Below are positions 1 through 64,000 of a stretch of DNA of 64,000 nucleotides, piece by piece. The notes under the pieces are model-generated. The model worked only from the letters and a program-made list of their open reading frames with translations. It ran no database searches and was not told where the DNA came from. Source of the DNA: Leuctra nigra (taxonomy: Eukaryota > Arthropoda > Insecta > Plecoptera > Leuctridae); assembly GCA_934045905.1 (NCBI GenBank), contig OW203773.1, forward strand, positions 14,557,246 to 14,621,245, written 5' to 3'. Both the position numbers and the translations under genes were made by a program. The first letter of the stretch is position 1. Each line of letters begins with the position of its first letter.

Positions 1-28
1 GCATCGTGCCTTGTTGAGAAGGAGACGG

Positions 29-345
29 TTATTCAACAAAACCGCTCAAAACTATGAAATTTCCGATACGATTGGAGACCAAACCCGCCAACCAATTGAT
101 CTCAAAGTTTCCAAGTGTGTTTAAGGAATAACACACGGTTGTATTTATTTTTTAAATAAAATTGTATGGACCAGCGAGACAAGAAAATATCCATTGTTTA
201 ACCACAAATTAACTAATTATTACTTATTAACTAAGCAATCAATTAAAATGTACTCAGGGATAACCTAAGTTTGTCTTTTATCTATAATCATTGTAAAATA
301 TTCTGATCATTTCGTATACCCATTTGGTCTCCAATCGTATCCAAA
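29..345. repeat. Palindromic repeat, family G, copy 1
   Basis: An arm reading GATACGATTGGAGACC (about 72-87) is answered by its inverted form GGTCTCCAATCGTATC (about 328-343). Inner arms carry the motif AAGTTTGTCTTTTATCTA. The same family recurs at 36936-37212 and, cut by the window end, at 63890-64000. It has no coding capacity and behaves like a fold-back MITE of about 300 bp. Superfamily unknown. Confidence 0.7.
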
Positions 346-441
346 AAGTGTTTATAAAAAGTAGAAAAATCACTCGCGTTTGCACTACCTTAAATATTAA
401 TCATGGAAATTAATTGGAATTTTATGAATAATTGTACTAAC

Positions 442-3319
<2,878 letters not shown>

Positions 3320-4435
3320 CTGTCAAACTGAATAGGGACCCGTCAGTAACTACACGAAACAATTGTCAACATAACTATTCTAAAAATTTAAAATATTCAC
3401 AGAATGATTTCGCTATTTCAATAAAAGTGAACTTGGATATTGTAAGGAGAACTAAGCACAATGTAATTCCCCTCAATGTATTGTCAACCTTTGAGAAATT
3501 GAGATGGAAAGCAGTGCGATGATTCACATTTTAACTATAAGCAAATAGGAATACAAAGTTATTCTATTTCTGGCCACCACTCCCTATGATAATGGGTCAT
3601 TTGTAAATACAGAGTTATTGGAACGAATATAAATGTGATTTTTATTATGTTTATAACAAAGATACCCGTCTCGCCTCAACGAACAATGTAGTTGAAAAGT
3701 TAACATGTGACGAATAAAACACGTAAGTAACAATACGCGGAATAAAATAACAATGCAAATACTTCGAGCTCTGTGATCACAATCATATAAAATACAAATG
3801 CAATGCCTTCCTTGTTATTACGTAATAAAAGTTCACACAATACATCTATTATGCTGTGTCAAGCATAGACAACTAATAGAAACCCTTTTATAAATAATTA
3901 TGTTAATATTTAAACTTGCACATTTTTCAATATGTGGTGTGGCCAATGTGACAGAGCTCTGTGATCACTTTCAAATTGACTACAACGAACCTAAAACGGA
4001 ACCGGAACCGAACCATTATAATCTATTAATTCTAAAAGATATTTAAGGTTTCTTCTTAAATAAAAATAAATAAAAATTAACACTTGTATATTATAAGGTA
4101 ATATTCGCAAAGTTATATATGTTTTATTTTTGATAAAATTTCTCATTAGTATTTTTGGTGGACATTTTTAATTCTTGATAATCGTTCATTTTCAAAAGAC
4201 GCTATAAGAGTTTTCAATTTTTGAGTCTGACTAGGTAGGTACTGCGATACAAAAAAAATTGTAAACTACTGCAAGTCAAACAAATGACTTATCACTCGAA
4301 TTCTGAATGATCACTCTAAACACAGAATTACATAACAAATAATTATATGATCGTGTCTACTAATTGGTCGAGACTATTTTAAATTACGGAATTGTAGCAT
4401 GGGGAAATACATTTGACGTACAAGTATTGAATTAC
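3320..4435. other. No gene recognised
   Basis: AT-rich sequence between the receptor-like exon and the first family B element. No splice-consistent exon, RNA gene or clear repeat boundary was seen. Upstream exons or the promoter of the receptor-like gene could lie here. Confidence 0.5.
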
Positions 4436-4815
4436 CCCATAAAAAACACTCCTTGTAAAAATACCAGCCAAGTCTCTTCAACTATAAAAAATAAAAGAAA
4501 TCTAAAAAATTCTGCACTGAAAAGTAGAGATATCAAAAAATGGGCCAAGTCAAAACATGATTTTAAAAACCGAAATATACTTGGCGCATCGTGTATAAAT
4601 AATTGCCAAAAGTCAAATGTACCTTAATCTATATAATATACCTAAATCCCCTAAAAAAACGACGCGCCAAGTATATTTCGGTTTTTAAAATCATGTTTTG
4701 ACTTGGCCCATTTTTTGATATCACTACTTTTCAGTGCAGAATTTTTTAGATTTATTTTATTTTTTTATAGTTGAAGAGACTTGGCTGGTATTTAAACACG
4801 GAGTGTTTTTTATGG
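4436..4815. repeat. Family B 5' hairpin, copy 1
   Basis: Arms of about 165-190 bp. CCATAAAAAACACTCC opens the left arm, and CTTGGCGC sits near the apex of both arms. Both arms carry the copy-specific strings CATGATTTTAAAAACCG and AAAAATGGGCC, which other copies lack. Confidence 0.9.
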
Positions 4816-5171
4816 AGATATCACTTATTTTTTTAGATTATTCCCACACTTGGAACACAAATCGGAGCAACAATGACCCATTCCTTTAAACAAATAAGCC
4901 ATTTCCGATTTGGATACAAAGAAAAGTTCCGTTTGGTACTAAATAATGCCTAAAATAATATTCCGTGAAGAAAAGCACAAGCTTCGTTCTAATCGGTCCA
5001 TCCGTTTTCAAGATATGGCATCTTTTCCGGTTTAGAAAATGGCGGCTGAAATCACTGCAACTGATAAAAATCTCATAAAAAAATCTCATAAAAATCTCAT
5101 AAAAATGATACTTCATTTTTATGACGTCATTTCCGGTTTCGGTAATAATATATTTCTTTTTTGACTATTGA

Positions 5172-6968
5172 TTGAGCGAGCGAAGCGAGCGACTCCATTT
5201 GGCTCTTTTAGCACGGACCTCTGTTTTTTTTTTTGTTTTTTTTTTTGTTTTTGTTTTTGTATGCTAAAGGAAGCAATAGAAGTCGCACCGTTTCACCGAT
5301 CGACCTGAAATTTTGCACACATGTAAAGACAACCTTCTCTGTTTGCAGACCCAATTTTTTTTTGAAATCCATCCATTGGTTCATTGTTAAAATAAGTATC
5401 TCCTGATAGCCTAAAAAATGAAAATGGTCTTCGAGAAATGTGATGAAACTCATATTTAGCATGGTCAGTAAGACCAACAATGTCACTTATTTTACAAATT
5501 TTCAGCCGAATCTGTCAAGAAAGTATGCACTTATTGACATTTTTAATAGCTGTCAGAAATGAAACATTGAAAATGAATGTCTTTCCAATGCAACTGAATC
5601 TGATTTGCTTTAGGTACAAGAGTGTTTTGATGGTATGTACACTTTTTTAGTGAAAAGCAGATATTTTTATGTTTATTGAGTTGATCAAATTTGAATAATT
5701 CAATTTGGATCATAGTTTCCAACAAATCATTTCGAGTTTTTAAGGACCTTGATTGTCTTTTCGTCAATTCGTAGTTCTGATGGCCGTGCCTCCCGTGTTT
5801 CTACTTGGCTGATTTTGCATCCAGGAGGGATTAGAAACATAAGCTCACATTTCAATAATATCATTGAGTGGCGTTTGTTCTCTTCTAGCGTTCACACGTC
5901 ATTCCAAATCTCTACTGCATTTTGCTTCTTTTCGTTGATAATTTTGGCAATTTGGTGTACTTTGTGAAGGTATTAGTAAAATTGAATCGCTTTTAAAGCA
6001 TAGATATTAGGTATCTACAGTTTTTGTCCAGGGGATTGATTATTTCAAATTATTTTCTTCTTGGAAACGTTGGATTCATTCCGTTTCTAAACTAGGTAGT
6101 TACTATTTTACCTGATCCGTTTTTTTGTGTGGAACTTTGATTCCTTTCGCTTATTAGTTGAAAGGTGTTTACTTTATTTTCATATTTGCGAAGTTTTGTT
6201 CAAGATTCATTTCGTAACATTACGACATTGAATACATTACGTCTTTGAGCACACATTTCGTGCATTTCAAACATTGATCACACAAATATTATTGTACTTT
6301 AATTAGGTAGGTACTCTACTTCTTACTTTTTCATTACCTATCTTATCCCTATTTAAACATGCCGAAAAATGGAAAGACTTCTGCTAGAATGAAAGCCATA
6401 AAGGCGAAAAAGCGTCTGCGTGAAATTGAAGATCAAGAAACTGACGAAGCTAAATCTAAAAGGTTGAAACAAAATGTCGTTAATAATAAAGCATCAAGGA
6501 GCAAAGAGACCCCCGACCAGACTGCTGCAAGGAGATACTCAAACAATCAACGCAATACCAGCTCTCGTGCAGCGGGTATTGCCGATTGACCGACCAACTA
6601 AAAACTTCGCATGGTAATTGGTAGCCACATTTAAGGTATTTTTGCCAATTTTCAGTCTAATTTGTAGTTATTTTCAAAAGTTTATCATATCATATGAGTG
6701 GTCCCAGGTATATTGTTTGAAGAATATCATGTGATTTTTGAAACTTAACAATGAACCGTTCAATCAAAGGTTTAATCGATCAACTTAAAACTTAGCAAGG
6801 TTATTGGGACCAATATTTTTGGAAATTTTGGAGATATTTATACAAGTCTGTGACGAAATTCAAGAATTATTGGCTTTTAATGACATTTTCGATAGACATA
6901 ATTTCGGTTCGAGGTGTTGCGTGTATCCGTGCTCGCTCATCAACGCGTTACTCAGAGCGTTTTCCTAG
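5172..6968 (+). mobile_element. Helitron-like family A, copy A2, 1797 bp, exact ends known
   Basis: It begins TTGAGCGAGCGAAGCGAGCG and ends with the hairpin region CGCTCATCAACGCGTTACTC...GAGCG followed by TTTTCCTAG. It lies between A5171 and T6969, and the interrupted host (family B) shows the empty-site sequence, with no target duplication. These are the hallmarks of Helitrons: A/T target, 3' CTAG and a subterminal hairpin. Unlike shorter copies it retains the start of an ORF (6359-6589), so it looks like an internal deletion derivative of an autonomous element. Confidence 0.8.
6359..6589 (+). CDS. N-terminal remnant of a putative Helitron-encoded protein
   Basis: A 76-codon ORF starts MPKNGKTSARMKAIKAKKRL and is very rich in Lys, Arg, Gln and Asn, with ETPDQTAARRYSNNQRNTSS near its end. 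It stops exactly where the sequence changes to the 3' non-coding end shared by all family A copies. It sits inside element A2 behind a leader of about 600 bp that other copies lack. Basic leaders of this kind precede Rep/helicase proteins in some arthropod Helitrons, but no Rep HUH motif or helicase motif is present here. The Helitron link is inferred from position rather than from a domain. Confidence 0.4.
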   Translation: MPKNGKTSARMKAIKAKKRLREIEDQETDEAKSKRLKQNVVNNKASRSKETPDQTAARRYSNNQRNTSSRAAGIAD

Positions 6969-7484
6969 TATTTCATAAAGATGACCGTCTGAATCGATTG
7001 GCGCAAATTTCGTTCCGATCTGTCCAGCCGTTTTTGAGGTATGACGTCACTTCCGGTTTCAAAATGGCGGCACAAAAAATTCATAAGGGCAAGGTATCTT
7101 TATGCAGATAACCTGGATACGTGGTGAAAATTTCAGATCAATCGGCCCAGCCGTTTAGGCTGTGGCGGAGACCGCGGAATTTATTGGAAGATGATTAATC
7201 CATAGACATCAGAATCAGATGGAAGCCGTACAATTTCACGATATTCACTGCCCTCTAGCTCGCGAAAGGCGGACTTATTGCTCCCAAATTTGGTATATGT
7301 TGTGGGGTGGGCCATACCTCGAAAATAAGATATTTCGCAACAATGTGAGATTTCCCAATTTTGAGATCCAGTAGGCCGAAAATGCCACTTTGATGCTTAC
7401 AGTAAAAGTGGGTTGCTCCAGCCTTTTTAGATGAGAGTGTGCGCGCCGTACGACTTGGCTGGCGTGGAGCGACTACTCCACTAG

Positions 7485-8365
7485 ATACCAGGGCAGTGTA
7501 TTATCATTGTACCAAATATTTAACGGAATTTTCTCTAAAAATGTTTATTTAAAAAATCCAACGCTTCATCTGGATCTCACTACACTTCCTCTGGTAATAT
7601 TCTTTTAAAATCGATCTGAAAGAAGAGAACTTATGAACGTCCATTGTATGTTTAAAGATCTAAAAATCGTAGCAAAGAATATGCATTTCATGGAAAATAT
7701 TTATACATTATCACCACCTTGGAAAACTGAAGTTAGCTGGAAACCTGTTGCATCTTCTTAAATATGAGATTATGAATTGTTAAGAATGTTGATATCCAAA
7801 AAAATCATTAACTCATCTCACGCTTTTTCCATGACATTTGAAATGAAATGATACCTACACTTTATTCAATTATACATAGTATTCACAAGATAATGACAAG
7901 ATATGCCTATATTTATATGGTTTATATTGTTCAGTGTGACTACTATCTTAAATAGATAATATGTGTTAGTTGTTTTAATAGGTTACATGGTAGATCAACA
8001 ATGACCAATGTGTTCATGATAATGTTGAATGTCGCCTTTTTGTATGATATGTGCAAATAAAGATAAATTGTAATTGAAATAAATACAATGTATACAGTGT
8101 TGTACAATGTTTCAATAAGAATACTTAAATTATATCATGCTTATGCTAAGCCTTATTGATAAAATATGTATTGATTGAGTAAGGTCACATACCAATTAGG
8201 AATGCTTTTAACAAAGTTTGATAATCACAGGTTGACATGTTAGAAAGTATACGGCTAGAATTTGCATTTTTGTATAATAGACTAGGTGGAAGATAATAGT
8301 CTAAGTGAAAGTTGTTCTTTGTTCTTGTATCATGACTATGAATATTACTAGGATATTAGGTACTC
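7485..8365. other. No gene recognised
   Basis: AT-rich sequence between family B copy B1 and the family A tandem. No exon, RNA or terminal repeat could be supported. Confidence 0.5.
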
Positions 8366-9131
8366 GGTGTAACGCGTTGATGAGTGTTGCAGACCGTTTT
8401 TTTAATCCACTGATTGGTTCAAATTTAAAAAAAAAAAAATTTCAAGATCAATTTGAAATTTTGACAAGACTTTACGACTAACATTGTCCCCAATCTTATA
8501 AATTTTCAGCCATATCCTCGCATGGGTTAAAATTTGAAACCATATTTCCTGTGATTTTTGACATTTAAACTAGAACCGGTTAATTGATCAACTTCAAACT
8601 TTGCATGGTCATTGGGACCAAAATTATCTGTATTTTTTTTAAACAATTTTCAGCCTAAACAGTGTTTAAATCCAAAGGTTATTGACAGTTTATGGACATT
8701 TTGCGTGTTGGCTGTCAAATTTCTCGAATTTCATATTTCACGGCAACATGACTCGACAGTCCAAGGTAGATAGAGTAGAAACTTTCAGATATGAAACTGA
8801 TTATGACCGTTCAACAGATCGTTCTAATATTGTGTGAACACACTTATAGGTATACATGCTAAAATATCATATGAGTGGTCCCAGGTATATTTTTTGAACG
8901 AGAATCTGTGATTTTTGAAAATTAACAAGGAACCGTTTGATCAATCGACTAAAAACTGTATTATTTATTTTTGACATTTTTTAAGAATTTTTTGAGATTT
9001 TCATACAAGTCTGTGACGAAATTTAAGAATTATTGGCTTTTAAGGACATTTTCGATAGACAGAATTTCGGTTCGAGGTGTTGCGCGTATCCGTGCTCGCT
9101 CATCAACGCGTTACACAGAGCGTTTTTCTAG
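8366..9131 (+). mobile_element. Helitron-like family A, copy A3, with an inverted tip at its left edge
   Basis: The left edge carries GTAACGCGTTGATGAG, the reverse complement of the family 3' hairpin, joined directly to plus-strand interior sequence (CAGACCG...ATTGGTTC). The right end is the usual CTCATCAACGCGTTACACAG + GAGCGTTTTTCTAG. The copy is 5' truncated. A further copy starts 28 bp downstream. Confidence 0.65.
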
Positions 9132-9159
9132 AATTTCATATAAACCTAATACCTAATAA

Positions 9160-10459
9160 TTGATCGAGCGACTCCTTTTGGCTACTTGGCACGGACCTAT
9201 ATTTTTTTCTGTTACTGACGACAGTCTCAGTTTTTCTTTAAGGCGATTCGACCAAAAAAAAAATCAATATTAATTTTCTTCATATTTCGTAAGAGGGAGC
9301 TGGTAACATATGATTTCAAGTGACATTAGTCGTTTTTGGACGCCACAAAAAATCCAGGAAGTTTTCAAAAGTGTAAAATGCACGTTACTCTAGTCCAGTC
9401 ATAGACAAAATCGTTTATCTGAATGACACGAAACTTGCAGAGAATATTCATTAAATATCTAGTTATGGGCTGACGGCCCCCTTTTTCTAATTTTTTGTTT
9501 CAATTTTTACAAAAAATATATACAACGTACCGGATTTTAGAGTAAAATATTACTGATAGTAGAAGCTACAGTCAAAGTAGGAATGAAGTTATCGAAATTT
9601 GGGGGCTGTCATGACATCCGCCCATTCTTTGTGAACAAAATGAGCCCTCGTGGAAGTCTGTAGTGTGAATGGTAGGGCTTGTAACGTGGCGATAGTAAAT
9701 ATGTTTATTTTCAAAAATAAAAAAGTCAACATTTTATGGTTCAACAATAATGTGTCAAAAAAGATACAGTGAGTTGTAGAATCACTTACTAAATGAGAAA
9801 AAAACCCTCCCGACTCTTTAAGTGCAATTGTTTCGCCAATAACGTGATTTATTTTTTAGTCACGTGGTATCGCTCAAATCGCGTTAATCGAGCTATAATT
9901 TTACACACATCTACGGACCATCTCTGGGCGATTCAGACCCTTTTTTTAAATTTAAATCCGTTGATTAGTCGAAAATTAAAACAAAATATCTTCCGATCGG
10001 TAGATCCGATCAATTTGAAATTTTGTCAAGTCATTGCAGTATACCAACATTGTTTCCAATCTTAAAAAGTTTAGCCAAATCCTCTAATTGTCATGTGTCT
10101 AATTGTCTTATTGTTTTATGTGATTTTTGAAATGTAAACTACTTACAACCGTTTCACCAATCAACTGAAACTTTGCATTCATTGGGATCAACATTTAAGG
10201 TAAGTATTTTTATTAATTTTCAGACCAATCTGTAGATTTTTTCAAAAGTTTTTGTCCTTTTAAGGACACATTTTATTCTATAATCTAGAAATATTTGCAA
10301 ATGTATGCCAACAATTTCAATTATTTTATCATTGCTGTGTTGATGCTTCCGTTCCCAGGCCTGTAGATTGTAGAACATAGACTTACAAACGCATACTTAA
10401 AAATTCGCATGCGATACGAAGGCTCGCTCATCAACGCGTTACACAGAGCGTTTTAATAG
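9160..10459 (+). mobile_element. Helitron-like family A, copy A4
   Basis: Starts TTGATCGAGCGACTCC after an A and ends CTCATCAACGCGTTACACAG + GAGCGTTTTAATAG before a T. It is about 1.3 kb, longer than the 659-bp copy A5, because of extra sequence at roughly 9240-9780. It lies 210 bp beyond the stop codon of the CRAL-TRIO gene. Confidence 0.7.
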
Positions 10460-10668
10460 TTTATAATTAACATGTATATCATAATTAATAATTATAATGC
10501 ACCACCACCATAAGTAAAATACTTTAAAAAAAATTTAGTGGCGATATTATGCTCTGTTGTGAAATTGAGTTTTAAGCATCAACGAAACAAATTATAATAT
10601 AGAACATCGAGATTTCCCCATTTCCCTTCTGTGCAGGCTCACAGTAACTCCTCAGGTACTTGAGAATA

Positions 10669-13600
10669 TTAGTCTACTGTGAGGTTTCTGAAAGTCCCCA
10701 CTGTGCCGAAGAGCGTGTCGGTGTCGACTGATTCTTCCAGTCTCTTGGACTCATCGACTTTCTCCACAAGTTCCCGCTGCACGAACCAGTCACGATTTCT
10801 TTCGACCTCTCTCCTCCATGCGTCTGGAATAGAACAACAATGCTGTGAAATAAGTTTGAAGTAAAAATTTCATTGATTTAGGAAGTAGGTAATTTACACT
10901 CAATATCATTGGGTCAAATACTTACAATTACTAAAATGTTATTTCTTCCTTGTGTCGTACTTCATACATTTACAATTTAGGCAAAAAAAATATGAATAAA
11001 AACATGCTTATTGTATTTTTTATAAATTCCAAGCTCCAACTAACCAAAACTCCAACCAAAACCGGGCTTCCTTTTTCATGATCAATAAAATAATAACTTA
11101 TCTACTAGTGTTAGATGACATGTTAGCATAGACTTCATCAGATTATGCCATCAAATTTTTTTACCCAATCCATGTCGTTCGAATACTGTTATATCTTTGT
11201 TGAGTGGACATACGTGTACGCTCAATCTTTTGGACTTAAAACCTGAGTATAAGTCAATAAACTACTTTATACTCCATATACTTTATACTTAATACTTTAT
11301 ATTTTATACTGACTTTATTATAATACCCGAGTATTAAAATCTTTTGTGAATCTAGCACTAGATTCTCGTGTCATTTCACTACCTTTCCCTACAGTCTGGT
11401 AAAATACTGTTACACGACTATAGTTCGTCCAATTAAGATACAAATTTGATACTAATTGGCCATTCCTATAATCAAGTGTAGCTAATAGTGGTTTGATTTT
11501 ATTTCAGAGCCACCCAACGAAAGAGATTCGGATCCGTAGTGCAGAGAATACGTAATGTGCACCTACCTGCCAGTTCTTTATACGTCTTCAGCTTTCCGCC
11601 GTAGTCACATGGAAGAAGCTCTGGGTCGACGTGTTCGTGAAAGGACGCCAAGGTAGCGTGGACGTGTAGTCTTGACGTGAGCTTGTTCTTCAAAACTGAT
11701 TTCAATATCGACATGAACATGTTGATGGCTGGTGGCGGATTGATGAAATGCATTGCTTTCACAGAGGCTTTGTATCCACTCTGAAACAATGTGTTCATAA
11801 TATGTTGACACTCTCTCACTCTACCAAGGAGGCTTAAACTGACAATGTATGTACAACAGTGGCGGCTATTACAGTGTGCAAGGTGTGACAATTGCACACC
11901 TGATCATCCAAGAAAATTTTTTAAAAGTGCTCCCTAATCCAGGAAGTAGGAAGTTAAATATTTTGTCTAATCATTTTGCTCTCCAAAAGACGTAAAAATG
12001 CATCAATTTCAAACTAAAGATACAAAAAAATCCGGGGTTATGCGCCCCGGCCCCGCATCTGCTGGGGGCTCTCCTCTTAGAGTACTTTCTTCTACGTCCT
12101 TCTATGTAATTGAACACCTGTTGTAAAGCCAAATAGCCCATACAATTACGTTCGTTGTATGTACAAGATATTTTTTTTAGTTACGTTTCTTGTTGAAAAT
12201 CTAATATAAGTAGGTATAGGTATAACAATGTTATATGTTTCTTACCATCATGCAGGTATCAAATTTTTTTATTTCAGCCAGAGTAAGTTGTGAGACGTGA
12301 GTAAATGTTAAATATTCGCAATCCAGTATTTCAATTTCTTCAGAGTGTATTTTCTGAAACAATGTATAGATGAGTGGACAGAAAATAAGTGGACAAAGTG
12401 GTGGTCCTAAACCCATATGAGGAGTTTCTATATAAACGCAGCTTGTCAAATAATACAAGGCAACAAGTTTTAAAATATAATTCGAATTTAATTTCAACTG
12501 TTATGAATATAATTGCACAGGGAGTAATGATGTAGCCCCATAAAAACACTCCGGGTTGATTTTTGCATCGATATGTGATTCAAGTTGTATGAATCCCATA
12601 AAAAAACCCTCCGTGTAAAAATACCAGCCAAGTCTCTTCAACTATAAAAAATAGAAGAAATCTAAAACTTAATAATAATAATAGCGACTCGAGCTTTTTA
12701 CGACTGTCGTCGTCTCCCGCTTCCTTGCCGCCAAGCATCTCGGTCCTGCCAGTCGACGTCCTGCATTTGTCTGCCATGCATGGCCTCTTCAATCCCCTTC
12801 AACCATGACGTCGCTGGTCTTCCCCTTCTTCTCCTTTCTGCGGGGTCCATTCGAAAACTCTCCTTGGCCACCTCTCTTCACCCATTCTTCGCATATGGCC
12901 GTACCAAGATAACTGTCTTTCCTCCACTCTGTCCACTATTGAGTCCTGTACGTCCATTCTTCTCCTAATTTCTACATTGGGAACGTGTTCAAGACGAGAC
13001 ACTCTACAACTGCGCCTTAGAAAATCCATCTCCAGAGCTTAAATATGCCCTTATTACGGTTGCTCAAGTCCCAACTCTCCGCTCCATAAGTAGCTATAGG
13101 CTCCACAATAGTTCTATAAATATTTTTCTTTGTATTTCTCGTGATCTCATCACTCCACCAAATGGAATTCAGTTTTTGTATAGCAGATCTTCCTTTCCCA
13201 ATCCTACTTTTTATGTCCAGATTACTATTTCCTTCCTTACTAATAGTCACTCCTACTAATAGAAATAGATCACTAATAATACTAATAATACTAATACTAA
13301 TAGATATATCACTATACTATCCTACTAATCCTACTAATAGAATAATAATCCTTCTACTAATAGATCCTACTAATAGATCACTAGAGGAGTGATCTAAAAC
13401 TTCAGCACCGAAAAGTAGTGATATCAAAAAATGGGCCAAGTCAAAACTTAATTTTATAAACCCAAATATACTTGGCGCATCGTGTACCTAAATATATAAA
13501 TATATAAATCAAATGTACCTAAATATATATAATATACCTAAATGGCCTTTAACACGATGCGCCAAGTACATTTTGGTTTTTAAAATTAAGTTTTGACTAA

Positions 13601-16600
13601 TAAAAAGTATACATTATAAAATGTATAATAAAATGTAATGACTAATCAGAATAATATCATTTATCATTCTCAAAGTTAGATTTAAATTTTTCCTCTCTTC
13701 TCATTAAGATTTTACCATTATTAGTCATTATTTGAGCTTATTTGATCATTAATAAAAAGTTTGTTTTCTCATTACTTTAATGAATTCTTCCAATAAATCA
13801 ATTACTATAGTGACAATTAGATTTTTTTGTGCGAGGGGGGGGGGGGTCTGCAGTTGTGACATACTTTTTAGGGGGTTTGTATAAAGTGTGACAACTTGAG
13901 ATAAGGAGAGGTGGGGGGGGGGGTTAATTATTTGCCTATTCTGCGTAAAATACTTTATAACCAGCCCCTTTTTTAAAACATCACTTTTTTACGATAAGTG
14001 ATACCTAAGTGATGATAAGTGATCATCCTATAATATACCGGGTGGCGCAAGAAAAAAACACCCTTAATGAGAGGTCACTATATCGAAACTAATATAGATA
14101 GGATTCCGAAATTTGTACACATATTTGAAAACATACCGAAAATTAATGTGTGCAAGTTTAAACCGTTCTCCTAGTAGCTAATAAAAGTTTAGAAATGGCA
14201 GAAATGGAACTCCAGAGCAACTTCAATAAATTAATTTGTTGGACTCATGATAGTGGTCTGGTGATTAATTCTAGCAAAACAAAAATATTACATATATGTT
14301 CTCCTTTTAATACAGGAAAGAATTCTTTGATTGACATTACTTTTCATTCCATTAGTTGTATTCATAATAATATGTTGGAAGGTAGTTGTCTTTGTGTGAC
14401 TAAAATTGAGACAGCTGAAACTCATGTTTATTTGGGTTTGACTATTGATAGACATTGGACAAAAGGCGGCTTAATATACAATCCCTACTATTTTTAATAT
14501 CATTCCCCCAGTTTTGAAACAGTTAGATAAATATGTTATTATTAAAAAGGAAAACAAAGAGTGGTTGATAAATAGAGAAACTAAATTGAATATGTTTTAT
14601 TATTATTATTATTATTATTATTTTACTATTCAACTCAATTACATTTGGTAAATACTTTGTAATATAATCCTAAATATTCTTATGAATTTGTATTGTTTAT
14701 TGATTTAATTAATTATGTCTGCAAAATTGAGCTGTATTTCTTTATGATTTATTATGGTTTATTGAATTATGTATTGCCACAGGCTAGCCAGTCATGGCTA
14801 TGTGGCCTAGTCTGACTATAATGTATTGACCTGTTTATAATAAATAAAATGCTAAAACAAACAAAAAAACAGGGTGATTTTTTTTGCGCCACCCGGTATA
14901 ATAGATATAATTAACATCCTGTGTGTGTACTACATGGTGCTCACTAAAATATTGATTAGATGCTGGAGCAATGGTTCATTATAACATCAGTGAGCACTAA
15001 ACATATAAATATAAACTAAAAAAATAATATTTGAACTCACCTCAATTTGTGTTACGAAGAGTTCTCTATACATGAAAGCCAGTTTACAAAATTGTCGAAT
15101 GGAGAATGTCTGAGGGTCAGTCTCGGTTAACTTTACGATACACACTCTGTTTCCGTCCTTAGTCCTTTGTGGAATGACTGCCATGGTACTGAAACGTACA
15201 TTATTACGTGAGTTATTGAATCGTCTCTTTTTGACACATGTCTCTGTTTCACCAAGAGATAAGAGATGGAGCTGCGGTCGCTGCAAAATGGCCCAAAACG
15301 ATGCAACGTGGATTCCGTTCAAGGCCAGCGCGGGTTCATTTGGTAAACTATTGTTCAATGATACTATTCAGACCTCTGACTTCACTTTCAAAATGATAAT
15401 ACGTATATTACTTTTAGTATGTTCAAATAATTCGACTTAAATTTTTTACTACCTATTACTAAAAATAATGATTAAATAACTAAAGGATCGGCATGATATA
15501 AAACTGCTTCCAGATATAAACCCTGTTTCCAATACATTTTGGGTCAGGGGGTAGACAATACATTATCTAACCAGTTTATACTTCGGCTATTTATTTCTGA
15601 ACCGGGTTGCCGGGCCGGTTAATATTTCTACAAACTTTTCTTCCATTTCACTATTTTCAACCTCTAGCATCATAATCAAACCATTCCAGATGTGTATATC
15701 TTCCCACTACCGTTCCTCTTGAACCATTACCCAGTCTTCCCCTCTCCCATCCTCTTCACTCAAATTCTTTTTTGTGCTCTATAGGCCTTCCCACACTTCT
15801 CTTTCTGAAAACATTAGCTTCAAGCTCTCGTCAGGCCATCCTTCCAATATCTATTCTTTTCACGTTACCAAACCACCTTAATCTCTCCCTCCCCATCTTC
15901 CCAATCGTTCCACATCTAAATTATTCCTGATTATTGTACATATCATCATATCCTGACCCAAAATATATTGGAAACAGGTTTTTATAAAAATTATCATATT
16001 GATCGTCCCTCCATTATTTTCTAATATTTTTAAATATTTAATTATTTTTTGAATTGTCATCCACTTATTATTAATAAAATGCACATCAACATTAGGAGGA
16101 CACAAGAAATGTACAAAAAAGTATTTTATAATCAGAAAATTAACAACTGGAAATACTCTCACTGACACACATGCATTAAAAGATTATTTCTGGCAAAGAT
16201 TTCGTAAATTGAAGAAAAAATTATTTTCATAAAATTACAGTTATAACATTTTTGAAGTGAAATAAATGGTTCGTCCAAGTAGATTATATTTTCAAATGTC
16301 ATTCACGATAGTTCTGGGATGCAATTGTGGTCGTGAAATCCATATAAAGTCAATTTTTTTGATTTTTTAATTCGAAATAGATCAATATCCTTCATTTTAC
16401 TGATAATAGCTGTCAGAACACAGTATGTATACTACACTTCTAAATCAGACTTCTATTTGTAAAAATAAGTAAGTTATTTGAATTTTTGTCACAGTCAATT
16501 TACGTCCCATTCACAAAGTCTTGGCCAGAAAAATTCTCGCATCCGGACACTAGCCGCGGGAATGGTTTCCTCATATTTCGAATGAAATGTGAGCCATTGA

Positions 16601-19600
16601 AAAGTCTTGATTGAGTATCACTTGTATAAGTTCTCATATTATTACCTCATTTTCACATGTATTTTGGTATTATTTTATTAAACTGAACATTAATTGTTGA
16701 CTCTGCGCTCAGGGGGGGGGGGGAGAATTTATGGCTCGGGTAGATGGTGGGAGGCTGCGCCACCCTCGAGGCAGGTCTGGAATCATCACTGCATTGTTGT
16801 GATTTAAATTAAATAAGAACGCTCAAATGCATTTTTTTAATATGGTATACGTACGTTCATCGGATCGATTTTTCATTCTTTGAAAATTTTAAAATAATAG
16901 GAATTATTGCAAAAGATTAATTAAAAAATTGAACGATTGTCTAGAAAATAGCTTACAAAGAGTCCATAGCTGCTTGAAGCTCACGTGATAAGGGGTCTCT
17001 GTTGGTAAAGTATTCTGGAAGAGCTGTCCTGATAGTGTAATAAGCGTCGAGAGTTCGTTTTGTCCGCTCAATGCTCATCTTCGAGCGAATCAACATGCCT
17101 TGAACTAGCAAATCACCTGAAAAAAATAGGCTCAGTTTTCTGTTATCAGTATTTTTATTCTACGCTTTACTTCCGATGTTTTTCTTCTGTGCTGGTAAAA
17201 CAGCTCCTTTGATCGAGCTGATTATTTTTAAAATGAACGTGTAGTGTTTGTCAATAAGGCTACAGTAACCTTAATGTTTTAATATATTTCTGGTTAAAAT
17301 AAATATTGCAAGGTTATTGATAAAATAAATTTTTAAGAAAGCTTAGTATTGAGTTTGACCTTGAAGAGATTTTATTCGATTTTTTCAATATCTTTTGCTA
17401 GTGTAATTGACTGTTAATAGGTATACCTATATCTTTGTACGAGTCTTCTGAATAGTTCAATGAAAATAATTTCATAGCTTGGAATGATGCATTAGTTTAA
17501 TTTTGTCCTATAGACGTTTAGTGCATGAAAATGGTACACATATGGCACTAATCGTCTGTAGGACAAAATAAAACTAATAACCTAAGAATAAATACCATCT
17601 GCAAGATAAAAAGAATGTTCTCCTCCGGGATAATCTGTTCTTCTTATAGTTGATTAAGCGAGCGGAGCGAGCGTCTCTACTTGAAACTTATGGCACAAAT
17701 CACTGTTTTTTTGTAATTTTTTTTTTGTTTATTTGTGTTTTTTGCATTAAATTTTAAACGAATTTAAGGATCTATTTGTACAAAATATTCATTACTATCC
17801 AATGCAGAAGTCTGCTAAGAAATTAGCAGACCGAATTTGCTGGAAATCATTATAACCACAAAATCGGTTTGCTAATTTCTTCGGGATCTTGATTTGTAGT
17901 TTGCACCACCGTTTGGCCTATCAAATAGTCTTCAATAAATCTGATCAAACTCATATTTTGCATGGTGGTTAAGACCAAGTTTGCCTCTTATTTTACAAAT
18001 TTTTAGCCCAATCAGTCAAGAACATATGCACTTATTGACAGTTTTAATAACCGTCAAAAATGAAGTATCGAATATGATTGTTTTCCACTGCACAATTGAA
18101 TCTGATTGTATATACCAAAGTGTATTGATTGCTTTTCTTAAGTTTCAATAGAAAACAGATACTTTTATGTTGATTGAGTGGATCAATAGATGTAGTTATA
18201 TGTTTCTGTGCGTTTGGTACGGAATCACTGTTGGACATATTTGACACACATATTAAATCGCATGCAGTACGAAGGCTTGGTTATCAACGCGTTATACTGA
18301 GCGATTTCCTGGTATTTATTCACATCAGCCTGTAGGGTTAATTCCATTTCAAAGCACCCAAAAATCACGATTTTTTGCGTGGCCCCTTTTGATTTTGACG
18401 AAACTTGGTACGATTGTTCCATATACCAAATAAGCAGACATGTATTTCTTATTTAGGGCCTAACTAACACAGGGTCGGCTCTACAGCCCTTAAATAAATA
18501 AAATTTTGGCTGAGGGTTGTTTATATAAACAGCCGTAACTTTGTAACCACACGTCGTAGGTTGATGATTTTTTAGGAAATGTATGTAATAACACCCTCTT
18601 AAAGAAAATAATTATTTTGTATTTTTTAAAATTATCTGCAGGGATGACCAAATCTAATTTTAACTTTAAAGGGCCCTTGCCCCAAATGGGCCACTTTTAA
18701 AATTCTGAAAAGATTTATTCTTTTTGCATCTAATGTTTACATTCGCTGAAAGTTTGAAGATGGGACGACTTTAGTTTAGGCGCTTGAGACAAAAACGTTT
18801 AGTCAGGTCGCTAAATTGCATTCTTATAACGCAATGGTTTTGTCCGAGACATCATAGTAAAACATGTAAATTAGTGCGAACACTTTGTCTTTATATACTT
18901 GTAACCAGCAATAAAGCAAGTAAAACACTTCCAAGACGATACACCCCCCCCCCCCCCACCCTCCCTTCACACGCCAGCACTACAACCTTCAACTACAAAA
19001 ATATCTGCTTTAATGAGAGATTTTACAGTCATGCTAATAGCACTATCTTAACTGAAACATCATAGATAGAGAGAGGATTTTGTCGCCAAACTATTTAGTC
19101 ATTCATGTAGGCTTCGTACAAAATGTTTCTTTCAAAATTGCGGCATCAAGTAAACTGATATTATTTATTAAAAACAATATTATGTGGTAACCAATTTTGT
19201 ATATTCTGGTCCCTGAGATGGTATATATTCAAATTAGGGCAATTTTCTTAATTCTCAAAACAATATATGTTATTTGTCACTGTTATGTATCAATTCTCAA
19301 GGAGTATAATATAGACTTATGCTTACTATTAGGAGATACATGTTATAAAGAGAGTCGTTGCATATCAACGCAACCGAAATATCTCAATTATTTACACGAC
19401 ACATTTAGATTTCGATGAAACTTGGTAAAGTTATTCCTCACATAACTAAAAATTTCATCAAAATAATACAAATTTCATACCACTATTGAAGGTCTTTGTG
19501 TTTACTGTTCGGATAACAAATGTCACTGTTTTTTTTTTCAAAATTGAGGCAGAAGATAGAAATTTAATGAACGTACTTATTTTTACTCTAATTCCACCTC

Positions 19601-19819
19601 ATAGCCATACTAATTTTAAATTTTTGGGTGCATTGTCCCCTTAAAAAAATAACATTTATCTTCACCTGGATCTATCTGCGGCAGATGCGGCTGTTGAGCG
19701 AACCACTGCTTTAGCAACTTCACATCTTCAACAACACGCTGCCTGGTCGTGTTGAAATGATGAAGAAGTATTTGCCAATCCTCCTCAGTGGGTGGATCAA
19801 TCAACTGGTAGTCGCTCAT
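10669..19819 (-). CDS. CRAL-TRIO domain protein, complete, six exons (alpha-tocopherol-transfer-like)
   Basis: Coding exons in transcript order are 19666-19819, 16957-17116, 15041-15188, 12246-12353, 11567-11780 and 10669-10823. They total 939 nt, or 312 aa plus stop, and every junction is GT-AG with matching phase. The N-terminus MSDYQLIDPPTEEDW leads to LKQWFAQQPHLPQ, the CRAL-TRIO N helix (about residues 36-48). Exon 2 gives the LDAYYTIRTALPEYFTNRDP block typical of tocopherol-transfer/retinaldehyde-binding relatives. Exon 3 starts the lipid-binding fold (TKDGNRVCIVKLTETDP). Exon 4 gives FTHVSQLTLAEIKKF. Exon 5 gives KAMHFINPPPAINMF and LLPCDYGG, the ligand-pocket/gate and C-terminal signatures. 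Exon 6 has the usual WRREVERNRDWF tail. Length and order fit soluble cytosolic carriers of small hydrophobic ligands; the ligand cannot be read. Introns carry transposons. A TGACGTCA octamer (19831-19838) lies 12 bp upstream of the ATG and a hAT insertion starts at 19996. Confidence 0.9.
12536..13605. mobile_element. Family B hairpin (copy B4) split by a LINE insertion
   Basis: The left arm starts CCCATAAAAAAACCCTCCGTG (12595), with a second partial tip at 12536-12556. The arm continues after the LINE at 13392 (AAAAGTAGTGATATCAAAAA, CTTGGCGCATCG). The opposing arm is 13553-13605 and is truncated. No family B body follows, so this is a hairpin-only relic in intron 3 of the CRAL-TRIO gene. Confidence 0.75.
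12670..13391 (-). mobile_element. 5'-truncated non-LTR retrotransposon (LINE) fragment with target duplication
   Basis: The minus strand encodes the C-terminal part of a LINE reverse transcriptase across frameshifts: ISKEGNSNLDIKSRIGKGRS and YRTIVEPIATYGAESW (about 13250-13020), then DFLRRSCRVSRLEHVPN and LSWYGHMRRMGEERWPRRVF (about 13029-12800). It ends in a short (TTA)n tail. The 10-bp sequence ATCTAAAACT flanks it at 12660-12669 and 13392-13401. It interrupts the left arm of the family B hairpin, so it is the younger insertion. The RTE/jockey-type assignment is uncertain. Confidence 0.8.
14037..14897. mobile_element. Family D element (TIR ACCGGGTGGCGCAA), copy 1, containing LINE sequence
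   Basis: The outer ends ACCGGGTGGCGCAAGAAAAA and the reverse of TTTTTTGCGCCACCCGGT are inverted and flanked by AT on each side. The left arm (14037 to about 14190) matches the left arm of copy 2 at 34017, for example TTAATGTGTGCAAGTTT. The right arm is reduced to about 30 bp because LINE-derived sequence fills the middle. Superfamily not assigned. Confidence 0.75.
14195..14497 (+). pseudogene. Fragment of LINE reverse transcriptase
   Basis: The reading frame gives LQSNFNKLICWTHDSGLVIN, SSKTKILHI and ETHVYLGLTID, matching the palm/thumb region of non-LTR reverse transcriptases (W...NGL.iN..KT...; YLG). It lacks the catalytic FADD box and stops early. It continues into a 3'-UTR-like tract with AATAAA at about 14840, suggesting the 3' end of a 5'-truncated LINE lying inside family D. 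Confidence 0.65.
15519..15985. mobile_element. MITE-like element with about 28-bp inverted ends, family H, holding LINE debris
   Basis: CTGTTTCCAATACATTTTGG plus GTCAGG at the left is inverted at the right (CCTGACCCAAAATATATTGG plus AAACAG). The interior on the minus strand resembles a LINE C-terminus (RLRWFGNVKRIDIGRMA, about 15910-15840). Both features are in CRAL-TRIO intron 2. Confidence 0.55.
15990..16950. other. Intron 2 remainder of the CRAL-TRIO gene
   Basis: AT-rich sequence with one G run (about 16711-16722). No exon or recognised repeat. Confidence 0.5.
17654..18312 (+). mobile_element. Helitron-like family A, copy A5, full length 659 bp
   Basis: Begins TTAAGCGAGCGGAGCGAGCG after A17653 and ends TTATCAACGCGTTATACTGA + GCGATTTCCTGG before T18313. 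The CTGG terminus fits the Helitron CTRR rule. It lies in intron 1 of the CRAL-TRIO gene in antisense orientation to it and contains no ORF. Confidence 0.75.
18313..19660. other. Intron 1 remainder of the CRAL-TRIO gene
   Basis: No exon seen. It holds a 15-base C run (about 18944-18958) and short T runs; the rest is undistinguished AT-rich sequence. Confidence 0.5.
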
Positions 19820-19830
19820 TCTCTTGCAAA

Positions 19831-19838
19831 TGACGTCA
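19831..19838. promoter_or_regulatory. CRE-like palindrome TGACGTCA before the CRAL-TRIO start codon
   Basis: A perfect TGACGTCA octamer lies 12 bp upstream of the ATG (19817-19819, minus). It matches the CREB/ATF site consensus, but it is probably within the 5' leader. Function is inferred from the motif only. Confidence 0.3.
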
Positions 19839-19995
19839 GATTGCACTGAAATTTCAACTCGGATAAAAATTTTGATGTGACAAATCGAACCATGACTACA
19901 GATCCATGCAGATACCGAATCTGAAGATTCTATGTTTAAAAGTGCCTGATGTATAGAGTTGTCCAAATTTAGCATGTTGAATTGTATTCTATACC

Positions 19996-20587
19996 CAGGG
20001 GCAGATTACCCATTAGGCTACTAAGGCTGTAGCCTAGGGGCGCAAGCTTCCAGGGTGGCGCCGCGGCGGCAAACAAATGCCGAATTATGATAAAAGTATT
20101 AAATCATGAACAAACTAATAATACAAAGTAATATGAAAATGTGGTAACATGTGTCAAGACAATAATTACTGTGTAGTCGTTTGAATAGAAAGGGGAGATA
20201 TAGAGATTCCCCCCCCCCCCCCATGCAAGAGGTAGTGTTCCTAACTTGACTCTTGAGGTATATTACAGCGATTTTGATAGAAAAAGGCGCAATTTCCTCG
20301 CACCAGATTCAATCAAATAGTGTATGAATTCTAAAAAAAAGCCCTGCGGGGCGTCTGTATTCTGCTAATGCCGTCATTCTCGCGGGTTTGACATCCCATT
20401 TTAGGCTGTTTCTGTGATTATACAGCGTCGTTACATGATTTTAAGAGAAAATAGCACCATTTTTAAGCCCAAGATTCATTATAAAAAGTCTTTAAAATCC
20501 AAAAGAAGCCCTGCGGGCCAAGTTGAGGTCTATTAAGGGCGCCACGTGTGAATTAATAGGGGCGCCAAACTGTTTAATCCGTCCCTG
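19996..20587. mobile_element. Non-autonomous hAT-type transposon, 592 bp, perfect 8-bp target duplication
   Basis: Terminal inverted repeats CAGGGGCAGATTA and CAGGGACGGATTA (right end inverted) are flanked by TCTATACC on both sides (19988-19995 and 20588-20595). An 8-bp duplication with CAGGG termini is the hAT signature. The interior has GCCCTGCGGG motifs and a C run (20211-20222) but no transposase. It is inserted 177 bp upstream of the CRAL-TRIO start codon. Confidence 0.85.
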
Positions 20588-20634
20588 TCTATACCCCATT
20601 CTGTAGTGTCACTTTCTGAGGCTATCACAGTTTA

Positions 20635-21095
20635 TCTTCGATCGAGCTGAATTTTGCACACATGTACGGACTATTTCGAGGCGTTGCTGACCCTATTTAT
20701 TTTGAAATCCGCTGATTAGTTAAAATTTTAAAAATATTATCTTTGATTGGTTGGTCCGATTAATTTGAAATTTTGACTAGTCCTTACTCCTTACGACCAA
20801 CATTGTCCTCAATCTTCAAAGTTTAAGCCAAATCTTCTTAAAACCATATTTCCAGTGATTTTTACATTTAAACTTGAACCGATAGACGTATCAACTTAAA
20901 ACTTCGCATGGCCATTGGTGCCAACATTTGAGGTATTTTGGCCAATTTTCAGTCTAATATGTCGTTATTTTCAAAAGTTTTATAATTTTAAGGAAAATTC
21001 CATAATCTTGAAATATTTGAAAAATTTTGCCAATGTAGCAGCCAAGCAGTCCATAATTTACAGTAAAATAAAGGGTAAAATCCTCCAATTGGCCT
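20635..21095 (+). mobile_element. Helitron-like family A fragment, copy A6
   Basis: GATCGAGCTGAATTTTGCAC, ACATGTACGGAC and ATTGGTTGGTCCGATTAATT match the interior of other family A copies (for example 24020-24170). Both termini are lost. Confidence 0.6.
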
Positions 21096-21841
21096 AACCC
21101 TTTCCCGGGCACGACGTTTGCAGTAACATTTTAAACCTTTTTTTGGTGGAAACCTCATCTATTGCACATTGTAAGACCAACTAGAACAATTTTGGATTTT
21201 TGTGATATCGAAACCACCCCTAAATTTGAGTGGGAATACTTCTTCCCACCGCCTGTGTAGAACATACATTTAAGGGTGTTTTTTTTTAAATTAAAATCTC
21301 ATTATTTGACCCAAATAATTATATTATTATGCTTAAAATAATTTAAAATAATGGAATTATGTTTCTAGCATCTACTGATGGCTCAAGTATAAGAATTTTG
21401 TAACAATAGTAAAATATATTGATTATTTAAAATTCGCAACGATGAAAAAATAAAAAAATAAAAAAAATCACGTTATAATTTTTTTAGTATAATTATGATA
21501 TATTGTAACATATATTTTAATTTTGGGCTTATTGTCTCACAAACACTAAAATATAGGGTCATAACGAAAAAATTACGAAAAACTTGCTGCAGAAAATGAG
21601 ATATCATCATTTGCAGTGCCAAGATCATGAACTACCATGACAAGATTTTTTTTTAGGAATTGTTGATGTCTCCACTAGATAGCAGCACGTTAAGATAGCG
21701 GGTTATGCGCGTCCCTCAGCCCATTTCAACAGCAATACCTGGTGCGAATACATCTTCCCAAGGCCTTCCAAGGCCTACGAAATTAAGTTTATGTATTATT
21801 CTAGTTAATAAAATAAAAAATAATAAAATATTATGATTAAC

Positions 21842-22162
21842 AGGCAATCAAAATGTTCCGATTAAGTTCAAATTTTGCATTGTGATCAAGAACAACATTA
21901 TCTAAAATTTTACACATTGTAAGCCCAATCAGTCAATTATTAATTGCCATTACGAGTTAAGTATTGGATGTCACAAGAGATTTCTGGAGAAAGTATGAAG
22001 GAAAGTCACAACACAATGGATCTGATATTCATCCAGAGTATTTATATGGAGATAGGAAAGTTGCAGAGGAATTCGTCTTGTGCCGTGTCGTGCATCGTTA
22101 CTATGGGGATGTTGCATGTTCTGTGCTCGCTCATCAACGCGTTACACTCAGCGTTTTCCTAG
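21842..22162 (+). mobile_element. Helitron-like family A, 3' part, copy A7
   Basis: The 3' end CTCATCAACGCGTTACACTC + AGCGTTTTCCTAG precedes T22163. The upstream portion matches the interior of copy A14 near 50270 (CAAAATGTTCCGATTAAGTT). The 5' end is missing. Confidence 0.7.
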
Positions 22163-22466
22163 TTAGTCAATAGGTACACTTTTATACACATTGTCTAACC
22201 AGACTAACCTGTCTAACCTTAGCCTGGTAGCCGTTCCTCCTCAGCCTTCTTCCAGTCTTCCCCTCTTGAACTCACATAATATATTCTTCAATCAATCTCT
22301 TCCACTGAAATTCGTGTTTTGTCATTATCTTAAAACTTACTCCATTGAACACGATGCGATTTGAAAGTAAGCTCCTCATATTTATAGATGTAAATGGTAT
22401 CGATATGTATAGTGATACTTACAGTTCGTTTTTCCTATGTATGAACTCTCACCAGTTGGAGCCACA

Positions 22467-22551
22467 GTCAGTTGTTCTGCTAGGCCGAGAAAGACTTCAT
22501 TGCGCGCTCACCTTACAATGTTGTCTTTCTCGGCCTTACAGAACAACTGAC
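22467..22551. repeat. Short hairpin, about 29-bp arms
   Basis: GTCAGTTGTTCTGCTAGGCC plus GAGAAAGAC faces its inverted copy GTCTTTCTCGGCC...GAACAACTGAC across a 27-bp loop. It may be a minimal MITE or a fold-back relic. Confidence 0.7.
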
Positions 22552-22639
22552 GGAGTCTCGGTCTGTACAACGAACTGTACATAATGTGCCTAGTACTACT
22601 TGTTCATTTTGAAACATTATTTTCGACCTGTAAATTTGT

Positions 22640-23100
22640 TTATCAATACTTTTCAGTGCCACATTTTAGGATTGCAATTTATTTTAGTTGTTGAGACAAT
22701 AATTGGTTACACGAGTTAATTGCCGTTTTACATACGGAGTATTTTTGATGGGAATATGTATAAGAAAAGCAAATTGGAAAACAAATGGTACTTTTTTAAA
22801 TTCTATTTTCCCATTTTTTAAAGCAGTTATGTATTAAATTTAATTTGACAAAAAGTTTTTATATAAAATGTGTATTTTGGCTAATGGTTTACTGCCAATA
22901 TTCTGGCACCATTGATATAATAAACATACAGTTATATTATTATTCATTTGTTAGGTTTGTCATTTTCAATGTAATTATTATAAAATTGTTATGTATAGTT
23001 TCTAATTTATTTAAAATTTTATATTTATATGTTATGTTATACTGTAGTCTGTGTCCATGTGGCTTAAACATTACTAAATGCCAGTGATTTCAAATAAACC
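22640..23100 (+). mobile_element. LINE 3'-end-like sequence
   Basis: A terminus reading TTATACTGTAGTCTGTGTCC, then ATGTGGCTTAAACATTACT and AAATAAACC resembles 38880-38966 (TTATACTGTGTCCTTGTGGC) and the LINE tail at 14760-14850. No coding sequence remains. Confidence 0.4.
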
Positions 23101-23436
23101 TTTCTCTCTAAAAACTCCTAAAAATATCAAAACTCCTGCTTTTGTGTCACAAAAAATGTTCTTTAGTATAAACGAGATAATGTTGCTATAAACATGAACG
23201 AGATTATAACCTGGCTGAAGTTTAGACTAAATTACCTGTCAACATGAAAAAATAAAATAACATGATTTGTAGCTTACCTTATCACGATGTCTCGAACTGG
23301 TTTACTTCTGGGCTAATGAGAAGACTTTCTGCTGAAAGAGAACTCGTAAAGATAGGTAATATTATTTTATAGCACAATCTCCTGCTTATAAATATTAATT
23401 AAAATTACGGAGAATGCAAGTTTAAAACTGGTAGAA

Positions 23437-23625
23437 GTATGGCGGGTCGCTCGCACCACGCCAGCCAAGTCGCTCGGTGCGCGCACACTCAAATATTCTC
23501 AAAATGTCGAACAATATATTTTTGAGCCTGAGGCTATACTGCAAACAGTTTAGCGCAAAGCATATATATTGCATTTTTGGCTTACCTGGGGGGTCATTCT
23601 GGTACCGGCTGTAAAAGTTGGTTGC
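23437..23625 (-). mobile_element. Family B 3' end fragment
   Basis: CACCACGCCAGCCAAGTCGC and GCGCGCACACTCA match the inverted 3' region of family B at 41165-41220. The terminal palindrome is altered (GGGTCGCTCGCACC). The body is missing. Confidence 0.55.
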
Positions 23626-23936
23626 AAGTCTGACTTTAAAACCAGGTTTTAAAAAGATGCAACCACGTTAAAACCGGTTGCAACTTTCTTGAATCGGTAT
23701 TCTTGTACGCGGTTTTAAGTACTAGACTAATACGAATTACTCCGCTAGAATAGCATTGCAGAAGATGCGACATGAAAAACAGCTCTGCCTGGCGGCGTGC
23801 AGGCCTGAATTAAAACCCGCCAATTCAAATAGTTACCGTGTTGTTTGGCGTTTTGATTGAGTTTGAACAGTAAATAGCAACCGTCAAGTATTATTACGTG
23901 CTACATACTGCATAAATAAATAGTAATTGAGCGATC

Positions 23937-24470
23937 GACTACGTTTGGCTCATTTGGCAACACGTTTTTTTTTGTAATTTGTTTATTTTATCCGTACCTC
24001 TCTCTATACAGATCGCAATTTCTCCGATCGAGCTGAAATTTGGCACACATGTACGGACCATCTCTGTGGTTTGCAGACCATATTTTTTATTGAAATCCGT
24101 TGATTGGTTCAAAATTAGAAAAACCTATCTTCCGATTGGTTGGTCCGATAAATATATAATTTTTTTAAGTCATTGCGACCTACATTTTCTCAAATATTAC
24201 AAAGTTTCAGCATAATCCTCTAATTGGTTTCAGTTTAAATAATATCTCTGATTGTTCGAAAATCTAAATGTTTACAATTTTTCATGATGCTCAAGACCAA
24301 CATTTTGGCATGGTGATCAAGTCCAACATTATCTCTTATTTAAAAAAATTCCAACTCAATCGGTCTAGTATACAAACCTGTTGCCATTTAAGGAGGGATG
24401 CCCAAGTAGATTTTCCGAAAATATTTTTTGTTGAAATCTACAAATTTTATTAATTTTTTCAACATTTCAA
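23937..24470 (+). mobile_element. Helitron-like family A, 5' part, copy A8
   Basis: Starts TTGAGCGATCGACTACGTTT after A23936, then GATCGAGCTGAAATTTGGCA and CATGTACGGACC. No 3' terminus was found. Confidence 0.65.
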
Positions 24471-25847
24471 CTATATTTTTATGTAAAAGTTTCATCAAAA
24501 TGTCTTGTAACTTGCAACTCTTGACTTATATTGAGTTTTCAAAATGATGTTTTCAGAATCTGAGAAAATTTTAACACGGGATGTATAGGAAAATTATTTG
24601 GAATTTGGCGTCTAACTTTGAAAAACGTACGGCTAGGTGTATATTTAAAAATCTTAATAAATACCTTTATGTCCAATACACATAATATTAGTTTTTTGAA
24701 AAAATCTATCGGCGGAAAATAGTTTAAATCTAATATTTACTAGGAAAATTACTGTGTTTTTTCGACTTGCCATGTTAAAGATAGGGCTAACTCAAATTTA
24801 TGAAGTGATACATCTTGGAAATTAGTTCGGCTACCCCACTTTTTCTGGTTTTTATATGGTGCACAAGGACATTATCTATTAAATAAGCATATTAATTCAG
24901 ATATCTATTGGAGACCTCTTCTTGGGCATCCCCCCTTAAGAGATTTTAAGAGTAATGTCAAGAGTTAAGATATTTTTGGAAAAAGCATACTAAGTCACCA
25001 CTACATGCATGTAGTTACTTGTCTACAAGTCACTCTAATAACTATAACAACATAACAACAATATAATAACAACATTATAATTAAAAAATAATTAAATTTT
25101 GTAAGTATATTAAATCAATTGTGTCAGATGCAACTCGGCGTGAAGATAAAATTAATACTAGAGGAGTAGGTACAAGTAGGTATTTCCATAAATACCTCGT
25201 GGAAATCGATAAAATGACCTTTAATTGTTCTGAAACTCGTAATAACAACTGAATACTGCGCAAACTTCACCATCTCGACCGCCGTTAGTCAGTTTTATTA
25301 AGAGTTGTACCCATTTGGTAAACGGGTTCAAACGAGGCCCTCGTTATAGGCTGTTCAATTTACGCTTACAACGCCGTTAGGGTGTAACTAAGCAGCACCA
25401 TCCAGACCTTCCATCTGAATTCACACTTTGCCAACCTAAACTCTCCAAATAAAATCCGCTAACTTGAATGTGCCACCTAGTTCTAGCTGATTTTCATTTT
25501 GTAGTGTTGGTGCTAGCGTAGTACATCATTTTCGTTGCCATCTTCACCACCATAATCATTGTACAGAAGATTTGAACAAACTGTATACTCACTTCGTTCG
25601 TTCAAATCATTGCGCGGCAAGTGTATGTAACTCAGGCCGCGCCGCCAGGAGTGCCACTTACTTCCGTCGCACTCTCGAGCTAGAGTCATTTGGCTTGTTC
25701 ACTGCCTTTTGTTCTCACCACGGCGCTAGCAGCGCAGGGCTGTATTCGAATCTCAAGATGGCGACAATCAGTGTTGTGCTCATAGACGTCAACTCAAGAT
25801 TATTTTTATTTCGAATTTAAATTGTCTTAAATAGTTTTTATTGAACG
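24471..25847. other. Non-coding stretch leading into the THAP transposase gene
   Basis: AT-rich to about 25260, then distinctly more GC-rich (25260-25780), with GCGGC- and CTCAAGATGGCGAC-type sequence just before the transposase start. The GC-rich part is probably the promoter/5' end of the THAP element, but no inverted terminus was found. Confidence 0.4.
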
Positions 25848-27479
25848 ATGCCAAACTGCTGTGTATTTGGTTGCAATCGAAGTGGAGGTATCAGGTTTCC
25901 AAGTGACCCAACATTAAGAAAGCAGTGGATACATGCGGTGAGAAGAAAAAATTGGGTGCCAACCAAATACAGTGTTGTCTGTCATTCACACTTCAAACCT
26001 TCTGAATACATTACAGAAGGATATTATTCGGGTATGTACCTGTGAATACATGTTTAGTAGAAGAAACACCATATATTTAATGCTCGCCATAACTCTAGTT
26101 AGTAAGTAGGTAGGTACCTACCATATTAGGTCGTAGGTACCTAACCTAACAGCAGCTGTCACAACATTTTAGAATCATTCTTACCATTACCTTCTACTAT
26201 GCTTCTACTAAATAACTGTGCCCCATTACCCATTCTACCATCTAGCATACTTCTTGTTGGTGTTATTCTAATATCTTTTATGATCCCTTCAGGTGTACAA
26301 TCAACTCGGAAATTATTGAAACCTGGTGTAGTTCCTACAGTTTTTACATGGCTCAAAAGCAAACCACACGGGGAAGAAAGAAGGTTACGTTTGGAGAGAA
26401 GGTCGACACAGCCACAACCCACAACACTGGAGCCTGTACTAGAACAAACAGAAGATGTTATTCTGCAGCCATTCCCTGACCACTGTGATGTGCATGAAGA
26501 AATCATCGATGCTGCTACAATAATCTTACCGAGTTCAAATTCCTCAGCCGAAGTTGGCTGTCAAACTGTCACCGAAGGCCCTCGATTCTCTATAAGTGCT
26601 TTCATTACAAACTCAAAAGCTTTACATTTCTATACTGGTTTAGAGAATTATGCTAAATTTACTCTAGTTTTACAAACTCTAGGCCCTGCAGCGGATCAGT
26701 TGAATTATTTAAAAAACCAGGTACTTAACATTTCTGTTGAAGATCAATTCTTCCTAACACTGATCAAACTCCGTTTAAATAAACAAATATTTGAACTAAG
26801 CTTGATGTTTGAAATCTCTGAAGCCACTGTGTCAAATATTTTTAATACATGGGTAACTTTCATGGCATTACAGTGGGCCGAATTAGATATTTGGCCTTCT
26901 CAAGAGTTAGTTCAGTACTACATGCCGAAAGACTTCAAGCGAAAATTTCCGAACACTAGAGTTATCATGGACGGAACAGAATTCCCAATCAATAAACCAA
27001 CAGAACCAAATGTCCAGCAGGTTACATTTTCTACGTACAAGAACCGTAATACATTGAAAGTTCTTGTTGGGGTAACGCCAGGCGGCTTAATAAGTTATTG
27101 TTCGGATGCATACGGGGGCTCGGCCAGTGACAGGCAGATCGTTGAAAGAAGTCAGTTTGTAAGCATGTGTGATCGTGGAGATACAATAATGGCCGACAGG
27201 GGATTCAATGTACAGGACTTATTTGCACCGAAAGATATCAGTATAAACATTCCAGCTTTTCTTAAAGGTAAAAATCAATTACCCGGCCTTACCGTTGTTC
27301 ATGATCGAAAGATAGCCAGCAAACGAGTTCACGTAGAGCGCATCATTGGGATGACGAAGACATACAAGATCCTCAAGCATGAACTGAACACTCACTTTGT
27401 GCACTTGGGAACCAAAATTTACTTTGTTAGCGCTATGCTTTGTAATTTCCGTGAGTCTATTGTGGGAAGGAATGCGTAG
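25848..27479 (+). CDS. THAP + DDE_4 transposase, two exons, 456 aa (PIF/Harbinger-related, ISL2EU-like)
   Basis: Exon 1 (25848-26031) and exon 2 (26293-27479) join across a 261-bp GTATGT...TTCAG intron with matching phase (TCG G / GT GTA). Exon 1 carries a THAP zinc finger: MPNCCVFGC, then W-I-H-A and CHSHF, and the domain closes after the splice with LLKPGVVPTVF, the THAP AVPTIF-type box. This supports the intron. A helix-turn-helix follows (LRLNKQIFELSLMFEIS, SEATVSNIFNTW). The DDE_4 nuclease has IMDGTEFPI (first D), GGSASDRQIVE (second D), DRGF and HVERIIGMTK (E). The frame is uninterrupted. A polyadenylation-type AATAAA lies at 27605. The usual YqaJ-nuclease partner of ISL2EU elements and the terminal repeats were not seen, so a domesticated copy cannot be excluded. 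Confidence 0.88.
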
Positions 27480-27995
27480 GTTGTTTGTTTCATTCTCCCA
27501 TTAGTAACTTTCAAAATAATTTCTTATCTTAAACACTATTGCTTGTAATGTTAGAGAAAATTGTGTATATTGTGTGTACTATGGACTTCAAACACTTTGA
27601 TCAATAAAATTGGTACGAACACAAATATTCTTATTTCCTAAAAGGTTTTTTTGGAGTGACCCTATGAGTAAAATCTATGAACTGGAAACATGATTGATAG
27701 GTATGATTTTTATTGTAACGATCCATTCCTGATCATACATACCTAATCACTATAAATACTTTCATATAAAAATTAAATTAGTGATTTGCCTGTAATGCTT
27801 AGAAAAATATTAAAGTCAATATAGCATAATGATATAAGCACAGCCAGCTGAAATAGCAAATCAATATTCATGATTGTAGGGAACTGATTTAGTTATTCAA
27901 ACCCAGTTCAATAGCAACAATTTGACAGCAAATGACATTCAATTTTAAAATATCCAGAGCCTTGACAGCCAAAAACAGCAAGAGATATTACTCGG

Positions 27996-28437
27996 GTAAA
28001 ACTATTAATTCGTGGCCCATGACGAGTAATCACAAAATAGGTAATAAAAAATCACAGTTCATGTACAAAATAATAAAAAAAATCAGTCAATAAGTAGGAC
28101 CATTGATAATGATACAAAAAATAGTTGGGTAAAACAAAAATCTGTGGCTCATGAGTAATCACATAACAGACCAATAAAAAATCACAGTTCATGTACAAAA
28201 TAATAAAAAATAATTCAATAATTAGGACCATTGATAATGTTGCAACAAATAGTTGGGTGGTAAAACTATTAATCTGTGGCTCATGAGTAATCACAAAATA
28301 GGTACCTAATAAAAAATCACAGTTCATGTACAAAATAATAAAAAATCAGTCAATAAGTAGGACCATTGATAATGTTGCAACAAATAGTTGGGTGGTAAAA
28401 CTATTAATCTGTGGCTCATGAGTAATCACAAAATAGG
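27996..28437. repeat. Tandem repeat, about 130-135 bp unit, 3.3 copies
   Basis: The string CACAGTTCATGTACAAAATA recurs at 28053, 28183 and 28318, and GTGGCTCATGAGTAATCACA recurs between. The array stops at the left edge of family C (28440). Confidence 0.9.
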
Positions 28438-29823
28438 TACACTCAGCCAAACATAAAGTGATCGTGATGAAAAGTTAGAGTATCATCTCTTGTCTATTAA
28501 TTTTCCGATTGCCTGTACAAACCGGTCAGAACTCTCACTCTTGCTGCTATCTCTCTCTGTGCTCGAGTAATAACAAGGGATGGGGGAGATATTGACAGAA
28601 TAGAAACAGAGAATAGAAACAGGTAATTTCTCATCGCATCAGCCTAGCAGGTCGAATCTTCATTCGAATATTGCTCCTGGCTAACCCGATCGTGGTCTAC
28701 CTAGATTTCGGCTCAAATTTTCTCAATAAGTTCAATCTATATTATGTTTCAGATTCATAATTTTAAAAGTATGTATACTTATGATCTGATGCTTTTGATA
28801 ATATATTTCATTTTCAAACAATCCGATCTAAGTGCAGTTGGAACAAAATATACAAACGTCTATATAATGGATTGGGCTAACATAACATACCCTTTAAATT
28901 AATTTTATGAGAAAACGTAAATTTCAAATTAACCCTAACATTTTGATTTATACTTTTAGTCTATACAAAAAAAATTACAAATTGCCAATAGGACAGTTAC
29001 GATTTATATTTGAATTTATTTCAAACCAGACTTTAATACTATAATATCATTACAAAAAATATACAATTTTCATTAATAAATATCAATTTGAAATTCCGTA
29101 AATATTATTCAGTATGTTGAAAATAAGTGTGATGTTATATTTATCAACCAACCATGATGTTGCTATGGCAACAATAAAACTAGGACAGCACATGACGTTA
29201 ATTCTTTGTCCCGCCATAATGTGCACTGAAATAATATTCATATTGACGGAGGAAAATTTTAGCTATTGAGTATCCTGACAAAATTATTCTACGCCCACTA
29301 TTTAGGGTATTCGTAAGTATGAATCAAAGGAAAATTTTAGTTGAAAAGTGTGCGCCGTTAATATAAAAGTGACGTTGTTACCATAAACTGCATGAATTGC
29401 ATTTTATGTAAATAAGAAACTATGGAAAACTATTAATCGTAGAAATCAATGCATGTAACAATGTTCTTATATATTTGCTAAGTGTGCGTCGTTAAAGAAA
29501 CTCGCCAGCCTTGTTGCCGTGTGTGCGTAATTAATATTCAGTCAAAGCGTGATACATTATGTGTATTTATTCAGTGAGAGCAGAAAATTTAGTTTTGGAC
29601 ATAAGATTTAGCTCGTTTAAATTACCTTTTTTAGTGAAGAAATATTCTGAGTAATTGAATGCGAGGTAACATTTTTCTGATATTATTACCGTTCTAATGC
29701 ATCTCCACTAATTGTTCTTGGATAGTGGAAGTTTCTTTACGCCGGAAATGTTGCAGTTAGAGTCCACTTGATGGATGATAAAGGGTTGCCGGTGGAAGGT
29801 GGGAAGGAGGCGCTCGTGGCTTT

Positions 29824-30000
29824 TCAAGCGAATAAAGCAAACGTCTTTATCTGAAACTTATTGCTCGAATCTATGATTTTTTGTCTATTTGTTGTTCTTT
29901 ATCCATTTCAGGTCAAACGGAATAACGGATTAGGCCAATTTATTCACTACACATTTATTACTATCGTGATTGAGGATTTTATGATTTCTAGAAGATTATT
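29824..30000 (+). mobile_element. Degraded family A 5' end
   Basis: TCAAGCGAATAAAGCAAACG, then CTTATTGCTCGAATCTATGA and CGGATTAGGCCAATTTATTC, parallels the copy at 1193. The 3' end is absent. Confidence 0.5.
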
Positions 30001-30253
30001 ACTAGTTTCATCTTAAATACCTCCAGAGTGTTTATCGTTTAAAGTGGAAATGCATTTCCATGGAGTCATTCAGACTCAAGCAACTCGTTAAAGTCGAGTG
30101 TAAGAGGGTTGCGCACACAAGTGCAATGAGACAGGGTGACAGCATCGTCACCGGTGATATGACAGTTCGTAGTGAGCATTCTCTACCTTCATTCCATTCT
30201 CCTCGGAGATCTCTAACCCTCATCAGTGCGTTGTGTCTAATGTCCGTCCGTCC

Positions 30254-30560
30254 GACCGGGTAGCTCATTTGGTAGAGCTCTCGCCCCGCTAGTGAGAGGT
30301 CCCGGGCTCGAGCCCCGGTTGCGACTTTACATATACTAAATTGGCCCAGAGCATAGGGTTCATTTGGAGCATCTCATTGGCCGAAGCTAGTACGGCGCTA
30401 TATTCAAACCATCGCAAAGCACTTTGATTTATGTCACTTGATTGAGGAAATGTGAGAATAGCAATTAGTGCGCGCGCACATTTCTCAATGAAGGATTTGG
30501 AGGCTGACTCAAAACAATACAAGTGTCATTATCTCATTTCATGCAGTTCAGTCAATCTAC
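30254..30560 (+). mobile_element. tRNA-derived SINE
   Basis: The first 70 bases fold like a tRNA: D arm TAGCTCATTTGGTAGAGC (A box, 30261-30278), an anticodon-like stem-loop, and T arm CCGGGCTCGAGCCCCGG (B box). The acceptor ends do not pair and position 33 is not T, so it is not a functional tRNA. A unique body follows to about 30560. Polymerase III promoter boxes are intact. Confidence 0.6.
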
Positions 30561-30699
30561 TATACAAATATCGACCAAAAACAAAACTAATTGAAACATG
30601 TTTTGGTATCATTATAATCATACAAATTCTCTCTATGACATATCGAAAGTCCATAAAAATGTGTGCAAGAAAAAATTCTAATTACAGTTATATCGTTTG

Positions 30700-30997
30700 T
30701 TGAGCGAGCGTAGACATTTATATCATATTATGACGAGTGGTCCCCCAGGTATATTTTTTGAACGAGATCCTGTGATTTTTTAAAATTAACAAGGAATCGT
30801 TTGATCGATCAACTTAAAACTTTGCATGGTTATTAGGAAATATTTTAGGATTTTTTTGAGATTTTCATACAAGTCTGTGAAGAAATTCAAGAATTATTGG
30901 CTTTTAAGTTTTGATGACATTTTCGATAGAATTTCGGTTCGATGTGTTGCGCGTATCCGTGCTCGCTCATCAACGCGTTACACAGAGCGTTTTCCTA
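30700..30997 (+). mobile_element. Helitron-like family A, short copy A10
   Basis: Starts TTGAGCGAGCGTAGACATTT and ends CTCATCAACGCGTTACACAG + AGCGTTTTCCTAT. It is only about 300 bp, an internal deletion derivative lying inside family C. Confidence 0.7.
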
Positions 30998-31774
30998 TTA
31001 TTTGTATTTAAGGCCACCTGAGGCCATAAGAGACCAATAAATCATCGAAACGTCGCGAACGGCCCTTATCAGGGCCACCAGCACTTTTATCGGAACAAAC
31101 CGTCACCACTGCCTTGCTAAAATCAAAGTCGTTTCAATCAGGAAATTTTCAAATATTGAAAACAATGAGGAGAATGAAGTTAAATATGTCAAAAGCAAAA
31201 TTGATGAGCATTAAATATAGAATGGAATGAAGATGACAAATTTAAAATTTGATACAGGGTTAAGTCAATTAATTAAGTTCAAAATTATTTAAATTTGCAG
31301 ACATTATGCACAATATTTTAAGTAACACATGTCAATCAATATTTGTAGTTAATTTTTATTTACGAACTTGTTGAATAATAGTTAATAAGTTTTCACATCT
31401 GAATATAATGCGTGTTACAATTTGTTGAAATTTAGTCAGGGTTGACCAAGTTATTGCAGTTCAAATATTCTACAGTATTAGAATTTGCAGACAAATCAAA
31501 CAAATTAACACCCTAAAAATGTAGTTTTTTTTACGAAAGAACATATATCTTACTAGTTAATAAAAAAAATGTTAATCATAAAGAGCGGAATGAACATTCG
31601 AGTCAAGAGTGACTAAAATTAATAAGTTAAATGATTCCGAATTATTTGAGAATTCAATGACAAACACTCTGCATTCATTCGCGCCAGCGACCAACTTTGC
31701 AATTTGATATTTTTTGCAAAATTTTCTATTTTGTGCTATTTATAAAATAATTTTTTTATTTTTGTAAAGGGAAT

Positions 31775-31846
31775 TTTAGTGCGACTTCGAGGTGTTACCC
31801 GTTTCGGTGCTCGATCATCAACGCGTTACACTGGGCGTTTTCATAG
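31775..31846 (+). mobile_element. Family A 3' end remnant
   Basis: GGTGCTCGATCATCAACGCG + TTACACTGGGCGTTTTCATAG precedes a T. Only the terminal hairpin region survives. Confidence 0.6.
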
Positions 31847-33473
31847 TTATTAGTGAAAATCATAGCATTGACTCTCGACTGAGGAACACCCACAACGAAC
31901 TCAGTCAAGTAGCCGGTCGCGGGAATCGAAGTCAGGACTTCCGGGATACAAATTTAGAGCGTTACTGCCTGAGCCTACTTGCTCCAGTAAAATTAAACTT
32001 GATGCATAAATTAGGCTTGGCGCTTAAAATGCAAGCTGAATGCTGCCATTTAAATAACTGCATCCCCTACAGTAGGTATACATACAAAAAATGGTTAGGG
32101 AATATCCATTAATTTTAAAATAAGTTGGAATATAATTATTCAAAACCACAAGATGAATTTTATCAGGATCTTTAACAGAAAAAAATGTCCTTTGCTTTAA
32201 ATATGACATTTTACGGGACAAAGATATGAACGTCATGTTCTGTCATAATTTTATTGTTGCTATGGCAACATCATTGTTGTTTGATAAATATTACATCACA
32301 ATGATTTCCAATCCAGAGTTACGTCATAGGAATGAGAATTTGCTGTAATTCACACCAAAGATTGATGAAACCATATTACATACAACTAGCAAAAAATATT
32401 TGCCCCTTACGGTATGATATAATTAGATATTCTTGAATGAAGATCATCTTTTCCCCCATAAGATAACACAGGGAGACATGAAATCGTCCCGGAAAATAGG
32501 CCTTAAATTGCTCCTAAAGCCGCAAGAGGAATGACAAATTATTGAAAATAGTCTCAAATTAAAGATAATCATTTTTAGAGTAAGACTGCCGTTTGAAAAT
32601 ATGGGGTCACGGGCCAAATAAGAAAGAAAATGTGTACAATGTGTGAAATTTATCATAAATCTGGCAACATTGCACTACACACGGTAAGATATAATTGTTT
32701 TATGCTGTTGTCTGAGGTATTATTTCATCAGAGATTTGTATGAATTACGGCGAATTCTAACCACCATAGCTGGAGCAGTGGGACCACTTTAAAGTCCCTC
32801 AAAGATATTTACGTAATTTAAAATTGATATTTATTCATGAACATTTTTATATTTTGAGTTATGAGTAAAGTAATATTATAGTCGGTTTTGAAATCAATTC
32901 CAATGAAAAGACGTAACTGTCCTAATATTGGCCGTAGGTAATTTTTTTGTATAGACCAAAAGAAAAACTACAATGTGAGTGTTATTTTGAAATGTAGGTT
33001 CTCTCATCAAATTAATTTAAAGTCAATGTAAGACGTAAGCCCAATCATTTATATAGACGTATTCTTTGTGCTATGAATTGATTAACTGCACATACACCGG
33101 ATTGTTTGCAAATGAAAATATAGATGAACAAAAGTATCATATTATCAAATTCATTCTTTTCACATGATGAATCTGTAACATAATATAGATTGAACATATT
33201 GAGAAAATGAGTCGAAATCTCGCTAGAACTCGGTCACCTTAGCCTGAGCGAGATTCGAACGAAGGTCTACAGGGTTGATTCGACAGTTAGAGAAAATACC
33301 AGTTTCCCTGACATCAGTCCCCCATCCCTTGTTTTACTCGACCACAGAGAGAGAGAGAGAGAGAGCACTAGAGTGAGAGGTCTGACCGGTTTGTACAGGC
33401 AATTGGAAAATTAATAGGCAAGAGATGATTCCCTACCTTTTCCTCACGATCACTTTATGTTTGGCTGAGTGTA

Positions 33474-34016
33474 CGTGTTTTTAACATTTCGTGACAATTT
33501 TCATGTAAACAATTACTAATGTTGAGATATTTCGTAATGTTTGTATTATTTTACAACAAATAGTTTTTGTCTACAGATTAAATTTTTATTTAAAAATCTT
33601 CTTCACGACAATAAATAATTATCAAATATTCATCAATAAACATTTTTGTTTTCAATATTTAATTGTTTGCTTCATGAAACTTTGACAACTTATTTTCCTG
33701 AAAAAATTCAAATAAAAATAAAAAAAATTTGACTAAAAATTAAAAGGAAATACATTATTATGTACACTATTTGTATTATTTTATATAGCTCAATTAACAG
33801 GGGTTACAATATTGCCCCTAGTCTCTCAGGCTATATTCATTCAGATATTTTCTGATTTTATCATATATTTTAAATAACCTATTATTTACATAAATTATTT
33901 CGAAGAGCCTTCTAAGGCTGACAATGAATTGAACAATAAATACTAATGATTTTATTGCTGGAACTGATTTTTGACATATTTTATATCAATTTTATCTTAT
34001 TAAATGTTATATCTTA
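33474..34016. other. No gene recognised
   Basis: AT-rich sequence between family C and family D copy 2. Nothing could be supported. Confidence 0.5.
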
Positions 34017-34586
34017 ACCGGGTGGCGTAGAAAAAGTTCTGTTTGAGAGTACATCAAACATTCCCTGTATATCGAAATTATTAAAGGTGATGTTCCGACA
34101 TTTTTACCCATTTTAGAAAACAAACCAAAATGTATTGTGTGCAAGTTTCAAACATTTTTATTGAATAGGAAAAAAGTTAGAAATTATTGAAGTTAAAGTT
34201 GAGAAAACAGAATAAACCAGACAATTGGCTTGTTTGAAGAATTGATCTGAAAGCACTTCGTGGGAATTCGGTGAATTTATGTTGTTCGGTCAACCCTTTT
34301 ACATGTGGACTATGCGCAAACGAAGTTCCATTGTAATATTGACTTCTGAATTTGTGATACTGAAAGACCACGAATCTTTTATTTTGTATTTCAATGCTAG
34401 TAAAGTTCTCTGGTATAAGCTGTTTTTGACCATCTTAATTTAATGGTCTGAAACTTTTTTCTCATTAATCAAACATTTATGAAAATTGCACACATTAAAT
34501 TCATATGTTGTCTACAATGTGTGAAAGTGTCAGCTATTTACGTCCAAGTTACCTCTCAAAAAGGGAAATTTATTGCGCCACCCGGT
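34017..34586. mobile_element. Family D element, copy 2, 570 bp with long inverted arms
   Basis: Ends ACCGGGTGGCGTAG and, inverted, ACCGGGTGGCGCAATAAA. Arms are similar over about 190 bp (for example TGTGTGCAA and GAAAAAAGTT in both). No ORF. Same family as 14037-14897. Confidence 0.75.
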
Positions 34587-35089
34587 ACACATATTACCTA
34601 AATTTTCCGGTGTCATGTTTCTGAATGAACCATTTGTAATTCATAATTATGTAAGTTATATAATATTCAAACTTTATGTCATGTTCTTTCAGAAAATTGC
34701 TGCAATACACCATTAAAATGTTAATGTAATGATCGTCAATAAAATAATTATTTAATTCCAAACCGCATTCGAAGATTATCTACAAAAATGTGGGAAAGTT
34801 AAAAAGAAATTACTTCAATTATATCAAATTATTTGTATTAATTTGTTTTTGAATTGCAATATTTTAAAGAATGGCAGCTATTAGTGAGTCATTAATTACT
34901 TTAATGTGCAATGCTTAGGGAAAAGTAAAAATTATATTGCTGAAAAATATCTTTATTTGTCCTCTGGATGCACCAATTATTTGATCAACCTTTGAAGACA
35001 TGTTGAGTAAATTGGCAGCATACTTAAAGGTATACACTGACTACATTGAAAAATCCAAGTGGATTTCTTTTGGGGTCTCCAATTGAAAT

Positions 35090-35620
35090 TTACAGCTTAA
35101 TCTAATTGTTTTGTATGTTTGTTCTTCTCGCATAACATGTCAAATGAAGTAATTAATCAGGCCAATGTTTTCACTATTACAAAACTATCCTGTTAGGTTA
35201 CCTAATGTTTTTCATAAGATCGGTCAAATTGTTTAATCGGAAAATTGATTTATGTTTATTTAACACAAAGGAAAATAGTGTGGGAACAATAACTAGGAAC
35301 GAGCCATTTTACAGACCGGATGATTTGGCTAAAAATGTGATAAATAAGTGAATAGTTGTTCTTATGACCATGCAAAATTTAAATTTGATATGATCATTTG
35401 GATTTTTTCAGCTAATCAGGAGAAATTCGTTTTAATTTTAACCAATCAATTATTTAAGGTTGAAAGAATTTCTGTCTGCAAACCATCAAGTTGGTATTTA
35501 TGTGTGTAAAATTGCATATCAATCGAAGGCAGGGTGTAACCTATTCATCGCCAACAATAAACATTGTGGAAACAAACATAAGGTCCGTGCCAAAAGAGTT
35601 AACATGAGCCGTTCCCTAAA
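35090..35620 (-). mobile_element. Degraded family A copy, reversed
   Basis: Read on the minus strand it gives GGCTCATGTTAACTC, TTTTGGCACGGACCTTATG and GCAATTTTACACACATA, in the order seen at family A 5' ends. Termini are eroded. Confidence 0.45.
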
Positions 35621-35879
35621 TAATTTGAAATATAATGATTCAGTACCAAGATTTAAATATTTCATGTAAAATAGCATTGTTTGTGTAGGTCTGGTAGAAT
35701 AGTAAGAAAAACATATTACACAGTAGGATTCAAAATCTATGGCGTTTCCCATTAGGTAATAAAGTATTCCATTTCAAAACAAGTTTTGTGAGTAGTTCAG
35801 ATAGATTTGAATGTATTCACAGAGCGTCATTTATAGTAACGCTTAGAACTACGAATTGTGTCAGATACATATTTGGATT

Positions 35880-36760
35880 TATGATACAATTCACTTTTGA
35901 TAGAACCTGTGATTTAAAAATAATGGTGAAACGAGGGATTTTGTATCAATAGTGTATTCCATTATTCATTATTCATATCCCATTATTCGTTTGTCATTCT
36001 GGATTATATGAACGTAATCAAAGAACTCGAGATAAATTTTAGATTTATTTGCCTTGTATTTGAATGGATCATTTTATTCTGAGTGTTTTTTTTAGTAAAG
36101 ATTTTTCAAGTAATATAACATTTCGTCTCTGTTTTGTTCAAATGATAATTCTTTGTACACAACCATGGGGTACACTTATATGTACCTTGCATTTTTAAAT
36201 TTGGAGCTGTTTCGAATTTTGGCTGAAATTCTTTTCATCAAAAATTTAATATATTATCATCAGTTTGAATTGCCAAAATATAATTTTATTGTGTAAATAG
36301 CCTTTACAATATTGACCCTGTCTCTCACGTTGTTATGATGTCACTCAAACAGATTTTATGATTTTATAGTCCTTTTAAATTTATTTAAAGGAGCGTACGC
36401 CTCATAAAATGTATTAAAATTATTAACAATAATTTAATGAGTTTACAGCAGGAACAAATTGAATAATATTTTTATTAACTTGTCTTCATTAATCTGAATT
36501 GATGTTACATGTTTATTTTCATTGCATGTTATTAAACTAATTAAACAAATTATTATTTTATTATATTTTTTAATTTTTGCCTCGTGTGAAATGAGAGAAT
36601 AGGCCATATACTTGTAATTATTTTAATAATAAGCAAACTGTAGATTAAATCAGTCATAGATTTTACTGTGAGCTCGCATGCACCATCATAAAGTAATATA
36701 AAATAATAATACAAATTTAAGTCCATGCAGCGATAGATGATTCTATATTAGTATGAGAAA
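35880..36760 (+). repeat. Interspersed repeat family E, copy 1
   Basis: Shares ATGAGTTTA...GCAGGAACAAA, AACTTGTCTTCATT and TGTTACATGTTTAT with 39180-39880, 43210-44500 and 62870-63060. Copies 1 and 2 also share the downstream block CCATATACTTGTAATTA. Non-coding; class unknown. Confidence 0.55.
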
Positions 36761-36935
36761 GTAATACATTAATTATAAAAAATATAATAATACATAATTT
36801 CGTGGAAAAATATTTAAATCCTACCGCGACGTTTCAAGAGATAATCATCTTCAGGGCCAATAATGTATTTATTATGCATTTACTATATAGGTGCTGCCAG
36901 CGCGAGCGATTTTGCCGCGTTTTACAGGCACTTTT

Positions 36936-37212
36936 TTGGATACGATTGGAGACAAAATGGGTTGAAGAAATAATTTTAAAATTGTATTCATAATTAGATA
37001 AAAGACAAACTTAGGGTATTTATCCCATGTTAGACTTTTAATTATTTGCTTGGTTAATTAGTAATAATAATTAGTTAATTTTTGTGACAATTTTTATATT
37101 TTCTTGTCTCGCTGTGTGCCGTATAGCATTTAATTTAAAAATGTGCCAAGTGATAACCCTAAGTTTGTCTTTTATCTAATCATGATTAAAATTTGAGATC
37201 AATTGGTTTACG
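36936..37212. repeat. Palindromic repeat, family G, copy 2
   Basis: GATACGATTGGAGACAAAAT at the left is opposed by TTTGGTCTCCAACCGTAT at the right. Inner arms share AGATAAAAGACAAACTTAGG. Confidence 0.75.
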
Positions 37213-38660
37213 GGTTTGGTCTCCAACCGTATAGGACATTTCATAGTTTTTTTAAACCGGCGCCTAATAAACAAAGCAAGAAGCAAAAATAAAAGAGTTC
37301 TATTCTAATATACAATCAGACTGATCATGTTTTTGATCAACAACAGTTTGATCAAACTGAAAAAAAAACTTCTCTCAATTGTCTAAAACGGCCGAGCGCT
37401 TGCAGTATCTTAATATTTCATGTTAAGGCCATTGCATATCACGTGACTTTATTTCTCTAGATCCGATCAAAAGAAATAGTTACCTATGAGTACATACCTT
37501 ACATCGTTCATGTTGAATAATCCAAGGTGATTTATGAAGGAAATTCACTGCATACTGGAGCTTATCAATATTTTCAGTCAATAATATTTATTTTTGCAGT
37601 GGTTCAATAAATAAAAACAACACAAATATCGTGTATGCGTACGCCTGTGAAGACTGTCAAAACCAAGTGCTGTTATTTTAAATATTACATTCATAATAGT
37701 GGATATAATTAATATCTCAACATTTCGTTGGAAAGATGAAGAAAGAGCGCATGTTTTGTTGGCAAAATTGTGTCAGGTTTGTGATGCATATCTGCCCTTT
37801 TATTAGATTAAAGTTTGCTGTTCTTGGCAACTCGTAGGATTTCCTTAAACTTCAGGTCTTGATTTGAAAATATTTAGGTGCAAGGAAGTAAAATCATCTA
37901 ATTTGTTATTTTCGCAGTTCTTTTCTGCGTAGATTAGGTCCAACTGATGTGTCCTAGCTTATCTGATGAGTGAGAAGTATTTGCTGAACTGAACCCTTCC
38001 AAATGAAAATGTGTAGCTTTTTGGTTGAAAAGTCACGTGATATGCAGCCACCTTAAGAAAGTACACTTAAAACAATTTCATTGTATCAAAGTATTCAATA
38101 AAAGATAGTGTTGAATTACGTTGTTACAACGAAGAAAATGAACAGTACATGTCCACAAATTATTGGATTTGTCTGTGTGCTCATCTGAGGACTTGTCGGG
38201 TAATTTATTACAAGTGTGTTTGCAAAATTACAGATCGAGTAGTTGAATGATTTGACCGGGGCAGTACAGGCAAAAAATGCCAGATTAGTACCGTACCGTT
38301 AAGCAAAGAAGTAGTTAGCCGTAGCAACTTCTATTTTATCGCAAATAATTAGCATATTTTGTATTTTTTTATTATTTGCTATTCAAAAAGCTAAGGATTC
38401 AGTGTTAAAATATGTATTTTATGTCAAAAGCATTTTTTGCACAGTTCTGCTAGATTTGAACGTAGATCACAGAGCATACGGTAGCACATTGGACGTTTTC
38501 ATTCAAGTAAGAAATTAAGAATTTTAAGAAATTTTAAGAATTTTTGTGACAAATTTAAATTTCACAAATCCTTCATTTCTAATATTAGTATTTTAACAAT
38601 TAAGGGATCTGTGGCAATTTTGCGAAATCATCTTTATAGTTTACATCATTAGGAAAGTTA
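37213..38660. other. No gene recognised
   Basis: AT-rich sequence with no exon, RNA or repeat boundary that could be supported. Confidence 0.45.
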
Positions 38661-38669
38661 GGTATCATT

Positions 38670-38670
<1 letters not shown>

Positions 38671-38737
<67 letters not shown>

Positions 38738-38751
38738 TATCATCATCATCT
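38671..38751 (+). repeat. (TCA)n microsatellite
   Basis: About 27 trinucleotide units with one ATT interruption near the end. Confidence 0.97.
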
Positions 38752-38769
38752 GTTTCAATATCATTCACA

Positions 38770-38966
38770 TTATGTTATGCACTATTTTTTTATAATTGTA
38801 ATATCATTGTTTTTCAATAATTTTCATCTTCAAATATTTCATATTAATGTAGAATTATTATGCTTAGCTTAGTTATATTGAATCTCAAATTCATCTACTT
38901 GTTTATATTTGTTATACTGTGTCCTTGTGGCAACCATTTCTTATGGCAGTGTTTTCAATAAAGTAT
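38770..38966 (+). mobile_element. LINE 3'-end-like sequence
   Basis: TTATACTGTGTCCTTGTGGC followed by TTATGGCAGTGTTTTCAATA + AAG resembles the end of 22640-23100. It ends next to the TCA microsatellite and family E copy 2. Confidence 0.4.
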
Positions 38967-39179
38967 TCTTCTACCGAGTTTGTGTCACGAAATAACTTTC
39001 TGTTTGTTATTGTTATTTCCAAGCTATTTATTCAGTATGCGAGAGTTGAACAATATTATTATAATAATACATTTCATATAACAAATCTTTCTCCGTTTGT
39101 CGCTTTTATTGATTTGGAAGTAATTACAGGGCTCGACGTAATTTATTGGGACTTCTTTACCAGCGGAAGTTTGATTCAA

Positions 39180-39880
39180 TGAAAATATTAACTTTTGAAG
39201 TAACCTATTGTGTGATTTTAAAATAATGTTCAAGCTGTAGTCTTTGTATCAGGAGATTCCATTATTCATTGATATTCAGTTAGTTTGTCTGTTTAACTAT
39301 AGATAATTCACTATTGGTCAAAATTGACTAATTGCTTTAGATCATGACTATTATAATTTTATTTGCAATTCTATTGGATAACTTATCTTTACATATTTTC
39401 AAATTGTCACTGTTTCAAATATTTGCTGAATTTCTATTGTGTGCTCATCATAAATTGACCGTTTTCGATCTTCAGATTTAAATTACCCAATTAGAATGTT
39501 TATCTTATTAACATGATTTTATCTTCAATTTAATTAATATGTCTAGTGTGTTGTAAATTATCTGGTAGCGCCGTCTGAGACTAAATGAGTTTATTGCAGA
39601 TACAAATTTAAAACATTTTTATAACTTGTCTTCATTGTTCTTTATTGTTGTTACAGGTAATTTTTCCAAGTTATTAAACGATACAAAACAACATTATTTC
39701 AATTTAATATTTTGATTGTTAACCTCAGTGTCATGAGAGAGAATGGACCATATACTTGTAATTAATTTGATAATATCAGACAAAAATAAAACAACAATTT
39801 AATATCTCTAAGATCCTGTGCAGGCACCATAATAATGTAAAAATGTTCAATAATAATAAAAATTTAATTTTAAAATGGAT
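39180..39880 (+). repeat. Interspersed repeat family E, copy 2
   Basis: Contains ATGAGTTTATTGCAGATACA, ATAACTTGTCTTCATTG and GACCATATACTTGTAATTAA in the same order as copy 1. Confidence 0.5.
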
Positions 39881-41017
39881 TTTATGATTATACAGAGTAT
39901 GAGAAAATGATCAAATATGCAATGATGATATTTAGGTAAAGGAACATAAAATTATTTAAATACAAAGTTCATGTAGAAATACGTTATTATAAAAAGTATA
40001 TTAATTGTTCTTACGTAATATACTCTCTCGGTAAAAGAAAAAGTGATCCTCTTGGCAAATTATCTATATTTATCTATATAGATATGCAACCTATTCTTAG
40101 AACATCCATTTTGGAAATAATTGCACCTTTAAAAAATAAATTAAATACTTTAACTTGTGCAATTTTGATACCCTCTTTTTTAAAGAACGGTTTTTTGTAA
40201 CACTGGATCCCTTATCACTATTATTGCATAGTTTCATAATTTTTTTAGAAAAAAGTAATTTTAATTTTTCATTAACCAAATTGGAAATTGTACCTAATTA
40301 ATTGTTATAAGAAAAGTATAACACCAACATTGTTTCTAAAGGTTAATGTACTAAGTTAATTCATTGTATACAATTTAAAAAAAAACTATTGCATCTTTAC
40401 TCATAATTATATATTTTTTTAAATGTATATTTTTTCATTGTTAAAAATTTTTAGTAATGCATTTGACAATTATACAATAATGGAGTAACTTTATCTTTGG
40501 AAATTGTGACCTTTTCTTTATAAATGTAGATTTTTGTGGTGTAGTGTATGTTAATGTTATAATCTTTATTGAATAAAAAAGACTCTGATCCAAAAATAAA
40601 TTTGCTTAAAAGCACAGAATACTAATCAACATATAAATGAAACAATAACTATTAATACAAAGTGACGTAAACTAAAACTACCAATTACAAATTATAAATG
40701 TGATAACGAAAAATTCTTAATGAACCTTTCAAAACTATCAATACTATATCGTCTAATAAAATTTCTAATATTTACAATTGTAAAACGTCGACAAAATTTA
40801 GTTTGTGTTTCATCTCAGTTACCAGATCTATATTGAGATATTCCAGGATTATCATACTTTGGACAGAGTACGGGAAAAAAATCTAAGCGTATTTTTTCAG
40901 ATTTATCTGCTTTCGTATTGATAAACATTGCAACACTGAAAAACTAGAACAAATTGGAAATACAAATAAAAATAAAAATCGAATAAAATATTCAATGAGT
41001 ATAAAATTATAATAACT
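39881..41017. other. No gene recognised
   Basis: Very AT-rich. Short open frames are chance; no exon with credible splice sites. Confidence 0.5.
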
Positions 41018-41085
41018 AGGAAAACGCTCTGTGCAACGCGTTGTTAAGCGAGACTTTGTATTGCATGGGAATTAAAGTGCGATTT
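41018..41085 (-). mobile_element. Family A 3' end, reversed
   Basis: CTAGGAAAACGCTCTGTGCA + ACGCGTTGTTAAGCGAG is the inverted terminal hairpin region. The base beyond CTAG on the element strand is T. Confidence 0.65.
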
Positions 41086-41164
41086 GAAAGTTGCTGCGTT
41101 CTAATATGCCTTCAAATCAAATACGCGTGAAAGGAGAAGTGATAGTTCATCTGAAACTTTGAAT

Positions 41165-43018
41165 CTAGTGGAGCGGTCGCTCCACGCCAGCCAAGTCGTA
41201 CGGCGCGCGCACACACTCATTTAAAAAGGCTGGAGCAAACCCACTTTTACTGTAAGCATCAAAGTGGCATTTTCGGCCTACTGGATCTTAAAATTGGAAA
41301 ATCTCACATTGTTGCGATATATCTTAATTTCGAGCTATGGCCCACCCTACAACATATACCAAATTTGGGAACAATATCTTACGCCCTTTGCGCGCTAGAG
41401 GGCCGTGAAAACAGTGTTTTAGGGCGGTTTTCATAATAATCTCAGTAGTAGTAGTAGGGTGGAGCTAAAATATGGTAAACAGGCCACAGCATAAACAGCT
41501 GAACCGATTGATTTAAAATTTTTACCACATATGCACTTTTGGCGTCTGAGGTGCCTTTTGCTATAACTGGTTTTATGCCGCCATTTTGAAACCGGAAGTG
41601 ACGTCATATCTCGTCAACGGCTGGACCGATTGGAACGAAAATTGCGCCAAACGATCCAGACGGTCATCTATATGCAGGATAAGTAGCAAAAGACTAAACA
41701 TTATGTTAAAGAAACCGGTAATGACGTAATGAAATTTGAAATACATCGATTGGCTTTTTGGCAACAAAGATTGATCCGATTATTTTGATATTTATGTAAC
41801 GTATGTACTTTTGACGTCTCATGTGACTTGTTATAAAACCAACCGGAAGCCGCCATTTTGAAACCGGAAGTGACATCATATATCAATAACGGCTAAATAG
41901 ATTTCAACGAAACCAGCGCAAAACAATTTAGACGGTCAACTTTATGTATTATCATCAATAATATTTGCAGTTTCTCATACCTAAACCGGAAATGACGTCA
42001 CACATTTTAATAATCTCACAAATTTTTATTTTGATGCAATAAATATACTATTTGAGACAGCTTATAAAATTATAATCATGTTTCAAATATACTTCAAGGG
42101 GTCAGAGATTTCAGCCGCCATTTTTAAACCGGAAGTAACGTCATATCTCAAAAACTGGTAGACAAATCGGTATGAAACTAGCGCCAAACGATTCGGATGG
42201 CCATCTCTATGGAATATGAACAGTACAAATAGAATTTTCCTATTTATGAGACCGGAAATGACGTAATTCAAATGTATAAATTATTATAATTCCCTCCTAT
42301 ACAATAAATACATATTCAGAAAGCTTAAAATGATACACATCATTTATAGAAATAAATTCTATGTGGCATTGCAGAAAGTTCAGCAGCCATTTTGAAAACC
42401 GAAGTGTTTCCATATCTCGGAACTGGGTTGACTGATTGGAATGAAACCTTTGCTATTCTTCGTGAAAGATCATTTAAAGCAATTATTTAGGACCATACGC
42501 TGCTATTCATTAGTGGTAACGAAATTGTAAAGGGTGATGATTTTTTAAAAGAATTTAGTAATTGTTTATTTCATATGTGTCACAAGTTGTTAGAATAAAC
42601 TAAAAAAAGGAGTGATATCCCCATAAAAAACACTTCGTGTAAAAATACCAGCCAAGTCTCTTCAACTAAAAAAAAATATGAAATCTAAAAATTCTGCACT
42701 GAAAAGTAGTGATATCAAAAAATTAGCCAAGTCAAAACTTTATTTGAAAATCAAAAAATACTTGGCGCATCGTTTTTTTTAGGGCATTATAGGTATACTA
42801 TGTATATGTATATTTCATGTATAATTTATAATTGGCTTATACTTCCAAGCTATTTAAGTACACGATGCGCCAAGTATTTTTTGATTTTCAAATAAAGTTT
42901 TGACTTGGCTAATTTTTTGATATCACTACTTTTCAGTGCAGAATTTTTAGATTTCATATTTTTTTTTTAGTTGAAGAGACTTGGCTGGTATTTTTACACG
43001 AAGTGTTTTTTATGGGTA
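41165..43018 (-). mobile_element. Family B element, copy B2, with four diverged internal modules
   Basis: The 3' end is at 41165 (CTAG, palindrome TGGAGCG/CGCTCCA, then CCAAGTCGTACGGCGCGCGC). The 5' hairpin is at 42618-43018. Between them lie four modules of about 250-280 bp starting near 41577, 41848, 42108 and 42390, each with GCCGCCATTTTGAAA-like sequence followed by ACCGGAAGTGACGTCA-like sequence. B3 has about two modules, so module number varies. No ORF. Confidence 0.75.
42618..43018. repeat. Family B 5' hairpin, copy 3
   Basis: Near-perfect arms of about 165 bp. Both carry the copy-specific strings TTTATTTGAAAATCAAAAAA and AAATTAGCCAAG. The loop is about 80 bp. Confidence 0.92.
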
Positions 43019-43209
43019 CATTTTACACATATTTAAATACTCGCATAACACGTAATTAATAAGTCAATTACTCTTGAAGCAGTTAACTAATTTGTCTCTT
43101 TATAGTCGAACACTCATATTTTAGTTCAAACGACCATGTATAAAGTTTCAAATTTCGGTCAAGCGGTTACAGTTCTACTATTGCACCAGTGGCAAGTATA
43201 ATTCATAAA

Positions 43210-44500
43210 ATATTAAGTTTTGATGGAACTTATTGCGTGCTTTTAAAAAAATTTAAAAGTTAGGGATTCTTTCCAATATTTATTCATATAGATATTGTTT
43301 GTTATTCTGTATGATATCAGCATAATCACAAAGCGCCCAATTTTAAAGAGCTCTAAAATGGTTAGAATTTTCATAACGAGAACAAACTATTTTTTTCGAA
43401 ATACTTTTTCAAAAAATATTTTCCAACAACTATATTTAAGTATAAACGACTCTTATAATGTGCTGGTACTTGCAACTCCCGTCATACAATGAGGTTTAAA
43501 TTTATACTCTTCAAAGAATGAACAAAATGAACGAAATGTTAACGTTGCGAGAGAAGGAAAATAATTTTGTATTTGGGTTCTTACTCTTAAAATAACACAC
43601 TTTGTTGTTTATTTTTTCCTGATAATATTATATGTTCATAATCGTACCAGAATCTTTTTTTGTTTGTTTAAATATAGGTAGTCTTCCAAAAAATAGATCT
43701 CTATTATAGCTAGAACAAATACAACGATTTAACTTGGCTTCTATCAGATACCATAGGGAAGACAAATCCATTTATCGCAAAACCTAGATGAAATGAATAG
43801 CATTTTTCTAGAGATTGTGTTAAACATGATTATCAATAAATACAAAAAAATGCATATAATGAAACGTGGGCCTTTAATTAAACATGTTCATCGCTGATTT
43901 AATTCAGGCATTTTTTCACTACTTTGAGTAATGTTCATAATATTTTTAAAATGTCACTAAAATCTTACTCCAATTCCATTGTTTTCTCATCTCATATTGG
44001 CTAATTCGATCGTCATATTAAAATTATCGAATTAAGTAGTAATATAAAATAATAACGGGTAATATTAGGCACAATCTCTCACGTTGCTTTATGTATCAGC
44101 AACACAATGCAATTTTATTACGGATTTGGGAAATTAAATAATAATGAGTTTATTGCAGAAACTAATTTATTAACATTTATATGAGCATGTCTTCATTTAT
44201 CTTTATTTGATGTTACAGGTTTATATGCACTGCACGTTATAAAAAGATACAAACAATATTATCTCAATTCCATGTTAATAATATTCATATTTTGATTACT
44301 ATATGAAGACAAACTATACTCATATCTGTCAAGATTTTACTTTAACCTATGCACGCATCTTATAATTTTATTGGTCACACAAAGACATAAAATGTCTGTA
44401 CAAACAACATCTTAATTTTCAGAAGTATCTGAAGGTTAATGTTACAAAAAATGACAATGCAAATGTATAATAAAGTAATGTTGTGCAATAATAATAACAA
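43210..44500 (+). repeat. Interspersed repeat family E, copy 3
   Basis: Contains CACAATCTCTCACGTTGC, ATGAGTTTATTGCAGAAACT, ATGTCTTCATTTATCTTTAT and GATGTTACAGGTTTAT, aligned with copies 1 and 2. Edges approximate. Confidence 0.5.
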
Positions 44501-45111
44501 TGTGTACATCTAAATCAGTTAAATTTAACACCCTCTTTGGACAATTCACTAACTTTTATAATTATTTATTGACCTTAATATTTCTCCAACTGTTAGCTTC
44601 GTAAAAAAAATTATAAAAGTTTGTAATCGGTCAAAGAAGATGTTTAATTTAATAAATACCAGCTAACTATCAAGGAAAAAATGATTAAAATGTAATGCAG
44701 TGTTTGATATTATCTGCATGAGTATTAGAAATGCCCCGACACAAGTCCTGGCTAATGCAAAAATACAAGTCCAAACTAACAAAACACCAGGGAAATAATC
44801 AACTTCAAACGTCAAACTCTATTAAATGACATTGATACAAAGATAATGTTGAATTGTGTTATCACAAATAAAATTTGAATTGTTATGTATAACTTATTTT
44901 AGTTATATTATTATAATTATTGTAATTACATTATTTTATTTCATTATAATTTTATTATTACATATTATATTGATATCATAATTCTCATAATTCCATAAGC
45001 CCTAACAAATCAAACAGCTTATGGGTCACTACGTGTTTATAAACCATGTTCAATGGAATACAAAATAAAATTGTATCTTTGCTCCTTGATGTCTGCATCA
45101 CGCAACGCATA

Positions 45112-45700
45112 AGAGTAGTAGTGCAGTCCATAAACCGAACAATAGTGCAAATAGTGATAGAAACATAAAAATTTGAGTACTTACTAATTTGACCATGAGA
45201 AATCCAAAAATTTATGGCCCCAAGCTGAATTCCTGCAACTTTTGAAGTTATTAACTAATTAAATTAAACAACTAAATGTCAAATGACAAAAGAAATTTGC
45301 GACTTTTTGGAAATTTTAAAATTGAGTATTATATATAATTGTTATTTAAAATATCAACCGTCAATTGTTTCATACAAATTTGATTAATTCATACTTCAAT
45401 TAAATAATTAAGAAATTAAAATCAATCTACAAATCCTTAATTTGGTCTTTCATTCAAAATCTAGAAGGCCTGATTGAATCAAGGTACTTATATTATGTGT
45501 TTGAATTACTTGAAAACAGCATGTTATTTGACAATTTTACTAAAAAGTATGACTTAATTTATTAATTACTACAAAAGTTGCAGGAGTTCAGCTTGGGGCC
45601 ATAAATTTTTGGATTTCTCATGGTCGAATTAGTAAGTACACAAATTTTCGTGGTACTATCACTATTTGCACTATTGACACCTTATGGACTGCACTATGGC
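45112..45700. repeat. Palindromic MITE-like element, about 140-bp arms
   Basis: The left arm includes TAGTGCAGTCCATAA, GTGCAAATAGTGATAG and CATGAGAAATCCAAAAATTT + ATGGCCCCAAGCTGAA. The right arm is its reverse complement with few changes. The spacer is about 320 bp and has no ORF. Confidence 0.85.
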
Positions 45701-45884
45701 ATGAGTTGCATATGTCCCAGGTGCAGTTCACCTGAAGATGGCGCCTCAGTCTCTTTGCACCTTATTCTTACTGGGCTATATTACAGGAGATCAATTAATT
45801 CTGGAAACGTGTGTTTAAAGCTAAGAGGATAGATTTATAATGTAATATATAAGATTATATACCAGCTACAATTTGAAAATATTT

Positions 45885-45965
45885 GCCAATCTTTGGATTT
45901 GAACCCACGTCCCTGAATTGTCGGTCCAGTACTCTGACCACTTCGCTTAGCTGGTATTCCAATCA
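45885..45965 (-). mobile_element. tRNA-derived SINE head
   Basis: The minus strand has an A-box-like region (CCAGCTAAGCGAAGTGG), an anticodon-like stem CTGGA/TTCAG with a GAC-containing loop, and a B box GGGTTCAAATCC (45895-45906). The acceptor stem does not pair and position 33 is C, so it is not a working tRNA. Confidence 0.5.
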
Positions 45966-46489
45966 TCAGCGACGTAAATAATAGAATAGAAAATAGATAT
46001 ATTCTAGAAAGCTAGTTTATTAAATGTTTTTGGGGAGAAAATAGGAGTGGTGTTCTGGAGAAGTTCAGGAGAAGTTCAGGAGAAGTTCAGTTTTGCCATA
46101 TTGAATGGCCATATCAAGATTTTCTTACATTTAATTTTCATTATTACGGTACGTAAGTAGGTGAATAGGGAATTGTAAGTTTGCATTCAATTATATACAT
46201 TTCCATTAACATTCAACGGGTTTCTATTGAAATTGTTGATGTGTATTAAAAATAAATTATAATGTTAGCAAAATTAATTCGTTCACTAATGGTAGCCCAT
46301 GTAAAAATTTCAAACTACTAAACATTTATAATTATAAATTAGGTCAGTAAGGTATACATTTTTAAGACTTATACTGTAAGTATAAATCTTATTACTAATT
46401 ACTTAGACTTATTACTATAAGGAACAAATTTAAATGGTAAGTAAATATTTTCTTGGTATTTGAGATAGCGCTTGTTAAAAACTATTTAT

Positions 46490-48997
46490 TTATTCCTCGT
46501 CCGACTCAGGGAATGTTTCGAAGAGTGTGAGTTGTCCTCTCTTCTTATCAGTCAAATGGCTTCTCGTCCCTGCGTCTTTATACATCGCTAAAATCAAAAC
46601 AAGAAACAAAGTTATTATATTTAAACGATTGCTATTAATGGCGCAGAAACTTGTGTTGAGGGGCATGGCGGGAGGGGGAAGGATCACACTCTCACTCAAC
46701 AATAAGGACCCGCAGTGATCTCTAAACCAAGGTGCAAGGGAATATCCAGACAAGAAGATACCTTTCGATGATATTGATGGTGTAAACGCCGAAGGAACTA
46801 AGCCACAATAGGCAATTCTCTCTAACGTTTTTCCTACTAGACTCCAAATAATCAATAGAACCATTTTCTTCTATTAGTTTTGCAGTAACTCATTCATTTA
46901 AGGTGGCGCGATCACTCGAGGCATAGTCTCAGATTTTCATAATTTTGTGTGTACTTATTGATAATCACGCCATACACAATCCCTGAAAAACATAAACACT
47001 TCCGTGTCTAGTTTCTGGGATAATTTGAGTTTTCTCCCCCATGTTATCTTACGGCAGCCAAGTAAAATCATGTTATTTTTAGGCTAAATTAAGTTCTTAT
47101 TTCTTGTACCGTTAGATTTTAACAAAAAACATTTTTTAGGGTACACCTACGGACATACTATCAGAAAAAAAAACTATACCAACACGTGCTATTTTAAAAG
47201 TTATACACCAAATTCGAAATGTTTTCCTATAACTCCCATGTTAAAGTTTTGTTCATTCTCAAATGACATAAAATTGAAAACTCATTATTGGGCTGGAGTT
47301 GCAAACTACAGACATAATGGAGTCTTTTATACTTCCATATAGTTGAACTGTTGTAAAAGATTTTTTGGAATGAATTAAATCATGATGAAACCGAAACCGA
47401 AAATGATAATTATTTGTTTGTTACCACCCTCGAAATTGATAATTTCAATATGACAGGTTTTAAAATCATTATACAACTATAGAGTTCCCTATTTCATAAC
47501 TGTTCAGGAAGGAACATTATTTGATCTTAAAGTAAATACCAGCTACTCTTTGACTTTTCACTTAGGTACCTTGCAGTTGCTTGAGTTCACAGATCTTCCG
47601 ATTGAATCCTCGCACCAGCTTCTCGTAGTCGTACGGCTCAGGATCATCTGCTGGACGATTCCTCTCCAAACTCCTCAGCTCTTGCAGACGCTGCTCCAAG
47701 TAGGCGATGCGACTGCCTGATCACAAAGCAACAGAGAATGTACTCAACCATGTCACAGTCTAGTTCTAACTCAGGATCATCTGGTGGCCGATTCCTCTCC
47801 AAACTCCTCAGCTCTTGCAGACGCTGCTCCAAGTAGGCGATGCGACTGCCTGATTACAAAGCAACAGAGAATGTACTCAACCATGTCACAGTCTAGTTCT
47901 AACTCAGGATCATCTGGTGGCCGATTCCTCTCCAAACTCTTCAGCTCTTGCAGTCGCTGCTCCAAGTAGGCGATGCGACTTCGTGATCACAAAGCAACAG
48001 AGAATGTACTCTACCATGTCACACACATTGTTAGTGATGTCTCTTTGTTCCTGGTAGCTCACTGCAATGGCCGAGGGTTGTAGTTTCAAAATCTGCCACG
48101 CGCGTTGGGAACTTTTCAAATGACGTGGACAAATTCGAATGCTTCATATTCGACAAATCATTAATATTTTGTCATCATTACAATCATGATTATTAAAAAA
48201 CGTATCGTTTTTCTTGTTGCCTTAATTTTCCTTGAGACATCACTTCATGAAAGTTTAGTTGGCACATTATATTTGCCACTGGGTGAAATTAGCGTCTGTC
48301 GTCAGAATCATTTTCAATGGCGACAGAACATCTCGACTGCAGTTGTAAACCGTCAAGAAGATCTTGGTTTCAACTATGTGTGATGAAAATCAACTTACCG
48401 AGGTCTGTAAGCAATATCGTCTCATCGCCATAAGCGTCATCCATAAAGCCTCGGCCCACGTCCGCATCTAGAAACATGATTAGGTACATTTATTTGAAGA
48501 GATAAAAATAATGCTTAGAATACTATCTCTAAAAATCTATATTGTTTCCTAATCACTGATGGACAGTATTTAAATTCACATTAAATTTTTGAATTTGATA
48601 CCAATTCGACTGATAGTGACTATGATAAAAGGAGGACATAGGCAGTATAATCTGTATGTTACTAAAAATTCTTATTAATCAATGATATGATTTTTGATAG
48701 TATAATTAAACGAGAAATATATTTTTAACCAATCAGGTTATTGTAAGCTTTGTTGGTGTATTTTAAGCCAACACCATACAAATTAAACTGTGAAAAATAA
48801 AGCATCATAACGTTCACGAAAATATCATTGCGCCACTCACCAGGGAACCGGCTCTTCAACAACTCCTTCTTCAACTCTGGAATCATCCATTGCCGGATTT
48901 CATCCAAATCTGCTTTCCGTCGCGCACTTATTTGATATGTAGTCATAGCTTGTTGGAATCCTAAATACGTCTTCCTTAGCTCACATTCCATGATAAC
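46490..48997 (-). CDS. Unrecognised coiled-coil protein, 3' five exons
   Basis: Exons in transcript order are 48841-48997 (acceptor TGTGTCAG, donor GTGAGT), 48399-48467 (donor GTAAGT), one near 48010-48070 (VSYQEQRDITNN, limits uncertain), one ending at 47570 (donor GTACCT) and 46490-46587 (stop TAA). Readable blocks are ECELRKTYLGFQQAM, ADLDEIRQWMIPELKKELL, then across the splice KSRFPDADVGRGFMDDAYGD, RIAYLEQRLQELRSLERN, YDYEKLVRGFNRKICEL and a C-terminus LTLFETFPESDEE. Heptad-like Leu/Glu/Lys spacing suggests a coiled coil. The first junction (G/AT to Asp) and the last (G/CG to Ala) agree in phase. The family was not recognised. The fourth exon's 5' half lies in a 133-bp tandem triplication that obscures the splice sites. 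5' exons were not found. Confidence 0.6.
47641..48020 (-). repeat. 133-bp tandem triplication across an exon/intron edge
   Basis: The string GGCGATGCGAC recurs at 47703, 47836 and 47969, exactly 133 bp apart, with few substitutions. Each unit contains exon sequence (LEQRLQEL...ERNRP) and a short pyrimidine-rich intron-like tract ending in AG. 133 is not a multiple of three, so reading through shifts frame. Confidence 0.9.
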
Positions 48998-49006
48998 CTG
49001 ACACAC

Positions 49007-50129
49007 ATTTGCAATAAGTTACACTATTTGAACAATGTAAAACGAAATACACCAGAAACAACATTACACATAAACATAACATAACGTAAAAACACTCTGA
49101 GGTTCACAAAAAAGGCATTACAGAGTATTTTTGTGTGGTATTTGTTTTTGAAACAAGTAGGTATAATAATTACTTATATTGTTTTTAATATTGTGAATAA
49201 GATATGGGTGCATTTTAATAACGATTTAGTTAACTTAGTACTGGTGTACAAAAATTGAGGTCCGAAAAAAGTTTTTTGAAAATACCTTAGGTAAGCTAAA
49301 AATTATGAAAAAATGATAAATGGAAGTGCTAATGCTAGCCAATTGATGAGATGAATTGTACATCTCAATTGATGAATTTTGTTCTACACAAGATAAGAGT
49401 ACTTACTGTACTTACTTACGAGTAAGAATGCTCTTTTTGAAGAAATATCACTCAAAAGTGGTAAAATTAAGTAAGTTACTACGACATTAAATTCTGCAAT
49501 ATTTCTAACTTTTTACTGTGGACCGATATGTTACATACACCTGATTAATTGTCTGTGGCCTAACTTGTGCTGTACTGGTACTAGACTAGTTCAGCCGGTA
49601 TTATAAATGCAAATTGCAATATGAGTCTGACAAATGATTTATGATTATAACATTGAGTCAATGAATAATTTCAGGTGGGAACAATTGTAATTACACCCAT
49701 GTGAACTTTTGTCTAGATTGTCCTAATAATCTTTATTGTTGTTGCTACATCATGATTATTTACTATTAATGCAAATAAAATACTGAGTAGGTATATAAAA
49801 TAATGTTTTCAATTGTTTGTATTTGGGGGACTAGGTTGTAAATACATGTTGATTAATTTTTGATTATCGATCAAAGGGATTTTTGTATGCCGTTAATTCC
49901 GCCAAAAATAAGAAGATAAGATATTTTGAAGTTTTAACCAATAGGGAATAATTCTTCGAGTTCAAATTTTGTATTGTTTCTACTAAATAAAAATGTAAAA
50001 TAAATGAGTGCAATATGCTTTATAATACTGGTACTAAAAGACCTAAAACAAATTACTTGATTCGCTCTCATAATAAAAAGGTGGCCAAGCACACCGACAC
50101 AAAAAATTATTAAATCGAACATTTTTACA
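49007..50129. other. No gene recognised
   Basis: AT-rich. 5' exons of the coiled-coil gene should lie here or beyond, but none could be identified. Confidence 0.45.
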
Positions 50130-50600
50130 TAATGTCTACTGATTGGCCGATCTGATCAATTTGAATTTTACAAGGTCATGAAGAACAACATATTATCACA
50201 ATTTACAAAATTTCGGCCAATGTCACTAATTGGTTAAAATTTAACAAATATTTCCGATTGGTCGAAAATCAAAATGTTCCTATTAAGTCAAATGTTGCAT
50301 AGTGATGAAGACCTGGGTACATTATCTCATAATTTTCAAATTTTCAGAAAAATTGGTAAAGTATTTACAGACTTGTTGCCATTTTAAGAATTTTAAAACG
50401 GCTGTGACAAGAAATTTTGAAAAATTACCAAATTTTGCTCACACCCCATGGACAAAATTGATTCAATATGTTCCAGAATGTATGGAAATTGGTAAGTTGT
50501 ATAGGTTTCCGAAATAATAATATAGTAGGTAGCTATTAATTGGAAATGTTACATGTATCGGTGCTCGCTCATCAACGCGTTACACTGAGCGCTTTCCTAG
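50130..50600 (+). mobile_element. Helitron-like family A, copy A14 (5' truncated)
   Basis: GATTGGCCGATCTGATCAAT leads into the family interior and ends CTCATCAACGCGTTACACTG + AGCGCTTTCCTAG before T50601. It immediately precedes the minisatellite. Confidence 0.75.
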
Positions 50601-50661
50601 TAAGTTTTATTATAAACTCTAAAGAAATAAGATAATATTTGAAAAATTAAAATAGATGTAT

Positions 50662-53450
50662 TTAAAAACAGGAGTACGAAACAGCATGGTATTTTACGTA
50701 AGAGTATTGAACCATTGCCTCTCGTTCTAGGTTACATACTTAAAAACAGAAGTACCGAACGGCATGGCATTTAACACAACAGTATTGAACATTCCAGGTT
50801 ACTTACTTACTTAAAACCAGGAGTACCAAACAGCATGGCATTTTACACAACAGTATTGAACATTCCAGGTTACTTACTTACTTAAAACCAGGAGTACCAA
50901 ACAGCATGGCATTTTACACAACAGTATTGAACATTCCAGGTTACTTACTTACTTAAAACCAGGAGTACCAAACGGCATGGCATTTTACACAACAGTATTG
51001 AACATTCCAGGTTACTTACTTACTTAAAACCAGGAGTACCAAACAGCATGGCATTTTACACAACAGTATTGAACATTCCAGGTTACTTACTTACTTAAAA
51101 CCAGGAGTACCAAACAGCATGGCATTTTACACAACAGTATTGAACATTCTAGGTTACTTACTTACTTAAAACCAGGAGTACCAAACGGCATGGCATTTTA
51201 CACAACAGTATTGAACATTCTAGGTTACTTACTTACTTAAAACCAGGAGTACCAAACAGCATGGCATTTTACACAACAGTATTGAACATTCTAGGTTACT
51301 TACTTACTTAAAACCAGGAGTACCAAACGGCATGGCATTTTACACAACAGTATTGAACATTCTAGGTTACTTACTTACTTAAAACCAGGAGTACCAAACG
51401 GCATGGCATTTTACACAACAGTATTGAACATTCTAGGTTACTTACTTACTTAAAACCAGGAGTACCAAATGGCATGGCATTTTACACAACAGTATTGAAC
51501 ATTCTAGGTTACTTACTTACTTAAAACCAGGAGTACCAAATGGCATGGCATTTTACACAACAGTATTGAACATTCTAGGTTACTTACATACTTAAAAACA
51601 GAAGTACCGAACGGCATGGCATTTTACACAACAGTATTGAACATTCTAGGTTACTTACTTACTTAAAACCAGGAGTACCAAATGGCATGGCATTTTACAC
51701 AACAGTATTGAACATTCTAGGTTACTTACAACCTTAAAAACAGAAGTACCGAACGGCATGGCATTTTACACAACAGTATTGAACATTCTAGGTTACTTAC
51801 TTACTTAAAACCAGGAGTACCAAACGGCATGGCATTTTACACAACAGTATTGAACATTCTAGGTTACTTACTTACTTAAAACCAGGAGTACCAAATGGCA
51901 TGGCATTTTACACAACAGTATTGAACATTCTAGGTTACTTACTTACTTAAAACCAGGAGTACCAAATGGCATGGCATTTTACACAACAGTATTGAACATT
52001 CTAGGTTACTTACATACTTAAAAACAGAAGTACAGAACGGCATGGCATTTTACACAACAGTATTGAACATTCTAGGTTACTTACTTACTTAAAACCAGGA
52101 GTACCAAATGGCATGGCATTTTACACAACAGTATTGAACATTCTAGGTTACTTACTTACTTAAAACCAGGAGTACCAAACGGCATGGCATTTTACACAAC
52201 AGTATTGAACATTCTAGGTTACTTACTTACTTAAAACCAGGAGTACCACACGGCATGGCATTTTACACAACAGTATTGAACATTCTAGGTTACTTACTTA
52301 CTTAAAACCAGGAGTACCAAACGGCATGGCATTTTACACAACAGTATTGAACATTCTAGGTTACTTACTTACTTAAAACCAGGAGTACCGAACGGCATGG
52401 CATTTTTCACAACAGTATTGAACATTCTAGGTTACTTACTTACTTAAAACCAGGAGTACCGAACGGCATGGCATTTTACACAACAGTATTGAACATTCTA
52501 GGTTACTTACTTACTTAAAACCAGGAGTACCGAACAGCATGGCATTTTACACAACAGTATTGAACATTCTAGGTTACTTACTTACTTAAAACCAGGAGTA
52601 CCGAACGACATGGCATTTTACACAACAGTATTGAACATTCTAGGTTACTTACATACTTAAAAACAGGAGTACCAAATGGCATGGCATTTTACACAACAGT
52701 ATTGAACATTCTAGGTTACTTACTTACTTAAAACCAGGAGTACCAAATGGCATGGCATTTTACACAACAGTATTGAACATTCTAGGTTACTTACTTACTT
52801 AAAACCAGGAGTACCAAATGGCATGGCATTTTACACAACAGTATTGAACATTCTAGGTTACTTACTTACTTAAAACCAGGAGTACCGAACGGCATGGCAT
52901 TTTACACAACAGTATTGAACATTCTAGGTTACTTACTTACTTAAAACCAGGAGTACCGAACGGCATGGCATTTTACACAACAGTATTGAACATTCTAGGT
53001 TACTTACTTACTTAAAACCAGGAGTACCAAACGGCATGGCATTTTACACAACAGTATTGAACATTCTAGGTTACTTACTTACTTAAAACCAGGAGTACCG
53101 AACGGCATGGCATTTTACACAACAGTATTGAACATTCTAGGTTACTTACTTACTTAAAACCAGGAGTACCAAATGGCATGGCATTTTACACAACAGTATT
53201 GAACATTCTAGGTTACTTACTTACTTAAAACCAGGAGTACCGAACGGCATGGCATTTTACACAACAGTATTGAACATTCTAGGTTACTTACTTACTTACT
53301 TAAAACCAGGAGTACCGAACGGCATGGCATTTTACACAACAGTATTGAACATTCTAGGTTACTTACTTACTTAAAACCAGGAGTACCAAACGGCATGGCA
53401 TTTTACATAACAGTATTGAATCATTATCTTTCGTTCTAGGTCACTTACAG
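50662..53450 (+). repeat. 71-bp minisatellite, about 39 units
   Basis: The unit reads CAGGAGTACCAAACGGCATG, GCATTTTACACAACAGTATT, GAACATTCTAGG and TTACTTACTTACTTAAAAC. Phase checks (ATTCC at 50791 and 50862) give 71 bp. Variants at the CAAACAGC/CAAACGGC/CAAATGGC/CGAACGGC position and CATACTT...AACAGAAG units occur interspersed. The first and last units are longer, with CATTGCCTCTCGTTCTAGG or CATTATCTTTCGTTCTAGG instead of CATTCTAGG, as expected when the interior was homogenised after a deletion. Confidence 0.97.
53444..53450. other. Target-site duplication, left copy, of the P-like transposon
   Basis: CTTACAG adjoins the CATAGAGAT terminus. The identical right copy is at 59517-59523. The left copy belongs to the last minisatellite unit (GGTTACTTAC family sequence). 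Confidence 0.85.
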
Positions 53451-53687
53451 CATAGAGATGTATACACAGAGAGGGGCATGTACGGGTTATGCACGTGACC
53501 ATGACAGAGTTCTAAAAAATGGCCGCCGAAACAGAGGGAATCATGGGAGGCGGCCATATTGGGGAAACTTTTCTGACAGTCCACATTGAATGTATTGAGA
53601 TATGTTGTCTGTATTGTCGATATTAACGGTGTTAATTAAAGTGTATTCATTATTTAAACGATATATGTAAGGCAAAGTGTTGTCAGA

Positions 53688-56600
53688 ATGTTTCCAGGAC
53701 GTGGTAAGAGTGCTGGCGAGCCGAAAAAATGGAAAAAACGGTATTATTGTGCTCATGGAATGTGCACAAATAATACTCGCGATGTCGGAGAAGACATCAT
53801 TTTGTTACCCTTTCCAAAGCCATTCCGTGATTATTTATCTTCATTATATGACCCAAGCATTGAACATAACATCGTCAATTGTTTAAAATGTAGCAAAGTT
53901 AAAAAGTGGATGCATTTATGTAAGAGAGGGGACGCGAAGTTCAAACACTTGAGTGACATAACCTCGAACACCTACATCTGTAATCAACACTTTCAAGATC
54001 GTAGTGGACCAACAGAAAGCCATCCAGATCCTTTTGCTGCTGACAAGAAAGATTCATTGGTCGTAAGTTACCTACTAATACCTACATACTTTACTACCCA
54101 ATTAGGGCTACAAATTGAGATGCTTTATAACTAGAATTTTGTCAGCTTACCTAGCAGCTCAGCTATGCAATATTATTTTGATAAACTGTTGTGATTACTA
54201 TTCCACTGTAACATATACATTCTAAATAGCACATACTATGATTGATTTTCAGAATGTTGAAAGGTCTCGATCCCGAAAGCGGCCTTTGGAGAGAAATAGC
54301 TCGGTTCCACTGAAACGCACAAAACCGGAAACGAGGAATGAAATCTCTGTTGAATTGTGTGACGACGAACATCTAATTGTCTCAGAGGTATGTTTCTAAT
54401 GGTTTCTAGTTTCTTCGCTTTCATCGGTGTACATCTTCAGCCTTCTAACTGTGGATTTTTAAAATTCTAATGAGTAAAAAATAGTAATAAAAAGATAACA
54501 TTAAAAATATTTATTTTTCTAAAATTAATTTGCTAAATTATGAAGCCAGTTGACTCAGTGCCTACACAAACTATGAACTTTTGTACATTGAGCCTAGTTA
54601 CCTACTACTACCCACACATGGATACAAAGTTAGCAATTTAGCGATTGATTTTAGAATTTTAGAAGACTGGATCTTGATCGCTGTAATATTTTTGTTCCAG
54701 ACCGACGACACATTTGCTGCAAACAGTCTGCCCGCTCAAACACCAGCCGCTCAAGACCACGACTATTCGACACCCTCGAGTGTGACGGCTCCACCTACGA
54801 GTGAGGAACAGCGGTTGTATGTGAATGTGGCGCAGACAATATTTGCACATAACCTCATGTGCAAGTTCGACCATGAAGCTATTCGTGTCATGGTGCAGGA
54901 AGAAGTGTGTTGTTGTATAAATCGGGATTATACTATCAATATAAGTGTCTTGGGCCAGGACATTGATGAAAATCATGCAGTTTGGTTGTATTTCCCTAAA
55001 ACAATAGATCCAACCCAAAGTGATTATATAAATATTTTGAAACAACTCCAGGAGCAGTGGCAAGTTTGCAAATTCTTTCTAATTTCTAAAGTAGCATCAG
55101 AGTTTTGCAACTTGAAACTTAGTGACATTGCAAATGAGGAGGCATTGGATGCAATGAAGAGAGTGAAGAATTGCAAGATTCTCAATAGGCAAGAAGTGTG
55201 TACTGCTTGCAAGAAAACTTGTGCAGCAGTTAAGAAAATTGCTGCTAGAAGAGCCAAAAAGCAATTATCAAAAGCCAAGAATCATTCAAAAAATGTGAAA
55301 TATTTTACACGACATGAAGCGTTGGATTGCGTACGTGAGACTCGGCGCTCACTTCACTTAGAAAAGCGCAAGACGGCTCGGCTAAGGAAGAAGATGGGAA
55401 AGTTGATAGACAAGAGAGGAGTCGCCTTAACAACGGCAGACAACGAAGACTTTCTGAAGATATTGACATCTGCTGAGGATGAAGGAGGTGACAAGGGCAA
55501 CAAAATTGACCTCACGAAGTTGTTCTTCCAAGAACAAATAAAGGCAGCGAAAGCTAGGTCACCAAAAGGCCATCGCTGGCACCCTCTGCTTCTGAAATGG
55601 TGTCTGTACTTGAAGACCAAGTCATCGTCGACATACTCAGCACTGCGGAACGTGATAACTCTCCCATCAGAAAAGCGGTTGTATGAGATTCAGGCGCACA
55701 CACACATTAGACCCGGCTTTCAAGACGATGTCCTAGCGTCACTAGTGGAGGAGTTTAATGCGACTGGGCCTGAAACTCACAAACGGTACTGCTCGCTGCT
55801 GTACGACGAAATAAAAATTCAGGAGGACCTTATCTACAAGACATCAACAAATGAACTGATCGGCTTTGTTCACCTGAGCACTGTTGATCAGCTGCTTGCA
55901 GAAATCAGTTCGGAGACAAGTGGAACCAAAACAGCGGAACCAGAACTAGCCTCTCACATACTTCAGATAATGGTCAGAGGGATCACAACTCCGATTCTGG
56001 TAACGTTTGCTTACTTCGCAACACGAACACTGCAGGCAAGACAACTTTTCACAATCCTCATTGAAGCCACAGAAATCTTGGAGAGGAAAGATATTAGGGT
56101 CATCGCTTTCGTTTCTGATGGAGCAGCTGCGAACCGAGCCCTATATCGCTCTCTATCGTCGGATGGAGCGAACTGGTGGACAGTGAATCCGTATGCTGAA
56201 GACCGCAAGATATTCTTCATTTGCGATGCACCACATTTGCTTAAAACCACAAGAAATTGTTTTTCGAATAGTGGTTCCCACAAGAAGACAAGACTATTGT
56301 GGAAAGGTGGCAAGCATATTGAGTGGTACCACATCAACAAGGCCTACCAAAGCGACTTGACGGATGGGATTCGGACACTCATCAACATAACGGATGAACA
56401 CATTCATCTGACGCCATGTTCGCTTATGAAGGTGAAGTTGGCCGCCCAAGTCCTTTCGAGAAGAATGGGGAATGCGCTTCGGGCAATGAAGTGTGATGAG
56501 ATGTCGGAGACCATCATTTATGTTGAAACATTTAACAAATGGTTCGACCTAATGAACGTGCGGAACCTGAGAGAAGGAATCATGTCAGCGAATGATAATG

Positions 56601-57571
56601 TGAAGCCCTTCAGCAGTGCCACAGATAGCAGACTCGAATGGCTGACTAAGGATTTTATCCAGTATCTGGACGGCTGGGAAAAGGAAGTGATGGAGAGACC
56701 CGGAAACTTCACAAAATCAGAAAGGTTGAAGATGCTACTGAGTAAGGAGACTGTTGAAGGCTTGAAAGCTACAGGTATGATAAAAATTACTTGATTTTTA
56801 CATTGTATGTTTTTGCACAACATTTATTAATAATGCAATGAAATCTGATAAAAAGTGCACTTCATAAATATGTAGGTACAAATAATTACAGTTTGAACTA
56901 GTTTCAAGAGCATTGGCACATAATATCAAATAGGTTCTTAAAAAAATAAGTGTTTGATTTTCAGCTCACAACCCTCAAGTACCTGATTAAAATTGATGTT
57001 TTCACATCATTTTGTGCATTATCATAGCTCAAAACTTTGAGATTTTTCTTCTGCCATGAAGTGAAAATCATAAATAAATGTAATGGCACTTAGTTCCAAT
57101 TAGTAGGTATTTGAAACTTCACTATCATAATTGTCGATAAAAAAAATGGTAAATTCGACATCTAATTATAAATTAAATTAAAACAACTTGGCACCCATTG
57201 AAAATTGCACAATAATAATATTAATAACACATTTGATTTTCAGCACACAACATTGTGTCCCTGACTAAGTTCATGCTAGCTGAGGGAGCCAAGTTTGTGC
57301 TTACGTATAAGTTCAATCAAGACCCGGTCGAACTTGAGTTCTCAAAGCAACGAGGTGCTGGAGGTTGCAATACTAATCCAAGTGTTTTGAGGTAAGCAAC
57401 AGAAGTTACCTACATTACATCTTCCTAATCGTTATGTTTACATTCCTTTGGGCACCAGAATAATCATCCTTTTTTGTTAATAGATATGGCGACAACACTG
57501 CAAAACTTAAATCAATGAGAATTGCGAAGAGAGAAATTGTTTATGCGGGCAAGGGAAATATCTCCAAGTAG
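53688..57571 (+). CDS. P-element/THAP9-like transposase, five exons, 939 aa
   Basis: Exons 53688-54062, 54253-54387, 54701-56774, 57244-57391 and 57484-57571 total 2820 nt, with GT-AG junctions all in phase. A THAP-like zinc finger at residues 21-101 (C21, C26, C98, H101, with W74) is longer than usual between the Cys pairs. Exon 2 is basic and NLS-like (RSRSRKRPLERN). Residues 300-400 are coiled and basic. The RNase H-like core has HRWHPLLLKWCLYL, LLYDEIKI (D about 539), FVSDGAAANR (D about 643) and CDAPHLLKTTRN. The last acidic pair, QDPVE (about 888-891), lies in small exon 4, followed by GAGGCNTNPS. These match the P-element/THAP9 family, in which a GTP-binding insertion separates the second and third catalytic residues. 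It is predicted to bind the terminal repeats in the nucleus and cut and paste the element. Confidence 0.9.
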
Positions 57572-57733
57572 CAGATAACCGTTCTTCGTTCTTGACAAAC
57601 AGTTCTTGACAGAAGCATCTCCGTTCTTGTACATAAAATAAGGAGCTTAGAATGTTCACTTCGGTTCTTCGTCGGACTGAAATTGATCGTCGTACAGAAA
57701 ATGAATAACATTCCGGAGAAGTAATGAGGATGT

Positions 57734-59300
57734 CTATTTTGGCTCATCAGATCGAAGATTTGCTAGTTGTGTTCTCAGTGATTTTTTGCTCCCTTTTGAT
57801 GCAACATTTGTACTTTTAGTTACTCTAATACGACTTATGCGTAACTTGGTTTTGCTAACATCCTTTACGTAGCGAACGAATGCTTTCAGTCTACCGTTTA
57901 TGTGAAGTCGAACTGCTTCGCGGTAAGCTGCCTCACATTTGTTCTCGGGTCCTTTCCACATGGACTTCCATGTTTTATTAAGTAGCACATTGTCGTTCAA
58001 TGATTCCATTAGTTTAATAGTATCTCTTCTGTTTCTCGTATCAAGATACTCGTCTTCGATTAGTAAAATCTTCTCAAAGAAGTTGTAGAATTCATAGGTG
58101 CAATAATTTAGCCGCCCACCTCTATCCAGGCCCTTCGTCCATTCAAAGCTTTCAATGTTCGCCTTTTTGAAAGCTTCCAAATTTTTGCAACTAATGTAAA
58201 AGTTTTTTACGTTCGCATGACCAAATTTCTTGCTCAGCTTCCGCAGCATAAAACCGAGATAGTGTCGGTGTGCTCGATGTCTGGTCGTCGATACATTTGT
58301 TTTTTCTGCAGGTTTGGTTTCATCCACAGACTTTGCTTCTTGCTGCTCTTTATTCACTCGTTCGACAAATAACAATTTATTGTCTTTTTTGTAAATTACA
58401 ATAGATTCCATCAACTTGCGGAATATACACTGGCTTTCGAATTTGACAGACTTTACTTCTTTCATGGTGATTGTGTGTGAATCCTGAAATACAAATTTAT
58501 AGTGTTAATATTTTTAGATTTTTACTGTACAAATTGCATTATAATTATATCATAGAGATCTATTTTTGTACTTGAATACAATTTTACTTACCATTATTAT
58601 TCCTACTGCATTTTCTAAATGGATCATGACAGTCCTGTCCAATCGCAATTTATGAGTTTGCGCCCAAAATAGCTCGATTTTGCTCTTATTAAATAGAGGT
58701 GCAATACAAGATGCAAAATTCCTTACATCTTCTTCTTCATATTCCAACTCAATTGGCTGCTGAATGCCGAAATGCTCCACAGCAATCTTGTTGAACATTT
58801 TTTGAATGTCTGCAAATTGTTCTAAAAATAAGAATTGTATTGATTATGATATGGATAGAGAGAAAAGCTGTAGGTATGTAGTTTAAAAAAAAATACAAGT
58901 GATCATATACCTATACCATAGAACAATTTCTATCTTTATTTTGAGCCATGTTTCTGGCTAGGTAGGTATATCTTACTTCTCTTTGTAAACAAATGTCAAA
59001 ACCACCCACCTGGATAACTTTGTAACCTATATAGGTACCTACCTACACTGACCAATAAAATTAAATCTACTTATTCCTTATGTACTTATTTGCATTTCTT
59101 TTGTTAACAAGTCCTTTCAAATAAATACCTATTCAATTAGTAGTAATGAAACAAATGTGTTCCTTAGCCAAGGTTCCTAACCCCAAATTACAAGAACTTG
59201 TCAAACATACTTCAAGGATTATAACGTTTTAAAATAATCTAGGTCTTTATTTTAATGTCTATTGAAACAACTCACCTTTATTCATCTCATTTTTCTCCAT
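57734..59300 (-). CDS. Second gene of the P-like transposon, 334 aa, function unknown
   Basis: Three exons in transcript order: 59276-59300 (ATG, MEKNEMNK, donor GTGAGT), 58592-58821 (acceptor TTTTTAG, donor GTAAGT) and 57734-58483 (acceptor TATTTCAG, stop TAG). They total 1005 nt with phases 1 and 0 agreeing. Exon 2 contains FNKIAVEHFGIQQPIELEYE and LFWAQTHKLRLDRTVMIHLE. Exon 3 contains RHRAHRHYLGFMLRKLSKKF, LDRGGRLNYCTYEFYNFFEK and a Lys/Arg-rich tail (about the last 50 residues) that could bind nucleic acid. No zinc finger, nuclease or helicase motif was recognised. The GGRLNYCTYEFYNFFEKILL block loosely recalls the C-terminal segment of some THAP/P-type transposases (GGL..S.E.F), so it could be a partner or repressor; this is inference. 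It is transcribed from the right end toward the transposase. Confidence 0.7.
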
Positions 59301-59596
59301 ATTTCAAGTTTTAAATCTAGTAAACAAGAGATCACTACGATGGAACTGTTGTTATTGACCTGTGAAACATGTGGAAAACTGATGTCAACACAATTTCATT
59401 CCCCAGTATGGCCGCCTGTCAGATGAAGGGTGGGAGTGGCCTCGGCCGAGCCCCCGTCACTGGCGCGCGTTTTAAGATGCCCCTCTCTGTACGAAGTACA
59501 GTAATATATCTCTATGCTTACAGGACGAAAAGAAGAACGTAATAATTACTTCTTGGTACTAAAACGATTTGGCGTATTTCCTACAATCATCAATAA

Positions 59597-59690
59597 TTGA
59601 GCATGAAATGCGGGCGTCTCATTTTGCTCTTTTGCACGGATCTCTGATTTTTTGTCTGTTACTGCTGGTATATATACGTTTCTCCGATTA
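59597..59690 (+). mobile_element. Family A 5' end fragment
   Basis: TTGAGCATGAAATGCGGGCG after A59596, followed by TCTCATTTTGCTCTTTTGCA + CGGATCTCTGATTTTTTGTC, matches family A heads. It breaks off at a G run (about 59693-59707). Confidence 0.6.
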
Positions 59691-59945
59691 AGGGGGGGGG
59701 GGGGGGGCAATGGGGGAGGCGGCACTTCCCCACCCCCCTGAATGTCAGAACAATAGTTTCAAAAAAAAAATCATTTTAAAGTGTCAAATAATAACGTGTC
59801 AAATTACACACGATAAAATATGCCCTGCGGGGCATGGTGGTGACATACCCCTCCACCACCACAAAGTGACAAATTTCAAAAATATTTAATATTTCAACAA
59901 AATAACCTCGAAACGTACCAAATTTGATTTCAAAGTGTCCAAAAA

Positions 59946-60439
59946 TCAAAGAAAGGCCCTGTGGGGCTGGGTGGGGGCGCGGCCCCCGCGCCCCCCTTAA
60001 CCCTAGTATAATTGGTTTCATTGCCTCCCCCCCCCCGGCAGATATCTTGGGGACGCCCATAATGGGATTGTCTTAATTGTATTAGGTAAGTCGCTTTTCC
60101 TGCCACTAAAATAATTATAACGGTGTAATTAAGTACAATTTTAATAGGAGTTTTATGCATTTATACATACGATATTCGTCAGTTGCAAGATTTCAAAGAA
60201 AGGCCCTGTGGGGCTGGGTGGGGGCGCGGCCCCCGCGCCCCCCTTAACCCTAGTATAATTGGTTTCATTGCCTCCCCCCCCCCGGCAGATATCTTGGGGA
60301 CGCCCATAATGGGATTGTCTTAATTGTATTAGGTAAGTCGCTTTTCCTGCCACTAAAATAATTATAACGGTGTAATTAAGTACAATTTTAATAGGAGTTT
60401 TATGCAGTTATACATACGATATTCGTCAGTTGCAAGATT
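59946..60439. repeat. 247-bp direct tandem duplication, two near-identical copies
   Basis: TCAAAGAAAGGCCCTGTGGG starts at 59946 and again at 60193. Only about one difference was noticed (GCATTTATAC/GCAGTTATAC). The unit holds GC-rich GGGGGCGCGGCCCCCGCGCC and a C run, like internal parts of CAGGGG-type hAT relics. Confidence 0.9.
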
Positions 60440-60478
60440 TGGTGAATACAGCAATAGCATTTAATTCCTGTAATAAAT

Positions 60479-60856
60479 ACCCATAAAAAAACACTCTGTG
60501 TTAAAATACCAGCCAAGTCTCTTCAATTAAAAAAATATTAGAAATCTAAAAATTCAGCATTGAAAAGTAGTGATATCAAAAAATTGGCCAAGTCAAAACT
60601 TTTCAAAAAATGCTTGGCGCATCGTGCATATAAATAGAAGGTAAAGAAGTAGGCCGGATATCAAATATACTCATCTATATATAAAATAGGCTATAATCCC
60701 CTAAAAAAGCGATGCGCCAAGTATTTTTTGAAAAGTTTTGACTTGGCCAATTTTTTGATATCACTACTTTTTAATGCTGAATTTTAAGATTTCTACTATT
60801 TTTTTTAGTTGAAGAGACTTGACTGGTATTTTTACACAGAGTGTTTTTTTATGGGG
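60479..60856. repeat. Family B 5' hairpin, copy 4
   Basis: Both arms share a deletion relative to other copies: AAAACTTTTCAAAAAATG on the left and TTTTTTGAAAAGTTTT on the right, and both carry AAAATTGGCC. Confidence 0.92.
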
Positions 60857-61768
60857 ATATCACTCCTTTTTTCAGTTTATTCTTACAACATGTAACTTTA
60901 TATTGTAGCACAAAATACTATAAATCCTTTAAAAAATACGCCTTTGTGATTTGGTTGCTAAGAAAAGTTGTGCTTGTTAATATGTATCAGTTATAAATAA
61001 TATGCTATGAAGTATAGCGAAAGTTTCGTTTCAATCGGTCCAGCCGCTCTCGATTTATGGCATCACTTCCGGTTTTCAAAATGGCGGCTGACATCACACC
61101 TACCTAAAATTTGTATCTATAAATGTTATGTAACATTATAAGCCTTCTGAATATGTAGTTATTGTTATATGAGATGATTTTAGTCAGATTTGGCATTTTT
61201 ATGACGTCATTTCCGGTTTCGGTAATAATACAATTTTATTTGGACTGTTGATATTTGATATAGATAACCGTCCGAATCGTTTGGCGCTAGTTTCGTCCCG
61301 ATCAATCCATCCGTTTTTGAGATATGACGTCACTTCCGGTTTCAAAATGGCGGCACAAAAAATTCGTAAGGGCAAGGTATCATCAGACGCCAAAAGTGCA
61401 TATGTGGTAAAAATTTCAGGTTGATTGGTTCAGTCGTTTAGCCTGTGGCGGTGATAGCAACGTTTCCTGATATCAGAATCAGAAAGTGGTGTAATTTTAC
61501 GTATTTCACGGCCCTCTAGTTTGCAAATGGTATAACCTATTGTTGGCTCACTTGGAATATTTGGTAGGGTGGGCCATAGCTCCAAATTAAAATATTTCGC
61601 AACAATGTGATATTTCCCATTTTTGAGATCCAGTAGGCCGAAAATGCTATGTTGTTGCTTACAGTAAAAGTGTTTGGTCTGCTCCTCAGTTTATTAGGCA
61701 TTTACGGTATGTTGAGTGAGTGTGAGTGTACTGTACGACTTGGCTGGGTGGAGCGACCGCTCCACTAG
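60479..61768 (+). mobile_element. Family B element, copy B3, uninterrupted
   Basis: 5' hairpin 60479-60856, body 60857-61440, conserved 3' region 61440-61768 ending GGAGCGACCGCTCC + ACTAG. The two internal modules contain ATGGCGGC, ACTTCCGG and TGACGTCA (61202-61209, 61325-61332). It supplies the empty-site reference for the nested insertion in B1. No ORF. Confidence 0.8.
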
Positions 61769-62139
61769 ATTGATAAGCATTCATATCAATACATCAAAGA
61801 TACTTCCTGGATGTCTTCAAAGATTCCATGTTAAACTTTCAAGTGTTTGCTGTATCTTGTCACCATTGTATTTATGCATGTACCGAAATAGCAAAATTGC
61901 TAAATATAATCTATCAATCAATCAATCAATTATTTACCTTGTTGGCTTTCTGTATTCCAGTGCCGACAGACCTACGGCCACATGGGTCAGTTACGAATAA
62001 ACCTCCATAGCAGTAACGTCGGGCCTCGAGTGTTATTGGCAAGTCTTTGACAATACTTCATACGGTAATTTAAAACAACACCGGGATTTGGCATTGTAAG
62101 TCTCGCCACCTAAAGATATAAGATAAATCTAAAAGTGGT
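61769..62139. other. No gene recognised
   Basis: A short non-coding stretch with a (CAAT)n-like run at about 61911-61930. Nothing else supported. Confidence 0.5.
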
Positions 62140-62400
62140 AAATCAAATATGGGCTAAGCAACTACATAAAAATTTAAAAAATACTTGGCGCATCGAGTAT
62201 AAATAATACAGGAGTGTGGGCCAGAAAGTAAATGTTGGTACCTCTGTATCTATAATAAACCCACCGATAATGCACCAAAATACCATGCACAGAATAGTTT
62301 TGGTCTTTAAATAGTTTTAGCTCAGACCATTTTTTGATATAACTACTTTTTAGCGCTGAAAACCAATGCAACCTATTTTTATGGGCGCAAAAAGTAGGGG
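62140..62400. repeat. Degraded family B hairpin remnant
   Basis: AAAAAATACTTGGCGCATCG, then after about 130 bp GACCATTTTTTGATATAACT + ACTTTTTAGCGCTGAA, corresponds to the two arms of the hairpin apex with heavy decay. Confidence 0.5.
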
Positions 62401-62869
62401 TAAAATTTAATAAAATTGGTTTAGTCAGCCCTGTCAAAATTGTCAGTGAGCTAGGGCTCAATTTACAAAAAATAATCAATGAATTATCTGAAGCGGATCA
62501 AATGATAATGACATATTATATTCTCCAATGTTTCAAGTAATTTATAGGGGTTTTGAAACGCCAGCCTCAATTGAGTTAGGGCAAAACAAAATAATAATTC
62601 ATTAACAATTTTACTATTTGATCAACATCAGAGGGGGTTATGATTATTGTTCGCTCGATTTGACTCGGAATGACTCTTTTTTACTTTTTGGCTCCCGAGC
62701 TAAAAACCAACTATTAGTAGTAGAATTGTGGTTGATCTCTAAAAAACGATCCAATATCAAGTCTGATTATTATTTTTTTAATGCATATCCCACAGACGAC
62801 ATTATCATTTAAAACTGTTTTGACAATATATTTTTTCTTAAATTACATCGATACGTTAGATACCCACAC

Positions 62870-63060
62870 TTTTTTCTTTTCTATGTGTTCTATATTATCT
62901 GGCATTGCGCTTTAGACTGGTCCGGGAATTAAAATTTTTTAATACATGAGTTTATTGCAGGAACAAAGTTGAACATATTTTTATTAAAATTGACGTCATT
63001 AACCGTTTCGTTAAGTTTAATGAATTACACTTAAACATTGTTATTTCATGTCCATCAATC
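62870..63060 (+). repeat. Interspersed repeat family E, copy 4 (partial)
   Basis: TACATGAGTTTATTGCAGGA + ACAAAGTTGAACATATTTTTATT matches the most conserved block of copies 1 to 3. Confidence 0.55.
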
Positions 63061-63196
63061 AATAACAAGAAGTTATTTCGGATGCTTAATTAAGAAGTCT
63101 GCAGGCAGGAAGTGTTTTGCATCTCACTTGTTTGTTTGTCACGTAATCGACTTTAATGTTATCGCTATCAAGGCCATATTCTATGTCTTGAAGAAA

Positions 63197-63405
63197 TAGT
63201 CCACTCAGCCACGTCGTACAGTGCGCAAACTTTCACACAACATAAAATGCCTAATGTAAAAACTAAAAAGTCCAACACCAACACTTTTACAGTAAGCAAC
63301 AGCAGGGCATTTTCGGCCTACATGGATCTTAAAAAATTGGAAAATCTCACATTGTTGCGAAATATCTTAATTCCGATGGCTCCACCACATACCGCAACTG
63401 GGAAC
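63197..63405 (-). mobile_element. Family B 3' region fragment
   Basis: GCATTTTCGGCCTACATGGA, AAATTGGAAAATCTCACATT and GTTGCGAAATATCTTAATT match B2 at 41262-41330. The terminal palindrome is degraded. It ends about 40 bp before the second CRAL-TRIO start codon. Confidence 0.65.
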
Positions 63406-63447
63406 CTAAGTTATTACTTCTTCTATGTTTAATGTTTGTCCACAGAG

Positions 63448-63601
63448 ATGTCTGACAGCATGCTGGTCGAAGCGGTGACTGAAGCCGATTGGCAGAGACT
63501 CTGTGAGGAGTTCGACACAACGAAGCAACGCGTGGCTGAAGATGTGGCGCTGCTAAAGCAGTGGCTCACTCAGCAGCCGCATCTGCCTCAGAATATACTG
63601 G
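63448..63601 (+). CDS. CRAL-TRIO protein paralogue, first coding exon only
   Basis: MSDSMLVEAVTEADW begins at 63448 and the exon ends with donor GTAAAT after 63601. It is 154 nt in phase 1, identical in length and phase to exon 1 of the gene at 10669-19819, and alignable throughout (EDVALLKQWLTQQPHLPQ against EDVKLLKQWFAQQPHLPQ). CACAG|AG just before the ATG could be the acceptor of a non-coding first exon. The rest of the gene lies beyond the window. By family it should be a cytosolic carrier of hydrophobic ligands. Confidence 0.85.
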
Positions 63602-63889
63602 GTAAATTTTACTTCGTTCAATAAATTTCTTGTGTAACCTAATTCCAAAATACTCCCCTAACAAATTATATAATATTCTTATCAATCTGAAGTATATCAA
63701 AAAGAGGAAAACATATATGTACAGGTTTCTATACTTACTAATATTATTAAAGCTCGGCCGTTTTAGAAAATTGAGAGAGAAAAGCATGTTTGTTAGGTGG
63801 GTGTAACTCTTTCAGACTGATTCACATGATCAGTCTGATTGTATATTATTAACACCTTTTCATTTTTGCTTCATGGCATTGTTAATTAG

Positions 63890-64000
63890 GCGCCGGTTAT
63901 TCAACAAAACCGCGCAAATGAAATTTCCAATCCGATCATGATATCATGATTAGATAAAAGACAAACTTAAGGTTATCACTTAACACACTTTTAAAGTTAA
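63890..64000. repeat. Palindromic repeat, family G, copy 3, cut by the window end
   Basis: GGTTATTCAACAAAACCGC, AATTTCCAATCCGATCATG and GATTAGATAAAAGACAAACT match the left arms of copies 1 and 2. Confidence 0.65.

Follow-up and report, generated by a model that had tools for sequence, protein, structure and literature searches.

The 64,000-nucleotide stretch of Leuctra nigra DNA analysed here (hereafter, the window) contains an element with two convergent genes. The most probable reading, taken as a whole, is that this element is an entire, recently mobile DNA transposon of the P superfamily, that it belongs to a branch with two genes, and that its transposase is split into a catalytic subunit and a separately encoded C-terminal domain (CTD) subunit. 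P transposase, which is related to the human gene THAP9, is among the best-studied transposases. Sequence comparison indicates that the protein of the second gene (gene 2) is distantly homologous to the CTD of the P/THAP9 transposases, a domain that has no counterpart in the transposase of the window.

The element spans positions 53451–59516 (6,066 bp) and has inverted ends, CATAGAGATGTAT / CATAGAGATATAT. All coordinates of the original prediction were verified, including those of the inverted ends and of the perfect 7-bp duplication (Table 1). The inner blocks (ACAGAGAGGGGCAT) form an inverted pair that matches at 14 of 14 positions, while the spacer of the right terminal inverted repeat (TIR) exceeds the left one by 11 bp. 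A scan for the left 29-bp end pattern, with 3 mismatches allowed, found a single site in the 64 kb and no site in any of 100 shuffles. The subterminal repeats, 19 nt each, are 95% complementary. TIRs accompanied by duplications of 7 or 8 bp characterize the P superfamily, and both are found here, the duplication being of the 7-bp kind. An Rfam scan of the window gave no match at the gathering score.

Table 1. Positions of the features of the element in the window (exons as predicted)
Feature	Position	Strand	Remarks
Target-site duplication, left copy	53444..53450		CTTACAG, 7 bp
Left terminal inverted repeat	53451..53479	+	tip 13 bp CATAGAGATGTAT, spacer 2 bp, inner block 14 bp ACAGAGAGGGGCAT
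Left subterminal inverted repeat	53548..53566	+	AGGCGGCCATATTGGGGAA, 97 bp from end
Transposase exon 1	53688..54062	+	THAP zinc finger
Transposase exon 2	54253..54387	+	splice prediction
Transposase exon 3	54701..56774	+	RNase H N-terminal part with D539, D679; GTP-binding insertion domain
Transposase exon 4	57244..57391	+	RNase H C-terminal part with E891
Transposase exon 5 and stop	57484..57571	+	no C-terminal domain
Gene 2 exon 3 and stop	57734..58483	-	249 codons; CTD-like region
Gene 2 exon 2	58592..58821	-	matched in L112, L113, L114 (close copy of L113), L120
Gene 2 exon 1 and start codon	59276..59300	-	splice signals only
Right subterminal inverted repeat	59399..59417	-	99 bp from end; pairs with left
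Right terminal inverted repeat	59477..59516	-	inner block 14 bp, spacer 13 bp, tip 13 bp
Target-site duplication, right copy	59517..59523		CTTACAG, 7 bp

Copies were searched for in the same 536-Mb genome, and 18 loci were fetched. All 13 two-ended copies, which are spread over 9 contigs, are flanked by perfect 7-bp duplications that differ from copy to copy; thus, the proposed termini and duplication length recur elsewhere in the genome, and an assembly artefact was dropped from consideration on account of these 13 copies. Twelve of them are non-autonomous and 1.5–2.0 kb long, and they appear to have spread recently, since their pairwise divergence is only 0.07–1.46%. Among the three long copies found, that of the window alone has an unbroken transposase. 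The earlier suggestion that the element is possibly active is reasonable in view of these young copies and the unbroken transposase, and the element may be active at present. Another long copy (C10) differs from the window copy by 34 substitutions in 6,027 and has a 1-bp deletion in transposase exon 3, with gene 2 exon 3 still open; it is uninformative on selection because it is so young. The duplications are palindromic as a set (n = 17; GT....AC), and the CTTACAG of the window departs from this consensus. When the genome was searched with the joined window flanks for an unoccupied insertion site, only the two flanks themselves matched.

The transposase gene (gene 1) was predicted to have five exons, with all introns GT..AG, and a product of 939 aa carrying the catalytic motifs. 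The product has Pfam matches above the cut-offs: TNP-like_RNaseH_N (79.8 bits), RNaseH_C (30.1 bits), the GTP-binding insertion domain PF21788 (GBD; 57.7 bits vs a cut-off of 24.8) and, barely, the N-terminal THAP domain PF05485 (24.9 vs 23.9). In a search of PDB sequences, it matched the solved Drosophila P transposase (E = 2.8e-18), and in the alignment with 6p5a D539, D679 and E891 lie opposite fly D230, D303 and E531, which are described as the catalytic residues (PMC7776569, PMC8230255). The match to the fly chain ends before its CTD (the equivalence of THAP9_C and the CTD is assumed here). The C-terminus is located 48 aa past E891 and no THAP9_C match was found, that is, no fused CTD was detected. 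The helix-turn-helix (HTH) model PF12017 was not reported up to E = 1 in the window transposase; it is present in P0063 and P0066. The expectation that open-frame scans would miss the exons encoding the catalytic D-E holds for the glutamate, which needs exon 4, but not for the aspartates, both of which sit in exon 3. The exon breaks of exon 4 are the same in some paralogues, and in the relative P0002 the frame stops two residues beyond the position matching the end of exon 3. Both genes are presumably spliced in vivo, as judged from the sequence.

Gene 2 is located on the minus strand and has three exons and a predicted product of 334 aa, which is basic (+20); the stop codons of the two genes are 162 bp apart. 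No Pfam model matched gene 2 at cut-off, so that it belongs to no named family, and THAP9_C was absent from the matches up to E = 1 in the 8 family members scanned. The PDB sequence search provided one match for gene 2 (E = 1.2), a value of E = 1.3 for the family profile and none for the group-B gene. The fold models of exon 3 had mean pLDDT values of 52.7 and 58.3, the latter model being helical and weak, and the best Foldseek match of the gene 2 model in the PDB had E = 2.2. Outside this genome, gene 2 was found only as three short unannotated proteins, which are known without their surroundings. No relatives were confirmed in viral and bacterial/archaeal contigs, and the 75 stretches found in viral contigs by a 14-base pattern scan were taken as chance matches of a short word. 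A chance open frame was also considered and dropped.

In the similarity search with gene 2, both genes were found tail to tail at 9 of 12 loci, and as convergent fragments at a tenth. In three diverged elements, each delimited by ends of its own, both genes are likewise arranged tail to tail; the duplications of these elements are GTTACAC, GCCTGAC and GTCTGAC. Among the transposase loci listed with at least 31% identity, a convergent gene 2 occurs within 6 kb at 18 of 33, and among those listed with a match of at least 450 residues, at 16 of 17; these 16 are not 16 independent cases, because they represent about nine families. The remaining well-covered locus (C4:4538013) has several stops and no convergent gene 2 nearby, and neither have 14 shorter transposase matches. 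At the distant loci below 31% identity, a convergent gene 2 was found in 0 of 22. Codon position 3 is the most divergent one in all 24 aligned pieces from both genes. The original prediction of a P-superfamily element with two convergent spliced genes is upheld, since the Pfam and PDB matches, the same-ended copies and the diverged relatives agree (the splicing being predicted). The single-gene structure of the canonical P/THAP9 type is not seen here: a second gene lies inside the ends.

The relationship between gene 2 and the CTD was examined by aligning profiles with hhalign. The gene 2 profile matched the fused P/THAP9 tails with E = 1.4e-5, and with E = 2.5e-7 when the bridging group-B gene was added; the respective scores were 41.5 and 52.8, as compared with 18.6 and 21.7 for the best of 60 column shuffles and with 11.3–18.1 for the reversed and other-domain controls. 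These E-values are for single comparisons in a post hoc test, the motifs having first been noticed by eye. The significant alignment covers 57–61 columns only, and the likeness of the last 40 residues is judged by eye; the motifs occur in the same order in gene 2 and the fused tail. When gene 2 was compared directly with the group-B gene, the match was weak (probability 24.7%, E = 8e-4; 15.2% in another run). As read, the group-B second gene has a C2H2 finger in frame just before it. The fused tail of L131, a member of a distant branch in this genome, aligns with gene 2. Tails of 60–80 aa without a CTD were found in 45 of the 50 related transposases with a recognisable catalytic Glu motif, and three related transposases with a THAP9-type tail have tails of 246–276 aa. 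Because those 45 proteins also end without a CTD, the split architecture may be widespread among related P-like transposases.

Other explanations of gene 2 in a mobile element can be considered. It may encode a regulator that is dispensable for the reaction, such as a CTD-derived competitor or repressor, or an RNA/DNA-binding silencer of host defence. A precedent exists in Drosophila, where truncated forms of the P protein are known to act as repressors, and gene 2 exon 3 remains open in C10 despite the deletion in its transposase; however, this copy is too young to show selection. Moreover, the transposase paired with gene 2 has no CTD, whereas the distant loci have no gene-2 match nearby and L131, the sole one read, keeps the fused tail. 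A mere repressor is unlikely, because it leaves this complementary distribution unexplained. Even less likely, in our estimation, is that gene 2 arose separately and encodes an accessory protein aiding import or integration, its CTD likeness being due to chance or convergence. Accessory second proteins are exemplified by mudrB of MuDR and the Myb-like protein of Harbinger, the convergent layout is like that of MuDR, and the shortness of the profile match and the C2H2 finger before the group-B second gene would suit such an origin. Nevertheless, the profile scores exceed those of the best shuffles, the motif order is shared, and the fused tail and gene 2 are complementary in distribution as far as they were read.

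Almost no weight is given to an accidental pairing, in which a one-gene P element lies beside, or has captured, a host gene. In its favour, gene 2 has no named family. Against it, four diverged elements have gene 2 inside their ends and duplications, and at 18 loci gene 2 and the transposase gene are convergent. These results refute an accidental pairing unless all of them are assembly errors. We favour the split transposase of a mobile two-gene element.

The Drosophila P element (6p5a/6pe2) shares with the present one the P-type RNase H with D-D-E, the GTP-binding insertion and the N-terminal THAP domain, as well as TIRs, subterminal inverted repeats, unequal inner spacing and a target duplication. 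The spacing from tip to inner block is 2 and 13 bp here, as compared with the 9 and 21 bp reported between the TIR and the transposase site in P (PMC7776569). The P element has one gene with a fused CTD, an 8-bp duplication and a length of 2.9 kb, whereas two genes, a transposase without a CTD, 7 bp (13/13) and 6.1 kb are found here. The fly CTD is described as acidic (PMC7776569, PMC10983969), in contrast to the basic gene 2 protein. Galileo, a P-superfamily element of Drosophila, shares the duplications of 7 bp (a few of 8), palindromic as a set (consensus GTATTAC); its TIRs are long, unlike those here, and its source, as far as available, mentions no second gene (PMC4168063). THAP9 and zebrafish Pdre2 share the catalytic domains, and the C-terminal domain found in proteins of the THAP9 type, to which gene 2 is similar, is represented in P0063 by Pfam THAP9_C; THAP9 and Pdre2 are single proteins with the domain fused, as opposed to two genes, and the duplications reported for Pdre2 are of 8 bp (PMC7776569). 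The Anopheles P elements also have THAP P-type transposases (876–895 aa, with TIRs of 27–31 bp) but differ in that duplications of 8 bp and a single coding sequence of three exons are reported for them (PMC1562414). P-like transposases lacking a CTD occur in molluscs, a sea urchin, Hydra and thrips and in metagenomes (among P0002–P0062; 29–53% identity); where visible, their tail past the catalytic Glu is equally short, and they are known as single proteins; P0002 is placed within the clade of the window transposase family. MuDR of maize, whose genes are convergent, and PIF/Harbinger are two-gene DNA transposons as well, with unrelated transposases and second proteins. No title or abstract opening that describes a two-gene or split P element was found in the literature searches, which covered papers other than the Repbase reports.

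In the proposed split transposase, the predicted gene 1 product, which has the THAP, RNase H and GTP-binding insertion domains and the D-D-E site and ends soon after the catalytic Glu, would bind the transposon ends and cut them. The gene 2 product, basic and predicted to be helical, would be a CTD descendant or its unfused form. The fused CTD is described as all-helical, with a flexible linker, and as contacting transposon and target DNA (PMC7776569). By analogy, the gene 2 protein would bind the catalytic subunit and act in trans, holding the transposon ends and the target DNA like the fused CTD, and the excised element would integrate with a 7-bp stagger. Whether P transposases have two architectures, one fused, as in classic P and THAP9, and the other split, animal-wide and with facing genes at opposite element ends, appears evenly balanced.

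If the split is true, a naturally separate CTD would show that this domain is a subunit that can be separated, and it would explain the apparent absence of the CTD from many P-like transposases in animal databases. It would also provide a two-component system, in which CTD function can be tested by adding or omitting one protein, and strand transfer would need two proteins from two promoters, a built-in self-regulation. With an intact copy and very young non-autonomous copies, this is a candidate live P-type transposon family.

The original prediction of a two-gene transposon was confirmed in its coordinates, its structure and both of its genes (Table). The 7-bp duplication CTTACAG is present on both flanks, and the inverted ends consist of matching 13-bp tips, with one mismatch between left and right, and 14-bp inner blocks that are exactly identical. 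The tip and the inner block are separated by 2 bp at the left end and 13 bp at the right end. This unequal spacing (an 11-bp difference) resembles that of the P element, for which a section of PMC7776569 gives 9 bp between the TIR and the transposase site at one end and 21 bp at the other. Further in, at distances of 97 and 99 bp from the element ends, is an additional 19-nt inverted pair with 95% complementarity. The left-end pattern has one site in the whole window and none in the shuffled sequence. The pattern CATAGAGATCTAT has 7 window sites at up to two mismatches, as compared with 3.1 expected, and its terminus-like occurrence in the gene 2 intron is either a decoy end or a chance match. 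The introns are rich in TACCTACC, which could point to a moth or butterfly.

Features in and around the two-gene element and in related loci of the same genome
Location	Strand	Feature	Details
Window 390-872	-	160-aa frame	Weak 7tm_6 insect odorant receptor likeness, under Pfam cut-off; another match equally weak
Window 11499-11903	-	CRAL/TRIO domain frame
Window 14987-15367	-	CRAL/TRIO domain frame	Under Pfam cut-off
Window 26145-27479	+	444-aa open frame, second transposase in the window	HTH_Tnp_4 and DDE_Tnp_4 domains; PIF/Harbinger- or ISL2EU-like by our own reading
Window 50732-53425		Tandem repeat	71-bp unit, about 38 copies, 96% match; stops 25 bp before the element
Window 53451-59516		Two-gene element
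Window 58551-58573		Terminus-like CATAGAGATCTAT	23 nt with 87% complementarity to the right end
Window 59946-60440		247-bp unit twice in tandem	99%; shortly past the element; G/C-rich stretches
C6:37705-37710 kb (L103)		Long copy; insert in intron 2	Frames in the insert: one of 350 aa that resembles gag by eye (CCHC knuckle), and one of 105 aa occurring twice
C9:27035109-27045166		Diverged element with its own ends around both genes	Duplication GTCTGAC
L123:4452-5762		1.3-kb element	Each end identical to the 13-bp left tip of the window family; duplication GTTCAAT
L130:3-383	+	C2H2 finger frame	Finger slightly under Pfam cut-off

The frames elsewhere in the window that resemble odorant receptors and CRAL/TRIO proteins fit an insect host.

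The predicted exons of gene 1, which encode the 939-aa transposase in five pieces, all have GT..AG borders. Pfam detects a THAP domain (barely above the cut-off), the N- and C-parts of the RNase H domain and the GTP-binding insertion; among solved structures, the fly P transposase is closest (E 2.8e-18). D539, D679 and E891 make up the catalytic triad, and the protein ends 48 aa past the catalytic Glu. The protein search gave 66 matches among the best 7,994 candidates scored, including named proteins from molluscs, sea urchin, thrips and Hydra; the nearest among the matches listed, P0002, is 53% identical over the searched region, and the others 38% and less. The frame of P0002 ends two residues beyond the end of exon 3, and the tblastn pieces split at residues 861–863 in the related loci L113, L114 and L117 and at residues 908–911 in L112–L115. 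Since these positions coincide with the predicted exon borders, the borders receive outside support; no split was found at residue 862 in L112 or at 910 in L116 and L118.

Gene 2, which had been claimed as a second spliced gene, has three predicted exons on the minus strand and encodes 334 aa with a net charge of +20; 162 bp separate the two stop codons. Pfam assigned no family to it. A search of 5.8 billion proteins that considered only sequences with exact words in common turned up no more than three relatives (unannotated, 120–221 aa, sources jgi and lgn), which are 49–50% identical across the aligned part.

In the 536-Mb genome (144 contigs, window included), the left 120 bp of the element occurs at at least 15 places and the right 120 bp at at least 17. 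Eighteen loci with element ends were fetched, 13 with both ends and five with one. The check suggested with the prediction, the duplication length in other copies, gave a uniform answer: with lengths of 4 to 12 all permitted, the 13 two-ended copies all carry perfect 7-bp duplications, which differ from one another. Apart from the window copy, these are twelve non-autonomous copies (L088–L099; 1,496–2,047 bp) that combine the two ends of the family (about 400 bp each) with a foreign middle of about 690 bp, for which no source was found in the window or the compared loci except a 26-bp match. Their mutual divergence is 0.07–1.46%, and their ends are 96.5–97.5% (left) and 91.0–94.5% (right; one 87.7% in part) identical to those of the window copy. 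The window copy is thus not their recent source. There are also two other long copies. One, on contig C10, is 99.0% identical (BLAST), lacks the left tip and has a 1-bp deletion in exon 3. The other, on C6, is 99.3–99.8% identical and carries a TAG in exon 3 and a 3,924-bp insert, probably an LTR retroelement; its right end was not found.

The pairing of the two genes extends to diverged relatives. Gene 2 exon 3 has 19 genome matches, three of them in the long copies of the window family; the other 16 fall in 12 loci (10 kb read each). The transposase and gene 2 lie tail to tail in nine of the 12; L123 has one convergent fragment of each gene, and L119 and L121 have gene 2 fragments with no transposase within the 10 kb read. 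L113, L114 and L115 are one family with copies about 99% identical. In the tblastn pieces, the transposase is mostly 38–64% identical (range 23–75) and gene 2 29–56%. Gene 2 contains stops in L112 and L117, and both genes are open where matched in L118. Ends were searched for in seven loci (CA-tipped, at most 3 mismatches in 13, an exact 7-bp duplication, enclosing both genes), and a single solution was obtained in two, L117 (duplication GTTACAC) and L118 (duplication GCCTGAC), which share CATGGAG tips; the other five gave none, some ends lying beyond the DNA read. The third such element, on C9, was found stepwise: its right tip and inner block ACAGAGAGGGGCA predicted the duplication, and the left side then proved to carry GTCTGAC and a matching tip. 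In the C5/C2 family, a right end was identified and the left one was not. The short element in L123, in which remnants of both genes converge, derives by deletion from a related two-gene element.

Taken together, the 17 duplications are palindromic, with 27 of 51 pairs complementary as compared with a shuffled mean of 13.5; none of 10,000 shuffles reaches 27. Twelve of the 17 begin with GT or end with AC, and the window's CTTACAG is not one of them. This resembles Galileo, whose duplication consensus is given as GTATTAC in a part of PMC4168063. Codon position 3 is the most divergent in all 24 aligned pieces (at least 40 codons each; for gene 2 and L113, the differences are 0.34, 0.28 and 0.61). 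We read this excess as purifying selection; dS is saturated in nearly all pieces, and alignment at the protein level somewhat favours such an excess.

The genome search with the transposase (65 matches listed; 64 of 188 candidates scored) was clustered into 55 loci. Among the matches listed, a convergent second gene lies within 6 kb in 18 of the 33 loci of at least 31% identity and in none of the 22 below 31%. Where at least 450 of the 691 residues are matched, it is found in 16 of 17 loci, the exception (C4:4538013) having several stops. By our grouping these 16 loci represent about nine families, three loci being the long copies of the window family. A second-gene match also lies near one additional locus, in a non-convergent orientation, and L116, L122 and L123 are absent from the listed transposase matches. 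Transposases 31–35% identical to the window's form a group (group B) without a match to gene 2. Beside one of them lies a convergent 350-codon frame with motifs recalling gene 2; the genome contains 26 matches to this group-B frame. A C2H2 finger frame just before this second gene, in the same frame with one stop between, is perhaps an earlier exon. The ends of the element around it were not seen. Group B appears to be a second branch with the convergent layout.

The fused type of transposase, in which the CTD is within the protein, provides a comparison for gene 2. The catalytic Glu motif was found by pattern in 50 of the 66 relatives (many of the other 16 are fragments). Tails of 60–80 aa follow it in 45 of the 50, P0039 having 103 and P0067 20, and P0063, P0065 and P0066 extend 246–276 aa beyond it; the list is biased to the window's own kind, and exons can be missed in metagenome predictions. 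THAP9_C scores 32.8 bits in P0063 and 19.8, under the cut-off, in P0066; Pfam did not call it in P0065 or in the tail of L131, the one fused-tail protein read from the window's genome. A FastTree analysis of 56 sequences (proteins below 500 aa, rows below 200 aligned residues and P0052, P0054, P0059, P0061, P0064 and P0067 excluded) separates these four from the 52 others with support of 0.988, labelled 0.894 after rerooting; in another trial, with its own rooting, they did not group as a single clade. The window transposase groups with L112, L114, L118 and P0002 in a clade with support of 1.0.

Gene 2 and the fused tails share, in the same order, Y-[LI]-[AG]-G-[FY], RGG[LI] and a K/R-rich C-terminus. 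In a profile test made after these motifs had been noticed, seven gene 2 proteins matched the four fused tails with a score of 41.5 (E 1.4e-5, probability 80%), which rose to 52.8 (E 2.5e-7, probability 93%) with the group-B gene added. Controls scored lower: at best 18.6 and 21.7 among 60 column-shuffled profiles, 11.8 and 11.3 for the reversed profile, and 12.6–18.1 for two other domains from the same proteins. Compared directly, gene 2 and the group-B gene match weakly (E 8e-4, probability 24.7%). Against a CTD role for gene 2 stand the shortness of the aligned stretch and the lack of a Pfam call; moreover, gene 2 is basic, whereas parts of PMC7776569 and PMC10983969 describe an acidic CTD in the fly enzyme.

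By its catalytic domains, ends and duplications, the element is a member of the P superfamily. It is not a canonical P element, since it has neither the fused CTD, nor the single-gene plan, nor the 8-bp duplication. In a portion of PMC7776569, the fused CTD is on a flexible linker and contacts transposon and target DNA; a domain held in this way could be supplied in trans. We propose that the gene 2 protein would act in this way, in trans to the gene 1 transposase.
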